Origin: an uncultured Jannaschia sp.
GTDB lineage: Bacteria; Pseudomonadota; Alphaproteobacteria; Rhodobacterales; Rhodobacteraceae
Length of the DNA stretch: 64,000 nt
Direction: 5' to 3'
Assembly (NCBI RefSeq): GCF_947494055.1
Contig: NZ_CANLTR010000013.1
Span: 1 to 64,000 of the forward strand
Below the pieces are notes generated by a model that was given only the letters and a program-made list of their open reading frames with translations, did not search any database and was not told the DNA's origin. Positions 1 to 64,000 of the stretch are shown here, one piece after another (positions within the stretch are counted from its first letter, which is position 1; each line of letters opens with the position of its first letter). The position numbers were made by a program, and so were the translations under genes.

Positions 1-115
1 TCGCCAACCGCCATCAGGTGTATCAACGCGCCCGTGCTGCCCGCCCCGAGCGGTGGTCAGAAAATACGCGCCGCTGGTCGCCGATCGGCTCCGTCTGGCT
101 CAATCCGGAGCGACC
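1..115 (+). pseudogene. C-terminal scrap of an integrase-core transposase
   Basis: The frame entering from the left edge reads as a short basic peptide containing RPERWS, TRRW and PIGSVWLNPE. This resembles the tail of DDE integrase-core transposases as I remember them. It runs on out of frame context without a proper ending and abuts another IS remnant, so it is most likely a leftover of a degraded insertion sequence. The rest of the gene, if any, lies outside the window. The family is uncertain (IS3-like is my guess). Confidence 0.35.
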
Positions 116-325
116 TGAATTAGGGAGCGAAGGTCATGGGGCCGCCGATGCGCTTACCCCAGAAGCTGGCGGCGGCGGCCCCATGGCCGGCCCTGCCGAG
201 CGAGCAGCCTGAAAACAAGGACAGGCGACAACTCCTTTGACAAACACCGAAACCCGCCTGCGCGCCCCACCATGTTTGCGAGCGTGCCATTCGCCCTCAC
301 CGCGCACCTTGATACCGGTCCTGTC

Positions 326-366
326 CACTGCCCGGCAGGGCATTGCGCAGCAATGTCCCGAGAGGG
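326..366 (+). repeat. 41 bp palindromic insert, copy B
   Basis: A 41-base unit interrupts the IS5 transposase remnant between codons reading LMI and DRTGIK. It contains a perfect hairpin, CATTGC-GCA-GCAATG, flanked by GGG and CCC. It matches the unit at 586-626 (reverse strand) at 35 of 41 positions. Two of the six differences sit opposite two others in the stem, so base pairing is preserved. I do not recognise it as a named repeat family. Confidence 0.7.
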
Positions 367-449
367 GATCATCAGGTGCAACGGGCCGCCGCTGCCGCGG
401 TAGGGCAGTTGCACGGCCAGCATCTTTTGCCGCCGACACAGCGCCGAGA

Positions 450-495
450 CTGAGGAGGATCAGCGAGCCTTCCAGTGGAAGGATCGCCCGACGAA
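450..495 (+). repeat. Third hairpin insert in the IS5 remnant
   Basis: About 46 bases separate the transposase codons for LDWPVP from those for SALCRRQK. The insert carries a perfect hairpin, CCTTCC-AGT-GGAAGG, at 468-482. The layout (6 bp stem, 3 nt loop, CAGC before the stem and CCCGA after it) recalls the two 41 bp copies, but the stem sequence differs. It may be a diverged relative or an unrelated insertion. Confidence 0.4.
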
Positions 496-585
496 GGGCA
501 CCGGCCAGTCGAGCCCCGCCAGCTCGAGAAGGCTTGCTACGAAGCCTGTCGTTTGGCGCAGCGGCGGGCTGAACAAGACCTTGAT

Positions 586-626
586 CCCTCTCGGGACATC
601 ACCGCGTGATGCCCTGCTGGGCAGTG
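586..626 (-). repeat. 41 bp palindromic insert, copy A
   Basis: On the minus strand this unit interrupts the transposase between codons for QACLT and IKVLF. Its hairpin is CATCAC-GCG-GTGATG. It is the inverted partner of 326-366, with identical outer parts (CACTGCCC at the start, GTCCCGAGAGGG at the end). The stem shows two compensatory pair changes (C-G for T-A, A-T for G-C) relative to that copy. Confidence 0.7.
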
Positions 627-853
627 GTCAGACAGGCTTGGATCGCGGCGTCACTGTAGACTGGCTGCCCGCCGCGCTTGCCCGATGGTGCAGCGTGCCA
701 AGGCGTCGACGGGTCAAACCAGACCGTCCAAGATCCGCGCTCACGTAGCGAGGCGTTGCAAGTAGACCAGTTCAGAGTGCGGTAGCGGTTCGGAACAGGC
801 TTGGACATGCCGTCCAGCTATGCTGCTGGAGGCGCAATGTGAATTCCGGGCAG

Positions 854-872
854 CCTTCGTGCAACAAAGCCC
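854..872 (-). mobile_element. Probable outer end of the IS5-family element
   Basis: Read leftward, this begins GGGCTTTGTTGCACGAAGG, which resembles the terminal inverted repeats of IS5-group elements and lies about 45 bases before the transposase start at 808. The matching opposite end is not visible between 1 and 250, in line with the deletion of the other half of the element. Confidence 0.4.
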
Positions 873-894
873 TTGCCTGTGCCCAGTACGAATT

Positions 895-919
895 GGAACC
901 GACCATTCGGCGCTTCGTT
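895..919 (+). promoter_or_regulatory. EcfG-type (general stress) promoter match
   Basis: GGAAC at 895-899 and CGTT at 916-919 are separated by exactly 16 bases. This is the published consensus of EcfG, the sigma factor of the alphaproteobacterial general stress response. The site lies about 80 bases before the holin-like gene. That gene and the following DUF3618 gene are of a type often linked to envelope stress. Whether this organism has EcfG cannot be seen here, and several Rhodobacterales lack it. Confidence 0.5.
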
Positions 920-997
920 GACGGTCTATAACAAACGTGTGTCAGCGAGGTGTGCCCGCCTCGTCAGAATGTCCGTCCTCGTTCCGGGAGTTGATCC

Positions 998-1558
998 ATG
1001 ACAAGTCCAACCGACCCCAACCATCCTGCTAATTCCGCGCGAGCATCCCGCTCGGCCGGCGGACTTGCGAGTGATGTCGTGCGGCACGGCTCGAACCTGG
1101 TCCAGCAGGAGATACAGCTCGCGAAGGCCGAGATGTCCGAGAAGGCGTCACAGCTCAAAGCCGCGATCGGCGAACTCATCGCGGGCACCGTGCTTCTGAT
1201 GGTTTCGCTGGGGGTCCTGCTATCCGCCCTGGTCAGCGGTATCGCGCGTCTGCTCGTGGGCCTGTTCGGCGACGACCCCACTGCGGCAAGGGAGGTTGTC
1301 GCGCTCGAAGGTCTCGACGAGGGTCAAGTCCAGATGGTCACGGCCGTGAACCAGAACGTCGAGGCGGCTCTGGATGCGGCGCGGACCCTGCCGACCTATG
1401 AAGGGCTCGCCGCGCTGCTCGTCGGTGTGGTGTTCGCCATCGTCGGGGCCCTTCTTCTACGCAACGGGCTGAGCAAGCTCGATCCCGGGAACCTGGTCCC
1501 CGACCGGACGATCCGGCAGGTCAGGAAAGACGGGGAAATGGCGCGCGATCAGGTTTGA
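998..1558 (+). CDS. Phage-holin-family (DUF1469-type) inner membrane protein
   Basis: A 186-residue protein with a soluble N-terminal amphipathic stretch (about 20-58), a long hydrophobic hairpin (about 60-90) and a second membrane segment (about 138-155), ending in a charged tail. This is the layout of the Phage_holin_3_6 family, which despite its name is a common chromosomal envelope protein that often travels with DUF883 and DUF3618 genes. The start follows GGGAG. It is followed after 48 bases by a DUF3618 gene and preceded by an EcfG-like promoter, so I infer a stress-induced envelope pair. No phage genes are nearby. Confidence 0.75.
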   Translation: MTSPTDPNHPANSARASRSAGGLASDVVRHGSNLVQQEIQLAKAEMSEKASQLKAAIGELIAGTVLLMVSLGVLLSALVSGIARLLVGLFGDDPTAAREVVALEGLDEGQVQMVTAVNQNVEAALDAARTLPTYEGLAALLVGVVFAIVGALLLRNGLSKLDPGNLVPDRTIRQVRKDGEMARDQV

Positions 1559-1606
1559 GCCACCCCGATTTCACCTGCCATCCGTACTCGATAAAGGAGC
1601 CAGACA

Positions 1607-2275
1607 ATGGCTGACAGCAATCACGATCAGAAGTCCGCCCGCGAAGCCGAACGCGACGTCGAAGCCGCCCGCGCGAACCTTGCCGGATCCATCGACAACC
1701 TCGAAGCCAGGCTGAGCCCCAATGCGCTCGTGGAGCAGGGGATCGCTTACCTTCAAGGCGACGGACGTCGGCATATCGACAAGTTGGCGCGCAATGCCCA
1801 AGCCAACCCGATTCCACTCGTCCTGATCGGGATCGGCGTCGCCTGGCTGGCATTGGGATCGAACCGCAATCCGGGCCCGAGGCGGATCGGTCGGCGGGTC
1901 CCGGATGACCGTGGATACGGCCGCGACGATTACGCGCCGGCCTCGAACGCGACCCCGTCGTCCTCGGGCCTCGGATCTGACAGAACAGGTGCTACAGATC
2001 CGAGAGACGAGCCGCGAACGACGGGTCTTGCCACTGCAGCGAGCCCCTTGCCCTCCGACAAGCCGGATGATGCGCGGCGTTCGCCCGGTGTGGCCGCAGG
2101 AACCGATCCTGCAATTTCCGACGACGCGCGACCGAAGGACGCGGCCATCGAAAATCCGGTCATCGGATCGAAGCCGAACTTGGAGGCAAGCACGGGAGAT
2201 GGCGAGGACACGCCCGCGTTCCGCGATCCGATCGCAACCGCGCATAGCGAACGGGATGAAGATAAGAACACGTAA
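1607..2275 (+). CDS. DUF3618 domain protein
   Basis: A 222-residue protein. Residues 15-45 (ARANLAGSIDNLEARLSP and its surroundings) match the conserved helix of DUF3618, and residues 68-84 form one membrane segment. The remaining C-terminal 135 residues are hydrophilic, rich in Asp, Pro, Ser and Arg, probably disordered. The start at 1607 is set by AAGGAG eight bases upstream. It shares direction and probably a transcript with the holin-like gene. Family members have no defined biochemical activity; an envelope or stress role is inferred from the neighbour and promoter. Confidence 0.75.
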   Translation: MADSNHDQKSAREAERDVEAARANLAGSIDNLEARLSPNALVEQGIAYLQGDGRRHIDKLARNAQANPIPLVLIGIGVAWLALGSNRNPGPRRIGRRVPDDRGYGRDDYAPASNATPSSSGLGSDRTGATDPRDEPRTTGLATAASPLPSDKPDDARRSPGVAAGTDPAISDDARPKDAAIENPVIGSKPNLEASTGDGEDTPAFRDPIATAHSERDEDKNT

Positions 2276-2465
2276 GCGTCCATAAAGCTTCTCGATCCAG
2301 CCCATGATATGCTCGACCTTCCTCTACGCGAGGGGGGACAAACCGAGCGGATTGCCTGCTCGACGTTTCGCGGGCGCCATATCCAGCCTGACCTTCATGC
2401 CGTCGCGTTGGATCTTGGCGCATCGGTGTCGCCGAACGCGTCAAACCGTCAGTCCCGTCTAGCCT

Positions 2466-2516
2466 TATCGCCTCACCTTGGTCATAAAGTCATGTGGCGA
2501 CAAAGGTGAGGCGCAG
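2466..2516. promoter_or_regulatory. Inverted repeat upstream of the TAXI-TRAP operon
   Basis: CGCCTCACCTT at 2469-2479 is repeated in inverted form, AAGGTGAGGCG, at 2503-2513, with 23 bases between the arms. Pairing resumes for two more bases after one mismatch on the inner side. No T-run follows, so a terminator is unlikely. A two-site operator for a dimeric regulator of the transporter, or a structured leader, fits better. The 278 bases between 2275 and 2554 otherwise show no gene. Confidence 0.4.
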
Positions 2517-2553
2517 GCCGGCCAAACAACATGCGCCGATTGGGAGGATAATG

Positions 2554-3555
2554 ATGAGAACCATTGCAACGCTTGCCGCCACCGCGGCGCTGATGGCCAC
2601 CACCGCGATTGCGCAGGACGGGAATTACGCCGACCTCGACCGCACGGGCTGGCCCGACAGCTTCACCGTCGGCACCGCATCGCAGGGCGGCACGTTCTTC
2701 GTCTATGGCTCCGGCTGGGCGAACCTCGTCGGCGAGGAGCTCGGGATCTCCGGCGGTGGCGAGGTCACCGGCGGGCCGATGCAGAACATGGCGCTCGTCC
2801 ATACCGGCGACGCGGCGTTCGGAATGACGACGATGGGCCCGGCGCGCGAGTCGCTCGAAGGCACGAACCCGATCGCCCCCGGCCTCCAGATGACGCAGGC
2901 CTGTGCCATGTTCCCGATGTACCAGACGCCGTTCTCGATGGCAGCGCTGACTGGGTCGAACATCACCTCGGTCGAATCGATTCCGGCCGGGGCGCGCATC
3001 GGCTTCGGACCTGCCGGCTCGACCTCCGACACGTACTTCCCGGCGATGCTCGAGGCGCTCGGCGTCGACTTCGAGCGGCGGAACGGCAGCTGGGACGACC
3101 TGGGCGGCCAGCTTCAGGACGGACTGCTGGACGCGGTGGCGTTCGCTGTCGGCATTCCGACGCCGGCAATCAGCCAGGCCGAGGTGCAGACCGACATCAA
3201 CTTCATCGACTTTTCCGACGAGGAACAGGCGCAGGTCATCGAGGAGTTCCCTGTCTCCGAGTTCACGATCCCGGCCGATACCTACTCGACGCTTGAAGAG
3301 GACATGCAGTCGGTCGCGATGTGGAACTTCGCCATCGCGAACTGCGACCTGCCCGAGGACTTCGTCTATGCCGCCACCGACATCGTGATGTCGGACAACG
3401 CGCGGATGGTGAACATCCACGGGTCGGCCGCGGAAACGGTGCCGGAGAACTGGAACAAGAACACGGTCCTGCAATGGCATCCCGGGGCCGCTCGCTGGTT
3501 CCAGGAGAACGCGGGCGCCGAGATCCCCGAGGACATGATCTACAGCGCGCAGTGA
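2554..3555 (+). CDS. TAXI-family TRAP transporter solute-binding protein
   Basis: A 333-residue periplasmic binding protein with a clear signal peptide (MRTIATLAATAALMATTAIAQ). It has TAXI family signatures: TVGTASQGGTFFVYGSGWANL after the signal, GFGPAGSTSDTY in the middle and a C-terminal aromatic-rich region ending in PEDMIYSAQ. It delivers a small organic acid or similar solute to the fused TRAP permease encoded next. The start is chosen at the second of two adjacent ATGs (2551, 2554) because GGGAGG ends six bases before it; an upstream in-frame ATG at 2494 has no such site and would bury the signal peptide. Substrate cannot be assigned from sequence. Confidence 0.85.
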   Translation: MRTIATLAATAALMATTAIAQDGNYADLDRTGWPDSFTVGTASQGGTFFVYGSGWANLVGEELGISGGGEVTGGPMQNMALVHTGDAAFGMTTMGPARESLEGTNPIAPGLQMTQACAMFPMYQTPFSMAALTGSNITSVESIPAGARIGFGPAGSTSDTYFPAMLEALGVDFERRNGSWDDLGGQLQDGLLDAVAFAVGIPTPAISQAEVQTDINFIDFSDEEQAQVIEEFPVSEFTIPADTYSTLEEDMQSVAMWNFAIANCDLPEDFVYAATDIVMSDNARMVNIHGSAAETVPENWNKNTVLQWHPGAARWFQENAGAEIPEDMIYSAQ

Positions 3556-3602
3556 TGCCCGGCGCGGTCCCGGTCCGAACCGACCGGGACTGAGTATCCC
3601 CG

Positions 3603-3637
3603 TGACCGCATCTCGATCGAGATGCGGTCATTTCTGT
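3603..3637 (+). terminator. 28 bp perfect palindrome, terminator or attenuator
   Basis: Positions 3603-3630 form an uninterrupted palindrome (TGACCGCATCTCGA and its reverse complement), followed by ATTTCTGTT. It lies between the binding-protein gene and the fused permease gene. As RNA it would make a very stable stem with a short U-rich tail, suiting partial termination that lowers permease relative to binding protein. The DNA symmetry would equally suit a protein-binding site. Confidence 0.6.
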
Positions 3638-3708
3638 TGAGAACGGTCGCGGAACACGGCAGAAGGTTGCGCAATCGGTACAAAAAACCGATCCGCGGGG
3701 GGGACAAC

Positions 3709-5985
3709 ATGGCGGGAATTCGGGACGAGGGCGTCGAAGAGAAGCCCAAGCTCGATGCGGGAGGGCTTGCCGAAGGCGGCGGGGTGATCGCCGAGGGCGT
3801 CGACGACGAGCCGATCGAGGCCAATCGCCGCGACTACACCGGCTGGCACCTGACCCTGATGGCCTGGTTCGCGGGGCTCTACGCCGCGTTCCACATGGCC
3901 GCGCTCAACGGTCTATCGATCGCGCGGTGGACGGGGATCGAGCTGCCACTGCTCCCGACCTTCCCGATGGAGACCTGGAACTTCCGCATCGTCCACGTCG
4001 CCGGCGCATTGCTGCTGGGCTTCGCGCTCTTCGCGGGTCGCGCGTTCGCCGAGGATCCCCGCAAGGCGACGCGCGGGCTCGACTGGCCATCCTGGGCCTT
4101 CGCCGCACTGGGTCTCGTCTCGCTGGGCACGGCGCTGTCCTTTTCGGTCGAAATCGCGAACGGCGCGATGTGGAACGGCATGGACCCCGGCATCCGGGGC
4201 CGCGAAATCTGGTGGTTCGGCGTGCCCCTCCTCCTGGCCACCGCGGGCGGCATCGTCCTGAGCTGGCTGCACGGACATCTGCGAAGCAGCATCGCCGCCC
4301 CCGACATCGTGCTGGGCATCTGCGCCGTATCGGTGGCGGTCTACCTGATCGCGATCTACGGCACGCTGATGCGCAACTCGACCGGTACGCCGTTCGCGCC
4401 GATCGGCATCTCGCTGGCCGCCGTCGCGGGCGTCGCGCTGATCCTGGAGCTCACGCGGCGGGTCGCAGGCCTCGCGCTCGTCATCATCTCGGGCATCTTC
4501 CTGCTCTACGTCTTCACCGGGCAGTTCCTGCCGGGCTTCCTGAACTCGCCCCCGATCGCGTGGGAGCGGTTCTTCAGCCAGGTCTACACCGATGCGGGCA
4601 TTCTCGGGCCGACGACGGCCGTGTCCTCGACCTACATCATCCTCTTCATCATCTTCGCGGCGTTCCTGTCGGCCTCCAAGGTCGGCGACTATTTCGTCAA
4701 CTTCGCCTTCGCCGCCGCCGGGCGCTCCCGGGGCGGACCCGCCAAGGTCGCGATCTTCGCATCCGGTCTGATGGGCATGATCAACGGCACCTCCGCGGGT
4801 AACGTCGTGGCGACCGGCTCGCTCACGATCCCGCTGATGAAAAAGGTCGGCTACAAGCCCACGACCGCGGGCGCCGTCGAGGCCGCCGCCTCCACCGGCG
4901 GACAGATCATGCCGCCGATCATGGGCGCCGGCGCGTTCATCATGGCCGAAATCACCGGCATTCCCTATACCGAGATCGCGATCGCCGCGATCATCCCGGC
5001 GATCCTGTACTTCGTGTCGATCTACTTCATGGTGGACTTCGAGGCCGCCAAACTCGGCATGCGCGGCATGCGCGAGGACGAACTGCCGAAGTTCCGCAAG
5101 ATGGTGCGTCAGGTCTATCTGTTCCTGCCGATCATCATCCTGATCGTGGCGCTGTTCATGGGCTATTCGGTGATCCGGGCGGGCACGCTCGCGACGCTGT
5201 CGGCCGCCGTCGTCTCCTGGCTGACGCCCTACCGCATGGGCCCGCGCGAGATCGGCCGTGCCTTCGAGCTCGCTGGCATCATGTCGATCCAGATCATCGC
5301 GGTCTGCGCCTGCGCCGGCATCATCGTGGGGGTGATCGCGCTCACCGGGGTCGGGGCGCGGTTCTCCTCGCTGCTTCTTGGCATCGCCGGGGCGTCGGAA
5401 CTGCTGGCGCTGTTCTTCGCGATGTGCATCGCGATCATGCTCGGGATGGGAATGCCCACGACGGCCGCCTATGCGGTCGCGGCGAGCGTCGTCGCGCCGG
5501 GCCTGACCAGCCTCGGCATCCAGCCGCTCACGGCGCATTTCTTCGTCTTCTACTTCGCCGTCGTCAGCGCGATCACGCCTCCCGTCGCGCTGGCGAGCTA
5601 CGCCGCCGCGGGCATATCGGGCGCCAATCCGATGGCCACGTCGATGGCGTCGTTCAAGATCGGGATCACGGCCTTCGTCGTTCCGTTCATGTTCTTCTAC
5701 AATTCGGCGCTTCTTATGGACGGGACCTGGCCGGAGATCGGTCGCGCGGTCCTTACCGCGGTGGTCGGCGTCTACCTGCTCTCGGCCGCGGTGCAGGGCT
5801 GGTTCGTCGGCGGGCGCATCGTCTGGTGGCTCCGTACCGCGCTCGGCATATTCGCTCTCTTCATGATCGAGGGCGGACTCTTGACCGACCTGATCGGAAT
5901 CGGCGGCGCCGTCGCGGTCTGGGCGGTGCAACGCATCGTTCGCCCGGACCCGGAGACGCCCCTGGCGGTACGCGGGACCGACTGA
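3709..5985 (+). CDS. TRAP transporter fused permease (4TM-12TM type)
   Basis: A 758-residue integral membrane protein in which the small DctQ-like and large DctM-like subunits are fused, as is usual for TAXI-TRAP systems. A hydrophilic N-terminus of about 45 residues is followed by many membrane segments. MGMINGTSAGNVVATGSLTIP and STGGQIMPPIMGAGAF are DctM family motifs. It couples uptake to an ion gradient with the preceding TAXI protein. The start at 3709 is preferred over the ATG at 3622: the latter lies inside the palindrome, and the sequence between codes for a basic peptide unlike the family. A G-rich ribosome site (GGGGGGGA) precedes 3709. Confidence 0.88.
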   Translation: MAGIRDEGVEEKPKLDAGGLAEGGGVIAEGVDDEPIEANRRDYTGWHLTLMAWFAGLYAAFHMAALNGLSIARWTGIELPLLPTFPMETWNFRIVHVAGALLLGFALFAGRAFAEDPRKATRGLDWPSWAFAALGLVSLGTALSFSVEIANGAMWNGMDPGIRGREIWWFGVPLLLATAGGIVLSWLHGHLRSSIAAPDIVLGICAVSVAVYLIAIYGTLMRNSTGTPFAPIGISLAAVAGVALILELTRRVAGLALVIISGIFLLYVFTGQFLPGFLNSPPIAWERFFSQVYTDAGILGPTTAVSSTYIILFIIFAAFLSASKVGDYFVNFAFAAAGRSRGGPAKVAIFASGLMGMINGTSAGNVVATGSLTIPLMKKVGYKPTTAGAVEAAASTGGQIMPPIMGAGAFIMAEITGIPYTEIAIAAIIPAILYFVSIYFMVDFEAAKLGMRGMREDELPKFRKMVRQVYLFLPIIILIVALFMGYSVIRAGTLATLSAAVVSWLTPYRMGPREIGRAFELAGIMSIQIIAVCACAGIIVGVIALTGVGARFSSLLLGIAGASELLALFFAMCIAIMLGMGMPTTAAYAVAASVVAPGLTSLGIQPLTAHFFVFYFAVVSAITPPVALASYAAAGISGANPMATSMASFKIGITAFVVPFMFFYNSALLMDGTWPEIGRAVLTAVVGVYLLSAAVQGWFVGGRIVWWLRTALGIFALFMIEGGLLTDLIGIGGAVAVWAVQRIVRPDPETPLAVRGTD

Positions 5986-5986
5986 C

Positions 5987-6031
5987 GCCCGGCGCTTCGG
6001 CAGGGCTTACCGAGCCTTGTCGGTGCCGGGC
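5987..6031 (+). terminator. Large hairpin after the TRAP operon
   Basis: GCCCGGC at 5987-5993 pairs with GCCGGGC at 6025-6031, and an inner imperfect stem (AGGGCT/AGCCTT) fills part of the loop. It begins two bases after the permease stop. There is no T-run, so termination is plausible but not certain. The rest of the 286-base gap to 6272, between convergent genes, shows nothing I can name. Confidence 0.3.
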
Positions 6032-6271
6032 TACCGGATCTCGTGACACCGGCAAAAGATCCGGCCGTGCAAGGTGCTTGCCGCCGTGCGGCCGGGCCGA
6101 AACACCTTGAGGCGCGCGCTGCGAAGTGGACGGGATTCCGCATGCATAACCACCGTTGCGATCCCATACCCCGCATCTGCTGCACCTCGGGCAAGAAGCA
6201 GACCCGAATGAACGCGCCGACGGCATCCGGCTTCCCTCGGGGAGATTGAGCCTGACGGCCACGGCACGACG

Positions 6272-7159
6272 TCAGACAATGCGATCCCGCAAGTCCCCGT
6301 GGCAAAGGTCGCTGATCTCACCGGCGCGGGTGAGCCATATGTCGCGCCTCGCCGCCGCGATATGCTTCAGAGCCCGTCGCAGGTGGCGCAGGCGATAGGG
6401 TTGCCCGACGATGTAGGGATGCAACGCCACGCCCATGACGATGGACTGATGCCGAGACTGCGCCAGCCGTTCCTCGAAATCGTCGATCATCATGTCGGCG
6501 AAGTCCCGCGCCGTGTCGGTCCGCGCGACGATCGCGGGAATGTCGTTCACCTCCTGCGGATACGGGATGGACAGGAGCGGCCCGGCCTCCGTTCGCATCC
6601 AGATCGGCTGGTCGTCCATGCACCAGTTCAGCGTGTAGCGGTAACCGGCCTCGGCGAGCAGGTCGGGCGTCACGCGGCTCTCCGCGATCCAGGGGCTGAG
6701 CCAGCCCGCCGGTGGAACGCCCTCGAACTCGGTCAGGGTCCGCGTGACCTCTGCAATCATCGCCCGCTCCGTCAACGCATCCATGCCGTCCTGACGCTCG
6801 CTGTTCGTCCGCCCGTGGCCCACGATCTCGTCGCCCCGGGCGCGGTACGCGGCCAGAAGCTCCGGCGCGTGATCGTACATCGCTGCGTTGGCGAGGACCG
6901 TCGCCGGCAGATCGAGTTCATCGAACAGAGCGAGCAACCGCCACGCCCCGACGCGATTGCCGTAGTCGCGCCAGGCGTAGTTCAGGACATCCGGCTCCGT
7001 TCCCGCGGGCGCCAGCTTCGCACCCAGTCCCTCGCCGAACGCGAAGTGCTCCAGGTTGATGCCGAAATAGACCGCGAGCCGTTGGCCGCCGGGCCAGGAG
7101 AAGTCGGGACGGCGCGTGATCGGCACGTAGTCGAAGCGCTGGTGATGCGGCAGCGTCAC
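6272..7159 (-). CDS. Polysaccharide-deacetylase-fold hydrolase, PuuE/allantoinase-like
   Basis: A 295-residue NodB-homology enzyme. The N-terminal RRPDFSWPGGQRLAVYFGINLEHF, the GHGRTNSERQ segment, the LSPWIAES segment and a late HPYIVGQPYR stretch are arranged as in PuuE-type proteins, which act on cyclic ureides or amides rather than on sugars. It has no signal peptide, so it is cytoplasmic. The GTG start at 7159 overlaps the stop of the preceding gene (GTGA). It is the last gene of a leftward ABC-importer operon that also has a hydantoin-racemase-like gene, suggesting hydrolysis of an imported ring or amide compound. The exact substrate is unknown. Confidence 0.75.
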   Translation of the reverse strand: MTLPHHQRFDYVPITRRPDFSWPGGQRLAVYFGINLEHFAFGEGLGAKLAPAGTEPDVLNYAWRDYGNRVGAWRLLALFDELDLPATVLANAAMYDHAPELLAAYRARGDEIVGHGRTNSERQDGMDALTERAMIAEVTRTLTEFEGVPPAGWLSPWIAESRVTPDLLAEAGYRYTLNWCMDDQPIWMRTEAGPLLSIPYPQEVNDIPAIVARTDTARDFADMMIDDFEERLAQSRHQSIVMGVALHPYIVGQPYRLRHLRRALKHIAAARRDIWLTRAGEISDLCHGDLRDRIV

Positions 7160-7575
7160 AGCGGGGCTTCCGCGAGCCCGGCGCGGGCGAGCAGGATCTC
7201 GGCGCTGTCGTTCCAGACCTCGGTGCGGATGATCAGGCCGTCGCGCACCGCGAAGAAGTCGACGTAGCGATTGCCGTCGAATTCTTCGCCGTCGGGCCAT
7301 GCGCCGTAAAGATGCCCCGTGTTCCAGACGTGGACGGCGCCGAGCTCGGCGTTCCAGACCGCATCGGTCCGCAGAATGCGCTTGCGAACCCAGGCGTAGC
7401 GTCTGGCGTTGAAGGCCGGCGGTCCTTCGGGGCCCGGCATCGTCCGCCCGCCGGTGAACACGATCTCGCAGTCGGGTGCGAGACATTCCCGGGCCCCGTC
7501 GACGTCACGGGCCATCGAGCGGTCGAGATACTGCGTCACGATGCGCTTCGCCTGCGCCACGGATTCGTCGTCCAT
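7156..7575 (-). CDS. NTF2/SnoaL-fold protein
   Basis: A 139-residue soluble protein. The pattern of an N-terminal helix (IVTQYLDRSMARDVDGA), a strand-rich middle (CEIVFTGG, VHVWNTGHLYGA, NRYVDFFAVRDGLI) and a C-terminal strand is that of the SnoaL/NTF2-like fold, a small cone-shaped domain used as an enzyme or binding protein. The start at 7575 follows AGGAGGG. It sits in the middle of the ABC-importer catabolic operon. Catalytic residues cannot be assigned, and it could be an accessory enzyme (lyase or isomerase) for the imported compound. Confidence 0.7.
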   Translation of the reverse strand: MDDESVAQAKRIVTQYLDRSMARDVDGARECLAPDCEIVFTGGRTMPGPEGPPAFNARRYAWVRKRILRTDAVWNAELGAVHVWNTGHLYGAWPDGEEFDGNRYVDFFAVRDGLIIRTEVWNDSAEILLARAGLAEAPL

Positions 7576-7585
7576 TGAGCCCTCC

Positions 7586-8425
7586 TCAGCCCAGTTCCAG
7601 CGTCGCCACGCCGAAGGTGCGCGCGAGGTCCTGCGCCGGCGCGGGACCGCGCCACATCCGGGCGGTCTCGAAGCTCGCGGTCCAGCCCCGGGCTGCGGCC
7701 ATCGCCGTCGCTGCCGCATTGGGTGCGGGCATGTCGACGCTGACTGACGCGTCATTCGCGACGTGAGCCAGACCGTCGAGCATCGCCTCGGCGCCCGCGC
7801 GGTCTTCGGCGAGGAACGGGCCGACCTTGTAGCCCGTGACGCAGGGACGCAGCACGCCGAGCGCGGCGATCCGGCCGTCGCGCACGAAGATGCGGGTGGT
7901 GCGGTCCGTATCCCCGCGAAGCCAGTCGCGCATGAAGGCGGTCCGGTCGTAGCCCGTCACCGACCGGTCGAGGTCGAGCGCGGCGTCCAGACGGTCCGGA
8001 GTCAGCGGCTCCGTCGCGTCGCCGCCCGCGGGGGTGAGGGAGCCGGTGAACCGATAATTCGGATGCGACACCACGAACCCGGCGCGGACGTAATTCGGCA
8101 GCTGCGCCGGCACGCCGTCGAGCCCGGTGCTGCGCGGCGCGAGACGCTCCATTCCCGTCCGCCAGAGCGCGTGGCCGATGCCTTGGCCGCGATGCTCGGG
8201 CCTGCAGATGTAGAGCCCGAGGAACGCGGTCGCGTCGCCGAAGCGGACGATGGACAGGCTCGCCGCCGGTTCGCCGCCGATGTCGGCCACTAGGAATCCC
8301 TCGGGGTCAGCAGTCAGGAAGGCGGCAGCATCCGCAAGCCCGGGGTTCCAGCCCTCGGCTTCGGCCCAGCTCAACGCGAGGTCGAGATCGGCGCGCGTCA
8401 TCGTCCGGATCGCCGGTTCCCTCAT
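7586..8425 (-). CDS. Two-domain GNAT acetyltransferase
   Basis: A 279-residue protein. Residues 1-135 form a GNAT domain with the acetyl-CoA loop CRPEHRGQGIGHALW. Residues after about 145 form a second, diverged GNAT-like half (RIFVRDGRIAALGVLRPCVTGYKVGPFLAED). The start at 8425 overlaps the racemase-like gene by four bases (ATGA), so the two are translationally coupled. Such enzymes acetylate amines. In an operon with an amine-type importer and a deacetylase-fold hydrolase it may modify the substrate or a toxic intermediate, but that is inference. Confidence 0.75.
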   Translation of the reverse strand: MREPAIRTMTRADLDLALSWAEAEGWNPGLADAAAFLTADPEGFLVADIGGEPAASLSIVRFGDATAFLGLYICRPEHRGQGIGHALWRTGMERLAPRSTGLDGVPAQLPNYVRAGFVVSHPNYRFTGSLTPAGGDATEPLTPDRLDAALDLDRSVTGYDRTAFMRDWLRGDTDRTTRIFVRDGRIAALGVLRPCVTGYKVGPFLAEDRAGAEAMLDGLAHVANDASVSVDMPAPNAAATAMAAARGWTASFETARMWRGPAPAQDLARTFGVATLELG

Positions 8426-9123
8426 CGCGCTTTCGCCCGTGGCGCCGCGTAGCTCCCGCGTTTCGACGTGCGCAGCCCCGCTCCGGCCAGCGCGGCAGCG
8501 AGCGACAGACCCGCGGAGATGCCCTCCACTACCGGGCAGTCGAACTCCTCCGACAGCGAGGCGGCCAGCGCGCTCATCCCCGCGCAGCCGAGCACGATGG
8601 CGTCGGCCCCGTCCTCGAGCGCAGCGCGCGTCTCGCGTCGGATCGCGGCCAGCGCCTCGGGCGTGCCCGCGTCGATGTCGAGGACCGGCACGCCCGCCGC
8701 GCGCAGTCCCGCGCAGCGCGACGCGAGACCGTAGCGGACGAGGTTGGCGCGCAAGACCGGCAGCGCCTCGGGAACGGACGTCACGATGGCGAACCGGTCG
8801 GCGATCAGCGTCGCGCAATGCATCGCCGCCTCGCCGATGCCGACCACCGGCGCGCGGGCGAGGCAGCGTGCGGCGTCGAGGCCCGTATCGTCGAAACAGG
8901 CAATGACGTGACCGTCCACGCCGTCCCGCTCCGCCTCCTCGATCCGTTGCAGCATCCAAGGCACCGCCAGCGCGCCATCGACCGGCCCCTCGATCGAGAG
9001 CGGCCCGCCGGCCGCGCCCGTGGTCCTGACCTCGACGCCGGGGGGCGCGGCCCCGGCGGCGGCAACCGCGATTCCCCGCGTCATGGCCTCGCTGGCATTC
9101 GGGTTGACCACGTGGATCCGCAT
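8422..9123 (-). CDS. Aspartate/hydantoin racemase family protein
   Basis: A 233-residue protein starting MRIHVVNPNASEAMT, the hallmark of the Asp/Glu/hydantoin racemase superfamily. Two catalytic cysteines are present in the expected contexts, ACFDDTGLDAA (about residue 79) and VLGCAGMSAL (about residue 180). It probably racemises a chiral carbon next to an acidic proton, as hydantoin racemases do. It overlaps the permease gene by one base (TGATG) and the acetyltransferase by four. With the allantoinase-like hydrolase it suggests a cyclic ureide or hydantoin-like substrate. Confidence 0.8.
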   Translation of the reverse strand: MRIHVVNPNASEAMTRGIAVAAAGAAPPGVEVRTTGAAGGPLSIEGPVDGALAVPWMLQRIEEAERDGVDGHVIACFDDTGLDAARCLARAPVVGIGEAAMHCATLIADRFAIVTSVPEALPVLRANLVRYGLASRCAGLRAAGVPVLDIDAGTPEALAAIRRETRAALEDGADAIVLGCAGMSALAASLSEEFDCPVVEGISAGLSLAAALAGAGLRTSKRGSYAAPRAKAR

Positions 9124-9998
9124 CAACCCCGCTTCCGGCGCGGCTGCATCAGGCTGATGAGGGTGAACGCGACGAGGAGGAGCAGGACCGACCCGCCGGT
9201 CGTCGCGGTGCCGAGCGCGTAGATCTCCGGGTCCGTCACCGTGGTCGTCTTGGCGGCGAGCTGCATCGGCAGGGTGTTCTGCGCGCCCATGACCTGGCTC
9301 GACCGCGCCAGCTCGTCCCAGCTCAGAGTGAAGCCGAAGACCGCGACGCCGATCAGGAAGGGCGCGATCATCGGCAGGGTCACGTGCCGGAAGGTCTGCC
9401 ACGGCGTCGCGCCGAGGTCGCGCGCCGCTTCCTCGTAGGCGGGGTCGAACCGGTTGAAGACAGCGAACATGATCAAGAGCCCGAACGGCAACGTCCAGGT
9501 CAGATGCGCGCCGAGGCCGGAGGTGAACGGCCCCAGCGCCGAGACGAACCCGGTCTGCACCCATTCGATCCCCGCCACCGCGCCCACCGCCTTGATCGCG
9601 TCGTCGAGCAGGCGGAACTCGAGGGCGATGCCGAGCGACACGACGATGGACGGCACGATCAGGCTGGCGATGGCGACGTAGAGGAGCACCGTCGCCCCCC
9701 GGAACCGCCGTCGGAAGGCGAGCCCCGCGAGGACCGAGATCGTGACCGTCAGTACCATCACCACCAGGGCCAGCGCGAAGGACCGGCGGAGCGCCGCGCC
9801 GATCTCGACCTGTCCACCGCCAGCCCAGAGCCGCTCGAACCAGTGCGTCGAGACCCCGACCATCGGAAAGACGAGGCCGCCTTCCGGCCCCTGGAACGAC
9901 AGGACGAGGATCGAGATCATCGGCCCGTAGAGAAACAGCAGGAACAGCACGAAGAGGAAGGCGAGGACGTAGAAGGATCGGGGGCGGCGCGCGGACAT
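9123..9998 (-). CDS. ABC importer permease, PotC-type
   Basis: A 291-residue inner-membrane permease with six predicted segments (the first at about 9-31). The ABC permease EAA loop is visible as AARDLGATPWQTFRHVTLPMIAPFL. It belongs with the polyamine/iron-type (PotBC) permeases and pairs with the PotB-type permease encoded four bases upstream. The residues that touch substrate lie in the binding protein, so specificity cannot be read from this subunit. Confidence 0.85.
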   Translation of the reverse strand: MSARRPRSFYVLAFLFVLFLLFLYGPMISILVLSFQGPEGGLVFPMVGVSTHWFERLWAGGGQVEIGAALRRSFALALVVMVLTVTISVLAGLAFRRRFRGATVLLYVAIASLIVPSIVVSLGIALEFRLLDDAIKAVGAVAGIEWVQTGFVSALGPFTSGLGAHLTWTLPFGLLIMFAVFNRFDPAYEEAARDLGATPWQTFRHVTLPMIAPFLIGVAVFGFTLSWDELARSSQVMGAQNTLPMQLAAKTTTVTDPEIYALGTATTGGSVLLLLVAFTLISLMQPRRKRG

Positions 9999-10002
9999 CG
10001 GG

Positions 10003-10950
10003 TCAGAGCTCCTTGCGGATGTCGACGAGCTTCAGGAGCGCCCAGACCCCGACCAGCACCGCCGCCAGCAGGATCACCGCGTTCGCCGCGGCGAGCGGGA
10101 ATTGCAGGAACTGCATCTGCGTCTGGATGACCTTGCCGACCGAGGCGATCTGCTGCCCCCCCATGATGCCGATGGTCAGGAAGTCGCCCATCACGACCGT
10201 GACCACGAAGATCGACCCGATCAGGATGCCCGGCCGCGCCAGCGGCAGGATCACGTGGAGGAGGGTCTGCGGACCGCCGGCCCCGGCATCGCGCGCCGCC
10301 TCGATCAGCGAGCGGTCGATGCGCATCAGCGAGTTGAAGATCGGCACCACCATGAAGAGCGTGTAGAGATGCGTCAGCGCCAGGATCACGGCGAAGTCGG
10401 AGTAGAGAAGCTCCTCCAGCGGCGTGTCGATCACGCCCATCCCCACCAGCGTCTGGTTGACCAGCCCGTTGCGCCCGAGGAGCGGAATCCAGGAAATCAT
10501 CCGGATCACGATCGAGGTCCAGAACGGGATCGTGCAGAGCAGGAAGCAGATCACCTGGATCTTCAAGGTATGGACGTGGAAGGCGAGGAAATACGCGACG
10601 GTGAAGCCGATCGTCAGCGTGGTCACCCAGACGATGAGGCAGAACTTCAGCGTTGACAGGTAGGTCAGGAACGTCGTGCAGAGGCGCGGCAGGTCGGCGA
10701 GGCAGCCGTAGAAGACGTCGCCGTAATTCTGCGCCGTGAAGGCCGGTTCGATGGAATACTGCGTGTATTGCCAGAAGCTGACCACGATGGTCGCCGCCAG
10801 CGGCAGGACGAAGAAGACGAGAAAGACGAGCGCCATCGGCGCCGCCTGCAGGTAGGGCGCGAGCGCGGTGCCGGCGCGGCCCGAGCCACGCCGGCCTGCG
10901 GAGGCCCGGACCGGCCGGACCCCCGCATTGGTATCCGTCGCGTCGGTCAC
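10003..10950 (-). CDS. ABC importer permease, PotB-type
   Basis: A 315-residue permease. A Gly/Arg/Ala-rich cytoplasmic N-terminus of about 35 residues precedes six membrane segments, with the EAA loop AARDAGAGGPQTLLHVILPLARPG. The GTG start at 10950 overlaps the stop of the binding-protein gene (GTGA). An unusual periplasmic loop with two cysteines (YGCLADLPRLCTTF) follows the first membrane segment. It forms the channel with the PotC-type partner. Confidence 0.85.
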   Translation of the reverse strand: MTDATDTNAGVRPVRASAGRRGSGRAGTALAPYLQAAPMALVFLVFFVLPLAATIVVSFWQYTQYSIEPAFTAQNYGDVFYGCLADLPRLCTTFLTYLSTLKFCLIVWVTTLTIGFTVAYFLAFHVHTLKIQVICFLLCTIPFWTSIVIRMISWIPLLGRNGLVNQTLVGMGVIDTPLEELLYSDFAVILALTHLYTLFMVVPIFNSLMRIDRSLIEAARDAGAGGPQTLLHVILPLARPGILIGSIFVVTVVMGDFLTIGIMGGQQIASVGKVIQTQMQFLQFPLAAANAVILLAAVLVGVWALLKLVDIRKEL

Positions 10951-12209
10951 GCCGCGATGAACTCGTTCCACTTGCGGACCATGTGCTGGTTCTCGTCCAT
11001 GACCGCGTTCCAGCAGGCGACGGCGCCCATGCGCTCCTCGTAGGAACCGCCGTCGCGGACCGCGCCCGCTTCTTCCAGAAGCCGGCCGTCGGGAGCGAGA
11101 ATGTCCTGCTCGGCCGCCGCGCCCTCGTACCAGTAGGCCCATTCGTAGGGTTCCATGAACTCCTTCGCGGTGCCGAGCACGGCAGGGTAGTAGCCCTGCT
11201 TCGACAGATGCGCCCCGGCCCAGCCGGACAGGAACCAGTTGATGAACTCGTAGGCCGCGTCCTCCTTGCGGCCCTCGATCGTGCGGGGCAGGCCGAAGCC
11301 CGATGCCCAGGCGCGGTAGCCCTCCTGCAGCGGCTGGTAGATGCAGGGCACGCCCTGCGTGCGCACGGCGGTGACGGCGGGGGACCACATCGACTGGATC
11401 ACCACCTCGCCCGACGCCATCAGGTTCACCGATTCCTGGAAGTTGGACCAGAAGGCGCGGAACTGGCCGGCGCGCTTGGCCTCGATCAGCGCGGCGATGG
11501 TGGCGTCGATCTCCTCGCGCGTCATGTTGCCCTTGTCGCCGTAGGTCAGATCGCCCCGCGCCTCGAGCGCCATCGCCGCGTCCATGATGCCGATGGAGGG
11601 GATATTAAGGATCGACGCGCGGCCGGCGAAGTCGGGGTCGAGCAGCGACGCCCAGGAGGTGATCTCCCTGTCGATCAGGTCGGGGCGGATGCCCAGCGTG
11701 TCCGCGTTGTAGGTCGTGGGGATCAGCGTGATCCATTCGGTCGGCTCGGAGGCGAAGGACGTGGCCTCCTGCCCCTCGAGGTAGAGGACCTCGTGCGGCG
11801 CGGTGCCGTCCCAGCCGACCTTCTCGCCGTCCACCGTGCCGTTCGCGATAACGCTCGCCAGGTCGCCGACACGGTCGATCCGGCTGGCGTCCATGCCCTT
11901 CATGTTGCCCGACGGCACGAGGTTCGGCAGCGAGAAGTATTCGGAATCCACGAGATCGAAGGAGTTCGGCTGCGTGATCACCCGGCGCGGCACCTCGTCG
12001 GTGTTGACCGCGATGTATTCGATGTCGATGCCCAGATCCTCGGACGCCTTCTCCGCGATGGCCGGCGACTGGTTCACCGCCGTGGACAGGTAGCGCAGCG
12101 TCACTCGCTCCTGAGCGTGGACGAAGGGCGCGGGAAACGCCGCCGTGCCGGCCAGCGCCGCGGCCCCGCGCAGGACGGAGCGGCGGCTCGTCTTGGTCCA
12201 GTCTGTCAT
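10947..12209 (-). CDS. Periplasmic binding protein of a polyamine-type ABC importer
   Basis: A 420-residue binding protein with a twin-arginine-like leader (SRRSVLRGAAALAGTAAFPAPFVHAQ). The mature part has the extracellular solute-binding family 1 layout (YNADTLGIRPDLI, SWASLLDPDFAGRASIL, GEVVIQSMWSPAV). It is longer than PotD (about 350) and has no clear polyamine signature that I can identify, so substrate is open. The start is put at the second ATG (12209), seven bases after GGAG; 12212 is possible. An AT-rich linker separates it from the ATPase gene. Confidence 0.85.
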   Translation of the reverse strand: MTDWTKTSRRSVLRGAAALAGTAAFPAPFVHAQERVTLRYLSTAVNQSPAIAEKASEDLGIDIEYIAVNTDEVPRRVITQPNSFDLVDSEYFSLPNLVPSGNMKGMDASRIDRVGDLASVIANGTVDGEKVGWDGTAPHEVLYLEGQEATSFASEPTEWITLIPTTYNADTLGIRPDLIDREITSWASLLDPDFAGRASILNIPSIGIMDAAMALEARGDLTYGDKGNMTREEIDATIAALIEAKRAGQFRAFWSNFQESVNLMASGEVVIQSMWSPAVTAVRTQGVPCIYQPLQEGYRAWASGFGLPRTIEGRKEDAAYEFINWFLSGWAGAHLSKQGYYPAVLGTAKEFMEPYEWAYWYEGAAAEQDILAPDGRLLEEAGAVRDGGSYEERMGAVACWNAVMDENQHMVRKWNEFIAA

Positions 12210-12225
12210 CATCGATCTCCTGTTG

Positions 12226-12246
12226 GCTTTTATATTATCTTTTGAC
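12226..12246 (-). promoter_or_regulatory. AT-rich linker, possible internal promoter or processing site
   Basis: Fifteen of the sixteen bases at 12228-12243 are A or T, in a region otherwise about two thirds GC. On the minus strand it reads AAAAGATAATATAAAA just before the ribosome site of the binding-protein gene. It could be a -10-like element or a single-stranded RNase site raising binding-protein levels over the ATPase. This is suggestive only. Confidence 0.3.
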
Positions 12247-12258
12247 GGTCGCGGGCGG

Positions 12259-13254
12259 TCAGGCGTCCCGCGACAATTCGTGGGCGGCCTCCGGTCGCCA
12301 GCCGATGGCCACATCCGCGCCCGGCGCGAGTGGGCTGTCGAAGAAGGCTCGCTCCCGCATCACCGCGTTCAGCGTCTCGCCCGCCTCGGTCTCGAGCCCG
12401 ACCCGCACGTCGGGGCCGCGATACTCGATCTCGCTGACGCGGGCGCGCCGCCGCGCCGCCGCCTCGCCCGGCGGCAGGATCGCGACGTCGTCCGCGCGCA
12501 GGGCGATCGTGCGCCCCCCGTCGTCGAGAATGTTGTGCCCGCCGATGAAGCGCGCGACGAAGGGCGTTCGCGGCGCGTTGTAGATCTCGCGCGGCGACGC
12601 GGCCTGGGCGATCCGGCCGTCGTTCATCACCACCACCAGATCGGCGAGCGCCATGGCTTCCTCCTGGCTGTGGGTGACGTGGATGAAGGTGAGCCCCATC
12701 TCCGCCTGGATACGGCGGAGCTCCGAGCGCATCCGCACGCGCAGGAACGGGTCGAGCGCCGAGAGCGGTTCGTCGAGGAGCAGCACCGACGGCTCGGTCA
12801 TCAATGCACGGGCGAGCGCCACGCGCTGCTGCTGCCCGCCGGAGAGCTGGGTCGGCTTGCGATCCGAGAACTCCGTCATCGACACGAGGTCGAGCATCCG
12901 CTCCGCGCGGTCCAGCCGCTCCGCGCGCGCCACACCCTTCATGCGGAGCGAGAACGCGACATTCTCGGCCACGCTCAGATGCGGGAAGAGCGCGTAGCTC
13001 TGGAACATCATCGCGGTCCCGCGCGCGGCCGGCGGATCGTCGTTGACGACCCGCGGCCCGATCATGATGTGGCCGTCCGTGACGTCCTCGTGCCCCGCGA
13101 TCATCCGCAGCGTGGAGGATTTGCCGCAGCCGGACGGGCCGAGCAGACAGCAATAGCTTCCCGCCTTGATCTTCAAGCTGATAGCGTCCACCGCCAGCGC
13201 GCCGTCATAGCGCTTCGTGACGGCGGCGAGCTCGACTGTCTGCGCGTCCGACAT
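12259..13254 (-). CDS. ABC importer ATPase, PotA-type
   Basis: A 331-residue ATPase. Walker A is GPSGCGKSST, the signature LSGGQQQR, Walker B VLLLDEP and the switch histidine lies in IHVTHSQEE. After about residue 235 comes a TOBE-type regulatory domain (IALRADDVAILPPGEA and following). It is the first gene of the leftward operon running to 6272 and energises the PotB/PotC-type permeases. Overall length and domain order are normal for the PotA/FbpC class. Confidence 0.88.
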   Translation of the reverse strand: MSDAQTVELAAVTKRYDGALAVDAISLKIKAGSYCCLLGPSGCGKSSTLRMIAGHEDVTDGHIMIGPRVVNDDPPAARGTAMMFQSYALFPHLSVAENVAFSLRMKGVARAERLDRAERMLDLVSMTEFSDRKPTQLSGGQQQRVALARALMTEPSVLLLDEPLSALDPFLRVRMRSELRRIQAEMGLTFIHVTHSQEEAMALADLVVVMNDGRIAQAASPREIYNAPRTPFVARFIGGHNILDDGGRTIALRADDVAILPPGEAAARRRARVSEIEYRGPDVRVGLETEAGETLNAVMRERAFFDSPLAPGADVAIGWRPEAAHELSRDA

Positions 13255-13622
13255 GCACGATTCCCCCGACCGGCGTCACCGAATGAGAAACGGACGGAAC
13301 GCTCAACCTCGGATGTCCAGGAACGGGTGGGCAATGCGGATGCCGGGCGACTTCGTCGCATTTTTTCGCATCGTTTGCGGCAGGTGCCCGCTCGGCGGGC
13401 AGAGAACGAACGCCACATCACCGCCGCCCTGCAGCAGCCTCGATCGGCGAGCCCCGCACCGCGTGTCAAAAGGCCGACCGCTGCGCCGAGCGATGACGGC
13501 GATTTGATCCGGCCGGCTCGGTCATTCTTCGATCGTCCTTGATTACCGACCCCGTGTCGGCATGTAAGCCGAAGCCCATAGATTCAGGCCGCGTGCGCAG
13601 GAACAACGACGAGAGCAGCGAC
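13255..13622. other. Divergent intergenic region
   Basis: These 368 bases separate the leftward ABC operon from the rightward RND efflux operon and must hold promoters for both. On the minus strand ATGCGA occurs twice five bases apart (GATGCGAAAAAATGCGAC, about 13355-13375), a possible regulator half-site pair. I see no gene, RNA or clear sigma-70 promoter. Confidence 0.4.
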
Positions 13623-14783
13623 ATGGACGAGACATCGAAGACAACCCCGGCGCGTCCCGAGACCCTGGCGTTCGAGACGGATCGGGGCGCGTCGCGCTCG
13701 AACTGGATCGCGGGGGGCGTCCTGGCGGTGGTTCTCGCGTGGATGGGCAGCGGCATCTTCCTGCCCTCCGACCCCCCGGCGGCGCCCGAGCGGGCGGCCG
13801 CGCGCGAACCGGCCTCCGTCGTCGCGCGGATGTCACAGGCCACGCCGGTGACGCTGACTTTCCAGGCCGAGGGGCAGGCGGAACCCGACCGCGACTCGGC
13901 GTTGCGCGCCGGGGCGACCGGGGACGTGGCCGAGGTTCTGGTCGAGAAGGGCGACCGGGTCGCGGCGCGGCAACCGATCGTGCGCCTGTCCGCCACCCGC
14001 GCCGAGGCCGACCTCGCCACCGCGCAGGAGCTTCTGGCACGCACCCGCCGCGACAGCGACAATGCCGAACGTCTGCTCGAACGCGGCGTCGGCACCGCCG
14101 ACCGCGTCGCCGAGGCGCGCACGGCGCTGGCCTCGGCGCAGGCGCAGGTCGCCGCCGCCGAGCAGGCGCTCGCGGATCTGACCGTGCTCGCGCCCTTCGA
14201 GGGCCGCGTCGAGGCGCTGTCGCTGTCGCGCGGCGAGTTCGTCTCCGCCGGCGAGGAGATCGGCCGCATCGTCGACAACCGCCCCCTGACCGTGGCGATC
14301 CAGGTGCCGCAGCAGGCACTGAACCGGCTCGAGGACGGCATGATCGCGCAGGTCACCTTCATCACCGGGGAGACTCGGGAGGGCCGCGTCAGCTTCGTGA
14401 GCACGTCCGCTGCGGCCGAGACGCGGACCTTCCTGGCGGAGATCGAGGTGTCCAACGCCGATGGCGCGATCCCGGCCGGCCTCTCGGCCGAGGTCGTGAT
14501 CCCCACCGGCGAGGCGATGGCGCATTTCGTGACCCCATCGGTCGTGTCGCTCAATCCCGAGGGCGATCTGGGCGTGAAGACGGTCGAGGACGGGCTCGTC
14601 CGGTTCTACCCCATCGAGATCGTCCGGGCCGAGCTCTCCGGCGTCTGGGCCACCGGCCTGCCGGAGCAGACCGAGATCATCACGATCGGCCAGGGCTTCG
14701 TGCAGGAGGGCGAGCGCGTGCGCGTCCAGGCCCCCGAGGCGGCGGAAACGGATGTCGCGACGACCGAGGAGGACGCGGGATGA
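13623..14783 (+). CDS. RND efflux periplasmic adaptor (HlyD/MFP family)
   Basis: A 386-residue membrane fusion protein with one N-terminal membrane anchor (about residues 25-46, WIAGGVLAVVLAWMGSGIF). A lipoyl-like half (AGATGDVAEVLVEKGDRVAARQPIVRL), an alpha-hairpin coiled coil (about 115-165) and the second lipoyl half (LTVLAPFEGRVEAL) follow, then beta-barrel domains. It links the inner-membrane RND pump encoded next to an outer-membrane channel, which is not in the window. The start at 13623 removes 28 unsupported N-terminal residues of the longer open frame. Its stop overlaps the pump start (ATGA). Confidence 0.85.
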   Translation: MDETSKTTPARPETLAFETDRGASRSNWIAGGVLAVVLAWMGSGIFLPSDPPAAPERAAAREPASVVARMSQATPVTLTFQAEGQAEPDRDSALRAGATGDVAEVLVEKGDRVAARQPIVRLSATRAEADLATAQELLARTRRDSDNAERLLERGVGTADRVAEARTALASAQAQVAAAEQALADLTVLAPFEGRVEALSLSRGEFVSAGEEIGRIVDNRPLTVAIQVPQQALNRLEDGMIAQVTFITGETREGRVSFVSTSAAAETRTFLAEIEVSNADGAIPAGLSAEVVIPTGEAMAHFVTPSVVSLNPEGDLGVKTVEDGLVRFYPIEIVRAELSGVWATGLPEQTEIITIGQGFVQEGERVRVQAPEAAETDVATTEEDAG

Positions 14784-17700
14784 ACGCGCTGATCGACGCC
14801 GCCTTCTCGCGCACCCGGGTCGTCCTCATCCTGCTGGGGATGATCCTCACCCTCGGTGCCATCGCCTATGTCGCGATCCCGAAGGAGGCGAACCCGGAGG
14901 TTCCGCTGCCGCTCGTCTACGTCTCGACCGGCATCGACGGCATCTCGCCCACGGATGCCGAGCGGCTGCTGCTCGAGCCGATGGAGGCCGAGTTCGGCGC
15001 CATCGAGGGGCTCGAGCAGATGTCGAGCGAGGCGGCGGAGGGCTTCGCGAGCGTGCAGCTCGAATTCACCGCCGGGGGCGACATCGACGAGGCGCTCGAC
15101 AAGGTGCGCGAGGCCGCCGACCGCGTCGAGGGCGAGCTGCCCGAGGACGCCTACGAGCTGACCGTGACCGAGATCAACACGGCGCTGTTCCCGATCGTCA
15201 CCGCGATCCTGTCCGGCCCCGTCCCGGAGCGGACGCTGAACCGCCTGGCCAAGGACGTGCAATCCGAGGTCGAGAAGCTGCCCGGCGTGCTCGAGGTCGA
15301 GATCGGCGGCGCGCGGGACGAGTTCCTTGAGGTGCTGATCGACCCGACGGTATTCCAGACCTACAACCTGAGCTTCGACGCGCTGATCAACACGCTCCAG
15401 CGCAACAACCGCCTGATCGCGGCCGGCGCCATCGAGACGGGCGACGGGCGCATCGCGCTGAAGGTGCCGGGCCTGATCGAGACGCTCGACGACGTCATGG
15501 AGATGCCCGTCAAGGTCGACGGCAACACGGTCGTGACCTTCGGCGACGTGGCCACCGTGCGCCGCGCCTTCGAGGACCCGACGAGCTTCGCGCGCATCGA
15601 CGGGCAGCCCGCCCTCGCGCTTGAGATCACCAAGCGCTCGGGCGCAAACATCATCGACACGGTGGCCGAGGCGCAGGCCGCGATCGAGGCGATGCGCGGC
15701 GACTGGCCGGCTTCGGTGAGCGTGACCTACCTGCAGGACCAGAGCGAGCAGGTCGAGACGCTGCTCTCGGACCTGGAGTCGAACGTGATCGCAGCGATCA
15801 TCCTGGTGATGATCGTGATCCTGTTCGCGCTCGGCCCGCGCTCGGCGATCCTCGTCGGCCTGTCGATCCCGTCGGCCTTCCTCGCGGGCGTCTCCGCGCT
15901 CTGGTTGCTGGGCTACACGATGAACATCGTCGTGCTGTTCTCGCTGATCCTCGTCGTGGGCATGCTCGTCGACGGCGCCATCGTGACCGTGGAGCTCGCC
16001 GACCGGCGCCTTCAGGAGGGCGACGATCCGCGAACGGCCTACGCTCACGCGGCCAAGCGCATGGCCTGGCCGATCATCGCGTCCACTGCGACGACGCTGA
16101 GCGTGTTCCTGCCGCTGCTGTTCTGGACCGGCCTGATCGGCGAGTTCATGAAGTTCCTGCCGATCACGGTGATCCTGACGCTCACCGCCTCGCTCTTCGT
16201 GGCGCTGATCTTCATTCCCGTGGTGGGCGGCCTGATCGGCCGGCGGCAGCCGCAGACGGGGCGGGCGAAGGCCACGCTCCGCGCAGCCGAGACCGGCGAT
16301 CCGCGCACGATCGGCGGGATCACGGGCGCCTATGTCCGCCTGCTGGAGCGGGCGATCCTTCGGCCCCTGACGACCTTCCTTCTGGCGCTGGCACTACTCT
16401 TCGGCGGGTTCGCCCTCTACGGCACCTTCGGCCACGGCGTTTCCTTCTTCCCCTCGGTCGAGCCGGAATTCATGCAGGTCGAGCTGCACGCCCGCGACAA
16501 CCTCTCGATCTACGAGCGCGACGCGCTGGTGCGCCGCGTCGAGGACCGTCTCCTCGACCAGGAGGGCGTGGCGAGCGTCTACGCCCGCTCCTCGATCGGC
16601 GCGGACCAGGGCGACGAGGAGGTGATCGGCACGATCCAGCTCGACCTCGTCGACTGGGACCTGCGTCCGACGGCGGACGAGATCGGCGAGGAGATCCGCG
16701 CCGAGATGGCCGACATCGCGGGCATCGACGTCCAGGTCCAGACCGAAAGCGGCGGGCCGTCGAGTGGCAAGCCCGTGAACCTCGAGGTCCGCGCGGACGA
16801 CCCCGTGACGCAGAACGCGGCCGTCGAGCGGATCGTGGCGCTGATGGACCGGGTGGGCGGCTTCACCGACGTCACCGACACGCGGCCCCTGCCCGGCGTC
16901 GAGGTGGCGATCACCGTGGACCGCGCCGAGGCCGCCCGGTTCGGCGCCGACGTGAGCCTGCTGGGCCAGGCGGTGCAGCTTCTCACGCAGGGCATCACCG
17001 TCACCGATTACCGCCCCTCGGACGCGGACGGAGAGCTCGACATCCGGGTGCGCTTCCCCAGCGAGGACCGCTCGCTCGCCGAGCTCAACAGCCTGCGCGT
17101 GCCGACTTCGGCCGGGCTCGTCCCGATCTCGAACTTCGTGACCTTCACGCCGGTCGAGCGGGTCGGCATCGTCCGCCGCATCGACGAGGAGCGCGTGACG
17201 ACGATCGAGGCCAACGTCGCACCGGGCCTGCTCGTCAACGACCAGATCGCGGCGCTGCAGACCGCTCTCGAGGGCGCGGACCTGCCCGAGGGGACGAGCT
17301 ACGTCTTCGCCGGCGAGGCCGAGGACCAGCAGGAATCGATGGTCTTCCTCGCCGGGGCCTTCGCCGCCGCGATCCTCCTGATGTTCCTGATCCTCGTGCT
17401 GCAGTTCAACAGCTTCTACCAGGCGATCGTGGTGATGAGCGCCATCGTCTTCTCGGTGGGCGGCGTGCTGCTGGGCCTCGTCGTCACCGGGCGCCCCTTC
17501 GGCGTGGTCATGGGGGGCGTCGGGATCATCGCGCTGGCCGGGATCGTCGTGAACAACAACATCGTCCTCATCGACACCTACAATGACCTGCGCCGGCTCG
17601 GCCTGTCGCCGCAGGAGGCCGCCCTGCGCACCGGGGCGCAACGCTTGCGGCCGGTCGGGCTGACCTCGCTGACCACGGCGCTCGGGCTGCTGCCGATGGT

Positions 17701-17899
17701 GATGGGGCTCAACGTCGACGTCTTCACCCGCGAGATGGCCTTCGGCGCGCCCTCGACGCAGTACTGGACCGAGCTGTCCAGCGCCATCGCCGGCGGCCTG
17801 ATCGTTGCGACGCTCTTGACGCTGGTCGTCACGCCGGCGATGCTGATGCTGCGCGACGGCCGAACGCGCCGACCGGCGCCCGACGCCGTTCCAGCGTGA
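14780..17899 (+). CDS. RND efflux pump, AcrB/MexB superfamily
   Basis: A 1039-residue pump of normal length with two repeats, each one membrane helix, a large periplasmic domain and five to six helices. The proton-relay acidic residue is present in TM4 (VVGMLVDGAIVTVELADR). The second half has the matching GGVGIIALAGIVVNNNIVLIDTYNDL. The sequence is closer to the HAE/heavy-metal-like branch often found in alphaproteobacteria than to AcrB itself. It works with the adaptor encoded immediately upstream. The exported substrate is not predictable. Confidence 0.88.
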   Translation: MNALIDAAFSRTRVVLILLGMILTLGAIAYVAIPKEANPEVPLPLVYVSTGIDGISPTDAERLLLEPMEAEFGAIEGLEQMSSEAAEGFASVQLEFTAGGDIDEALDKVREAADRVEGELPEDAYELTVTEINTALFPIVTAILSGPVPERTLNRLAKDVQSEVEKLPGVLEVEIGGARDEFLEVLIDPTVFQTYNLSFDALINTLQRNNRLIAAGAIETGDGRIALKVPGLIETLDDVMEMPVKVDGNTVVTFGDVATVRRAFEDPTSFARIDGQPALALEITKRSGANIIDTVAEAQAAIEAMRGDWPASVSVTYLQDQSEQVETLLSDLESNVIAAIILVMIVILFALGPRSAILVGLSIPSAFLAGVSALWLLGYTMNIVVLFSLILVVGMLVDGAIVTVELADRRLQEGDDPRTAYAHAAKRMAWPIIASTATTLSVFLPLLFWTGLIGEFMKFLPITVILTLTASLFVALIFIPVVGGLIGRRQPQTGRAKATLRAAETGDPRTIGGITGAYVRLLERAILRPLTTFLLALALLFGGFALYGTFGHGVSFFPSVEPEFMQVELHARDNLSIYERDALVRRVEDRLLDQEGVASVYARSSIGADQGDEEVIGTIQLDLVDWDLRPTADEIGEEIRAEMADIAGIDVQVQTESGGPSSGKPVNLEVRADDPVTQNAAVERIVALMDRVGGFTDVTDTRPLPGVEVAITVDRAEAARFGADVSLLGQAVQLLTQGITVTDYRPSDADGELDIRVRFPSEDRSLAELNSLRVPTSAGLVPISNFVTFTPVERVGIVRRIDEERVTTIEANVAPGLLVNDQIAALQTALEGADLPEGTSYVFAGEAEDQQESMVFLAGAFAAAILLMFLILVLQFNSFYQAIVVMSAIVFSVGGVLLGLVVTGRPFGVVMGGVGIIALAGIVVNNNIVLIDTYNDLRRLGLSPQEAALRTGAQRLRPVGLTSLTTALGLLPMVMGLNVDVFTREMAFGAPSTQYWTELSSAIAGGLIVATLLTLVVTPAMLMLRDGRTRRPAPDAVPA

Positions 17900-18027
17900 G
17901 CGGCGAGCCGGCCACCGGTGCGACCCGACGCGCTTGCTCCCGTGTCGCGTGACGTCTGGCCTGACCGTCGTTCCCCGTCGTCTTGCCAGCAGCCGGACCG
18001 TCGAGAGACGTTATTCTGGATTGCCGC

Positions 18028-18049
18028 AGGCGGGCCTCCGGACCCGCCT
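18028..18049. terminator. Hairpin between convergent genes
   Basis: AGGCGGG at 18028-18034 pairs with CCCGCCT at 18043-18049 around an eight-base loop. It lies in the 291-base gap between the RND pump and the convergent YceI gene. There is no T-run on either side, so termination would need Rho or be weak. Nothing else in 17900-18190 looks functional. Confidence 0.3.
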
Positions 18050-18190
18050 CTCACGCAGTTGCGCGTGACGACAGTCTGTTCCCACTGATCTCCCGGGTTG
18101 CATTCGACCCTGCCCCTTTGGGCAGATCCCGTCAGAGCGCCTTGGCCGCCCAAGCACGACGCTTGAAGCCGCTGCGCCCCGAAAGGCCGA

Positions 18191-18775
18191 TCACTCGAGC
18201 CGCATCGCCTCCGTCTCGATGATGAGCCGCACCTCATCGCCGACGAGCCCGTCCGCGACGCCGTAGGTCATGCCGAACGCGCTGCGGTCCAGCGCGCCGC
18301 GCGCGGTGATGCCGAGGACGAAGCGGCCGTGCCCGAACGGGTATTCCCCGGCCTTGTTGAGCGTCACGTCGAGCGTCAGGGGTCGTGTCTCGCCTAGCAG
18401 CGTGAGGTCGCCGGTCACGGTGCCGGCATCCTCGCCCGACGGCGTGCCGCCTCCGGCGTTGAAGGTCATCACGGGATGCGCCTCGGTATCGAGGAAATCG
18501 CTGTCGCGGACATGCGCGTCACGCGCTTCGTGAAAGGTATCGAGGCTCGCGGTCCCGACCCGCACCTCGAGATCCGACAGGGCCTGGGTGTCGAGATCGT
18601 AGACGAACCCGCCCTCGACCTCCCCGAACACGCCCAGGACGGCCGCGTAGCCGACATGGTCGATCAGGAAGGCGACGGTCGTGTGCTCGGGGTCGAGCTC
18701 GTAGCGATGCGGCTCCGCGAGGGCCGGCGCGGTGAGCGCGACGGCGACAAGGGAGAGGATCGGTCCGGAATGCAT
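18191..18775 (-). CDS. YceI-family periplasmic lipocalin-like protein
   Basis: A 194-residue secreted protein. The signal peptide is MHSGPILSLVAVALTAPALA. The YceI pattern follows: YELDPEHTTVAFLIDHVGYAAVLGVFGEVEGGF, then GDLTLLGETRPLTLDVTLNKAGEYPFG and GITARGALDRSAFGMTYG. The fold is an extended beta-barrel that binds polyisoprenoid or other amphiphiles, and homologues respond to osmotic or alkaline stress. The start at 18775 follows GGAGGAG. It diverges from the lipid-type operon starting at 18937, which may be meaningful for an isoprenoid-lipid binding protein. Confidence 0.85.
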   Translation of the reverse strand: MHSGPILSLVAVALTAPALAEPHRYELDPEHTTVAFLIDHVGYAAVLGVFGEVEGGFVYDLDTQALSDLEVRVGTASLDTFHEARDAHVRDSDFLDTEAHPVMTFNAGGGTPSGEDAGTVTGDLTLLGETRPLTLDVTLNKAGEYPFGHGRFVLGITARGALDRSAFGMTYGVADGLVGDEVRLIIETEAMRLE

Positions 18776-18936
18776 GTCTCCTCCGTTCGGCGATGGCGGT
18801 GTCGAGCGTTCCTCGAGAGTACCGCGATCCGAGCCGCCTGGATACCCTGCCGCATCCGGCTCCAACGGGATCGCCCCGGCGCACCGCGCACCGCCCGCCG
18901 CTTGACGGCGTTGAGCGAAGACTAGCTCATGTCGCG

Positions 18937-19704
18937 ATGACCGACCTTCAAACGAGCCACGCCCGCGCCGGGGCGGGAAAGGCCCGAGCCGACCTCCAAG
19001 CGCCTGCCGTCGCGATGAGCCTGCTGGCGGTCGTCTACGCGTTCGGGATCGCCGGAACCCTTCATCTTCTCGATGCGCCGTTCGGCGTCCTGCCCGTCCT
19101 CTGCCCCGTCTTCGCCACCGCGACGGCGATCGCGCTCGCCGGCCTCGTCAAGCGCTACCCGCACCGATCCCTCGGGGCCTGCAACGCGGTGACGCTGCTA
19201 CGGCTGGCCCTGACCGTGGTCCTCGCCGGCGGTATCCTCGCGCCCGGCTGGGCGGCGGACCGTTCGAACGCGCTCTTCGCGGTCGCCGTCGTGGCGCTCA
19301 CCCTCGACGGGGTCGACGGCTGGCTCGCGCGGCGGGCGGGGCTCAGCTCGGCCTATGGCGCGCGCTTCGACATGGAGACCGATGCCGCCCTCGGCGCCGT
19401 GCTCGCCCTGATCGCGATCCGTGCCGGGGTCGGGGGTCCGTTCGCCCTGCCGGCGCTCCTCGTGCTGGGCTTCGCACGCTACGCCTTCGTCCTGGCCGCC
19501 CGGATCGTACCCCGGCTGCGCGCGGACCTGCCGGAGCGGCGCTCCCGCAAGCTTGTCTGCGTGATCCAGATCGGGACGCTCGCAGCCCTCTTCCCGCCGC
19601 TCGTGGCAGGCCCGCCTGCGGCCGGACTGGCCCTCGCTGCCGCCGGCCTGCTCGCGTGGTCCTTCGGGCGCGACATCCTCTGGCTCCTCCGGAGGCGCGG
19701 GTGA
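18937..19704 (+). CDS. CDP-alcohol phosphatidyltransferase family enzyme
   Basis: A 255-residue membrane enzyme of about six helices. The full catalytic motif is visible at residues 124-149: D124, D127-G128, A131-R132, G141, D145 and D149, giving DGVDGWLAR, then GARFDMETD. These enzymes exchange CMP of a CDP-lipid or CDP-alcohol for an alcohol, building phospholipid headgroups. The acceptor cannot be told from sequence. It is the first of seven tightly overlapping rightward genes. Its stop overlaps the next start (GTGA). Confidence 0.85.
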   Translation: MTDLQTSHARAGAGKARADLQAPAVAMSLLAVVYAFGIAGTLHLLDAPFGVLPVLCPVFATATAIALAGLVKRYPHRSLGACNAVTLLRLALTVVLAGGILAPGWAADRSNALFAVAVVALTLDGVDGWLARRAGLSSAYGARFDMETDAALGAVLALIAIRAGVGGPFALPALLVLGFARYAFVLAARIVPRLRADLPERRSRKLVCVIQIGTLAALFPPLVAGPPAAGLALAAAGLLAWSFGRDILWLLRRRG

Positions 19705-21314
19705 GGCGCGGGATGGGACGGCGGGCGGCGTCGCTCCTGCTGGCCGCCCTCTTGCTCTGGCTCGTCCTCGCCCTGCCGAACCGGCCCTCGGCGCTCGGCG
19801 TCGCGACGGTCGCGCGCCTTCCGCTGGAACTGCCGCTCGTGCTGGGCCTCTGCGTCGCGACCGCCGGCTGGCCCCGGCTCTCGCGGACGCTGCGTGCCCT
19901 CCTCGTCGCGGCCATAACGGCGGTCACCGTCCTCAAGATTGCCGATCTGGCGCTCCATGAAACCTTCTCGCGCCCGTTCAACCCGGTGACGGACCGCTTC
20001 GTCTTCCCGGCGGCGCTGAACCTGCTGACCGGCACGCTCGGTTCGGTGGCCGCATGGGGCGTCGTGGCCCTCGCCATCTTCGCCCTCGCACTCCTTATCT
20101 GGCTCCTTGCCTGGGCGCTCGGGCGCTGGACGCGGCCCGTCGCAGGCCGCCTGCGCGGCGTTGCGGGTCTTGTCGCGCTCGGCTTCGCGCTCGTCACGAC
20201 CGCGGAGCTCACACAAGCCAGCGATCCGCCCGGCACGGCGGAAACGACGCGGATCGCCCTCGCCCATGCCGACCGCGCCCGGAACGCCGCGCGGGATCTG
20301 GCCGCCTACCGACGCGCCGCGGCGACCGATCCCTTCGCCGGCGCATCCGGCCTTTTCGATCAATTGCAAGGCCGCGACGTAATCGTCCTCTTCGTCGAAA
20401 GCTACGGCCGGACCAGTTTCGACAATCCCCTTTATTCCGCGACCCATGTCCCGACCCTGAAAGCCGCCGAGGCCGCGCTGGCGGAGGCGGGGCTCGGCTC
20501 CCGAAGCCTGTGGCTCACCTCGCCCATTGCCGGCGGGCAGAGCTGGCTCGCCCACGGCACCTTCGCCTCCGGCCTCGAGACCGGCGATCAGGCCCGCTAC
20601 GGCGCGATGCTCGCGAGCGGCCGGCGCACGCTGTGGCACCTCGCGCGGGCGGCGGGCTACCGGACGTTGGGGGTGATGCCGGCGATCACCCTGCCCTGGC
20701 CCGAGGGGCCCCGGATCGGGTTCGAGACCGTCCTCGCGGCGGCGGATCTGGGCTATCGCGGGCGGCCCTTCAACTGGGTGACGATGCCGGACCAGTACAC
20801 GCTCACCGCTTGGCCGCGCCTGTTGGCCCCGGACCCGCGTCCGGACTTCGCGCAGGTCGCGCTGATCTCCAGCCACGCGCCCTGGGTGCCGATCCCGCCG
20901 ATGCTCGACTGGGATGCGATCGGCGACGGCCGGGTCTACGACCGCTACGCCGAGGCGGGCGATCCGCCAAGCGTCGTCTGGCAGGATCGCGACCGGGTGC
21001 GCGACCAATACCGGCAGGCCATCGACTACGCGCTGCGCGCAGCGCTCGGCTTCACGGCGAGGCAGGCAGGACCGGACGCCCCCCTCGTCATCATGCTGGG
21101 CGACCACCAGCCGGCCCCCTCTATCGCGCAGGTGGCGGGGCGCGACGTACCGCTGCACCTGATCGGCCCGCCGGAGGTCCTCGCCCTCTTCGACGGATGG
21201 GCCCTGACCTCGGGCCTCGTCCCCGGGCCCGACGCGCCAATCTGGCCGATGGCGGCGTTCCGCGACCGCTTCGTCCGGGCGGTGAGCGCCCCGCCGGGGA
21301 CGGATGCCTCGTGA
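19701..21314 (+). CDS. Alkaline-phosphatase-superfamily (sulfatase/phosphoethanolamine-transferase-like) membrane protein
   Basis: A 537-residue protein with four or five N-terminal membrane helices (to about residue 165) and a large periplasmic domain. The active-site strand is seen at about 226-238 (DVIVLFVESYGR followed by Thr-Ser) and the late metal site as MLGDHQPAPS. The layout is that of MdoB/EptA/LtaS-type transferases, which move phospholipid headgroups onto glycans or lipids. The GTG start at 19701 has GGAGG five bases before it and overlaps the preceding stop. Next to a CDP-alcohol transferase and a flippase-like gene, headgroup transfer on an envelope glycolipid is a fair inference. 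Confidence 0.75.
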   Translation: MRRGMGRRAASLLLAALLLWLVLALPNRPSALGVATVARLPLELPLVLGLCVATAGWPRLSRTLRALLVAAITAVTVLKIADLALHETFSRPFNPVTDRFVFPAALNLLTGTLGSVAAWGVVALAIFALALLIWLLAWALGRWTRPVAGRLRGVAGLVALGFALVTTAELTQASDPPGTAETTRIALAHADRARNAARDLAAYRRAAATDPFAGASGLFDQLQGRDVIVLFVESYGRTSFDNPLYSATHVPTLKAAEAALAEAGLGSRSLWLTSPIAGGQSWLAHGTFASGLETGDQARYGAMLASGRRTLWHLARAAGYRTLGVMPAITLPWPEGPRIGFETVLAAADLGYRGRPFNWVTMPDQYTLTAWPRLLAPDPRPDFAQVALISSHAPWVPIPPMLDWDAIGDGRVYDRYAEAGDPPSVVWQDRDRVRDQYRQAIDYALRAALGFTARQAGPDAPLVIMLGDHQPAPSIAQVAGRDVPLHLIGPPEVLALFDGWALTSGLVPGPDAPIWPMAAFRDRFVRAVSAPPGTDAS

Positions 21315-22234
21315 CCGCGATGCCGGGGCCGCTGCCGCGCGTCGCGATCTCCCTCGCCCTCGTCGCGCTGGTCCTGTGGTGGACTGACGCCGGCAGCGCC
21401 ACCGCGCGCCTGTCGCAGGCCGAACCGGGCTGGCTCCTGCTGGCGGCCCTTCTGCTCACGGCGCAGACAATCCTGATGGCGCTGCGCTGGCGACTGACGG
21501 CGGCGCGGCTGGGCCTCGGGATCGGCCGGGTTCGGGCCGTGGGCGAATACTACCTTGCGCAAGCAGTGAACGTGACCCTGCCCGGCGGCGTCGTGGGCGA
21601 TGCCGCGCGCGCCGTCCGCTCCCGCGCGGAGGCGGGCCTCGGCACGGCGGCGCTGGCGGTGATTCTCGAACGTCTGGCCGGACAGGTCGCGATGCTCGCC
21701 GTCGCCCTGACGGGGTTCGCCCTGGCGCTCGTCCGACCCGGCGGGATCGGCTGGCCGGACGGGACCGGCGCGATCGTGCTGGCCGTCGCGGCCGTCGCCC
21801 TGCTCGCACCCATCGCCCTGTCCCGCCTGGCGTTCCTCGCGCGCCTCGACCGCGCCCTCCGCACCGCGCTCCTCGCGCGGGCCGTCCTGCCCCGGCAGGC
21901 GGCGCTCGGCCTCGCCATCGCCGCGCTCAACCTCCTCGCCTTCGCCGCCTGCGCGCGGGCGACCGGGACGCGGCTCGGGCCGGAGGCCGTGACGACCCTC
22001 GTCCCCCTCGTCCTGACGGCGATGCTGATCCCGCTCTCCATCGCCGGCTGGGGTTGGCGCGAGGGCGCGGCGGCGCTCCTGTTCCCGCTCGCGGGCGCAA
22101 CGGCGGAGGCGGGCGTCGCGGCGAGCCTGGCCTTCGGCGCCGTGATGTTCGTGGCCAGCCTGCCCGGCCTGCTCTGGCCCGCCCTGTCCGGGTCGACCGA
22201 ACGTGACTTGCCGCCACGGGAAACCGAACGCTAA
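21311..22234 (+). CDS. Flippase-like membrane protein (LPG synthase TM / UPF0104 family)
   Basis: A 307-residue protein with about eight membrane helices. ALRWRLTAARLG and EYYLAQAVNVTLPGGVVGDAARAVRSR are conserved blocks of the lysylphosphatidylglycerol-synthase membrane domain family, the part that flips lipids in MprF and stands alone in AglD/UPF0104 proteins. There is no aminoacyl-transfer domain, so lipid or polyprenyl-glycan movement is likelier than lysine transfer. The GTG start at 21311 overlaps the upstream stop (GTGA). It is the third gene of the envelope operon. Confidence 0.75.
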   Translation: MTAMPGPLPRVAISLALVALVLWWTDAGSATARLSQAEPGWLLLAALLLTAQTILMALRWRLTAARLGLGIGRVRAVGEYYLAQAVNVTLPGGVVGDAARAVRSRAEAGLGTAALAVILERLAGQVAMLAVALTGFALALVRPGGIGWPDGTGAIVLAVAAVALLAPIALSRLAFLARLDRALRTALLARAVLPRQAALGLAIAALNLLAFAACARATGTRLGPEAVTTLVPLVLTAMLIPLSIAGWGWREGAAALLFPLAGATAEAGVAASLAFGAVMFVASLPGLLWPALSGSTERDLPPRETER

Positions 22235-22265
22235 CCTGCAACGAGAACATTGCAGGGACGGTTTC

Positions 22266-23273
22266 ATGAAACGCCACCGGACGATCATTCCCGACCTGAC
22301 CCGACGCCGCCTGCTTGGCGCCGGCGCCGCGACGCTGGGCCTCGCCGGTCTCGCGCGGCCGGGCCTGGCCCAGACGCAGGACGTCGCGCTGCAGCTTTCC
22401 TGGCTCCATTCGGTGCAGTTCGGCGGCAGCTACATCGCGCAGGATCGCGGCTACTGGGCGGAGCAGGGGCTCGACGTGGCGCTCCTCCCCGGCGGACCGA
22501 ACGCGCCGGTGGAGCCGCCCGTGGTCGCGGGCACCGCGCTCGTCGGGATATCGGCGGCCGACTACACTGCGGCTGCCGTCGAGCAGGGGGCGCCGTTCCG
22601 GATCATCGGCGTGGCGATGCAGAAGAACCCCTTCGCGATCGCCTCCCTGCCGGCCAACCCGGTCGAGGTGCCGAAGGATCTGGAGGGGAAGCGGATCGGC
22701 ATGGCGCTCGCCAACATGCCGGTGCTCGAGGCGCTCTGCACGCTCAACGACGTCGCCCTGAGCGAGATCGAGGTCGTGCCGACGCAATACGACGCCGCCC
22801 CCCTCCTGGCCGGTCAGGTCGATTGCCTGCTCTGCTGGGCCACGGATCTGCCGGTCGCGATGGCGATGGAGGATATCGAGGCGGTGACGATGCTGATGGC
22901 CGATCACGGCTACGCGCTGCACTCGCAGACCTACATCGCGACCGAGGAGAGCCTCGCGGAACGCCGCGACGAACTCGTCGCGCTGATGCGGGGCGAGGTC
23001 GCGGGCTGGACGGATTACGCCGAGGACCCGGATGCGGCGGCACGGCTCACGGTGCGGATGTTCCCCGATGCCGGGCTCGATCTCGCGACGCAGGTCATGC
23101 AGGCCGAGCGGCAGGTCCCGCTGATGTTCTCTTCGTTGACCGACGAACACGGCTTCGGCTGGTTCACGCCCGACACGGTCGCCGCGAATATCGAGACGCT
23201 GGCGCTGCTCGGCCGCGATGTCGGCCCCGAACTCTGGGATCGCTCGATCCTCGAGGAGCTGCATGGCGCCTGA
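22266..23273 (+). CDS. NMT1/THI5-type ABC substrate-binding protein
   Basis: A 335-residue binding protein with a twin-arginine leader (LTRRRLLGAGAATLGLAGLARPGLAQ). The mature start LQLSWLHSVQFGGSYIAQDRGYWAEQGLDV and GKRIGMALANMPVLEAL fit the NMT1/SsuA-like family that binds thiamine precursors, riboflavin, nitrate, sulfonates and others. A Cys pair (VDCLLCWATD) sits near the expected ligand cleft. No TPP or FMN riboswitch precedes the gene or the operon, so a vitamin role is not supported. It overlaps the ATPase gene by 11 bases. Confidence 0.8.
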   Translation: MKRHRTIIPDLTRRRLLGAGAATLGLAGLARPGLAQTQDVALQLSWLHSVQFGGSYIAQDRGYWAEQGLDVALLPGGPNAPVEPPVVAGTALVGISAADYTAAAVEQGAPFRIIGVAMQKNPFAIASLPANPVEVPKDLEGKRIGMALANMPVLEALCTLNDVALSEIEVVPTQYDAAPLLAGQVDCLLCWATDLPVAMAMEDIEAVTMLMADHGYALHSQTYIATEESLAERRDELVALMRGEVAGWTDYAEDPDAAARLTVRMFPDAGLDLATQVMQAERQVPLMFSSLTDEHGFGWFTPDTVAANIETLALLGRDVGPELWDRSILEELHGA

Positions 23274-24060
23274 CGGACCCCCGTCCGCCACCGGTCGCGC
23301 CGTCAGCTGCACCGATCTCGTCAAGGTGTTCGACGCGTCCGGCGACCCGGTGCAGGCCGTGGGTCCGCTCGACGCGACCTTCGCGGCCGGACATACCACG
23401 GCGCTCGTCGGCCCGTCGGGTTGCGGCAAGTCCTCGCTGCTGCGGATGATCGCGGGGCTTGAGCGCCCCAGCGCGGGCACGATCAGGATTGGCGCCGAGA
23501 CGCCGCGTGACCTGACCCGCCGCGCGGCCCTCGCGATGGCGTTCCAGGACGCGGCGCTCCTGCCATGGCGCAGCGTGCGAAGCAACGTCGCGCTCGGCCT
23601 GTCGCTCGCCCGGCAGCCGCCCGATGCGGCGCGGATCGAGCGCCTGATCGGGTTGGTCGGTCTCGCCGGTTTCAACGACCGGCGGCCGGCGGAGCTCTCG
23701 GGGGGCATGCGCCAGCGCGCGGCCATCGCCCGCTGCCTCGTCAGCGCGCCGGAGCTGCTGCTGCTCGACGAGCCGTTCGGGGCGGTGGACGAACTCACGC
23801 GACGCCGCCTGAACCGCGACCTCCCGGCGCTCTGGCAGGGGACGACGGCGATCCTCGTCACCCATTCCGTCGTCGAGGCCGCAATGCTGGCCGATCGCGT
23901 TCTCGTCCTTTCGCCCCGCCCGGCCACGATCATGGCGGAGATCGACATCCCCCTGCCCCGCCCCCGGGACGAGGACGATGCGGCGCTGCGCGACCGGATC
24001 GCCGCCATTGCCGCGGCGCTGCGCGACAGCGGCCCCGACCGCGTCCTGGCCGCCCAGTGA
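23263..24060 (+). CDS. ABC transporter ATPase, SsuB/TauB-type
   Basis: A 265-residue ATPase. Walker A is GPSGCGKSSLL, the signature LSGGMRQRAAIA, Walker B LLLLDEPFGAVD and the switch His VTHSVVEA. The ALLPWRSVRSNVALGL block is typical of nitrate/sulfonate/taurine-type ATPases. It powers the two-domain permease encoded next, whose GTG start overlaps its stop. Length and motifs look intact. Confidence 0.85.
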   Translation: MAPDGPPSATGRAVSCTDLVKVFDASGDPVQAVGPLDATFAAGHTTALVGPSGCGKSSLLRMIAGLERPSAGTIRIGAETPRDLTRRAALAMAFQDAALLPWRSVRSNVALGLSLARQPPDAARIERLIGLVGLAGFNDRRPAELSGGMRQRAAIARCLVSAPELLLLDEPFGAVDELTRRRLNRDLPALWQGTTAILVTHSVVEAAMLADRVLVLSPRPATIMAEIDIPLPRPRDEDDAALRDRIAAIAAALRDSGPDRVLAAQ

Positions 24061-25661
24061 CGGCGCCCGCCACGAGGCGCGTCGCTCGTCCCGCCGTCCC
24101 TGTCGTTCGCGTCGGCCCCCTCGCCTGGCGGGTCCTCGGCGTCGTGGGCCTTCTCCTCGCATGGGAAGCGCTCGCGCGCCTCAACGCCGGCAGCTACGTG
24201 CTGGCCGGTCCGGTCGCGGTCGCGATCCACGGGGTCGAGCATGCGGGTCTTCTCGGCCGTGCGCTGCGCGCCACGCTCGTCAACGCCGCCTGGGGCTTCC
24301 TCTGGGGCAACCTCGCCGCCATCGGCCTCGCCGCCGTGATCCTCCTCGTCCCGCGGCTCGAACGCCTGCTCGTGGCGCTGGCGCTCCTTGTCTTCTGCCT
24401 GCCGCTGGTCGCGACGGGACCGATCCTGCGCGTCGCCTACGGGCCCGGCGACGGGCCGCAGATTGTGCTCGCCGCGCTCGCCGTCTACTACACGACGCTG
24501 CTCGCGCTGCTCGTCGGATTGCGGGCCGTGCCGCGAAGCTGGCTCGACCTCGTGGAGAGCTACGGACGCGGCGCGGGGGCCCAGCTCCTCCATGTCCGCG
24601 CGATGGCCGCCCTGCCCTATCTCGCCGCCGGGCTGCAGATCGCCGCACCCGCGGCCATCCTCGGCGCGATGGTGGGGGAGTTCACCGGGGCGGAGCGCGG
24701 GCTCGGCGTGCTGACGATCCGCGCCACGCGGGCGCTCGACGTCGACGCGACCTGGACCATCGCGCTCCTTGCGGCGGGAATGGCGATGGCCGCCTACTGG
24801 GCGTTCGGCGCACTCCTCCGCCGCGTCGCCAGCGACCCGCCCGCGCTTCTGCTCGCCCCGCCCGGCCCGGCGCTCCGGCGCGGGCGGAGACGCGGGGCGG
24901 CCGGGGCCGCGGTCATGATCCTCGTCGCCCTCGCGCTCTGGCAGGGCGGCATGGACGCGCTGGGTCTCAATTCGTACTTCGCCAAGCGCCCCGGGGACGT
25001 GCTGACCTTCCTCGTCACCGGACCGGAGGCCGCGTCGCACCGGGCGACCCTGCTTGCCGCCTATGCCGAAACGCTGGCCTACACGCTGCCGGGCTATCTT
25101 GCGGGGCTCGCGCTCGGGGCGGGGCTCGCCTGCGCGATCACGCTCGCCCCCGGGCTGGCCGCGGTCGCGATGCCCGTCGCTGTCGCGCTGCGCTCGGTGC
25201 CGATCGTGACGACGGCGCCGCTTCTCGTCCTGGCGCTCGGGCGCGGGAGCGTCGGCACGATCACGATCGTCGCGGTGATGATCTTCTTCCCGACCCTCGT
25301 CGCCTGCCTGCAGGGCCTGCGGCAGGCGCCCGGGGACGTGATCGACATCTTCGCGAGCTACGCCACGGGCCGCTGGCGCACCCTGGTCCTTGCGCGCGTC
25401 CCCGCCATGCTGCCGGCCTTCTTCGCGGCCGCGCGGATGGGCGTCCCGGCGGCGATCCTCGCGGTGACGACGGCCGAATGGCTCGCCACCGGGCGGGGGA
25501 TCGGCAGCCTGATGGCGCTGACCGCCTCGACGTCGGACTACAACATGCTGTGGAGCGCGATCACCCTCGTCGCCCTGACGGCCGCGCTCGCCCATACCCT
25601 CGTCGCGCGGATCGAGCGGGCCGTCCTGCGCGTCTACGGCCCCGAGCAGCTCGCGCGATGA
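24057..25661 (+). CDS. ABC permease with two fused permease domains
   Basis: A 534-residue membrane protein made of two successive SsuC-like permease halves. Each half ends in its own EAA-type loop: LVESYGRGAGAQLLHVRAMAALPYL in the first and IFASYATGRWRTLVLARVPAMLPAF in the second. A basic linker (GPALRRGRRRG) at about 275-285 joins them. Importers of this class normally use a homodimer of one short permease, so a covalent asymmetric pair is uncommon. GTG start at 24057, stop overlapping the glycosyltransferase start (ATGA). Confidence 0.82.
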   Translation: MTAPATRRVARPAVPVVRVGPLAWRVLGVVGLLLAWEALARLNAGSYVLAGPVAVAIHGVEHAGLLGRALRATLVNAAWGFLWGNLAAIGLAAVILLVPRLERLLVALALLVFCLPLVATGPILRVAYGPGDGPQIVLAALAVYYTTLLALLVGLRAVPRSWLDLVESYGRGAGAQLLHVRAMAALPYLAAGLQIAAPAAILGAMVGEFTGAERGLGVLTIRATRALDVDATWTIALLAAGMAMAAYWAFGALLRRVASDPPALLLAPPGPALRRGRRRGAAGAAVMILVALALWQGGMDALGLNSYFAKRPGDVLTFLVTGPEAASHRATLLAAYAETLAYTLPGYLAGLALGAGLACAITLAPGLAAVAMPVAVALRSVPIVTTAPLLVLALGRGSVGTITIVAVMIFFPTLVACLQGLRQAPGDVIDIFASYATGRWRTLVLARVPAMLPAFFAAARMGVPAAILAVTTAEWLATGRGIGSLMALTASTSDYNMLWSAITLVALTAALAHTLVARIERAVLRVYGPEQLAR

Positions 25662-26722
25662 GGGCCGTCTTCGCGATCCCCGGCGACATGGATCGCCGCA
25701 CCGGCGGCTTCATCTACGAGGCAACGGTTCTGCGGACGCTGCGCGCGTTGGGCCACGACATCGCGCATCTGCGCCTGCCCGACGGCTTTCCCGACCCGTC
25801 TCCGGTGGAGATCGCGGCGACCTTCGACCTTCTCGACCGGGTTCCCGCGAACGTGCCGATCCTGCTCGACGGTTTCGTCCCGGGCACGGTCGATCCCGAC
25901 GGGCTCGCCCGGCTCGCCGCGCCGCTGGTGCCGATCATCCATCACCCGCTCGGCCTCGAGACCGGCCTGCCGCCCGATCGCGCAGCATTCCTTCTGGCCA
26001 ACGAGGCCGCGTCGCTTCGCCACGCGACCCGCATCGTCGTGCCGAGCCCGCACACCGCGCGCATCCTCGCCGCCGAGTTCGGCGTGCCCACCGCACGGAT
26101 CACGGTCGCGCCACCCGGTTTCGAGGCGCCCGGCGGGCCGCGCCGTCCCGTCACGCCGCCGCTGATCCTGTCGGTCGGGTTGCTGGCGGAGCGAAAGGGC
26201 CACGACGTGCTGATCGCGGCCCTGTCCCGGATCGCCGATCTCGACTGGAAGGCCCGGATCGTCGGCGCGGCCCATGATTCCGTCCTGGTCGACGCGCTCG
26301 CGGCGCAGATGCGCGCGGCGGGTCTGTCGGACCGCATCGTCCTGACCGGCGAGCTCGACGCGGCGGCGCTGCGCACGACCTATGCGGAGGCGTCGATCTT
26401 CGCGCTCGCCACGCGGTACGAGGGTTACGGGATCGTCTTCGGCGAGGCCATGGGCTGGGGCCTGCCCATCGTCGGCTGTGCCGTGGGCGCGGTGCCCGAC
26501 ACGGTCGGCGATGCCGGCCTTCTCGTGCCGCCCGACGATCCGGACGCGTTCGCCGGAGCACTGCGCCGGCTCATCACCGACGCCCCGGCGCGCAATGCGC
26601 TCTCCGCCGCCGCCGCCCGCGCGGGCGCCGCCCTGCCCCGCTGGCGCGATACGGCAAGGGTGATCGCTGCGGCCGTCGACGAGGCGGTCGAGGAGGTCCG
26701 CGGGGGACGCGGTCCCGCCTAG
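25658..26722 (+). CDS. GT4-family glycosyltransferase
   Basis: A 354-residue GT-B glycosyltransferase. The N-terminal half opens with AIPGDMDRRTGGFIYE, the acceptor side. The C-terminal half has LSVGLLAERKGHDVLIAAL and the donor-binding E-x7-E motif in RYEGYGIVFGEAMGWGLPIVG. Such enzymes add a sugar from an NDP-donor to a lipid or glycan at the inner membrane. It is the last gene of the seven-gene operon and supplies the sugar-transfer step that complements the CDP-alcohol transferase and the headgroup-transferase-like gene. Confidence 0.85.
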   Translation: MRAVFAIPGDMDRRTGGFIYEATVLRTLRALGHDIAHLRLPDGFPDPSPVEIAATFDLLDRVPANVPILLDGFVPGTVDPDGLARLAAPLVPIIHHPLGLETGLPPDRAAFLLANEAASLRHATRIVVPSPHTARILAAEFGVPTARITVAPPGFEAPGGPRRPVTPPLILSVGLLAERKGHDVLIAALSRIADLDWKARIVGAAHDSVLVDALAAQMRAAGLSDRIVLTGELDAAALRTTYAEASIFALATRYEGYGIVFGEAMGWGLPIVGCAVGAVPDTVGDAGLLVPPDDPDAFAGALRRLITDAPARNALSAAAARAGAALPRWRDTARVIAAAVDEAVEEVRGGRGPA

Positions 26723-26880
26723 CCCCCCGTCGGCGGCAAGAGCGGACGTTTCCATACGAGACTTGGCAGGACGGCCGGGCCATCGGTCCGCGCGTCGCGC
26801 CGGCGAAAGTTGCCCTAGCGACAGGAAACACTGGACAGATGCCGTCCGAAGCGCATTTTGGAAGAGGCACGCAGGCTAGT

Positions 26881-26900
26881 CCGAACGGCGTGACGTTCGG
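26881..26900. promoter_or_regulatory. 20 bp dyad operator candidate before the molybdenum hydroxylase genes
   Basis: CCGAACG and its inverted copy CGTTCGG are separated by six bases and end 24 bases before the start of the iron-sulfur subunit gene. The arm length and spacing suit a dimeric TetR- or LysR-class regulator. No regulator gene lies next to it, so any regulator would act from elsewhere. Confidence 0.4.
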
Positions 26901-26924
26901 GCGCGACGGGGGAGGGGATTTCGG

Positions 26925-27377
26925 ATGGTCAATATCGTTGTCAACGGAGTCGAACGTCAGTTCGACGGGGACGAAGACACGCCGCTGCTGTGGTATCTCC
27001 GGGACGAGCTCGGACTGACCGGAACCAAGTACGGCTGCGGCATCGCGGCCTGCGGGGTCTGCACGGTCCATGTCGACGGCGCCCCCGCCTTCGCTTGCGT
27101 GACGCCGGTCGGCACGATCGACGGGGCGGAGGTCACGACCATCGAGGGCCTGTCGGAAAACGGCGACCATCCGGTTCAGGTCGCTTGGCGCGATCTGAAC
27201 GTCGCCCAGTGCGGCTACTGCCAGGCCGGTCAGATCATGCAGGCCGCGGCGCTTGTCGATGGGTCCGAGACGGTGACCGACGAGGATATCGACTACGCGA
27301 TGACCGGCAATCTCTGCCGGTGCGGAACCTACACCCGGATTCGCGCGGCGATCCGGCAGGCGGCGGAGGCGAAGTGA
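26925..27377 (+). CDS. 2Fe-2S subunit of a xanthine-dehydrogenase-family hydroxylase (IorA-like)
   Basis: A 150-residue electron-transfer subunit. The plant-type 2Fe-2S cluster uses C38, C43, C46 and C58 ([10 protein letters not shown]), and the second cluster uses C96, C99, C131 and C133 (QCGYCQ, LCRCGTY). This matches IorA/CoxS-type small subunits in length and spacing. It passes electrons from the molybdenum subunit encoded next, the genes overlapping by one base (TGATG). No FAD subunit gene is present, as in isoquinoline-1-oxidoreductase-type two-subunit enzymes. Confidence 0.88.
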
Positions 27378-29668
27378 TGCGCGACACACCGATCCTGAAC
27401 GTGAGCCGCCGCGGCGTGCTGGGCGGCCTCGGCGCCGCGACCTTCGTGCTTTCCGTCGGATTGCCGCGTCCCGGCCGGGCGCAGGACGACGAGCCCGAAT
27501 TCGGTCGCGACGCGATGCCGAACGGCTGGACCGACGACCCCAAGGCTTTCGTCGCCATCGACGCGGACGGCACCGTGACCGTCACCTGCCACCGTTCCGA
27601 GATGGGCCAGGGCGTGCGGACTTCGATCGCGATGGTCGTGGCCGACGAGCTCGGCGCCGACTGGGAGCGGGTTCGCGTCGATCAGGCGCCGGGCGAGGAG
27701 GAGACCTACGGCAACCAGGATACCGACGGCTCGCGCAGCCTGCGTCACTTCTTCATGCCGATGCGCCGGGTGGGGGCCGCCGCGCGCGCCATGCTCGCGC
27801 AAGCGGCAGCCGACGAATGGGGTGTGGACGTCTCCGAGGTCACCGCCGGGAACCACGAGGTAACGCATGCCGCGTCCGACCGGTCGCTCGGCTACGGCGA
27901 GCTTGCCGCCGCCGCGATGGAACTCGATGTGCCCACCGGCGACGCACTCGTGCTGATGGACCCCTCGGCGTTCCGCTATGTCGGCAGCTCGGAGATCGGG
28001 CTGGTCGACAACATGGACATCACGACGGGGCATACGACCTACGGGATCGACGTGCGCCGCGACGGCATGCTCTATGCCGTAGTCGCCCGACCGCCGGTCT
28101 ACGGGGGCCGCGCGGCGAGCTACGACGACAGCGCCGCGCTGGCCATCGAGGGGGTCGAGAAGGTGGTGGCGATCGACCCGGTGGATTTCCCCACCGAGTT
28201 CTCTCCGCTTGGCGGCGTCGCCGTGATCGCGCGGAACACCTACCTTGCCATGAAGGGCCGGGACGCGCTCGAGATCGAATGGGAGGGCGGGCCGAACGCG
28301 GAGTACGACAGCGCGGCCTACCGCGAGACGCTGTCGCAGGCGGCGAATGCGCCCGGCGGCACGGTGATCCGCGACGAAGGCGATTTCGACGCGGCCTACG
28401 AAGGCGCGGCGCAGACGCTCGAGGCGGAATACTACGTCCCGCACCTCGCCCAGGCGCCGATGGAGCCGCCGGCCGCTGTGGTCGAGATCCGCGACGGACG
28501 CGCCGAGGCCTGGGCCTGCACCCAGGCGCCGCAGGTCACGCGACTGCGGCTGGCGGAACGTCTGGGGCTCGAAAAGGAGGACGTGACCGTGAACGTCACG
28601 CTTCTGGGCGGCGGATTCGGGCGCAAGTCCAAGCCGGATTTCGTGATCGAGGCGGGCATCCTGAGCCAGGCAATGGACGGTGCGCCGGTCAAGCTGACCT
28701 GGACGCGCGAGGACGACATCCACCACGGCTACTACCACACCGTCTCGGTCGAGAAGATGAGCGCCGGTCTGGACGATGGCGGCGCGCCGGTCGCGTGGCT
28801 GCATCGGACCGCGGCGCCCACGATCGGCTCGATCTTTGCCCCGGACCCGAAGCACAAGCTGCCCTTCGAGCTGGGCATGGGGCTTCTCAACATGCCGCTC
28901 GCCATCGAGAACGTGCGCGCGGAGAACCCGGAGGCGCCGGCCCATGTGCGCATCGGCTGGTACCGGTCGGTCTCCAACATCCCGCATGCCTTCGCGATCC
29001 AGTCCTTCGTGGCCGAGCTGGCGCAGGCCGCCGGGCGCGACCCGAAGGATTACCTGCTCGAGGTGATCGGCCCCGCCCGGCTGGTCGATCCGCGCGATCA
29101 GGGCGACGTCTGGAACTACGGCGAGAACCCGGAGGTCTATCCGATCGACACGGGCCGTCTGGCGGCGGTGGTCGAGGCGGCGGCCGAAGGGATCGAATGG
29201 GGCCGCGAGATGCCGGAGGGCAGCGGTCTGGGCATCGCCGGGCATTACAGCTTCGTCAGCTACGTCGCCGTCGCCGCCGAGGTGACGGTCGAGGACGGGC
29301 TGGTTTCCGTCCCCCGCGTCTCGATCGCCATCGATTGCGGGCCGCAGGTCAACCCCGACCGCATCCGTTCCCAGATGGAGGGCGCGGTCGTCATGGGGAT
29401 CGGTCAGGCGCTGATGAGCGAGATCACCTTCGCGGAAGGACGCGCGCAGCAGGACAATTACGATACCTACCTCGTCGCCCGGATGGAGGACACGCCGAAG
29501 CGGCTCGACGTCCATCTCGTGACGTCGCATTCCGCCTACGACCAGCCGCTCGGCGGGGTGGGCGAGCCGGGCCTGCCGCCGGTCGTCCCGGCGATCACCA
29601 ACGCGATCTTCGCGGCGACCGGCACGCGCATCCGCAGCCTGCCCATCGGCGACCAACTCCGCAGCTGA
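27377..29668 (+). CDS. Molybdopterin subunit of a periplasmic aldehyde/isoquinoline oxidoreductase (IorB-like)
   Basis: A 763-residue molybdenum subunit with a twin-arginine leader ([19 protein letters not shown]), so the folded complex is exported to the periplasm. Molybdopterin-binding blocks include GGGFGRK and [10 protein letters not shown], and the active-site glutamate lies in the C-terminal [10 protein letters not shown]. It is shorter than XdhB/CoxL (about 770-990) but normal for IorB. An electron acceptor such as a c-type cytochrome is expected but is not encoded nearby. Substrate could be an aldehyde or N-heterocycle. Confidence 0.85.
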
Positions 29669-29682
29669 AGAAAGGGCACGTC

Positions 29683-30087
29683 GTGCACAGCATCAAGCTA
29701 TCCCTGACCGTCGCGGCTGCGCTGCTTCTGGCAGGACCGGCCCTCGCACAGGACTGCGCCGGGCGGATCGAGAATTTCGAGCGCGCCCTCGACCGCGCGG
29801 CGGGCGAGGCGATCTCCGCCTCCTCCGGCGGACAGGCCGTCGCGGGCGCCCGCGAGGCGCAGGCGATGGAGGAGCCCGAGGAAGCCACCGAGGATCCGGT
29901 GCCGTTCCAGGAGGAAACCGAGGAGGCCGCCGAGGTCGAGGAGGCCGAGGAGGCGGGAGATGGCGGCGAGCGGGTGATCCAAGCCCGGACCGCGCTGCAG
30001 AACGCCCGCGAGCTGTCCGAGAATGGCGACGAGCAGGCCTGTTCCGAGGCCCTGGACGACCTGATCCTGTCGCTTCTCGCGGACTGA
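29683..30087 (+). CDS. Small secreted acidic protein of unknown function
   Basis: A 134-residue protein with a clear signal peptide (about 1-23, ending ALA-QD). The mature part holds a short helix, then a run of Glu-rich sequence (about 61-92) that at DNA level is GAG/GAA-rich, then a C-terminal helix. Two cysteines only (C25 and about C118) could form one disulfide. GTG start 15 bases after the molybdenum subunit stop, so it probably shares that transcript. I do not recognise the family; a chaperone, stabiliser or electron-partner accessory of the exported hydroxylase is possible. Confidence 0.65.
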
Positions 30088-30098
30088 CGTCCGCCCGC

Positions 30099-30112
30099 GA
30101 GGCGCGCGCCTC
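30099..30112 (+). terminator. GC-only palindrome after the hydroxylase operon
   Basis: GAGGCGCGCGCCTC is a perfect 14-base palindrome 12 bases after the stop at 30087. As RNA it would fold with a small loop but lacks a U tract. A weak or Rho-assisted terminator is possible. Confidence 0.3.
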
Positions 30113-30271
30113 CGTTCGATGGAACACCGGCGTGGGTCCGGGACTTCATGTTCCGACCCGTCGGGGCCGTGAGGACACGCAAACGTTTGGCCGAATTAAG
30201 TCGCCTTCCTGTCCACGGGGAGGACCTGTCTCTCCCGTGCCGGCTGGCCCCGCGCAATCAGGAGACGTGAC

Positions 30272-31393
30272 ATGACGATCATCCCGCGCCCCGAAGGCGT
30301 TTTCGCTATCCTTCTCTGCCTCGGCACCGCCCCGATGGCGTCCGCGCAGGCCCAGGCCGAGGCGGCGCAGCCCGAGCTGACCGAGGTGGCGCGTTTCGAT
30401 CATCAGGTGACCGGCGTCACCGTCAGCGCGGACGGGCGCATCTTCGTGAACTTCCCGCGCTGGACCGAGGACGTGGACACCTCGGTGGTCGAGCTCGTCG
30501 ACGGCGTGCGGCAGCCCTATCCGAACGCGGAATGGAACGGCTGGAGCAATCTCGAGAGCGCCGAGGTTTCTGCCGCGGACCACTTCGTCAACGTGCAGAG
30601 CGTCGTCGCGGATGGCGACGGCAGCCTCTGGGTCCTCGACCCTGCCGCGCCCGCCACTGGCTTCATCGTCGAGAACGGCCCGAAACTCGTGCAGATCGAC
30701 CTCGCAAGCGACGAGGTCGTCCGCGTCATCGCCTTCGGCCCCGACGTCGCGCCGCAGGGCAGCTATCTCAACGACGTGCGCTTCAGCCCGGATGGCGGGC
30801 ACGCCTACATCACCGATTCCGGCCCCGCCGACGCGCTGATCGTCGTCGACCTCGAAACCGGGACGGGGCGGCGCGTCCTCGAGGATCATTTCTCGGTCGC
30901 CGTCGATCCGGACGTAACCGTCACCCATGCGGACGAGCCCGTCCGCCGGCCCGACAATCGCGGCGCCGCCTTTGCGGCCGACGGCATCGCGCTGTCGCAG
31001 GACGGGGAGACGCTGTTCTGGAAGCCGCTGACCGGCACGACGCTTTACTCGATCGCGACTGAAATGCTGGACGTCCCGAGCCGCTTCGTGGACGAGGTCG
31101 CGGCGGCAGTGCTCGACCGCGGCGAGGTCGGCGTCACCGATGGGCTCTGAATGGACGGTGCGGGTCGCATCTACCTCTCGAATATCGAGGACGACGCCAT
31201 CCGGCGTTGGGCGGACGGGAAGGTCAGCCTCGTCCTGCAGGACGACCGCCTCCGTTGGCCGGACACGTTCAGCAAGGGACCGGACGGCGTGATCTACGTC
31301 ACCACATCGCGGATCATGGACATGCCTTGGTACAAGCCCGAGAACCCGCGGATCGTCGCAACGACCCTTTGGTCGTTCGAGCCGCAGGACTGA
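30272..31393 (+). pseudogene. Major-royal-jelly/yellow family secreted protein split by an in-frame TGA
   Basis: A signal peptide (to about residue 26, ASAQ) is followed by a beta-propeller-type sequence typical of the MRJP/yellow family: VTVSADGRIFVNFPRW, SLWVLDPAA and LNDVRFSPDGGHAYITDSG. At 31148-31150 the frame meets TGA, immediately followed in the same frame by ATG and a further 80 residues (DGAGRIYLSNIEDDAIRRW to SFEPQD) that complete the family's C-terminal blade. The full length would be about 373 residues, normal for the family. Either the gene is newly broken, or TGAATG allows re-initiation giving two chains, or the base is a sequencing error. Family members bind small ligands or act as lactonase-like proteins. 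Confidence 0.75.
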
Positions 31394-31458
31394 TTGGCCC
31401 GAACTGCGGCAGGTGCCGCCCACGGGGCGGTGCCGCGTCAGGGCGACCTGCCGGTCCA

Positions 31459-31479
31459 ATCTCGCCCGTTTCGCGAGAT
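31459..31479. terminator. Hairpin between convergent genes
   Basis: ATCTCGC at 31459-31465 pairs with GCGAGAT at 31473-31479 around a seven-base loop, in the 120-base gap where the split gene and the leftward TAXI gene converge. A bidirectional terminator is plausible, though the T-content after either arm is low. Confidence 0.35.
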
Positions 31480-31513
31480 CTGCCCCGATTTCCGGCCGCT
31501 GCCCGCCGGCCGG

Positions 31514-32548
31514 TCAGCAGCCGATCGCCGCGCAGATCCGCTCGCGGTAGACCGAGTTCGTGACGTTCTGTTCCATCGGCGGTGAGACGTTCGGGCAGTT
31601 CGGCACGTAATCGGCCGCGAGGCCGGCATTGACGCAGGACGCGATCTCCCAGCCCGGCGGCAGGTCGTTCAGATCGACCTTCTGCCATTTCGGGTGTCCC
31701 TCGCCCCGAAGCGTCTCGAACTGCGTCAGGATCAGGTTGGACACGTCCGACACCGCCTGGCAGCTTGCCCGGTGGTAGGTGTTGCGCGTCGGGACGTATT
31801 CGTAGGTCATCAGGACCGCCTTGACTGCGACGACGTCCAGCGGCCCGTCTTGAAACGCGTAGGTGCCCGCGGGGATCTCCGCCGGCGTGTAGACGGCCTG
31901 CAGGACCTCGTCCGAAATCGGCAGCAGGTGGAACCGCTCGGCGTCGATCCCGGCCTCCTCGAACAGGGCTGTCGGTGCCCCGGCGACGTAGAAGAACGCG
32001 TCGATCTGACCGTCGAGAAGCTGCGCCATCGACTCGTCGGGTCCGATCGTCAGCGTCTCGCCCGGCTCCGTCCCCGTCAGGTCGAGGATGAGGGAGGCGG
32101 TCAGGAAGGTGCCGCTGTCGGCGACCCCGATCGCGACCCGCTTGCCCGCGAGGTCGGACAGGCCCTCGATGTCCCGAGAGGCGAGAATGTGCACTTCCTC
32201 GTTGTATAGCGGGAAGGCGATACGCACGCCGGCGACGGCCCTGGCGATGTCCGGATCGTCGGCGGAATAGGTCTGCAGGTATTCCAGCACGTCGCTCTGG
32301 ACGATGCCGAACTGCGTGGCGGGGCGGTTTCGCACGCCGAGGAAGTTCTCGAGCGAGCCCGCGCTCTCGCGGACGGTGAGCGTCTGGCCGCAGGTCTCCA
32401 TCAGGCCGGCGATGTCGCGCCCGATCTGGATGTAGGTGCCGGTCGGCCCGCCGGTCAGGATGTTCTTCGCGAGATCCTGCGCCATGGCGGGCGCCGTTCC
32501 GGTCAGAAGGAGGACCACCAGCGCTGCGATCCGTCCGAGCTTCGTCAT
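31514..32548 (-). CDS. TAXI-family binding protein without a permease gene
   Basis: A 344-residue secreted protein (signal MTKLGRIAALVVLLLTGTAPAMAQ). TAXI signatures are clear: ILTGGPTGTYIQIGRDIAGL, RESAGSLENFLGVR and GVADSGTFLTASLIL. Unlike the TAXI protein at 2554, no TRAP permease gene lies nearby. It is cysteine-rich for the family, with about six cysteines, four of them in the last 45 residues (the chain ends ICAAIGC), suggesting disulfides. It is preceded by 30 bases and a GGGAG site after a secreted coiled-coil gene in the same direction, so the two are probably co-expressed. A sensing or scaffold role is possible. Confidence 0.8.
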   Translation of the reverse strand: MTKLGRIAALVVLLLTGTAPAMAQDLAKNILTGGPTGTYIQIGRDIAGLMETCGQTLTVRESAGSLENFLGVRNRPATQFGIVQSDVLEYLQTYSADDPDIARAVAGVRIAFPLYNEEVHILASRDIEGLSDLAGKRVAIGVADSGTFLTASLILDLTGTEPGETLTIGPDESMAQLLDGQIDAFFYVAGAPTALFEEAGIDAERFHLLPISDEVLQAVYTPAEIPAGTYAFQDGPLDVVAVKAVLMTYEYVPTRNTYHRASCQAVSDVSNLILTQFETLRGEGHPKWQKVDLNDLPPGWEIASCVNAGLAADYVPNCPNVSPPMEQNVTNSVYRERICAAIGC

Positions 32549-32578
32549 GTTCGTCTCCCTCTCGTCGTATCGAACGCC

Positions 32579-34006
32579 TCAGCAGCGTCCCAGATCGCGC
32601 ACCAGCGAGACGAGCGTCTGCCGGTTCACCGTGCCGAAGACCTCGGCGAGTGCCTCGTAGGTACAGACCCGGTCCGCCAGCACCGCCTGCAGCTCGGACC
32701 GCTCGTTCGCCGTCGCCGTGTCGAGCCCCGGCGCCATACGGATCGCCCGGGCGATCTCACCCACGGGCGGCGCCGTTTCCCGCCGCGGCAGTTCCGCCGC
32801 GATCGCCGCTTCGGCTACATCCGCCTCCTGCGCGGCGCGCAATTCGTTCAGTTCGGCCTGAATTGCGTCACGATCCGCGCGCAGGGTCCCGAGCGCGTCG
32901 CGCAGGGCGTCGAGTTCGCTCGCCGCGGCGTCGCGGGCCGTCGCCATCTCGTCACGCGCTGCTTCCGCATCCTCCGTCAGCTCCCCCGCCGTGGCTTGGG
33001 CCGCCTGCGCGGCGACGACCTGCGACAGAAGCGTATCGAGCTCGCCCCGCGCCTCCGCCTGTCGGGTCGTCAGCTGTTCGAGCTCGGCCCGCGCCGCGGC
33101 CTGCTCGGCCTGCGTCGCCTCCATCTCCGTCTGAACCTCCGCCTGCTGACGCGACAGGGAGTCGAGATCCCGTCGCGCGCTGACAACGGCCGCACCGATA
33201 TCGGCAGTCAGGGTGTCGCGCCTGCTCTCCATTTCCGCGACCTCCTCGACGAGCCGGTCCCGCTCCGTCTCGGCGGCCGCGATCTCGGACCGCGCCGTGT
33301 CGCGTGCCGCCTCCGCCGCGGCGCGCTCCTCGGACAGTTCGGCTGCCATCGTGTCGCGCTCTGCCTCGAGTTCGGAGATCGTTGCGGCAACTCGGTCGCG
33401 CGCTGCCTCGGCCTCCTCCGCCTCGGCCCGGGCCGCATCGCGTGCCGCTTCGGCCGCGTCACGCTGGGCCTCCATGTCGGCGATCAGCGCGTCCAGTTCG
33501 TCCCGAGCCGCTTCAGCCTCCTCCGCCTCGGCGCGGGCCGTATCCCGCGCCGCTTCCGCCGCGGCGCGCGCTTCCGTCATTGCGTCACGCTGCGCCTCCA
33601 TGTCGGCAATCAGCGCTTCCAGCTCGTCCCGGGCCGTTTCGGCCTCCTCCGCCTCGGCCCGAGCCGTATCGCGCGCCGACTCCACCGCGGCACGCTCCTC
33701 GGACAGGCTCGAGAGCGCGGATTGCAGCGCCTCGACCTGCGAACGGATCGCTTCGCGCGTCTGGCGCAGCATCGGCTCCTCAATTGAAGTCTCTTCTGAG
33801 GTCATGGGCTCGGCGTCCGGTGCCGCCTCGGCCTCGGGTACGAGGTCAGTGTCCGGGGCGGGAGCGCCGTCCACAGCGCTCGCTTCTCCGGCGGGCAAAG
33901 CCGCCTCCGGCTGCTGCGCGCCCGCCGGCGTTCCGACACCGAGGACGAACGCTATAAGACAAACACCGCGGCACATAATCCGAGACAAGTTACGATCCTG
34001 CGCCAC
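32579..34006 (-). CDS. Secreted long coiled-coil protein
   Basis: A 475-residue protein of no recognised family. After a signal-like segment (CLIAFVLGVGTPAGAQ) and an acidic Ala/Pro-rich linker (to about residue 75) comes an almost unbroken coiled coil from about 80 to 400, rich in Ala, Glu and Arg with repeats around EAEEAEAARDELDALIADME. A small C-terminal domain (about 410-475) has two cysteines, VCTYEALAEVF and a terminal GRC. The GTG start at 34006 is chosen for the G-rich site just upstream; ATG at 33976 is possible. It precedes the permease-less TAXI gene by 30 bases, and both proteins end in cysteine. It may be a periplasm-spanning or scaffold protein. Confidence 0.65.
   Translation of the reverse strand: MAQDRNLSRIMCRGVCLIAFVLGVGTPAGAQQPEAALPAGEASAVDGAPAPDTDLVPEAEAAPDAEPMTSEETSIEEPMLRQTREAIRSQVEALQSALSSLSEERAAVESARDTARAEAEEAETARDELEALIADMEAQRDAMTEARAAAEAARDTARAEAEEAEAARDELDALIADMEAQRDAAEAARDAARAEAEEAEAARDRVAATISELEAERDTMAAELSEERAAAEAARDTARSEIAAAETERDRLVEEVAEMESRRDTLTADIGAAVVSARRDLDSLSRQQAEVQTEMEATQAEQAAARAELEQLTTRQAEARGELDTLLSQVVAAQAAQATAGELTEDAEAARDEMATARDAAASELDALRDALGTLRADRDAIQAELNELRAAQEADVAEAAIAAELPRRETAPPVGEIARAIRMAPGLDTATANERSELQAVLADRVCTYEALAEVFGTVNRQTLVSLVRDLGRC
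33380..33695 (-). repeat. Internal tandem repeats in the coiled-coil gene
   Basis: The coding DNA repeats a block of roughly 120 bases encoding ARAEAEEAEAARDELDALIADMEAQRDA and close variants, visible about three times, each with conserved phrases such as CAGCCTCCTCCGCCTCGGC on the plus strand. Repeats of this kind can gain or lose units by slippage or recombination, changing coiled-coil length. Confidence 0.6.
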
Positions 34007-34209
34007 GTCCCCCCCTTGCAACTGCTTTCACGTTCCCGTCATCGACCCTAACCGCGGTTCGGCAGCGCTGCCAAGGCGTCATGCGAACATTCTGCGTTGA
34101 CGCTAAGGCAACGGCGGCGCCATCTCTGAACCGCGACGCCCGTTCGCGCGTTCCTGCCGTGCCAACCACCGCGCGACAGCGCCATCAGCCGAGACAGGGT
34201 CGCCCGCGT

Positions 34210-35106
34210 ATGGAGCCGGATATCTGCATTATTCTGAACGCCAAGGCCGGGAAGCGGGACGCTGCGGTGCGCGACCGCATCCAGGCGGCAACGGATCGGC
34301 ATCCCGGGCGGTTCGATCTTCGCGTCATCGGCAAGAAGGCCGATTTCGCCGCCGAGATCGACCGGATCGCGAGCGCCGGCTACCGGACGATCGTCGCGGC
34401 CGGCGGCGACGGCACGATCTCCGCCGTCGCGGCGGCGGCCCACCAGCATCAGCGCATCCTCGGCGTGCTGCCGATGGGGACGTTCAACTTCTTCGCCCGC
34501 GGGCTGGATCTGCCGGAGGACATCGAGGCGGGGATCGACCTGCTCGCCGAGGGGCCCACCCGGACGGTGAGCCTCGGGGCTGTGAACGGCCGCATCTTCC
34601 TCAACAATGCGAGCCTCGGGATCTATCCGGCGATCCTCGCCCAGCGCGAGGGCACCTATCGCCGGTGGGGCCGGTCACGGGTCGCGGCGCACTGGTCCGT
34701 CATCGTCACCTTCTTCCGCTTCCACCGGCCTTTGACGATGCGCGTGTCCATTGACGGGCGGCAGGTCCGCAAGAAGACCCCGCTTGCCTTCGTCGCCCGC
34801 AGCGACTTCCAGCTCGAGCAGTTCCAGCTCGACGGTGTCGAGGACGTGCGCGCCGGTCGGCACGCTCTGTTCCTCGCGCCCGACAGTTCGCGCTTCGGCC
34901 TGTTCCGCTTCGCCGTGCGGCTGGCCTGGCGGTCGATGCGGCGGGGGCGCGACTTCGAGTACTACACCGGCGAGACGATCGACATCGAGACCACGCACCG
35001 CCGCCGCCTCGTGGCCCGCGACGGGGAACGGGAACGGATGGACTCGCCGTTCCACTTCGAGGTCCTGAAGGACGCGCTCACCGTGATCGCGCCGAACCGC
35101 AGCTGA
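34210..35106 (+). CDS. Diacylglycerol/sphingosine-kinase-like lipid kinase
   Basis: A 298-residue soluble protein of the DagK/YegS family. The N-terminal ILNAKAG phosphate-binding turn, the ATP-site GGDGT at residues 65-69 and LPMGTFNFFAR are all present, and the C-terminal beta-sandwich follows (SIDGRQVRKKTPLAF and following). It probably phosphorylates a lipid hydroxyl at the membrane face. The start at 34210 drops a poorly conserved upstream extension. It overlaps the metallophosphoesterase gene by one base (TGATG). Confidence 0.83.
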   Translation: MEPDICIILNAKAGKRDAAVRDRIQAATDRHPGRFDLRVIGKKADFAAEIDRIASAGYRTIVAAGGDGTISAVAAAAHQHQRILGVLPMGTFNFFARGLDLPEDIEAGIDLLAEGPTRTVSLGAVNGRIFLNNASLGIYPAILAQREGTYRRWGRSRVAAHWSVIVTFFRFHRPLTMRVSIDGRQVRKKTPLAFVARSDFQLEQFQLDGVEDVRAGRHALFLAPDSSRFGLFRFAVRLAWRSMRRGRDFEYYTGETIDIETTHRRRLVARDGERERMDSPFHFEVLKDALTVIAPNRS

Positions 35107-35939
35107 TGCGGCGGGTCCTGCATATCTCGGACCTGCATTTCGGGCGCGACCGGCCGGAGCTTCTGCGACCGCTCATCGCCACGATCAACCGGCTCGCGCC
35201 CGATCTCGTCGCCGTCTCCGGCGACTTCACGCAGCGCGCACGGTTGGGGCAGTACCGCGCCGCGCGGGCCTTCCTGTCGCAACTCGCGGTGCCGTGGCTC
35301 GCCGTGCCGGGCAACCACGACACCCCGCTCGACAACCTATTCGTTCGCTTCCTGCGACCGTGGGACCGCTACCGACACTACATCCACCCCGAGCTCGAGC
35401 CGAGCTGGGAGGACGACGAAGTGGCCATCGTCGGGGTCAACACCGTCAACAACTGGTCGTGGCAGCGTGGCCGGATCGGGCGGCGCACGATCCGCCGGGT
35501 CTGCCGCGCCTTCGAGGGGCATGCGGGCCGGCGGATGCATATCGCCATGCTGCACCATCCGCTGGAGCATTCCCCGACCGTCGAGAAGCGGCTTATGCGC
35601 GGTGCGCGCGGCGCGCTGGAGCGGATGGGCGATTGCGGCGCCGACATCGTGCTGTCGGGGCATTTGCACACCTGGCATGCCCGGCCCTTCGCCGACGAGG
35701 CCGGTGTCCTTTTCGTGCAGGCGGGCACCGGCCTGTCGACGCGGGTGCGGGGAGAGCCCAACGATTTCAACCTCCTGACGATCGACGGACCGCGCGTCGC
35801 GGTGGAGCAATGGACTGCCGAGACGGAGGAGACGGACTTCGCGCCGACCCGGACCGTGCGCTTCGCCAAGGCGGGGGGCGCGTGGCGGGATGACGGAACG
35901 TCGACGCCCGACGCGTCCCCGACCGGGGACCTGACGTAG
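35106..35939 (+). CDS. Calcineurin-like metallophosphoesterase
   Basis: A 277-residue hydrolase with the complete metal-binding set: D9-x-H11 ([10 protein letters not shown]), D40 (SGDFTQRA), N70-H71 (VPGNHDTP), LHHP and GHLHTWH. It has no signal peptide. Translationally coupled to the lipid kinase gene before it, which suggests a phospho-lipid or LpxH/cyclic-nucleotide-type substrate, though general family members include cAMP phosphodiesterases. The last 25 residues are acidic and probably disordered. Confidence 0.85.
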
Positions 35940-36072
35940 GCGCAGTGTCCGAGTTTTCGTTTGCGCTACCGGGCCCGTCGGATCAAACTCCGGCGCGGGC
36001 GCAGGACCGTCATGGACTGCGCGGACTGGAATCGAAGGCCGGTGGCCAAGTCCGGCCTCAAGGGAGGAAGAC

Positions 36073-37137
36073 ATGAAGACGATGATACGGGGCCTCACGG
36101 CCCTCGCGGTGACGCTCGGGCTGGCCGCACCTGCCCTGGCGCAGGACAAGGGGACAATCGGGATCGCGATGCCCACCAAGTCCTCCGCACGGTGGATTTC
36201 CGACGGCGAGTCGATGGTCGAGCAGTTCGAGGCGGCCGGCTACGAGACCGACCTGCAATACGCCGAGGACGACATCCCGAACCAGCTCGCGCAGATCGAG
36301 AACATGATCACCAAGGAGGTCGACGCCCTCGTGATCGCCGCGATCGACGGCACGACGCTGTCGAACGCGCTCGCCAATGCCGCCGCGCTCGACATCCCCG
36401 TCATCGCCTACGACCGCCTGATCCGCGATTCCGGCGACGTGGACTACTATGCGACCTTCGACAACTTCCAGGTCGGCGTGCTGCAGGCCAACTCGCTGGT
36501 CGACGGGCTGGAGGAGCGCTTCCCGGACGTCGAGACCTGGAACGTGGAGCTGTTCGGCGGATCGCCCGACGACAACAACGCCTATTTCTTCTACGACGGC
36601 GCGATGAGCGTGCTGCAGCCGCTGATCGACGACGGCCGGATCGAGATCAAGTCCGGCCAGAGCGGCATGGACACGGTCGGCACGCTCCGCTGGGACGGCG
36701 CCGTCGCGCAGTCGCGGATGGATAACCTCCTTTCCGCGCATTACACCGACGATCAGGTCCACGGCGTGCTGTCACCCTACGACGGCCTTTCCATCGGTAT
36801 CCTGTCCTCGCTGAAGGGCGTGGGCTACGGCTCGGGCGACACGCCGATGCCGATCGTGACCGGACAGGACGCGGAGGTCCCCTCGGTGAAGTCGATCCTC
36901 GCGGGGGAGCAATACTCGACCGTCTACAAGGACACGCGCGAACTGGCCCGCGTGACCGTCGGCATGGTCGAGGCGCTGCTGGAAGGCGGCGAGCCGGAGA
37001 TCAACGACACCGAGACCTACGACAACGGCGTCAAGGTCGTGCCGTCCTACCTGCTCGAGCCGCAATCGGTGGACGGGTCGAACTGGGAGGAGCGTCTGGT
37101 CGACACCGGTTATTACTCCGCCGACGAAATCCAGTGA
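36073..37137 (+). CDS. chvE: Multiple-sugar-binding protein, ChvE type
   Basis: A 354-residue periplasmic binding protein (signal [24 protein letters not shown]). The mature start [23 protein letters not shown] and [30 protein letters not shown] and [13 protein letters not shown] are characteristic of ChvE/multiple monosaccharide binding proteins, which accept galactose, glucose, arabinose and xylose. In plant-associated bacteria ChvE also signals to VirA; there is no VirA here. It is the first gene of chvE-gguA-gguB followed by a galactose-dehydrogenase-like gene. Confidence 0.88.
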
Positions 37138-37192
37138 CGCACGTATCCGGGCGCGTCCCCGCGGCGCGCCCGGAGCCCGAAGGACCCGCTGC

Positions 37193-38713
37193 ATGACCAC
37201 GCTTCTCGAGATGCGCGCGATCACCAAGACGTTCCCCGGCGTCAAGGCGCTCGACCGCGTCAGCTTCGCCGTCGAGGAGGGCGAGATCCACGCCCTCGTC
37301 GGCGAGAACGGCGCGGGCAAGTCGACGCTGATGAAGGTCCTCTCGGGCGTCTACGCGCACGGGTCCTACGACGGCGAGATCGTCTATGCCGGGGAGACCG
37401 CTCGCTTCACCGGCATCCGCGACAGCGAGGCGAAGGGCATCATCATCATCCACCAAGAGCTGGCGCTCGTCCCGCTCCTGTCGATCGCGGAGAACCTGTT
37501 CCTCGGCAACGAACGGGCGCGAGGCGGCGTGATCGACTGGCAGGGGACGTACCGGCGCACGGAGGAGCTTCTGCGCAAGGTCGGTTTGCGCGAGCCGCCG
37601 CAGACCCGGGTCGGCGCGCTCGGCGTCGGCAAGCAGCAGCTCGTCGAGATCGCCAAGGCGCTCTCCAAGGAGGTGCGGCTGCTGATCCTCGACGAGCCGA
37701 CCGCCGCGCTCTCGGAGGCCGACAGCCAGGTCCTGCTCGACCTGATCCTCGAACTGAAGGCGCAGGGCGTCACCTCCATCATCATCAGCCACAAGCTGAA
37801 CGAGGTGCGCCGCGTCGCCGACACGATCACCGTCTTGCGCGACGGCGCGACCGTGGCCACGCGCGACGCGGCCCATGCGGACGTCAGCGAGGACCAGATC
37901 GTGCGCGACATGGTCGGCCGCGACATGGCCGACCGCTACCCGCCGCGCGAGCGCCGGGCGGGCGACGTCCTGCTGGAGGTGTCGGACTGGACCGTCGCCC
38001 ATCCGGAGGATGCGGATCGCCTCGTCGTGCGCGACATCGGGTTCTCCATCCGCCGGGGCGAGGTCGTGGGCATCGCCGGACTGATGGGCGCCGGCCGCAC
38101 CGAGCTCGCCATGAGCCTCTTCGGAGAGAGCCACGGCCGCAAGATCTCCGGCGAGGCGCGGATCGGCGGCGCGCCCGCCGACCTCTCCACCGTTCGGCGC
38201 GCCATCGACGCGGGGCTGGCCTACGTCACCGAGGACCGCAAGGAATACGGCCTCATCCTCGACGATACCGTCGCGCGCAACGTCACGCTCGCCAACCTGC
38301 CCGGGGTCGCGCAGCGCGGCGTGCTGAGCGAGCAGGAGGAGACGGCGGTGGCCGAGCGCTACCGCAAGGCGATGAACATCCGCACGCCGCACGTGTTCCA
38401 GAAGGTGCTGAACCTGTCGGGCGGCAACCAGCAGAAGGTCGTCCTGTCCAAGTGGCTGTTCGCCGGGCCGGACGTCCTGATCCTCGACGAGCCGACGCGC
38501 GGCATCGACGTCGGCGCCAAGTTCGAGATCTACAACATCATCAACGAGCTCTCGGCGGAGGGCAAGGGCGTGCTGATGATCAGCTCCGAGATGCCCGAGC
38601 TCCTCGGCATGTGCGACCGCATCTACGTCATGAACGAAGGGCGGTTCGTGGGCGAGCTCTCCGCCGACGAGGCCAGCCAGGAGCGGATCATGTCGCTCAT
38701 CGTGACGCATTAG
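37193..38713 (+). CDS. gguA: Multiple-sugar ABC importer ATPase (GguA/MmsA)
   Basis: A 506-residue tandem ATPase typical of monosaccharide importers. The first half has Walker [12 protein letters not shown] and Walker [15 protein letters not shown]. The second half has the degenerate [13 protein letters not shown], with signature [15 protein letters not shown] and [16 protein letters not shown]. The [25 protein letters not shown] region matches the MmsA/GguA group. It energises the permease encoded next with the ChvE-type binding protein. Confidence 0.88.
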
Positions 38714-38723
38714 GGGGATGTCC

Positions 38724-39947
38724 ATGTCCGACACCACGACCCAACCCGACGACACGACCACCCAGGTCGACGAGCCGCATCACGGCCGCGGCTGGACGTC
38801 CTATATCGGGCACCACCTGCGCGATTACGGCCTGCTCTTCGCGCTGATCGCGATCATCGTGTTCTTCCAGATCATGACCGACGGCACGCTTCTGCGGGCG
38901 GTGAACATCACCAACCTCGTGCTGCAGAACAGCTACATCATCATCATGGCGCTCGGCATGCTGATCGTCATCGTCGGCGGCAACATCGACCTGTCGGTGG
39001 GCTCGGTCATGGGCTTCGTCGGCGCGCTCGCCGCGGTGATGATCGTGCAGATGCAGATCCCCGTCTTCGTCACCATGCTTGTCTGCCTCCTTGCCGGCAC
39101 GCTGATCGGCGCGGCGCAGGGCTACTGGGTGGCCTATTGGTCGATCCCCTCCTTCATCGTGACGCTGGCGGGCATGCTGGTCTTCCGCGGCGCGTCGCTG
39201 TGGATCCTCGAAGGGCAGTCGGTCGGCCCCTTTCCGAGCGAGTTCCAACTCCTCTCCACCGGCTTCGTCCCCGATCTCTTCGGCATCGGGCGTCCGAACG
39301 TCACCGCGCTGGTGGTGGGCGCCGTTGCCGTGGGTGCGATCCTCTATCTCGGCCTGAGGACGCGGCAGCGAAACCGCGAATACGGCATCGAGGACGAGCC
39401 GACAGCACTCTTCTGGGTGCGCAACCTGCTCGTCGCCGGGGCGGTGATGTTCCTGATCTGGAAGCTCGCCGAGTTCCGGGGTCTGCCCAACGTGCTCATC
39501 ACGATGGGCGTCCTGACGATCGCCTACGCCTTCCTGACGGAGCGGACGACGCTCGGCCGCCGCGTCTACGCGCTCGGCGGCAACGCCAAGGCGGCGAAGC
39601 TCTCGGGCATCGCGACCGAGCGGCTGACCTTCCTGACCTTCGTCAACATGGGCTTCCTCGCCGCGCTCGCCGGCCTGATCTTCGCGGCGCGCCTCAACAC
39701 CGCGACGCCGAAGGCAGGCTTTGCGCTGGAGCTCGACGTGATCGCGGCGGTCTTCATCGGCGGCGCGTCGATGTCGGGCGGCGTCGGCAAGATCGTCGGC
39801 GCGGTGGTCGGGGCCTTCATCATGGGCGTGATGAACAACGGCATGTCGATCATGGGGATCGGCATCGATTACCAGCAGGTCATCAAGGGCCTCGTGCTGC
39901 TCGCCGCGGTGATCTTCGACGTCTACAACAAGCGGAAGCAGGCCTGA
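38724..39947 (+). CDS. gguB: Multiple-sugar ABC importer permease (GguB/MmsB)
   Basis: A 407-residue permease with about ten membrane segments. The N-terminal hydrophilic part is followed by GRGWTSYIGHHLRDYGLLFALIAIIVFFQ, and VIVGGNIDLSVGSVMGFVGALAA and GGNAKAAKLSGI are family blocks. The start at 38724 is preferred over 38718 because the G-rich site TAGGGGG is six bases before it, whereas it would touch 38718. It completes chvE-gguA-gguB. Confidence 0.87.
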   Translation: MSDTTTQPDDTTTQVDEPHHGRGWTSYIGHHLRDYGLLFALIAIIVFFQIMTDGTLLRAVNITNLVLQNSYIIIMALGMLIVIVGGNIDLSVGSVMGFVGALAAVMIVQMQIPVFVTMLVCLLAGTLIGAAQGYWVAYWSIPSFIVTLAGMLVFRGASLWILEGQSVGPFPSEFQLLSTGFVPDLFGIGRPNVTALVVGAVAVGAILYLGLRTRQRNREYGIEDEPTALFWVRNLLVAGAVMFLIWKLAEFRGLPNVLITMGVLTIAYAFLTERTTLGRRVYALGGNAKAAKLSGIATERLTFLTFVNMGFLAALAGLIFAARLNTATPKAGFALELDVIAAVFIGGASMSGGVGKIVGAVVGAFIMGVMNNGMSIMGIGIDYQQVIKGLVLLAAVIFDVYNKRKQA

Positions 39948-39949
39948 CC

Positions 39950-40873
39950 ATGCCCCGCGCCCTCGCACTCGTCGGGATCGGCGAGATCGCCCGAAACGAG
40001 CATGTCCCGGCCCTGCGCGACAGCGCCGCCTTCACCCTCGCCGCCACGGCGAGCCGGAACGCGGAAATGGACGGCATCGAGGCCTACCGCGACCTCTCGA
40101 GCCTGCTCGACGCCCGCGACGACGTCACCTGCGTCTCGCTCTGCATGCCGCCGCAATTCCGCTACGACGACGCCCGCCTGGCGCTCGAACGCGGCCGGCA
40201 CGTGATGCTGGAGAAGCCGCCGGGCGCGACGTTAAGCGAGGTGGAGGCGCTGATCGACCTCGCCCGGGCGCGCAGCGTGACCCTCTATGCGAGCTGGCAT
40301 TCCCGCGCCGCCGCCGCCGTGCCCGCCGCCCGCGACTGGCTCGCGAACCGGCAGGTGCGCCGCGTCACGATGACGTGGAAGGAGGACGTGCGGTACTGGC
40401 ACCCCGGTCAGGACTGGATCTGGCAGGCCGGAGGTCTCGGCGTCTTCGACCCCGGGATCAACGGCTTTTCGGTGCTGACGGCGATCCTGCCCCACCCGTT
40501 GCATCTGAAAACGGCCGAACTGCGCTTCCCCGAGAACCGCGACACCCCCGTCGCCGCCGATCTGACCTTCGCCGGGCCGAACGGGCTCGAGGCGGTGGCG
40601 ACGCTCGACTGGCTGGAGGAGGGCGAGCCGAACTGGGACGTCGAGATCGTCACGGAGACCGGCACGCTCGCCCTGTCGAAGGGCGGGGCCGAGATGGCCG
40701 TTGACGGGACGCCCGTGCCGGTCGGGGAGAACCGGGAATATCCGAACCTGTACGCCCGTTTCGCCGACTTGATCGACCGGGAAGAGAGCGACGCCGACCT
40801 CGCCCCCCTGCGCCATGTCGCGGATGCGTTCATGCTCGGCCGCCGCGTCGCCGCGCCCGCCTTCCATTGGTGA
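39950..40873 (+). CDS. Gfo/Idh/MocA oxidoreductase, probable D-galactose 1-dehydrogenase
   Basis: A 307-residue NAD(P)-dependent oxidoreductase. The dinucleotide start is ALVGIGEIARNEHVPAL and the conserved EKP catalytic lysine motif is LEKPPGAT. The C-terminal alpha/beta domain (SWHSRAAAAVPAARDWL, DVRYWHPGQDWIWQAGGLGVFDPGINGF) matches bacterial galactose/arabinose dehydrogenases that start oxidative sugar breakdown. It follows the ChvE-type importer by two bases, so galactose or a related sugar entering by that importer would be oxidised to the lactone. The precise sugar is inferred from context. Confidence 0.78.
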   Translation: MPRALALVGIGEIARNEHVPALRDSAAFTLAATASRNAEMDGIEAYRDLSSLLDARDDVTCVSLCMPPQFRYDDARLALERGRHVMLEKPPGATLSEVEALIDLARARSVTLYASWHSRAAAAVPAARDWLANRQVRRVTMTWKEDVRYWHPGQDWIWQAGGLGVFDPGINGFSVLTAILPHPLHLKTAELRFPENRDTPVAADLTFAGPNGLEAVATLDWLEEGEPNWDVEIVTETGTLALSKGGAEMAVDGTPVPVGENREYPNLYARFADLIDREESDADLAPLRHVADAFMLGRRVAAPAFHW

Positions 40874-42004
40874 TCAGAGGCCGGCGGTGAACTCGTCGGC
40901 GAGATAGGCCACGACCGCGCGCATCGCCTCGGCCTGCGACGCGCCGCCGGCCATCGCCTGGTCCCGGACCTTGCGCTGATGGTCGGCGCTGCTGCCCTCG
41001 GCGGCAAGCCCGCGGATGCGCGCGACTTCGGCCGGTGCGCCGAGCACCTCGGCATCCTCGCCGATCAGGTCGATGATGTCCTCGACCAGTTCCGACAGCG
41101 GCGCGATGCGTCCGGCGCCGAAATCGATCAGCCCCCCCGTCGCGCCGTAACGCAGCGCCCGCCAGCGGTTCTCCGACAAGAGGAACCGGTCGTAGCGGCG
41201 CCAGCTCTGGTTCTTCTGCCGGAGCCGCCAGAGCGCCCGCATCAGCGCCTGCACCGTCGCGGCGAGCGTCAGCGTGTCCTCCATCCGAGGACAGACGTCG
41301 CAGATCCGCGTCTCCAGCGTCGGGAAGTTCTCGGAGGGGCGCAGGTCCCACCAGATCTTGGAGCCGTCCTCGATCACCTTCAGATCGGCCAGCAGTCCGA
41401 CGGACCGTCGCCAATCCGCCCAGCCCTCCAGATGCGGCGGCAGGCCGGTGCGCGGCATGTTGTCGAACACCGTCATCCGGTAGGAGGCGAGCCCGGTATC
41501 CTCGCCCTTCCAGAACGGGGAGGATGCGGACAGTGCCAGCAGGTGCGGCAGGAAATAGGTCAGCTGGTTGCACAGGTCGATGCGAAGCGCCTCGTCGGCC
41601 ACGCCCACATGGACATGCATTCCGCAGATCAGCATCCGCCGCGCGACAACCCTGAGGTCGCGCGCCAGTTCCCGATAGCGCGCCTTCTCGGTCAGGCTCT
41701 GGTCCTGCCAGTCCGAGAAGGGATGGCAGGAGGCTGCGATGGGACGGAGGCCGTACTCCCCCGCAAGCTCCGCGACGGTACGGCGCAGATGCCCGAGATC
41801 GGCCCGCGCCGCGCCGATATCGTCACAGATCCCGGTGCCGACCTCGATCTGGCATTGCAGGAATTCCGGGCTGACCCGATCGCCCAGAGCCGACCGACAG
41901 GCCGCCATCAACGAATCCGGCGCGCGGGCCAGATCGCCGGTCTCGGCATCGGTGAGCAGGTATTCCTCCTCGATGCCGATCGTGAAGGCCGGTGCCTCGC
42001 CCAT
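40874..42004 (-). CDS. Carboxylate-amine ligase, YbdK/GCS2 family
   Basis: A 376-residue glutamate-cysteine-ligase-like enzyme. The N-terminal [20 protein letters not shown] and the metal/substrate strand [20 protein letters not shown] are family hallmarks, and the middle [19 protein letters not shown] and [20 protein letters not shown] follow. E. coli YbdK has weak Glu-Cys ligase activity in vitro, and the true substrate of most homologues is unknown. The start is set at 42004 behind GGGGAG. It converges with the galactose-dehydrogenase-like gene, stop codons adjoining with no gap. Confidence 0.83.
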
Positions 42005-42073
42005 GCCGCTCTCCCCGTCACGCGTCCGCAGCACGCTAGCCCGTTCGCGGAGCGGGGGAAACGGAAACCGGCC

Positions 42074-42628
42074 TCAGCTCGCGACGGCCTGCATGAAGCG
42101 GTCGCGGATGACGACCGGATCCTTGGTGATGACCGGCACCTTCACGTTGCCGCTCTCGCACTTGCAGACGATGACCGTCATCTTCCGGCCGTCGATGGCC
42201 TTCTGCAGGACCTCGCCCGTCTCCTCCGCCCGGCACTCGACGACGTTCTCGCAGCCGCAGGCCTCGGCGACCTTGGCGAGCGACGTCTTCTTGCCGGCAT
42301 AGGTCGGCTGGTCCCCGGTCGACCCGTAGGAGCCGTTGTCGACGATGAGCAGGATGTAGTTGTCGGCCACGTTGTTGGCGATCGTCGGCAGCGTGCCGAG
42401 ATTCGTCAGCACCGAGCCGTCGCCGTCGATCACAACCACCGTCTTCGGCTGCGACAGCGCGAGGCCGAGCCCGATCGAGGAGGCCAGACCCATCGTGCCC
42501 AGCATGTAGAAGTTCGTCGGCTGGTCGTCGATCATGTGCAATTCCTGGCTCGGCAGGCCGATGTTGCACACGACGAGCTGGTCGCGGAGGATCGGCGCGA
42601 TCTCGCGCAGGATTTCCGAGCGGATCAT
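42074..42628 (-). CDS. comE: Sulfopyruvate decarboxylase, beta (TPP-binding) subunit
   Basis: A 184-residue protein. The thiamine-diphosphate motif is visible as GDGSVLTNLGTLPTI with the paired asparagines about 25 residues on (DNGSYGSTGDQPTY). This half-enzyme pairs with ComD to decarboxylate sulfopyruvate to sulfoacetaldehyde. It begins at 42628, one base into the ComD stop (TGATG), so the two are translationally coupled. In roseobacters the pair lies on the dihydroxypropanesulfonate/sulfolactate route. Sulfoacetaldehyde acetyltransferase (Xsc) is not in the window. Confidence 0.85.
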   Translation of the reverse strand: MIRSEILREIAPILRDQLVVCNIGLPSQELHMIDDQPTNFYMLGTMGLASSIGLGLALSQPKTVVVIDGDGSVLTNLGTLPTIANNVADNYILLIVDNGSYGSTGDQPTYAGKKTSLAKVAEACGCENVVECRAEETGEVLQKAIDGRKMTVIVCKCESGNVKVPVITKDPVVIRDRFMQAVAS

Positions 42629-43125
42629 CAATAGCCTCCCCAGAACGTGGCATCGGTCAGGATCGCGACCGGCTTCGAGCTCATGAACGTGTATTTCAGG
42701 ATCGCGTCGAGCTCGCGCACGTCGTCTTGCTTGTGGAAGTGGTAGGTCGGGATGCCGAGCTGCTGCAGGAGCGGCTTAGTGTGGATCGCCATCTCCGCCT
42801 GGCAGGCCACGGGCTCCATCAGCTCGCCGCGGAAGGAGATCAGCATCGGCAGCGGCATGCGGTAGAACTGCGTCAGGGTGACGAGCGTGTTGATCGTCAC
42901 GCCGATGGCGGTGTTCTGCATGATGATGGCCGGCCGCTTGCCGCCCATGTAGGCCCCCGCGCAGAGGCCCATCCCCTCGTCCTCCTTGTTGGACGGAATG
43001 TGATAGATCTCCGGCCGGGCCTCGACCTCCTCGATCACGCCGCCGAGCTGCTTGCACGGCACCGTGGTGACGAACGCGATGTCGTTGGCGACGAAGTCGT
43101 CCACGATCTGCTTGCTGATACTCAA
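42628..43125 (-). CDS. comD: Sulfopyruvate decarboxylase, alpha subunit
   Basis: A 165-residue N-terminal-type TPP enzyme domain (FVTTVPCKQLGGVIEEVEARPEIYHIPSNKEDEGMGLCAGAYMGGKRPAI). The invariant glutamate is in the SNKEDEGMG segment. The only start in reach is TTG at 43125, with GGAGAGGGTGG just upstream, so this gene uses a TTG initiator. It follows the zinc dehydrogenase gene by 37 bases and is coupled to comE. Confidence 0.85.
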   Translation of the reverse strand: MSISKQIVDDFVANDIAFVTTVPCKQLGGVIEEVEARPEIYHIPSNKEDEGMGLCAGAYMGGKRPAIIMQNTAIGVTINTLVTLTQFYRMPLPMLISFRGELMEPVACQAEMAIHTKPLLQQLGIPTYHFHKQDDVRELDAILKYTFMSSKPVAILTDATFWGGY

Positions 43126-43162
43126 GGTTCCACCCTCTCCCCTCGGCCTCGGTCGCGGCGGA

Positions 43163-44146
43163 TCACCACGGCTCCAGTATGATCTTCGGCGCGGCGACGG
43201 CCCCTGCGCGAATGTCGGCGAAGGCTTGCGCCCCCTCGGCGAGCGGTCGGCGTTCGGTCCAGTCGAGCGGACCCAGCCGGCCGTCGAAGATCGTCGTCGC
43301 CGTATCGCGGAAATCCTGCGCCGTATAGGTGTAGGTGCCGATGAACGTGATCTCCTGCAGCGTCATGCGGCGGACGTCCAACCCGCCCGTGGCCTCGCCC
43401 AGCCCGATATGCAGGATCACCCCGCCGGGCCGGCAGATCGCCGAGGCCGCGGCGCGGGTCGCGGCGTAGCCCACCGCGTCGACGACCAGATCGGCCTTCG
43501 CCGCCGCGTCCGGTTCGACCGTCGCGAAGCCGTCGATCCCCGCGAGCCGTTCGCGTCGCTGCGCGTTCGGCTCGCCCAGCGTGATCTCGGTCGCGCCTTG
43601 CGCACGAAGGGCCAGCGCCGCGCCGACGCCGATCGCGCCGCCGCCGATGACGTGGCATCGCGCCTCGGACAGCGGCATCAGCAACGCCGCCACGCCCAGC
43701 CGGACCGCGTGCCAGCCGCAGGCCAGCGGCTCCGCCAGCGCGGCGTGGTCGAGGGGGACGCCGTCCGGCACGGTGACGAGATTCTCCTCACGCATGGCGA
43801 CGTATTGCGCGAAGGCGCCCTCCGCCGGCGGCAGGGAGATGATCTGGCGCTCGGGGCAGAGGTTGTCGCGCCCCGCCCGGCAGGCCCGGCAGGTGCCGCA
43901 GGACACGAGCGGGTTGATCGTCACGCGGTCGCCGTCGCGCGGCCCGCCCTCGATCATGCCCGCCGCCTCGTGCCCGAGGATGACCGGCGCGGGCCGGCGT
44001 TCGTCGTGACCGAGAAAGGCATGCATGTCCGAGCCGCAGATGCCCGAAGCGGCGATCCGGATCAGGTGCTGTCCCGGACCGGGCTCCGGATCGGGCGCAT
44101 CGCGCCAGGTCAGCGTCTCGACGCCGTCGTAGACCAGAGCCTTCAT
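43163..44146 (-). CDS. Zinc-type alcohol dehydrogenase in the sulfonate cluster
   Basis: A 327-residue medium-chain dehydrogenase. The catalytic zinc site (GICGSDMHAFLGHDE) and structural zinc cysteines (CGTCRACRAGRDNLC) are complete, and the Rossmann fold starts HVIGGGAIGVGAALALRAQGA. Between an HpsN-like gene and comDE, a dihydroxypropanesulfonate 2-dehydrogenase role (HpsO/HpsP class) is plausible: it would epimerise or oxidise the (S) form to feed HpsN. That assignment rests on context. A start at 44155 is also possible; 44146 (MKALVYDG) fits the family better. Confidence 0.72.
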   Translation of the reverse strand: MKALVYDGVETLTWRDAPDPEPGPGQHLIRIAASGICGSDMHAFLGHDERRPAPVILGHEAAGMIEGGPRDGDRVTINPLVSCGTCRACRAGRDNLCPERQIISLPPAEGAFAQYVAMREENLVTVPDGVPLDHAALAEPLACGWHAVRLGVAALLMPLSEARCHVIGGGAIGVGAALALRAQGATEITLGEPNAQRRERLAGIDGFATVEPDAAAKADLVVDAVGYAATRAAASAICRPGGVILHIGLGEATGGLDVRRMTLQEITFIGTYTYTAQDFRDTATTIFDGRLGPLDWTERRPLAEGAQAFADIRAGAVAAPKIILEPW

Positions 44147-44185
44147 GCCCCGCACCCCGCCGCCGGGCGGCTCGTATCGCGCGGG

Positions 44186-45493
44186 TCAGTCATGTGCGGA
44201 CAGATCGAAGTTCTCGCCCGGGAAGTATTTGGCCAGCCGCACGTCGGCGGCGCGGGCATGGCCCTCCATCCCCTCGAGCCGCGAGATCCGCGCCGTCGCC
44301 TCCGCCACGCGACGGGCGCCGTCGCGCGTGGCCCGCTGCCAGGTGACGATCTTCAGGAACTTGTGGACCGAGAGCCCGCCGGTATAGCCCGCCGCCCGGC
44401 TCGTCGGCAGCACGTGGTTCGGCCCCGCCGCCTTGTCGCCGTAGGAGACCGTCGTCTCCTCCCCGAGGAAGAGCGAGCCGTAGCAGGTGAGCCGGCCGAG
44501 CCACCAGTCGAGGTCGCCGGCCTGCACCGTCAGATGCTCGGGCGCGTATTCGTCGGCGCAGGCGGCCATCGCCTCGCGGTCGGCGCAGACGATCACCTCG
44601 GCGTAGTCGCGCCAGGCGGCGGCGGCGTTGTCGCGGTTCGTCTCCGGCAGTTCCTCGATCAGCTTCGGCACGCGGGCCATCACGTCCTTAGCCAGCGCGC
44701 GGTCGTCGGTGACGAGCCAGACGGGCGAATTGTAGCCGTGCTCGGCCTGACTCACGAGGTCGGTGGCGACGACATGCGGATCGGCGCTCCCGTCGGCGAG
44801 GATCAGGCTGTCGGTCGGCCCGGCGACCATGTCGATGCCGACCCGGCCGAACAGGATGCGCTTGGCCTCGGCCACGAACTGGTTGCCGGGGCCGACGAGA
44901 ATGCTCGCCGGGGCCAGGCCGAAAAGGCCGAACGTCATCGCCGCGACCGCCTGCACGCCGCCCATCGCGAGGATCGTGTCCGCCCCGCAGACCTGCGCCG
45001 CGTAGACGATGGCGGGGTGCACGCCCGCCCCGGGCCGCGGCGGCGAGGCCAGCGTGACGTGGCTGCAACCCGCGACCTTCGCCGTCGTCACCGTCATGAT
45101 CGCGCTGGCGACGTGGCTGTAGCGTCCGCCCGGCGCGTAGCATCCCGCCGCGCTCACCGAAATCGCCTTCTGTCCGGCCACGAGGCCCGGCGCGACCTCG
45201 AACTCCATGTCCCGAAGCGTGGCCCGCTGCGCCTCGGCGAAGCGGCGGACGTTGTCATGCGCGAAGCGGATGTCGTCCCGCAACTTCTGCGGCACCCGCG
45301 CCTCGGCCATCCCGGTCTCCTCGGGGGTCACGATCACGTTGCCGCCGTAGCGGTCGAACTTCGCCGCGTAGGCCAGCGCCGCCGCATCGCCGCCCGCCTC
45401 GATCTCGTCGAGGATCGCCTGCACGGTCTCGCGGACATCGGCGGCGTCGGACCCGGGCGTCATCGTCGCCTTCTTCAGATAATCCCGCGTCAT
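44186..45493 (-). CDS. hpsN: HpsN-like dihydroxypropanesulfonate 3-dehydrogenase (histidinol-dehydrogenase fold)
   Basis: A 435-residue HisD-fold enzyme. Zinc ligands are in SQAEHGYNSP and GDKAAGPNHVLPT, and the catalytic Glu-His in YAPEHLTVQ. It begins MTRDYLKKATMTPGSDA and ends with a short C-terminus. Placement beside comDE and a zinc dehydrogenase, with no histidine genes near, points to HpsN (EC 1.1.1.308), which oxidises (R)-2,3-dihydroxypropane-1-sulfonate to (R)-sulfolactate, rather than to histidinol dehydrogenase. ATG 45493 follows GAGGGG. It heads the leftward sulfonate cluster. Confidence 0.78.
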   Translation of the reverse strand: MTRDYLKKATMTPGSDAADVRETVQAILDEIEAGGDAAALAYAAKFDRYGGNVIVTPEETGMAEARVPQKLRDDIRFAHDNVRRFAEAQRATLRDMEFEVAPGLVAGQKAISVSAAGCYAPGGRYSHVASAIMTVTTAKVAGCSHVTLASPPRPGAGVHPAIVYAAQVCGADTILAMGGVQAVAAMTFGLFGLAPASILVGPGNQFVAEAKRILFGRVGIDMVAGPTDSLILADGSADPHVVATDLVSQAEHGYNSPVWLVTDDRALAKDVMARVPKLIEELPETNRDNAAAAWRDYAEVIVCADREAMAACADEYAPEHLTVQAGDLDWWLGRLTCYGSLFLGEETTVSYGDKAAGPNHVLPTSRAAGYTGGLSVHKFLKIVTWQRATRDGARRVAEATARISRLEGMEGHARAADVRLAKYFPGENFDLSAHD

Positions 45494-45690
45494 GTCGCTG
45501 CCCCTCGCGTGCCCGACGGCAAAGCACAAATGGCGCAGCGATCGCGGCCCACCGGTGATGGCGTCGTCCTCCCCGTTCGCGTCGCGACCGGGCGGGCCCG
45601 GAGCGGCGCGAATACCGCGATGTAAGCGTCCGGTCCGCGCGATGGCAAGGCAATATGGACAGCCCCGCCGGCGACCGTTAGCCATCGGCA

Positions 45691-46629
45691 ATGCTCGCGA
45701 TCTTCCTGAAAACCGTGCCGTTCTTCGCCCTGATCGGTCTGGGCTACGGCGCGGGGCGGACACGGTTCTTCACCCCGGAGGCGACGGCGTGGCTGACGAA
45801 GTTCGTCTTCTTCTTCGCGCTGTCCGCCATGCTGTTCAATTTCGCGGCGAACCTCACGCTGGCGGAGATCTTCGACCTCCGCATCGTCGCGGCCTACCTG
45901 CTCGGGACGACGATCGTCTATCTGATCGCCACCGCCGCCGGGCTGTTCCGGGGTCTTTCCGTTTCGGAATGCGCCGTGGAGTCGCAATGCGCGGTGATTG
46001 GCAATGTCGGCTTCCTCGGCATCCCGATGTTCGTCCTGCTGCTCGGACCGGCGTCGGCGGGGCCGATGCTGATGGTGCTGGCCACGGACCTCATCGTGTT
46101 CTCCTCGCTCATCGTCATCCTCATCACCGGCTCGCGCGAGGGGCGCGTCTCGGTGCGGACGCTGCGCACCGTCGGGCTGGGCCTCGCGACGAACCCGATG
46201 ATCGTGTCGATCCTGGCGGGCATCGCCTGGTCGGCGACCGGCCGAGATCTCTGGACCCCGGTGGAGGAGTTCGTCGCGCTGCTCGGGGCTGCGGCCACGC
46301 CCGGCGCGCTCTTCGCGATCGGCGCCTCGCTCGCCGGCAAGTCGGCGGAACGGGTCTCGGTCGCGGCGTGGCTGTCCTTCTGCAAGCTCCTCCTGCACCC
46401 GGCCGCGGTCGCGCTCGCTGCGCTCGTCCTGCTGCCGGTGCGCGATCCGTTCGCCGCGACGGTGATGATTTCGGCCGCGGCATTGCCGGTCGCGGGCAAC
46501 GTCTACATGCTGGCGCAGCATTACGGCGTGGCGCCGCAGCGGGTGAGCGCGGCGATCCTCGTCTCAACCGCCGTGTCGGTCGTCACCGTCTCGACGATCA
46601 TCGGCCTGCTCACCGGGGGGACCCCATGA
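45691..46629 (+). CDS. AEC-family (auxin-efflux-carrier-type) transporter
   Basis: A 312-residue membrane protein with about ten helices in two repeats, opening FLKTVPFFALIGLGYGAGRTRFF and containing GNVGFLGIPMFVLLLG, a conserved AEC crossover segment. Homologues export or import organic acids such as malonate, malate or other anions. It diverges from hpsN across 197 bases and overlaps the S-formylglutathione hydrolase gene (ATGA). Export of sulfonates or carboxylates is a guess. Confidence 0.8.
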   Translation: MLAIFLKTVPFFALIGLGYGAGRTRFFTPEATAWLTKFVFFFALSAMLFNFAANLTLAEIFDLRIVAAYLLGTTIVYLIATAAGLFRGLSVSECAVESQCAVIGNVGFLGIPMFVLLLGPASAGPMLMVLATDLIVFSSLIVILITGSREGRVSVRTLRTVGLGLATNPMIVSILAGIAWSATGRDLWTPVEEFVALLGAAATPGALFAIGASLAGKSAERVSVAAWLSFCKLLLHPAAVALAALVLLPVRDPFAATVMISAAALPVAGNVYMLAQHYGVAPQRVSAAILVSTAVSVVTVSTIIGLLTGGTP

Positions 46630-47426
46630 AGACCATTTCCGAGAACCGCTGCTTCGGCGGCATCCAGGGCGTCTATTCGCACGCCTCCGACGCGACCGGC
46701 ACGGACATGACCTTCGGCCTGTTCATGCCGGAATACGCGACCGGCGCGGTGCTGTGGTACCTGTCCGGTCTGACCTGCACGCACGAGAACGCGATGACCA
46801 AGGCGGGCCTGCAGGGCTGGGCCGCCGAGGCCGGCGTCGCGCTCGTCTTCCCCGACACCTCGCCGCGCGGCGAGGATGTGCCCGACGACGAGTCCTACGA
46901 CATGGGCCAGGGCGCGGGCTTCTACGTGGACGCGACCGAGGGTCCCTGGGCCGAGCACTTCCGGATGGAGCGCTACATCACCGCCGACCTGCCGGAGACG
47001 GTGTTCGCCTCCTTCGACCTCGACGACACGCGGCAGGCGATCACCGGCCACAGCATGGGCGGCCACGGCGCGCTGACGCTGGCAATGAAGCATCCCGGCC
47101 GCTACCGCTCCGTCTCCGCCTTCTCGCCGATCTGCAATCCGAGCGCGAGCGATTGGGGCATTCCGCAGCTGACCGCCTATACCGGCGACCCGGCGGCGCA
47201 TGACGCGACGCTGCTCATCGACGCGCTGGAGATCCCCGTCCTGACGGATACCGGCACGTCGGACCAGTTCTACGACAAGCTCGGCACGGCGGCCTTCGCA
47301 GGCGCGCTGGCCGATGCGCGCAAGGAGGGGACGGTCCGGCTGCAGAAGGGCTACGATCACAGCTACTTCTTCGTCGCCACCTTCGCCGGCGCGCACATGG
47401 CGTTCCACGCGGAACATCTCGAATGA
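46626..47426 (+). CDS. fghA: S-formylglutathione hydrolase
   Basis: A 266-residue esterase-D-family serine hydrolase. The nucleophile is S143 in GHSMGGHGALT, with the acid in TGTSDQFYDK (about 218) and the histidine in YDHSYFF (about 250), a complete triad. It hydrolyses S-formylglutathione to formate and glutathione in formaldehyde detoxification, usually next to the glutathione-dependent formaldehyde dehydrogenase gene. That partner gene is not in the window; here it sits in an AEC-HAD-cyclodeaminase operon. Confidence 0.86.
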   Translation: MKTISENRCFGGIQGVYSHASDATGTDMTFGLFMPEYATGAVLWYLSGLTCTHENAMTKAGLQGWAAEAGVALVFPDTSPRGEDVPDDESYDMGQGAGFYVDATEGPWAEHFRMERYITADLPETVFASFDLDDTRQAITGHSMGGHGALTLAMKHPGRYRSVSAFSPICNPSASDWGIPQLTAYTGDPAAHDATLLIDALEIPVLTDTGTSDQFYDKLGTAAFAGALADARKEGTVRLQKGYDHSYFFVATFAGAHMAFHAEHLE

Positions 47427-48052
47427 GCGGCAGCCCCGTCGAGGCCGTGATCTGCGACATCGGCAACGTGCTGATCGAGTGGCAGCCGGAGCGGTTCTAC
47501 GACCGCGAGTTCGGCGAGGCCCGGCGCCGCGCGATGTTCGCAGCCGTCGACCTGCACGCCATGAACGACCGGATCGACCAGGGCGAGGTGTTCCGCGACG
47601 TCGTCTATGCGACGGCGGACGCCTGTCCCGACCACGCCGAGGCGATCCGGATGTGGCACGACCGCTGGCTGGAACTTGCCGCCCCGGTGATCGAGCATTC
47701 GGTCCGCCTGCTCCGCGCGCTCCGCGCCAACGGTGTGAAGGTGCACGCGCTGACCAATTTCGGGGTGGAGAGTTTTGCGCTGGCGCAGGAGAACTTCGAC
47801 TTCCTGAACGAGTTCGACCTCACCTTCGTCTCCGGCCACATGAAGGTCATCAAGCCGGCGCCCGCGATCTACGAACGGGTGACGGAGCGTCTGGGTTTGC
47901 CCGGCAACGCGATCCTCTTCACCGACGACCGCGCGGCAAACATCGCGGCCGCGGAGGCGATGGGATGGCGCACGCATCTCTTCGACGGGCCCGAAGGCTG
48001 GGCGCGCCGATTGGTGGGCGAAGGGTTGCTGAACGAGGAGCAAGCGGCATGA
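47423..48052 (+). CDS. HAD-family phosphatase, YihX-like
   Basis: A 209-residue HAD-superfamily hydrolase. The nucleophile motif is CDIGNVLIEW (Asp followed by Gly at the second usual Asp, as in YihX-type sugar phosphatases), with LTNFG, then the Lys motif MKVIKPAPAIYE and the terminal acidic motif FTDDRAAN. The start at 47423 overlaps fghA (ATGA). Substrate unknown. Confidence 0.8.
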   Translation: MSGSPVEAVICDIGNVLIEWQPERFYDREFGEARRRAMFAAVDLHAMNDRIDQGEVFRDVVYATADACPDHAEAIRMWHDRWLELAAPVIEHSVRLLRALRANGVKVHALTNFGVESFALAQENFDFLNEFDLTFVSGHMKVIKPAPAIYERVTERLGLPGNAILFTDDRAANIAAAEAMGWRTHLFDGPEGWARRLVGEGLLNEEQAA

Positions 48053-48951
48053 GCATTCCCTTCATCGGTCCGGAGGCGGAGGCGAAGCTCGACTGGCTCG
48101 ACCTCGCCCGGGCCATCGCGGCGGGGCACGACCTGCCGCGCGCGGAGATCGACGACACGTTCCTCTACCGCGATCCGGACACGCTCCTGTCGCGGGCGGC
48201 GTGGATCGACGGGCTGGGCGCGCTGGTCAAGACGGCGACGATCTTTCCGGGCAACAAGGCGCATGGCCGGCCCGCCATCGGCGGCGCGGTTTCGCTCTTC
48301 TCCGACACCGACGGCACGCTCGCCGCGATGCTCGATTTCGCGCTGGTCACGAAATGGAAGACGGCGGGCGACAGCCTGCTCGGCGCGATGCGGCTCGCCC
48401 GGCCGGACTCGAGCCGCATCCTCATCGTCGGCGGCGGCACCGTCGCGCGCTCGCTGCACCAGGCCTATTCCGCGGCCTTCCCGGAGGCGACCTTCGCCAC
48501 CTGGTCGCGCACCGAGGCGACGGCGCGGGCCTTCGCGGAGGAAGCCGGGATCGAGTCGGCGACCGACCTCGAGACGGCGGTGCGGGCGGCCGACATCGTT
48601 ACCTGCGCCACGATGGCGACCGAGCCTGTGCTCCGCGGCGACTGGCTCCGCCCCGGCCAGCATGTCGACCTGATCGGCGCCTACCGCCCCGACATGCGCG
48701 AAGCCGACGACGCGGCGCTTCGCCGGGCCGACATCTTCGTCGACGCCCGGGCCACGACGATGGACCATATCGGCGAGCTCAAGATTCCGCTCGCCCGGGG
48801 CGTGATCGCGCCCGGCGACATCCGCGCCGACTTCTACGACGGCGACGCGATGCGGCGGGAGACGGAGGACCAAATCACGCTGTTCAAGAACGGCGGCGGC
48901 GCGCATCTCGACCTGATGGTGGCGCGCTACATCCTCGACGCCGCGACGTGA
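48049..48951 (+). CDS. Ornithine-cyclodeaminase / mu-crystallin family protein
   Basis: A 300-residue NAD(P)-binding protein with the Rossmann motif SRILIVGGGTVARSLHQAY, preceded by the substrate-side block LVKTATIFPGNKAHGRPAIGGAV and ALVTKWKTAGDSLLGA. The family covers ornithine cyclodeaminase, pyrroline-2-carboxylate reductase, alanine dehydrogenase and related imine reductases, which cannot be separated by eye. It overlaps the HAD gene (ATGA) and closes the AEC-fghA-HAD operon. Confidence 0.78.
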   Translation: MSIPFIGPEAEAKLDWLDLARAIAAGHDLPRAEIDDTFLYRDPDTLLSRAAWIDGLGALVKTATIFPGNKAHGRPAIGGAVSLFSDTDGTLAAMLDFALVTKWKTAGDSLLGAMRLARPDSSRILIVGGGTVARSLHQAYSAAFPEATFATWSRTEATARAFAEEAGIESATDLETAVRAADIVTCATMATEPVLRGDWLRPGQHVDLIGAYRPDMREADDAALRRADIFVDARATTMDHIGELKIPLARGVIAPGDIRADFYDGDAMRRETEDQITLFKNGGGAHLDLMVARYILDAAT

Positions 48952-49021
48952 CCTCACAGGCAGCGAAGACATGCAAAGGCGCGCGAAGGCCGGTCGATGG
49001 AAACGGACAATCCCCGGTCGG

Positions 49022-49768
49022 TCAGAGAAGCCCCTCCGACCGGAAGGAGGTCTCGGCCCCCTTCCCGATGACGAGGTGATCGTGCAGCGCGATCCCGAGC
49101 AGGCCCGCCGCATCGCGGATCGCGCGGGTCATGGCGATGTCCGCCTCGCTCGGCCGGGGATCGCCCGACGGGTGGTTGTGCACGAGGATCAGCGCCGAGG
49201 CGTTGAGCGCCAGCGCCCGCTTCACCACCTCGCGCGGATAGACCGGTACGTGGTCCACCGTTCCCTGCGCCAGTTCCTCGTCGGCGATGAGAACGTTGCG
49301 GCGGTCGAGATAGAGCACCCGGAACCGTTCCCGGTCCTGATGCGAGAGCGCCGTCTTGAGATAGTCGAGCAGCGCGTCCCAGGACGACAGGACCGGCCGG
49401 TGGATCACGCGGGCACGGGCCATGCGATGGCCCACCGCCTCCATGATCTTGAGCTGCTCCACCACGGACGGCCCCGCGCCGTGCACCTCCGCCAACCGTT
49501 CGGCGGGCGCGGCCATGACACGGTTCAGGTCGCCGAACGCGCGCAGGAGCCGCTTGGCCAGCGGCTTCACGTCGCCGCGCGGGATCGCCCGGAACAGGAT
49601 CAGTTCCAGCAACTCGTAATCGGGCATGGCCGCCGCCCCGCCCTCCATGAAGCGCTGCCGCAGGCGGGCGCGATGGGCGCGACGGGGATCCGGCTCGACG
49701 GGGCCGGCCGATCCTGCGAACAGGTCGGGCATCGGCGCTTCGTCGAGTTCGGGCTTCGGGCGAGTCAT
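49022..49768 (-). CDS. radC: RadC family JAB-domain protein
   Basis: A 248-residue protein. N-terminal helix-hairpin-helix region (ARLRQRFMEGGAAAMPDYELLELIL, HGAGPSVVEQLKIM), then the JAB domain with the metal motif HNHPSGDPRPSEAD at about 199-212. Long called a DNA repair protein, its activity is still unclear. It is convergent with the cyclodeaminase-like gene, with 70 bases between. Confidence 0.85.
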   Translation of the reverse strand: MTRPKPELDEAPMPDLFAGSAGPVEPDPRRAHRARLRQRFMEGGAAAMPDYELLELILFRAIPRGDVKPLAKRLLRAFGDLNRVMAAPAERLAEVHGAGPSVVEQLKIMEAVGHRMARARVIHRPVLSSWDALLDYLKTALSHQDRERFRVLYLDRRNVLIADEELAQGTVDHVPVYPREVVKRALALNASALILVHNHPSGDPRPSEADIAMTRAIRDAAGLLGIALHDHLVIGKGAETSFRSEGLL

Positions 49769-49803
49769 GCCGGACAGATCGACCGGCAGGGCTTAAGGCG
49801 CGG

Positions 49804-50637
49804 TTAAGCCCCCAGGGTCGGGTGGAAGCGGCCCGCGGGCGAGAGCGTGAAGATCTCGGCGCCCGTCGCCGTCACGCCCACCGAATGCTCGAACTGCGCG
49901 GAGAGCTTCTTGTCCCGCGTGATCGCCGTCCAGTCGTCGGACAGGACCTTGGTCTGCGGCCCGCCGAGATTGATCATCGGCTCGACGGTGAAGAACATCC
50001 CCTCCTCGAGCACGGCCCCGGTGCCCGGCCGGCCGTAATGCAGCACGTTGGGCGGGGCGTGGAAGACGCGGCCCAGCCCGTGGCCGCAGAAGTCGCGCAC
50101 GACCGACATGCCGTTGCCCTCGGCATAGGCTTGGATCGCGTGCCCGATATCGCCGAAGGTCCGGCCCGGACGGATCACCTCGATCCCCTTCATCAGCGCG
50201 TCGTGCGTCACGTCGAGCAGCCGCCGGACGAAGGGCTTGGCCTCGCCCGCGACGTACATCCGGCTCGAATCCCCGAACCAGCCGTCGACGATGACGGTGA
50301 TGTCGATGTTGAGGATGTCGCCGTCGCGCAGCTCGTCGCTGGAGCGGCCGGGAATCTTGCTGCCCGGGATGCCGTGGCAGACGACGTGGTTCACGCTGAT
50401 GCAGGAGGCGTGCGCATAGCCCTTGTAGCCGATCGTGGCCGAGGTCGCGCCGGCCTGCGCCACCCAATCGGTGATGAGCCGGTCGAGTCCGCCCGTGGTG
50501 GCCCCCGGCACGACATGCTCGGCGATCCGGTCGAGCAGCTCGGCGGCCAGACGGCCGGCTGTGTGCATGCCCGCGAAATCCACCGCATCGTAGATGCGAA
50601 TTCCGTCCCGTGTCAGCCTGCTGCGTGCGTCGTCCAC
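49804..50637 (-). CDS. map: Methionine aminopeptidase, type I
   Basis: A 277-residue metallopeptidase. All five metal ligands are visible: NIDITVIVDGWFGD (two Asp), FCGHGLG (His), FTVEPMI (Glu) and FEHSVGVT (Glu). It removes the initiator methionine in the cytoplasm. The GTG start at 50637 has GGAGG five bases upstream. A long open frame extends upstream but has no homology. It follows radC's start by 35 bases. Confidence 0.88.
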   Translation of the reverse strand: MDDARSRLTRDGIRIYDAVDFAGMHTAGRLAAELLDRIAEHVVPGATTGGLDRLITDWVAQAGATSATIGYKGYAHASCISVNHVVCHGIPGSKIPGRSSDELRDGDILNIDITVIVDGWFGDSSRMYVAGEAKPFVRRLLDVTHDALMKGIEVIRPGRTFGDIGHAIQAYAEGNGMSVVRDFCGHGLGRVFHAPPNVLHYGRPGTGAVLEEGMFFTVEPMINLGGPQTKVLSDDWTAITRDKKLSAQFEHSVGVTATGAEIFTLSPAGRFHPTLGA

Positions 50638-50796
50638 ATCCGCCTCCGTTCGATGGGCGCCATATAAGTCCAGACCCGGCCATTTTCCAATAGGACGGTC
50701 CAAGACCGCAGTGATGTCTGCGGCCCGGTGGCGGCGCCCGCTATGGCAGAGCCCGGTTGCGCGACCTATACCCACGTCGAGGACGAGGAGACCGCG

Positions 50797-51528
50797 ATGC
50801 CCGACGCCACACCAAACCCGAATGCCGCGATGCTGGTGATCGGCGACGAGATCCTGTCGGGCCGCACGCGCGACGCCAACATGCATCATCTGGCCGGCCG
50901 GCTGACCGAGGCGGGGATCGACCTCAGGGAGGCCCGGATCGTGTCGGACGACCATACGGCCATCGTCGCGGCGGTGAACGCGCTGCGCGCCGCATGGAAC
51001 CACGTCTTCACCTCGGGCGGCATCGGCCCGACCCACGACGACATCACCGCCGACGCGATCGGCGCGGCCTTCGGCGTGCCCGTCGATATCCGCGACGACG
51101 CCCGCGCCCTGCTCGCCGACCATTACGATCGCACCGGGCGCGAGCTGAACGATGCCCGCCTGCGCATGGCCCGCATCCCCGAGGGCGCGACGCTGATCGA
51201 CAATCCGGTCTCGGTCGCGCCCGGCTTCACGCTGGGCAACGTCCATGTCATGGCCGGCGTGCCGAGCGTGTTCCAGGCAATGGTGGCCTCCGTCCTGCCG
51301 AAGCTGACCGGTGGCACGCCGCTCCTGTCGACCAGCACGCGGATCGAGCGCGGCGAGGGCGACATCGCCGAACCGCTGAGCGCGCTCGTGGCGGAGTTCG
51401 GCGACCTCTCCTTCGGCTCCTACCCGTTCCAGCAGGACGGGGTGCACGGCTCGAACGTCGTGATCCGCGGCGCGGACCGTACCCGGCTCGACGCGGCGAC
51501 AGCACGATTGGCCTCGCTCTTCGCATGA
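50797..51528 (+). CDS. CinA N-terminal / MoaB-like molybdopterin-binding-fold protein
   Basis: A 243-residue protein matching the N-terminal half of competence-damage protein CinA: AMLVIGDEILSGRTRDANMHHLAGRL and SGGIGPTHDDITADAIGAAFG, then VMAGVPSVFQAM. The C-terminal nicotinamide-nucleotide amidase domain is absent, as in the short CinA-like proteins common in alphaproteobacteria. Possible ADP-ribose or molybdopterin-type nucleotide hydrolase. It overlaps the GNAT gene by four bases. Confidence 0.85.
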   Translation: MPDATPNPNAAMLVIGDEILSGRTRDANMHHLAGRLTEAGIDLREARIVSDDHTAIVAAVNALRAAWNHVFTSGGIGPTHDDITADAIGAAFGVPVDIRDDARALLADHYDRTGRELNDARLRMARIPEGATLIDNPVSVAPGFTLGNVHVMAGVPSVFQAMVASVLPKLTGGTPLLSTSTRIERGEGDIAEPLSALVAEFGDLSFGSYPFQQDGVHGSNVVIRGADRTRLDAATARLASLFA

Positions 51529-52256
51529 GCGAGGGGGTCGCCGACCTGCCCGACGATGCGCGGATCATGGCGGCGATCCGGGCCACTTGGCCACCGTCGC
51601 GTCTCGAACGTCTCGGCCCGTTCGACCTGCCCGCCGAACGGACGGGAACGCGGCGCGCCATCTCCGCGCGACTGCGTCCGGGCGCCGTGGCCGGCATGGA
51701 CGCGATCGAAGCGGTCGAGGCCGCACGGCCGGGAACGATCTTCGGCACCCGCGACGGCGCGGAGGACGCGCTGGCCGAACTCCTCGCGGCGCGCGACTAT
51801 GCGGCCAGCGGTCTGTCCGACCTCATGGCCGGTCCGCTCGACGCGATCCCGGGCGAGGTTCCGTCGGTCAGCGGCGTCCCCCACTGGCCGCCACTCGCGA
51901 TCTGCGACGCACTCTGGGACGCGTACGGCAACCCGGCCGACCGCCGCGCGCCGGCGCATCGTGCCCCGTCGCCCAAGGCGGCGATCCTGCTTCGGCTCGA
52001 CGACCGGGCGGCCGGCGCGCTCTTCGTCGCGATCCACGCGGAGATCGCGGTCTGCCACATGGTTCTCACGCTCCCCGACATGCGCCGGCGCGGCGTCGGC
52101 CACCTCGGCATGCGCCATGCCGGGCGCTGGGCCCGTGCTCATGGCGCCCGATTCATCGCCCTGCCGGTGGAGGCGAGCAACACGGCGGCGGTCGCGCTCT
52201 ATACCCGCGCGGGCCTCGTCCGCCGGGGCGGCTACCGGTACTGGATGCCGCGGTGA
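51525..52256 (+). CDS. GNAT acetyltransferase
   Basis: A 243-residue protein. The N-terminal half (to about 140) is not recognised; the C-terminal half carries a GNAT fold: AALFVAIHAEIAVCHMVLTLPDMRRRGVGHLGMRHAGRWARAHGA with the CoA loop RRRGVGHLG, and SNTAAVALYTRAGLVRR at the end. Substrate unknown. ATGA overlap couples it to the CinA-like gene. Confidence 0.75.
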   Translation: MSEGVADLPDDARIMAAIRATWPPSRLERLGPFDLPAERTGTRRAISARLRPGAVAGMDAIEAVEAARPGTIFGTRDGAEDALAELLAARDYAASGLSDLMAGPLDAIPGEVPSVSGVPHWPPLAICDALWDAYGNPADRRAPAHRAPSPKAAILLRLDDRAAGALFVAIHAEIAVCHMVLTLPDMRRRGVGHLGMRHAGRWARAHGARFIALPVEASNTAAVALYTRAGLVRRGGYRYWMPR

Positions 52257-52359
52257 CGGACCCGGCCCCTGCCCCTCCCGACCAAGGCGTGTTCGACCTG
52301 GTTCCGCGCGTTGCGAGGCACTGTCCCGGCCGGAATGCGGACATGCGAGCCTCTGCGAC

Positions 52360-53325
52360 ATGACGCACCGCAGGGCCTCGGCCATCGCGACGCGGCTTCG
52401 AACGCCATTGGCGGGCGCGTCGATCCAAGCGGTCGCGATCCTGCTCCTGTCGTCCCCGGCGGCACTAGCGCAGCTCGCCATGCCCTATCCCGGCGAGATC
52501 ACTTTCGAGGAATCGACGCCGCTCGGAAGCCAGCGGGTCGCGACCGGCCCCTTCGAGGGGACGCTGCCTTTCGCGCGCGCGGAGGGAACGGTGTCGCAGC
52601 GGGTCTGGCGGCTCGACGCGCCGGACGCGACCGCGCTGCAGCTTCTGGCGCCGCTGCGCGACCAGTTGCAGGCGGAGGGGTGGGAGATCGTCTTCACCTG
52701 CCGGGCGGAGACCTGCGGCGGGTTCGAGTTCCGCTTCGAACTCGACATCGCGCCCGCCCCGGCGATGTTCGTGGACCTCGCGGTCTACCGCTATCTCGCG
52801 GCGCGGAAGGACGATGCCTGGACCACCATCGTCGCCAGTCCGTCCGGGGCCGAGGGCTATGTCCAGATCACGACCGTGACCCCGGCGACCGCTCCGGCAC
52901 CGCCCCCGCCCGAGGCGCCGCCGGCGGCCGACCCGGTCCCCGACAGGACGGACATCGCCGCCGCGCTCGACGCGACGGGGCGGGCGGTGCTGGGCGACCT
53001 CGCCTTCGCGACCGGCTCGACCACGCTTCCCTCGGAGGAATACGAATCCCTCGCCGAACTCGCGGCGTACCTGCAAGCGCATCCGGAGACGAATGTGGCG
53101 CTCGTCGGCCATACCGACGCGCAGGGCTCGGGGGCGACGAACATGACGCTGTCTCGGCGCCGCGCCGAAAGCGCGCGCGCGGCGCTGACCGGGCGCTACG
53201 GCGTGGCGGGCGGGCGCGTGGAAACCTACGGGGCGGGCTACTTCACCCCGATCGCCCCGAACGACACCGAGGCCGGACGCCGCGCGAACCGTCGGGTCGA
53301 GGCGGTGATCATCTCCGTGCCGTGA
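52360..53325 (+). CDS. OmpA-family outer membrane / peptidoglycan-binding protein
   Basis: A 321-residue protein. A signal peptide precedes a unique N-terminal domain (about 38-170, with two cysteines in FTCRAETCGGFEF) and a Pro/Ala-rich linker (APPPPEAPPAADP). The C-terminal OmpA domain (about 205-321) has the peptidoglycan-binding motif VGHTDAQGSGATNMTLSRRRAESAR. It tethers the envelope to peptidoglycan. The next gene, a LysR regulator, converges with only three bases between stops. Confidence 0.82.
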   Translation: MTHRRASAIATRLRTPLAGASIQAVAILLLSSPAALAQLAMPYPGEITFEESTPLGSQRVATGPFEGTLPFARAEGTVSQRVWRLDAPDATALQLLAPLRDQLQAEGWEIVFTCRAETCGGFEFRFELDIAPAPAMFVDLAVYRYLAARKDDAWTTIVASPSGAEGYVQITTVTPATAPAPPPPEAPPAADPVPDRTDIAAALDATGRAVLGDLAFATGSTTLPSEEYESLAELAAYLQAHPETNVALVGHTDAQGSGATNMTLSRRRAESARAALTGRYGVAGGRVETYGAGYFTPIAPNDTEAGRRANRRVEAVIISVP

Positions 53326-53328
53326 CGC

Positions 53329-54234
53329 TCACCAGAGGCCCGGCCCCTTGTCGCGGAAGCTCTCCACTAGGAAGTCGATGAAGGCGCGCACCTTGGGCTG
53401 CGTGTAACGACCTGGCGGGTAGACCGCGTAAATGCCCAGGCTCTCGGGCGCCATGTTCTCGATGGCCGGGACCAGTCGGCCCTCCCGCATCGCGTCGGCA
53501 TAGAGGAAGTCCGGCAGGAACGCGATACCCAGCCCGCCCAACGCGGCGTTCAGGAGCGACTGGCCGTCGTTCACCGTCAGCCAGCCGGCCGAGCGGATAT
53601 GCCGCTTCTCGCCCGACGGCGCGGTGAGCTTCCAGACCGAGCCGTTGGCCTGGTTCGAGTAATGCAGCAGCTTGTGCTCGTTCAGGTCGTCGATCCGGGT
53701 CGGCCGGCCGTATTTCTCGAGATAGGCCGGCGAGACGATCATCTGCTTTTCCGTCTCGGCCAGCTTGCGGGCGCGCAGCGTCGAATCCTCGAGCTCGCCG
53801 ATCCGTACGGCGAGGTCGAAGCCTTCGGAGATCAGCTCGACATGCCGGTTGTTGAGCACCATGTTGACGGTGATATCGGGGTATTCGTGCAGGAACGTGC
53901 CAAGGATCGGCGAGATGTGGTTGACACCGAAATCGGTCGCGATCGAGACGCGAAGCGTGCCCGAAGGGGCGGATTGCATCGAGGTCACCAGGGCATCCGC
54001 CTCCCCCGCATCGTTGAGAACGCGCCGGGCGCGGTCGTAATAGGCCAGCCCGATCTCCGTGGGCGAGACCCGGCGCGTGGTGCGGTTGAGAAGGCGCGCG
54101 CCGAGACGTGTCTCGAGCGAGGAGACGTGCTTGGAGACCGCGGATTTGGAGATGCCGAGCTTCCTCGCGGCATCCGTGAAGCCGCCTTGGTCGACGACCA
54201 TGGCGAAGGCTTCCATTTCCGACAGACGATCCAT
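53329..54234 (-). CDS. LysR-family transcriptional regulator
   Basis: A 301-residue regulator. The winged helix-turn-helix is at 1-60 (MEAFAMVVDQGGFTDAARKLGISKSAVSKHVSSLETRLG) and the effector-binding domain follows from about 90 (GTLRVSIATDFGVNHISPILGTFL). It is of the CrgA/DsdC-like branch. Target unknown; the convergent OmpA gene and the upstream ilvD operon are neighbours, not proven targets. Confidence 0.85.
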   Translation of the reverse strand: MDRLSEMEAFAMVVDQGGFTDAARKLGISKSAVSKHVSSLETRLGARLLNRTTRRVSPTEIGLAYYDRARRVLNDAGEADALVTSMQSAPSGTLRVSIATDFGVNHISPILGTFLHEYPDITVNMVLNNRHVELISEGFDLAVRIGELEDSTLRARKLAETEKQMIVSPAYLEKYGRPTRIDDLNEHKLLHYSNQANGSVWKLTAPSGEKRHIRSAGWLTVNDGQSLLNAALGGLGIAFLPDFLYADAMREGRLVPAIENMAPESLGIYAVYPPGRYTQPKVRAFIDFLVESFRDKGPGLW

Positions 54235-54353
54235 GACGCGACCCTTCGATCCGTTCCGATTGGCCGGCAAGATGTCGCCGAAATGCGGCGCAACCGTGCC
54301 CCGCACCGGTCAATCCCGGGATCGTTTCGGGATCAAAGCGGGGCAAGAAACAG

Positions 54354-54392
54354 TAGATTGTCTACGTTAACTCATTGATAATATAAGGGGCG
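54354..54392 (-). promoter_or_regulatory. AT-rich promoter region of the LysR gene
   Basis: A stretch of low GC, unlike its surroundings, reads on the minus strand CCTTATATTATCAATGAG then TTAACGTAGACAATCTA. It lies 120-160 bases upstream of the LysR start in the 206-base gap. The second piece fits the loose T-N11-A pattern of LysR-type boxes, so autoregulation is possible. Start point not determinable by eye. Confidence 0.35.
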
Positions 54393-54440
54393 GGATTGCG
54401 GCAGACAAGCTTCCGGCCCGACCCTGCCCCATTCGCCGAA

Positions 54441-54797
54441 TCAACCACCCCGTGTCACGTGCCGTCGGAAGGCCGCCTTCAGCACCGCCAGCTCCGCACG
54501 CAGGGCGCCCAGTTCTGCGCGCAGATCCTCGGGAGCCTCCAACCCGGTGACGATTGTGACGCGATCGAGGATCTCGCCCCCTGCAACGCGAACCACCACC
54601 GTATGCGTGCCGATCGTCAACGGCGCCGTTCCGAGCGCGCCGGTCACCTGCCATCCCGTGTCGGTTGGTGCGATCGTGACCGGTCCGAGGACGCGGTCCC
54701 CCATCGCCAGTTCCAGCGGGGGCGGCGTGCCGGCGCCGGTCAGCAATCCGAGATAGCTGCCCTCGGTGATCGAGAGACGATGCAGAACCCAGCCCAT
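54441..54797 (-). CDS. Small protein of unknown function behind ilvD
   Basis: A 118-residue soluble protein. The N-terminal two thirds alternate as beta-strands (LGPVTIAPTDTGWQVTGALG, GTHTVVVRVAGGEILDRVTIVTG), and the last 40 residues form a helix rich in Ala, Leu, Glu and Arg that could be a short coiled coil. The ATG lies four bases after the DUF6478 stop, so it is coupled to that gene. I do not recognise a family. Confidence 0.6.
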   Translation of the reverse strand: MGWVLHRLSITEGSYLGLLTGAGTPPPLELAMGDRVLGPVTIAPTDTGWQVTGALGTAPLTIGTHTVVVRVAGGEILDRVTIVTGLEAPEDLRAELGALRAELAVLKAAFRRHVTRGG

Positions 54798-54801
54798 CCG
54801 G

Positions 54802-55578
54802 TCAGAGATCCGCGCGTGGCCGGCGCGAAAGCACCAGATCGTCGACCCGCACCGCGTTCATGCCGGGATCGTCGAAGATCAGGTCGATCCAGGCCGCTTC
54901 CATCCTGGCTGGATTGATGTCCTGCAGGCCGAGGTCGAACGCACCGCCGACCTCGCCCGCCGGGCGGTCGCCGGGTGACAGGGCGCTGACGAGCTGCTCG
55001 ACATTCGGGCCGTGGCGCAGGTTCAGGCGGGCATAGACCGTCATCGCACGCTCGCTCGCGAGCCGCGCCGACACGTCGATGAGGTGGGTCGCGCGCAAGG
55101 CCCGCGCCGCCGCGTCCGGCAGGTCCATGGCAAGCGACAGGAACGTCCCCTCGAAGCCCAGCACGTCGAGCGACAATGCGTAGGGCGCGGAGGACCGGGC
55201 CTCGACGCTGCGCCCCTGTCGCAACGTGATCTCCGCGAGCGGACAATCGTGGAACAGCGTGACGCCCGGAGCCAGCGACGTCCCGTCCCCTGCGCCGGCG
55301 ATCGCATGCGGAGCCATCCGAGCGGACCAGGGCGCGGGACGCCAGCCCCACTCGGAGGGGGCCACGGCACCCTCGCATGCGGCTGCGTGATCGTGGAGCC
55401 GCGCCTCGGCCGTCGCGACGAGCTCCTGCGCGGCCGCCGACATCTCCCGCGCGGCGGGCAGGACGCGCGCAAGCGTCGCGGCATCCATCGTCCCGGCCTC
55501 GTCGGCCGCCCGCCGCCATCGCCTCCGGGCACGGCGCGACAGCAGCGTGTCGCGCAGGCCGGGGAGGCGAAGCACCAT
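54802..55578 (-). CDS. DUF6478 family protein
   Basis: A 258-residue soluble protein. It has the Arg-rich N-terminus (TLLSRRARRRWRRAADEAG), the EWGWRPAPWSA tryptophan block, GVTLFHDCPLAEITLRQ and NLRHGPNVEQLVSAL, and ends LSRRPRADL, as in the DUF6478 family of Rhodobacterales. Function unknown; the all-beta middle resembles a carbohydrate-binding-type sandwich. It starts 11 bases after ilvD, so it is in one operon with it. Confidence 0.72.
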   Translation of the reverse strand: MVLRLPGLRDTLLSRRARRRWRRAADEAGTMDAATLARVLPAAREMSAAAQELVATAEARLHDHAAACEGAVAPSEWGWRPAPWSARMAPHAIAGAGDGTSLAPGVTLFHDCPLAEITLRQGRSVEARSSAPYALSLDVLGFEGTFLSLAMDLPDAAARALRATHLIDVSARLASERAMTVYARLNLRHGPNVEQLVSALSPGDRPAGEVGGAFDLGLQDINPARMEAAWIDLIFDDPGMNAVRVDDLVLSRRPRADL

Positions 55579-55588
55579 CCCCGCCGCC

Positions 55589-57352
55589 TCAGAGATCCAT
55601 GTAGACGTGGGATTCCGCCGCGGCCCCCGGATGGGTGCAGGCGCCGAGCCGGGCGGCGCCGACGAGCTGGGCGTATTTCCACAGCGCGCCGGAGGCGTAG
55701 ATCGTCGCGCGCGGGCCGCTCCAGGCCTGCCGGCGCCGGTCCATCTCCGTCTCGTCGACATCGACCGAGATCGTTCCCTCGAGTGCGTTCAGCGTGATCA
55801 CGTCGCCATTCTGCACCAGCGCGATCGGCCCGCCCTGCGCGGCCTCGGGGCCGACATGGCCGACGCAGAAGCCGCGCGTCGCGCCCGAGAAACGCCCGTC
55901 GGTGATGAGCGCGACCTTCTTGCCCATGCCCTGCCCCGACAGCGCCGCCGTCGTCGCCAGCATCTCCCGCATGCCCGGGCCGCCCGCCGGCCCCTCGTTG
56001 CGGATGACGATGACCTCGCCCTCCTCGTATTCGCGCGCCTTCACGGCGGCGAAGGCATCCTCCTCGCATTCGAAGACGCGCGCCGGGCCGGAGAAGACCT
56101 GCTCCTCGGCCTTCATGCCCGCGACCTTCACGATGGCCCCGTCGGGAGCGAGATTGCCCTTCAGCCCGACCACGCCGCCGGTCTTCGAGATCGGCGCGTC
56201 GACCGGGTAGATCACCTTGCGGTCCGGCCCGCCTTCGGTGCGCTCGAGCTCCTCGCCGATGCTGCGGCCCGAGGCCGTCATGCAATCCTCGTGGATCAGG
56301 CCCGCGCGGCGCAGTTCCTTCATCACGACCGGCACGCCGCCGGACTCGTAGAGATCCTTGGCCACATATTGCCCGCCCGGCTTCAGATCGACGAAATAGG
56401 GCGTGTCGCGGAAGATCTCGCAGACGTCGCCCAGGTCGAAATCGATCCCCGCCTCGTGCGCGATCGCCGGCAGGTGCAGGCCGGCATTTGTCGAACCGCC
56501 GGTGCAGGCGACGACCCGCGCCGCGTTCTCGAGCGATTGGCGGGTCACCACGTCGCGCGCGCGGATGTTCTTCTCGAGCAGGTTCATCACCGCCCGACCC
56601 GACGCCTCTCCGTATTGCGTCCGGCTCTCGTAGGGGGCCGGCATGCCCGATGAGTTGAACAGCGCGAGCCCGATCGCCTCGGAAACGCAGGCCATCGTGT
56701 TCGCGGTGAACTGACCGCCGCAGGCCCCGGCCGAGGGGCAGGCCACCCGCTCGAGCACGGCGAGCTGCGCATCCGACACGTCCCCCGCCTGGTAGCGGCC
56801 CACGGCCTCGAACATATCCTGCACAGTAAGGTCGCGGGACGCGAAGTCCGCGGGCACGTCGGCGCCCTCGGGCACCTTGCCGGGCAGGATCGAGCCGCCA
56901 TACATGAAGACCGACGGCGTGTTGAGCCGCACCATCGCCATCATCATCCCCGGCAGGGACTTGTCGCAGCCGGCCAACCCCACGATCGCGTCGTAGCAAT
57001 GCCCGCGCATCGTCAGCTCCACCGTATCGGCGATGGCCTCGCGGGAGGCGAGCGAGGAACGCATTCCCTCGTGGCCCATCGCGATGCCGTCGGTGACGGT
57101 GATCGTGGTGAACTCCCGCGGCGTGCCGCTGGCGGCCTTCACGCCGGTCTTCACCGACTGCGCCTGCCAGTTCAGCGCGATGTTGCAGGGCGCGGCCTCG
57201 TTCCAGCAGGTCGCGACGCCGACGAAGGGCTGCGCGATCTCCTCCTCGGTCAGGTTCATCGCGTAGTAGTAGCTGCGATGCGGCGCGCGGGCCGGCCCTT
57301 CGGTCACGTGGCGGCTGGGCAGGCGGCTCTTGTCCGGGCGGTTCGTCGGCAT
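55589..57352 (-). CDS. ilvD: Dihydroxy-acid dehydratase
   Basis: A 587-residue enzyme of isoleucine-valine (and pantothenate) synthesis. The iron-sulfur cysteines are in [20 protein letters not shown] and [14 protein letters not shown], and the magnesium/carboxylate loop [22 protein letters not shown] is intact. It dehydrates dihydroxy-acids to the 2-oxo-acids of valine and isoleucine. First gene of the leftward ilvD-DUF6478-small protein operon, start at 57352. Confidence 0.92.
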
Positions 57353-57485
57353 GGTCTCGTCCCCGATATCGTTTGCCGGACGGGATAGACGCCGGGAGGG
57401 CACGGGACAAGCGGCGTCGCGCCTTGCATTGCCGCGCCCTACCCCCGCGCGTATGGATCGGGCCGGACCGGGGAGGACGCTGCCG

Positions 57486-58376
57486 ATGTGGACCGAGAGC
57501 TTCGCGCGCTTCGTCTTGCCCGCGCGCCGGTATCCGAGCGTCTGGCGGCTGGTGGGGGGATCGGTCGTCATCCTCGTCGTCTACACGGCGACGATCGCGG
57601 CGATGATGGTCGGGATCACGGCGATCCTCGGCCCCGAGCGGGGTGCGGCCTGGCTGGGCGCCCTCGTCTCGGGGACGACGCCCTACGCCGTGCTCGTCCT
57701 GCTGGCGACCTTCGCGGGCATGTTCGCCGGCCCGCTCATCGCCGTCCGCTGGCTGCACCATGCCAGTCCCGCAACGCTGTTCGGAGCCCGGCCCGTCGCC
57801 ACCTTCGCGGCCGCTGCCACGATCACGGCGCTCGTCTTCCTCGCCACGATCCTTCTCCCCGCCCCGTTCGATGCGGTGCGACAGACGCCGACCGGGACGT
57901 TCCTCCTGTACCTGGTCCCGGCGCTCGCCGGCATCCTGCTGCAGACCGGCGCGGAGGAACTGGTGTTCCGCGGCTATCTCCAGTCCCAGCTCGCCGCCCG
58001 CTTCGACAGCCCTCTGGTCTGGATGGTCGCGCCGGCCCTGGTCTTCGGTCTCCTGCACTACGATCCCGCCTCGACCGGCGACAATGCGCTCTGGATCGTC
58101 GGAGCCGCGGTGCTGTTCGGCCTCGTCGCCGCCGACCTGACCCGCGTGACCGGCGGGATCGGGGCGGCATGGGGCGTGCATTTCGTCAACAACGCCTCGG
58201 CCATCCTGATCCTCGCGCTCGACGGGTCGCTCTCGGGCCTCGCGCTCTGGCGGACACCGTTCGGGGCCGACGACGTGGCGACGCTGCCGCCGATGCTTCT
58301 CCACGACATGCTGGTCACGGTGATCGTCTGGGCCTGCATCCGCCTGTGGCTCGCCCGGGGCGACCGGACCGGGTGA
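57486..58376 (+). CDS. CPBP-family intramembrane metalloprotease
   Basis: A 296-residue membrane protein with about eight helices. The Abi/CPBP motifs are visible: [13 protein letters not shown] (Glu-Glu-x3-Arg), FGLLHYDP (His) and [10 protein letters not shown] (His-x3-Asn). Family members cleave prenylated or other membrane peptides or act in bacteriocin self-immunity. ATG 57486 is set by GGGGAGGA eight bases before; an ATG at 57453 is less likely. Divergent from ilvD. Confidence 0.83.
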
Positions 58377-58442
58377 GCGGCGGGGCGAATTGCATTCGCC
58401 GGCCCCGGTGTCTATCTCGGGGCCGACCATGCGGAGCCTCCG

Positions 58443-59378
58443 ATGAACTGGATCTCGAACTACGTCCGCCCGAAGATCAACTCGCTCTTCTCCCGTCGCG
58501 AGGTGCCGGAGAATCTGTGGACGAAGTGCGACGAATGCGGGACGATGCTGTTTCACCGCGAGCTCAAGGACAATCTGAACGTCTGCACGAATTGCGGCCA
58601 CCACATGCACATCGCCCCGCGGGATCGGTTCGCCGCCTTGTTCGACGGTGGCGTCTTCAACGAGGTGAAAGTGCCCGCCCCCGTGGAGGACCCGCTCAAG
58701 TTCCGCGACCAGAAGCGTTATCCCGAACGCCTCCGCGCCGCGCAGAAGCAGGGCGGTGAGCACGAGGCCATGCTGGTGGCCGAAGGCGAGATCCATCGCA
58801 CCCCGGTCGTCGTGGCCGCGCAGGATTTCGGTTTCATGGCCGGGTCGATGGGCATGTATGTCGGCAACGCCATCATCGCCGCGGCCGAGCGTGCGGTGCA
58901 GGCGAAGCGCCCGCTCATCCTGTTCTCCGCCGCCGGCGGCGCGCGGATGCAGGAGGGAATCCTCAGCCTCATGCAGATGCCCCGCGCCACCATCGCGGTG
59001 GAGATGCTGCGCGAGGCGGGGCTGCCCTACATCGTGGTCCTGACGCATCCGACGACGGGGGGCGTGACCGCCTCCTACGCGATGCTGGGCGATATCCAGA
59101 TCGCGGAGCCGGGCGCGCTCATCTGCTTCGCCGGCCCCCGCGTGATCGAACAGACCATCCGCGAGACGCTGCCCGAGGGGTTCCAGCGCGCCGAATACCT
59201 GCTCGACCACGGCATGCTGGACCGGGTGACGGCACGGGGCCGGCACCGCGACGAACTCGCGACCATCGTGCGGATGCTGACGGGCCAGACGCCGATCGTC
59301 CGGGGCGACCTGCCCGCGCCCGAACCGGTCGAGCCGATCCTGCCCAAGCCGGAGCCGCAGACGGAACCTGCCAGGTGA
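58443..59378 (+). CDS. accD: Acetyl-CoA carboxylase carboxyltransferase, beta subunit
   Basis: A 311-residue protein. The N-terminal zinc ribbon is CDECGTMLF then CTNCGHHMH, followed by the crotonase-like core AGSMGMYVGNAIIAAAERAVQAKRPLILFSAAGGARMQEG. It transfers carboxyl groups from biotin to acetyl-CoA for fatty acid synthesis. The C-terminal tail is Pro-rich. It overlaps folC by four bases (GTGA). Confidence 0.93.
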   Translation: MNWISNYVRPKINSLFSRREVPENLWTKCDECGTMLFHRELKDNLNVCTNCGHHMHIAPRDRFAALFDGGVFNEVKVPAPVEDPLKFRDQKRYPERLRAAQKQGGEHEAMLVAEGEIHRTPVVVAAQDFGFMAGSMGMYVGNAIIAAAERAVQAKRPLILFSAAGGARMQEGILSLMQMPRATIAVEMLREAGLPYIVVLTHPTTGGVTASYAMLGDIQIAEPGALICFAGPRVIEQTIRETLPEGFQRAEYLLDHGMLDRVTARGRHRDELATIVRMLTGQTPIVRGDLPAPEPVEPILPKPEPQTEPAR

Positions 59379-60637
59379 CCACCGGTTCGGATGTCGTCCT
59401 GACCCGGCTGATGTCGCTGCACCCGAAGGTCATCGACCTCGTCCTCGACCGCGTCCACCGGCTCCTCGCCGTACTCGACCATCCCGAGACGCGCCTGCCG
59501 CCGGTGATCCACATCGCCGGAACGAACGGCAAGGGCTCCACCCTCGCGATGATCCGCGCCGGGCTCGAGGGCGCGGGCGAGACCTGCCATGCCTACACCT
59601 CCCCGCATCTGGCCCGCTTCCACGAGCGCATCCGCGTCGCGGGCGAGCTGATCGGCGAAGGGGAGCTGATCCGCCTGCTCGAGGAATGCGAGGTCGCGAA
59701 CGGCACCGATCCGATCACCTATTTCGAGATCACGACCTGCGCCGCGCTCCTGGCCTTCGCGCGCACGCCCGCCGACTGGACGCTTCTCGAGGTCGGCCTC
59801 GGCGGACGCCTCGACGCGACCAACGTGGTCAATCCACGGCTCACAGTGATCGCGCCGGTCTCGATGGACCACGAGGCGTTCCTGGGCGACACGCTTCCGA
59901 AGATCGCCGCCGAGAAGGCCGGCGTCCTCAAACCCGGCGTGCCCTGCATCGTCGGTCCGCAGGAGGAGGCCGCGCTCGAGGTCATCGAGTACCGTGCCGC
60001 CCGCCTGAACGCGCCGCTCCTGATCCACGGCCAGCACTGGCACGTGACGGAGGAGGACGGGCGGCTCGTCTACCAGGACGAGACCGGGTTGATGGACCTG
60101 CCCCTGCCCCGCCTGATCGGCGCGCATCAGGTCGACAATGCCGGCATGGCCGTCGCGGCGCTGCGCGCGCTTGGTCGCGCCGAGGGGGCCGAGGCCGCGA
60201 TGACCCGCGCGGAATGGCCCGCACGGCTGCAACGGTTGAAGTCCGGCCCTCTCGTGCAGGCCGCCCCCGCCGACATCTGGCTCGACGGCGGCCACAACCC
60301 CGCCGCCGGCGCCGCTTTGGCCGAGGCGCTCGGGCGCCTGCCGCCGCGTCCGCTGAATCTCGTCTGCGGGATGCTCAACACCAAGGACGTGACCGGCTAC
60401 ATGCGCCCGCTCGCGCCGCTGGTCGACCATCTGCACGCCGTCTCCATACCCGGCGAGCCGAACACGCTCAGTGCGGCCGAGACCCTGTCCGCCGCGCGCG
60501 CCGCCGGGATGCGGGCCTCCGAGGCCGCATCGCTCGACATCGCGGTGGAACGCATCGCCGCGACGGCCCCGGACGCGCGCATCCTGATCTGCGGCTCGCT
60601 CTATCTCGCCGGCCATGTCCTGCGCACGAACGGTTGA
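59375..60637 (+). CDS. folC: Folylpolyglutamate / dihydrofolate synthase
   Basis: A 420-residue ATP-dependent ligase. The P-loop is IAGTNGKGSTLAMI, the folate-binding loop HAYTSPHLARFHERIRVAGE, and the Mur-ligase-type C-terminal domain includes DIWLDGGHNPAAGAALAEAL. It adds glutamate to dihydropteroate and folates. GTG start at 59375 overlapping accD, a common gene order (accD-folC) in alphaproteobacteria. Confidence 0.92.
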   Translation: MTTGSDVVLTRLMSLHPKVIDLVLDRVHRLLAVLDHPETRLPPVIHIAGTNGKGSTLAMIRAGLEGAGETCHAYTSPHLARFHERIRVAGELIGEGELIRLLEECEVANGTDPITYFEITTCAALLAFARTPADWTLLEVGLGGRLDATNVVNPRLTVIAPVSMDHEAFLGDTLPKIAAEKAGVLKPGVPCIVGPQEEAALEVIEYRAARLNAPLLIHGQHWHVTEEDGRLVYQDETGLMDLPLPRLIGAHQVDNAGMAVAALRALGRAEGAEAAMTRAEWPARLQRLKSGPLVQAAPADIWLDGGHNPAAGAALAEALGRLPPRPLNLVCGMLNTKDVTGYMRPLAPLVDHLHAVSIPGEPNTLSAAETLSAARAAGMRASEAASLDIAVERIAATAPDARILICGSLYLAGHVLRTNG

Positions 60638-60686
60638 AACCGCGCGCCCGCATACAGCGTCGACGGCGAACCGAATGGAATTCGCG

Positions 60687-61241
60687 ATGACCACGACACG
60701 ACGTGATAATCTGCGGCACAGGGCGGCGCTCGCCCTCGGCATGGCGCTCGTCTGCGCCGGGCCGGCACAGGCCGTCACCTACGGCTTCTGCTGGCGGGGC
60801 GAGGCGGGCTACCGGATCGAGGGCGTGATTGCCTATCCCGACGGCCTGCGTGGTCTCGTCACCGAACGTGACGTGACCGAATTCACCATCACCGGCTGGC
60901 GCGACGATTCCTATCTCGGCCGCTGGTCGGCGGAGGAGGCCACGTCCGAGACTTCCTGGATGTTGCGCTTCGACGCCGACGCGCTCGCCTTCCGGATGGG
61001 CGGCTATCCGGAGGACGACAGCTACCAGCAATGGAACGCCGACGGCACCGCCACCGATTGCGGCACGCCCGGTTTCGGCTTCAACGGCGGCAACCGGGCA
61101 CAGGACGTCTGCGTCGACGGGGTGTTCATCGAGGAGAGCGGCGTGCCGCCCGAAACCCCGCTCGCGATTTCCGCCAGTGTCGAGGATCCGTGCGGCCCCA
61201 TCCCGATGTCCGCTCTGCCCCGCGCCAGCCGGACCGGATAG
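60687..61241 (+). CDS. Secreted protein of unknown function
   Basis: A 184-residue protein with a signal peptide (NLRHRAALALGMALVCAGPAQA). The mature chain starts VTYGFCWRGEAGYRIEGVIAYPDG and has further cysteines in TDCGTPGFGFNGG, DVCVDGVFI and DPCGPIP, enough for two disulfides. The sequence is rich in Gly, Trp and Tyr and looks all-beta. I recall no function for such proteins. ATG 60687 has GGAA six bases before; ATG 60675 is possible. Confidence 0.7.
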   Translation: MTTTRRDNLRHRAALALGMALVCAGPAQAVTYGFCWRGEAGYRIEGVIAYPDGLRGLVTERDVTEFTITGWRDDSYLGRWSAEEATSETSWMLRFDADALAFRMGGYPEDDSYQQWNADGTATDCGTPGFGFNGGNRAQDVCVDGVFIEESGVPPETPLAISASVEDPCGPIPMSALPRASRTG

Positions 61242-61452
61242 GACGCTCGCCGCGCCCGACTCGGCGCCGTGGCGGATACCCGTCGCGTCGGCCACGTCGC
61301 CAACCCTGGCAATGACCGCCATTTCGGGGGTACGTGCACGCAAAGACGATGAGGGTTCTGTCCACCGACAGGACAATACCGGCGGCGCACCGCGGGCGGC
61401 CCGAACTCCCTCGGGATCGAGACCGCCCGGTCTTTGCTTCGTAAATATCCCC

Positions 61453-61467
61453 GCCGGAGGCTCCGGC
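61453..61467 (-). terminator. Hairpin after zapE
   Basis: On the minus strand GCCGGAGCCTCCGGC folds with a short loop and is followed by GGGGATATTT. It lies about 30 bases beyond the zapE stop, in a 253-base gap between convergent genes. The run of T is short, so termination is likely weak. Confidence 0.35.
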
Positions 61468-61494
61468 CCTCGCGCCAAGCCCGAAGGTCCCGGC

Positions 61495-62541
61495 TCAATC
61501 GGTCCCGCCCCAGCCCTCCGCCTGCATCTCCCGCAAGCGGCTCGCGGTGCGCTCGAACTCGAACACGTCGCCCGGCGAGAGCGCTTCGGGTTCCGCCTCG
61601 GCCGAGATGATCAGCTTCACGCGGGCCTCGTAAAGAGTGTCGATCAGCGTCACGAAGCGGCGCGCCTCGTTGCCGTGCCGGCGGTCCAGCTTCGGCACGT
61701 CGGTCAGGATCAGCACACGCACGTTCCGTGCCAGCGCGAGGTAATCGGCCGCGCCCAGCGGCCGTCCGCAGAGATCGGCGAAGGAGGCCCGCGCCACGCC
61801 CGAGGCGAAATCGTCGAGGCGCAGGTCGCGTCCCTTCACCCGCAGCGTCAGCCCCTCGGACGCGCCGGAGGTCAGCGCCGCCCAGACCTCGTCCAGCGCG
61901 CCGCCGCCGACGAAGTAGGTCTGCTGCCCCGACAGGCGATCCTGGCGATAATCGCGCGCGGCGGCGAGTTCGTGCACGATCATGCGGTCCTTCACCATGT
62001 CGATGAAGGGCAGGAACAGAGCGCGGTTGAGCCCGTCCTTGTAGAGGTCGTCGGGCACCCGGTTCGAGGTCGTCACCACGTGAACGCCCCCCGCGAAGAG
62101 CTTCTCGAACAGGCGCCCGACCAGCATCGCGTCGGTGATGTCGGTGATCTGCATCTCGTCGAAGCAGAGCACGCGGACCTCGGCGATCACCGATTGCGCG
62201 AAGGGCGCAAGCGCATCGCGGGTGCCGGCGGCACGCGCCTCGTGCATCGCCTCGTGCGCCGCCTGCATGAAGGCATGGAAATGCACCCGCCGCGACGGCA
62301 CCGGCGCCGCCTCGTGGAACAGATCCATCAGCATCGACTTGCCGCGCCCGACCCCGCCCCAGAGATAGACGCCCGACGGCCCCTCGGGCGCCTTCGCCCC
62401 GAAGCCGAGGAAGCCGCGCCGCGCGGGCTTCGCAAGCTTCGCGCGGACGCGTTCGAGCGGGGCCAGCGCCGCCTCCTGCGCCGGATCGGGCGACAGCGTG
62501 CCATCGGCCACCCTTGCGGCGTAGAGCTCCTGCATCGTCAT
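61495..62541 (-). CDS. zapE: ZapE/AFG1-family ATPase
   Basis: A 348-residue P-loop ATPase. Walker A is LWGGVGRGKSMLM, Walker B RVLCFDEMQITDI, and the sensor segment VHVVTTSNRVPDDLY. It corresponds to cell-division protein ZapE (bacterial AFG1), which binds FtsZ in an ATP-dependent manner. The start at 62541 is after a long upstream frame. Divergent from the MFS gene. Confidence 0.88.
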   Translation of the reverse strand: MTMQELYAARVADGTLSPDPAQEAALAPLERVRAKLAKPARRGFLGFGAKAPEGPSGVYLWGGVGRGKSMLMDLFHEAAPVPSRRVHFHAFMQAAHEAMHEARAAGTRDALAPFAQSVIAEVRVLCFDEMQITDITDAMLVGRLFEKLFAGGVHVVTTSNRVPDDLYKDGLNRALFLPFIDMVKDRMIVHELAAARDYRQDRLSGQQTYFVGGGALDEVWAALTSGASEGLTLRVKGRDLRLDDFASGVARASFADLCGRPLGAADYLALARNVRVLILTDVPKLDRRHGNEARRFVTLIDTLYEARVKLIISAEAEPEALSPGDVFEFERTASRLREMQAEGWGGTD

Positions 62542-62624
62542 GGCGCCCTCATGCCGTCCGGGGCCGACCGCCACAAGCGCGGGAATGCCATTGACGCCGG
62601 CCGGGGTTCCGGAACACTGGGGAC

Positions 62625-63875
62625 ATGACCGCCCTGCCCGCCCCCGCGCTGAACCGCCTGCTCACGCCCGTCCTCATCTCGGGCTGCATCGTGTTGATGG
62701 TGGGCTTCGCCATCCGCGCGAGCTTCGGCGTCTTCCAGATCCCGATCGCGATGGAGTTCGGCTGGCCGCGTGCGGAGTTCAGCCTCGCCATCGCCATCCA
62801 GAACCTCGCCTGGGGGATCGGTCAGCCGATCTTCGGGGCCATCGCCGACCGGTTCGGCGACCGAAAGGCCATCGTCCTCGGCGTGATCTGCTACGCGGCG
62901 GGGCTCGTCCTGTCGTCCTTCGCGGTCACGCCAGGCGCCCATCAGATGCTGGAGATCCTCGTGGGCTTCGGCATCGCGGGGATGGGCTTCGGCGTGATCC
63001 TCGCCGTGGTCGGCCGCGCCGCCTCGGACGAGAACCGCTCGATGAGCCTCGGCATCGCCACCGCGGCCGGCTCGCTCGGGCAGGTTTTCGGCGCGCCCGC
63101 GGCGGAATGGCTGCTGGGCTTCTATTCCTGGCAGGAGGTGTTCCTGATCTTCGCGGCCGTGGTCTGCCTCGCCCTCCTCGCGCTGCCGACGATGCGCGCG
63201 CCCGTGGCGAGCCGGGCCGAGCTCGAGGAGAGCATGGCCACGATCCTCGGCCGCGCCATCCGCGACCCCTCCTACGGGCTGATCTTCGTCGGCTTCTTCT
63301 CCTGCGGCTACCAGCTCGCCTTCATCACCGCGCATTTCCCGGCGCTGGTGACCGAGATGTGCGGGCCGATCGCGCCGGGGACCACGCTCTACGCGCTTGG
63401 CATCACCACGACCTCGACGCTGGGCGCCTTGTCGATTTCGCTCATCGGGCTCGCCAATATCGCCGGCACGCTCTACGCGGGCTGGCTCGGCAAGCGGTTC
63501 AGCCGGAAGTACCTGCTCGCCGGCATCTATCTCGGCCGGACCGTCATCGCCGCGCTCTTCATCGCGCTTCCGATCACGCCGCTCTCGGTCGTGCTGTTTT
63601 CGGTGGCGATGGGCGGGCTCTGGCTCGCCACGGTGCCGCTCACCTCCGGTCTCGTCGCGCATATCTACGGGCTGCGCTACATGGGCACGCTCTACGGGCT
63701 CGTCTTCTTCTCGCATCAGCTCGGCAGCTTCCTCGGCGTCTGGCTGGGCGGGACGCTCTACGATTCGACCGGCAGCTACGTCGCGGTCTGGTGGGTGGGC
63801 GTGGGCGTCGGGCTGCTCTCGGCCATCGTGCACCTGCCCATCCGCGAGACGCCATTGCGCCTTCGCGCCGCTTGA
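62625..63875 (+). CDS. MFS transporter
   Basis: A 416-residue permease with twelve predicted helices. The loop motif between TM2 and TM3 is GAIADRFGDRKAIVLG, and the centre has a basic cytoplasmic loop. It is closest to oxalate/formate-antiporter-like and monocarboxylate members (ASFGVFQIPIAMEFGWPRAEFS, FFSCGYQLAFITAHFPA). Substrate unknown. Confidence 0.85.
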   Translation: MTALPAPALNRLLTPVLISGCIVLMVGFAIRASFGVFQIPIAMEFGWPRAEFSLAIAIQNLAWGIGQPIFGAIADRFGDRKAIVLGVICYAAGLVLSSFAVTPGAHQMLEILVGFGIAGMGFGVILAVVGRAASDENRSMSLGIATAAGSLGQVFGAPAAEWLLGFYSWQEVFLIFAAVVCLALLALPTMRAPVASRAELEESMATILGRAIRDPSYGLIFVGFFSCGYQLAFITAHFPALVTEMCGPIAPGTTLYALGITTTSTLGALSISLIGLANIAGTLYAGWLGKRFSRKYLLAGIYLGRTVIAALFIALPITPLSVVLFSVAMGGLWLATVPLTSGLVAHIYGLRYMGTLYGLVFFSHQLGSFLGVWLGGTLYDSTGSYVAVWWVGVGVGLLSAIVHLPIRETPLRLRAA

Positions 63876-63934
63876 GGCTTGCCCCAACGGCAGGTTTCGC
63901 CATCCTGTCGCCAGTTGTGACAGGGAGACACGCC

Positions 63935-64000
63935 ATGCGACCGATCCGATACAGCTTCGCGCTTTCGATGCTCATGTTCCTACCCGCTCACGCGCAGCAG
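63935..64000 (+). CDS. N-terminal fragment of a secreted protein (runs off the window)
   Basis: Twenty-two codons from 63935 to the edge: basic start MRPIRY, a hydrophobic core and AHAQQ, a textbook signal peptide ending at the cut. GGGAG lies ten bases before the ATG. The mature protein is outside the window, so no function can be given. Confidence 0.6.
   Translation, partial: MRPIRYSFALSMLMFLPAHAQQ

Follow-up and report, generated by a model that had tools for sequence, protein, structure and literature searches.

Single-strand transposition of the IS200/IS605 and IS91 types gives no target duplication, uses a short one-sided target, and has hairpins near the ends of the element. Mitochondrial hairpin elements, namely the repetitive hairpin, double-hairpin and bypassing elements, are tens of nucleotides long and repeated, and are mobile by unclear means; we know of no preference among them for transposase genes. 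The CGTC/GTAG-tagged REPs are palindromic repeats of 20-40 nt, which are described as mostly intergenic, with some lying within genes, and as carrying a tetranucleotide head, with a stem of 8-9 bp and a loop of 4-5 nt (PMC3733652). The same paper places the CGTC families mostly in alphaproteobacteria, with head-to-head dimers predominating, and gives them no known dedicated transposase (PMC3733652).

The element described here is a 41-nt hairpin, which occurs twice in one dead IS5-family transposase gene of the window, by which we mean the whole 64-kb stretch of DNA that was analysed. No description of it was found in the literature: four of its sequence strings occur in no paper searched, though many subscription papers lay outside the search. 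This agrees with a reading made earlier from the sequence only, whose author knew of no named family with this sequence.

The hairpin element and its fold

The sequence-only reading had seen one 41-mer on opposite strands within an IS5-type transposase, and direct comparison of the two units confirms this, with 35 of the 41 positions identical (Table 1). Both units lie between codons of the transposase, which is read on the minus strand, and they have opposite orientations. With the transposase of a relative as tblastn query, the match comes in two pieces, 808-626 and 585-343, the second of which extends slightly into copy 1. A relative is a DDE_Tnp_1_5/DDE_Tnp_1 protein (Pfam), and homology was followed as far as the continuation at 250..325. 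The pattern for the 41-mer matches these two copies and nothing else in the window (the mean in 100 shuffles of the window being 0), and a covariance model run on the 64 kb returns the same two copies, at 71.6 and 61 bits.

Table 1. Hairpin inserts and pieces of the interrupted transposase in the window, in order of position.
Feature	Position	Strand	Details and basis
Transposase continuation (DRTGIKVRGEGEWHARKHGGARRR)	250..325	-	Sequence read; end coordinate approximate
Hairpin element, copy 1	326..366	-	41 nt, sense to the transposase, between codons LMI^DRTGIK; pattern and covariance model
Middle piece of the same transposase (IKVLF...LHLMI)	367..585	-	tblastn; split by an insert at about 449-496
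Second, unrelated hairpin insert	449..496	+	Stem GCGA.CCTTCC / GGAAGG.TCGC, 3-nt loop; start approximate; in the same transposase
Hairpin element, copy 2	586..626	+	41 nt, the variant with compensating stem changes; antisense to the transposase, at QACLT^IKVLF; pattern and covariance model
N-terminal piece of the dead IS5-family transposase (label IS5a)	626..808	-	tblastn

The element begins with 5'-CCCTCTC. Next comes a hairpin, with a stem of 3 bp and 6 bp parted by a single bulged A and with a loop of 3 nt, and after it TGCCGGGCAGTG; the arms on the two sides of the hairpin are 7 nt and 12 nt long. It had been read as a 6-bp stem with a 3-nt loop; the loop stands, while the stem is longer, with nine pairs in two parts. 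The two copies in the window differ at six positions of the unit (15, 16, 18, 22, 23 and 33). Four of these form two compensating stem pairs, 15/23 and 16/22, just as had been noted; of the others, position 18 is in the loop and position 33 in the 3' arm.

Conservation of the fold was assessed on 80 distinct copies. Of 720 stem cells 97.4% are paired, a percentage that is inflated because the copies came from a scan demanding pairing, and the compensating changes are a firmer measure of the fold. Changes on both sides are seen in eight of the nine pairs, a number that 7 of 500 shuffles attain, and the covariation score is 0.493, against a shuffled mean of 0.120 and with none of 500 shuffles as high. 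The covariation is lost when the pairing partners are slid out of register. Folding of the single strands of the window copies is unimpressive (z about -1.3, with 22 and 23 of 200 shuffles folding equally well), and gives as its best fold the 6-bp stem plus other small stems; the case for the nine-pair fold therefore rests on covariation.

Among 248 deduplicated copies the lower stem is GGG/CCC in 160, GTG/CAC in 34 and GGC/GCC in 24, and the base between the two parts of the stem is A in 231. A 38-nt form in genome G035 (L219, 2035-2072) is without the lower stem and has an upper stem of 7 bp, which suggests that the stem is being remodelled.

A search of positions 1-1000 of the window against Rfam gave four matches (E up to 5), none of them anywhere near the gathering score, so that no known RNA family was found there. 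A weak match to the Brucella sRNA family BASRCI153, at 457-497 on the minus strand, scores 20 bits where 137 are needed.

Distribution of the element and its location in transposase genes

A search of the whole genome and of related ones, together with a covariance model, had been proposed as a check, and both return further copies. In the genome of the window, 28 copies match the pattern when up to 3 mismatches are allowed, and the reversed control has no match. The covariance model, built from 80 copies and applied to 150 first-look candidates per genome, finds 62 in the same genome at E up to 0.01, the weakest of them at E 0.0016. Elsewhere the model finds 11 copies in G035, 16 in G075, 6 in G101 and none in G104. 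Pattern matches occur in 66 of 394 Rhodobacteraceae genomes, that of the window included. Taken with the covariation, these counts bear out the proposal of a dispersed hairpin element with a conserved fold. In a class-wide sample of 142 genomes, the genome of the window and G497 are positive; outside Rhodobacteraceae this is 1 of 140 alphaproteobacterial genomes.

A scan of named genomes gave at least 115 matching stretches, and among the matches listed the named carriers are mostly Rhodobacteraceae by name (among them Leisingera, Ruegeria, Sulfitobacter, Salipiger and Phaeobacter). There are also element-bearing contigs under names from outside this family, L087, L159 (Enemella evansiae, Actinomycetota) and L166 (Maritalea mobilis, Devosiaceae); the Enemella and Maritalea records are possibly mislabelled or contaminated assemblies. 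The element is present in 97 plasmid records (E up to 0.01) and matches none of the annotated phage records. In IMG/VR it is found on three contigs, each time in or beside an IS5b- or IS3-like gene.

Location was determined by homology, as classification of the strand by the longest open reading frame is unreliable at this G+C. The panel used consists of 16 transposase or IS-gene sequences, whose names are our own labels; ten of the proteins have Pfam names. In the genome of the window, 57 of the 62 copies adjoin demonstrable transposase sequence, belonging to several IS families. The panel itself matches within 60 nt of 49 of them (tblastn, E up to 1e-4). From the other 13, fragments touching the junction were put to Pfam for ten copies, of which eight gave transposase, IS66 or integrase-type matches (one match being barely above the cut-off) and two gave none, while the last three copies were judged by eye. 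One copy (L306, G000:C79:6331-6371) lies at a junction where one flank resembles an EAL-domain gene by eye, and where the fragment on the presumed transposase side has no Pfam match.

In a wider set, the panel places 162 of 224 copies in a transposase or IS gene: 97 in IS5, 32 in IS3, 9 in IS481, 7 in IS66, 6 in IstB, 3 in IS91, 2 in IS6, and one each in IS630, Tn3, IS256, IS110, IS1182 and ISNCY types. The panel leaves 62 of the 224 unplaced, and the near-exclusive location in transposases therefore rests on the one genome. The orientation of the 162 classified copies is sense in 116 and antisense in 46. Four further loci, the three IMG/VR contigs and G497, have an IS3 or IS5b match in at least one flank, that of G497 being some 160 nt away.

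The copies recur at a few homologous positions, several of which appear to be the codons for catalytic aspartates. For IS5a, where 55 copies were mapped, the sites are LLI^DSTG (17), K^MHC (9), TA^DGAYD (7), G^DAPM (4) and R^WSGYH (4), with QTCLT (8) and LSI^WFDP (4) occupied in antisense and two copies elsewhere. We take LLI^DSTG to be the first catalytic Asp and TA^DGAYD the second, with K^MHC coming soon after the catalytic Glu. In IS5b, 11 of 36 copies are at R^IEIMFG and 6 of 36 around I^DATYLK; in IS66, all five mapped copies are at HA^DDTPV or HA^DGYAGF; LLIT^DELGF has two of the four in IstB; and in IS3 about 11 of 24 are around GSP^WENGY. The main antisense sites have no obvious tie to catalysis, except for two IstB copies at the ATP-binding loop.

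Insertion, host genes and possible movers

Comparison of occupied with unoccupied homologues was possible for 216 copies with enough flank, with homologues taken from the fetched loci and with cases of other indels within 15 columns dropped. A single clean gap was found for 97 of the 216. The gap is 41 long in 64 cases and 40 in 27; three gaps measure 30, and there is a single case each of 38, 37 and 42. The unoccupied homologues are 80-90% identical in 60 cases and less so in 35. The earlier suggestion that the 41-mer is extraneous to the transposase is thereby upheld, IS5 and other IS genes having unoccupied relatives. The length is not divisible by three in 93 of the 97 (the exceptions being the three of 30 and the one of 42), and a net insert of 41 or 40 therefore nearly always breaks the reading frame.

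The cleanest pair consists of an occupied IS3 from Phaeobacter sp. 11ANDIMAR09 (L170) and an empty IS3 from genome G193 (L321). Their alignment has 1261 columns at 96.1% identity and 41 gap columns, hence 8 mismatches. The junction in L170 is GGATCGC^CATGGGAG, and the pair shows a clean 41-base insertion with no duplicated bases, so that the comparison of occupied and empty sites proposed beforehand gives both an insert length and, in this pair, the absence of a target duplication. The empty IS3 has an open frame of 317 aa with no stops.

Flank frequencies were calculated over 78 site clusters from 219 copies (a tighter cut gives 112 clusters). On the 3' side of the insert they are G 0.85, A 0.70 and T/C 0.86, followed by mostly G or A at two positions (GAYRR), and on the 5' side only a C or T adjoining the insert stands out. 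As a 5-base motif this is too weak to account for the same sites being hit repeatedly. Variants of the element track sites, identity being 0.885 within a site and 0.799 between sites. Four things go beyond what had been read from the sequence: that the hosts are transposase genes of several IS families, that sites recur, that the length nearly always breaks the frame, and that the stem has a bulged lower part.

A guide-like pairing of hairpin with target was considered and rejected: the longest shared word is 3.97 compared to 3.93 in shuffles on the forward strand (sd 0.07; 54 of 200 as high), and 4.04 compared to 3.95 on the reverse strand (31 of 200 as high). Since such pairing is unsupported, we treat as coincidence the resemblance of one variant to the L170 target (ATCGC-CATG).

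It could be argued that a host or plasmid defence silences transposons by means of frame-breaking hairpins in transposase genes. Such a defence would fit the lengths not divisible by three and the frequent hits on catalytic codons, and also the unrelated mechanisms of the targets, which include DDE types, the IS91-type Y2 and IstB. We nevertheless consider it quite improbable, since many copies are in IS with further lesions, and since the antisense copies (46 of 162) have their main sites where there is no obvious tie to catalysis.

The age of the insertions was judged from pairs sharing a site, of which those with 15-40% ungapped flank divergence were kept (8 of 45 for IS3, 10 of 45 and 1 of 10 for two IS5b sites, and 22 of 45 for IS5a). 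The element is less diverged than its flanks in 8 of 8 IS3 pairs, 10 of 10 and 1 of 1 IS5b pairs, and 21 of 22 IS5a pairs. The in-frame host genes have dS values from 0.24 to 2.9, some of them saturated, and dN/dS of 0.05-0.16, the rows with L110 and L035, which are out of frame, being left out. Three IS5 copies of one genome have dS of 0.83-0.90 and dN/dS of 0.05-0.06, yet carry identical 37-mers. Three diverged copies from one genome already differ in their flanks at about 6 nt or less from the element, on either side. Given that the elements are less diverged than their flanks, and that the L170/L321 pair is clean, the simplest reading is recent insertion into transposases that had already diverged.

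With the inserts found by the model set aside, two of 29 IS5a loci are stop-free over nearly the whole protein (L163, and L031, which also supplied the query for the comparison). L129 and L145 have one stop each, and many of the remaining loci are incomplete or more heavily damaged. The hosts thus include young and long-dead ones alike, and because only two of the 29 are open, many of the insertions may have entered an IS that was dead beforehand.

These two open loci, the conserved fold and the low dN/dS of some hosts are what would be expected of an intervening sequence that is removed at the RNA or protein level and leaves the IS functional, in the manner of the mitochondrial bypassing elements. 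We give this explanation next to no credence. The antisense copies and the other lesions of most IS5a hosts both argue against it, and, with 62 of 224 unplaced, none of the copies was shown to be in an ordinary gene, where removal would make an insert harmless. The low dN/dS can predate insertion, because the near-identical unoccupied IS with its 317-aa frame marks one insertion as recent.

Occupied IS are themselves found in several copies. In G035 an IS5 of 919 bp is present in three identical copies, each holding two elements and, by our reading of the alignment, a nonsense codon; the unoccupied relatives are 73-75% identical. G340 has three 1353-bp IS3 copies (98% or more), again with two elements each, and fifteen 1217-bp relatives at 69%, of which both that were aligned are unoccupied. 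Since these occupied IS seem to be dead and have multiplied, they were presumably copied in trans. At their orfA/orfB junction the IS3 copies L225, L228, L229 and L175 have a palindrome, about GAATTGATCC-TGT-GGATCAATTC, which the aligned 1217-bp relatives are without.

The explanation that we favour, and hold to be probable though well short of certain, is that the 41-mer is a non-autonomous mobile hairpin, whose insertion is precise and whose copies survive mostly in transposase genes. The hairpin, probably in the form of single-stranded DNA, would be recognised by a trans-acting enzyme and joined to short GAYRR-like targets; the single-stranded form is suggested by the bulged base and by the lack of a target duplication. 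Insertions outside transposases would be lost or rarely made. Those in transposases would persist, because the host suffers no harm, or even benefits, when an IS is killed, and because a dead IS, with intact relatives to copy it in trans, may still pass from one species to another. One point against this explanation is that variants track sites, which free movement from one pool would not predict.

The tracking of sites would be accounted for if the element were an immobile passenger, with some old IS insertions spreading through copying in trans and through recombination between IS copies, which would move the insert to the homologous site of diverged copies. The multi-copy IS5 of G035 also fits this. 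It is rather unlikely, however, given that the flanks differ within about 6 nt, so that the longer shared flank expected of conversion is absent, and that the many IS families and 78 site clusters would require many primary insertions. There is in addition the clean insertion in an otherwise near-identical pair of IS from two genomes.

As to the enzyme that the mobile-hairpin explanation calls for, the search for linked genes covered Y1 and Y2. Movement of a REP-like hairpin by a Y1 (IS200/IS605, RAYT-type) transposase would be compatible with it: a single bulged hairpin, no target duplication and a short one-sided target would all resemble IS200/IS605. The Y1 domain is also somewhat commoner in carriers, being found in 11 of 30 (6 of 20 and 5 of 10, sets that may overlap) against 3 of 20 pattern-negative genomes, one of which, G101, later proved to carry elements. 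On the other hand, the search for a REP-associated transposase that the sequence-only reading had recommended did not find a Y1 domain in 19 of the 30 carriers (14 of 20 and 5 of 10), and it is absent from G534, the Phaeobacter genome with the cleanest recent insertion. Moreover, a scan of 26 Y1 loci, some of which overlap, gave nearby model matches only at L256 and at L392, those at L392 being weak. We therefore regard a Y1 mover as unlikely. In L392 (Leisingera aquimarina), 2130-3206 holds three weak model matches within about 1.1 kb, 0.3-1.3 kb from the Y1 gene, which is possibly a REP-like neighbourhood.

An IS91-type (Y2) single-strand transposase would likewise be compatible with a mobile hairpin, IS91 insertion having a short one-sided target and no duplication, and Y2 was found in 7 of the 14 carriers searched, compared with 2 of 12 genomes negative for the pattern. 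It was not found in the other 7 of the 14, and in the 13 Y2 loci scanned, out of 23, the element is present only in L362 and L371, which makes this mover highly improbable. The Y1 and Y2 counts give no enzyme convincing support as the mover.

Wider reading and comparison with known hairpin systems

The insert at 449-496 interrupts the transposase at VP^DF. Its 40-nt core (457-496) occurs in five identical copies in the genome of the window, with flanks differing by substitutions, and is absent from the seven other genomes searched. A third type of hairpin is found at the IS3 site SDN^GPEF, which has a conserved DNG motif (L174, L175, G340); it is about 41 nt long, with the stem GCCATTGG/CCAATGGC, and of eight genomes, G340 has it twice and G075 gives a single, weaker match. 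These two kinds of insert suggest a wider habit of hairpin insertion. It is tempting to speak of 'homing hairpins', unrelated families (the 41-mer, the 449-496 insert and the SDN^GPEF insert of G340) that would spread from transposon to transposon via conserved and often catalytic codons, each variant tending to its own site, as geneless parasites and silencers of IS; we offer this as a tentative possibility, on balance doubtful.

To our knowledge, the main ground for regarding REP-type hairpins as mobile has been the way they are distributed. For the 41-mer there are sites seen both occupied and empty, an insert of defined length, a tendency in the target and many natural copies, which together make the mechanism testable. 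If the favoured explanation is true, a geneless parasite of transposons would be a new factor limiting IS in the Rhodobacteraceae, which are mostly marine bacteria. It would break several unrelated transposase families at homologous codons, and may help to explain the dead IS found there.

The sequence-only reading had suggested that the element might belong to a REP- or MITE-like family. This is not borne out: there is no GTAG/CGTC-type head, the copies in the genome of the window are mostly in transposases, and no target duplication was seen. MITEs are likewise small and non-autonomous, but the ends of the 41-mer, CCCTCTC and GGGCAGTG, are not the terminal inverted repeats of a MITE, and a target-site duplication is lacking in the one near-identical pair, with gaps of 41 or 40 in 91 of the 97 less similar comparisons. 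The Rickettsia palindromic elements are also palindromic and lie inside protein genes of an alphaproteobacterium; they keep the frame, whereas the 40-41 nt of the 41-mer breaks it (93 of 97 gaps not being divisible by three), and its hosts are transposases. The Y1/RAYT, MITE and in-frame palindromic-element readings are disfavoured.

The mitochondrial hairpin elements share with the 41-mer their size, hairpin and repetition, but their hosts are organellar, and where a bypassing element, acting in RNA, would be expected to keep one orientation to its host gene, the 41-mer has 116 sense and 46 antisense copies. It differs from the IS200/IS605 and IS91 types in having no transposase gene of its own and, in its genomes, no Y1 or Y2 partner that is regularly present.

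With regard to the REPs, neither GTAG nor CGTC is present on either strand of the majority consensus of 80 copies, and the nearest approaches to a head, CCTC (positions 2-5) and TGTC (inside the other strand), do not adjoin the stem. The linked RAYT (Y1) of the GTAG REPs has no counterpart in 19 of 30 carriers, and only 2 of 26 Y1 loci have a nearby match. Where REPs are mostly intergenic, 57 of the 62 copies in the genome of the window are at transposase sequence. Compared to the CGTC/GTAG REPs, the 41-mer is thus set apart by its bulged 9-bp stem, its 3-nt loop and its occurrence as single copies in transposase genes.
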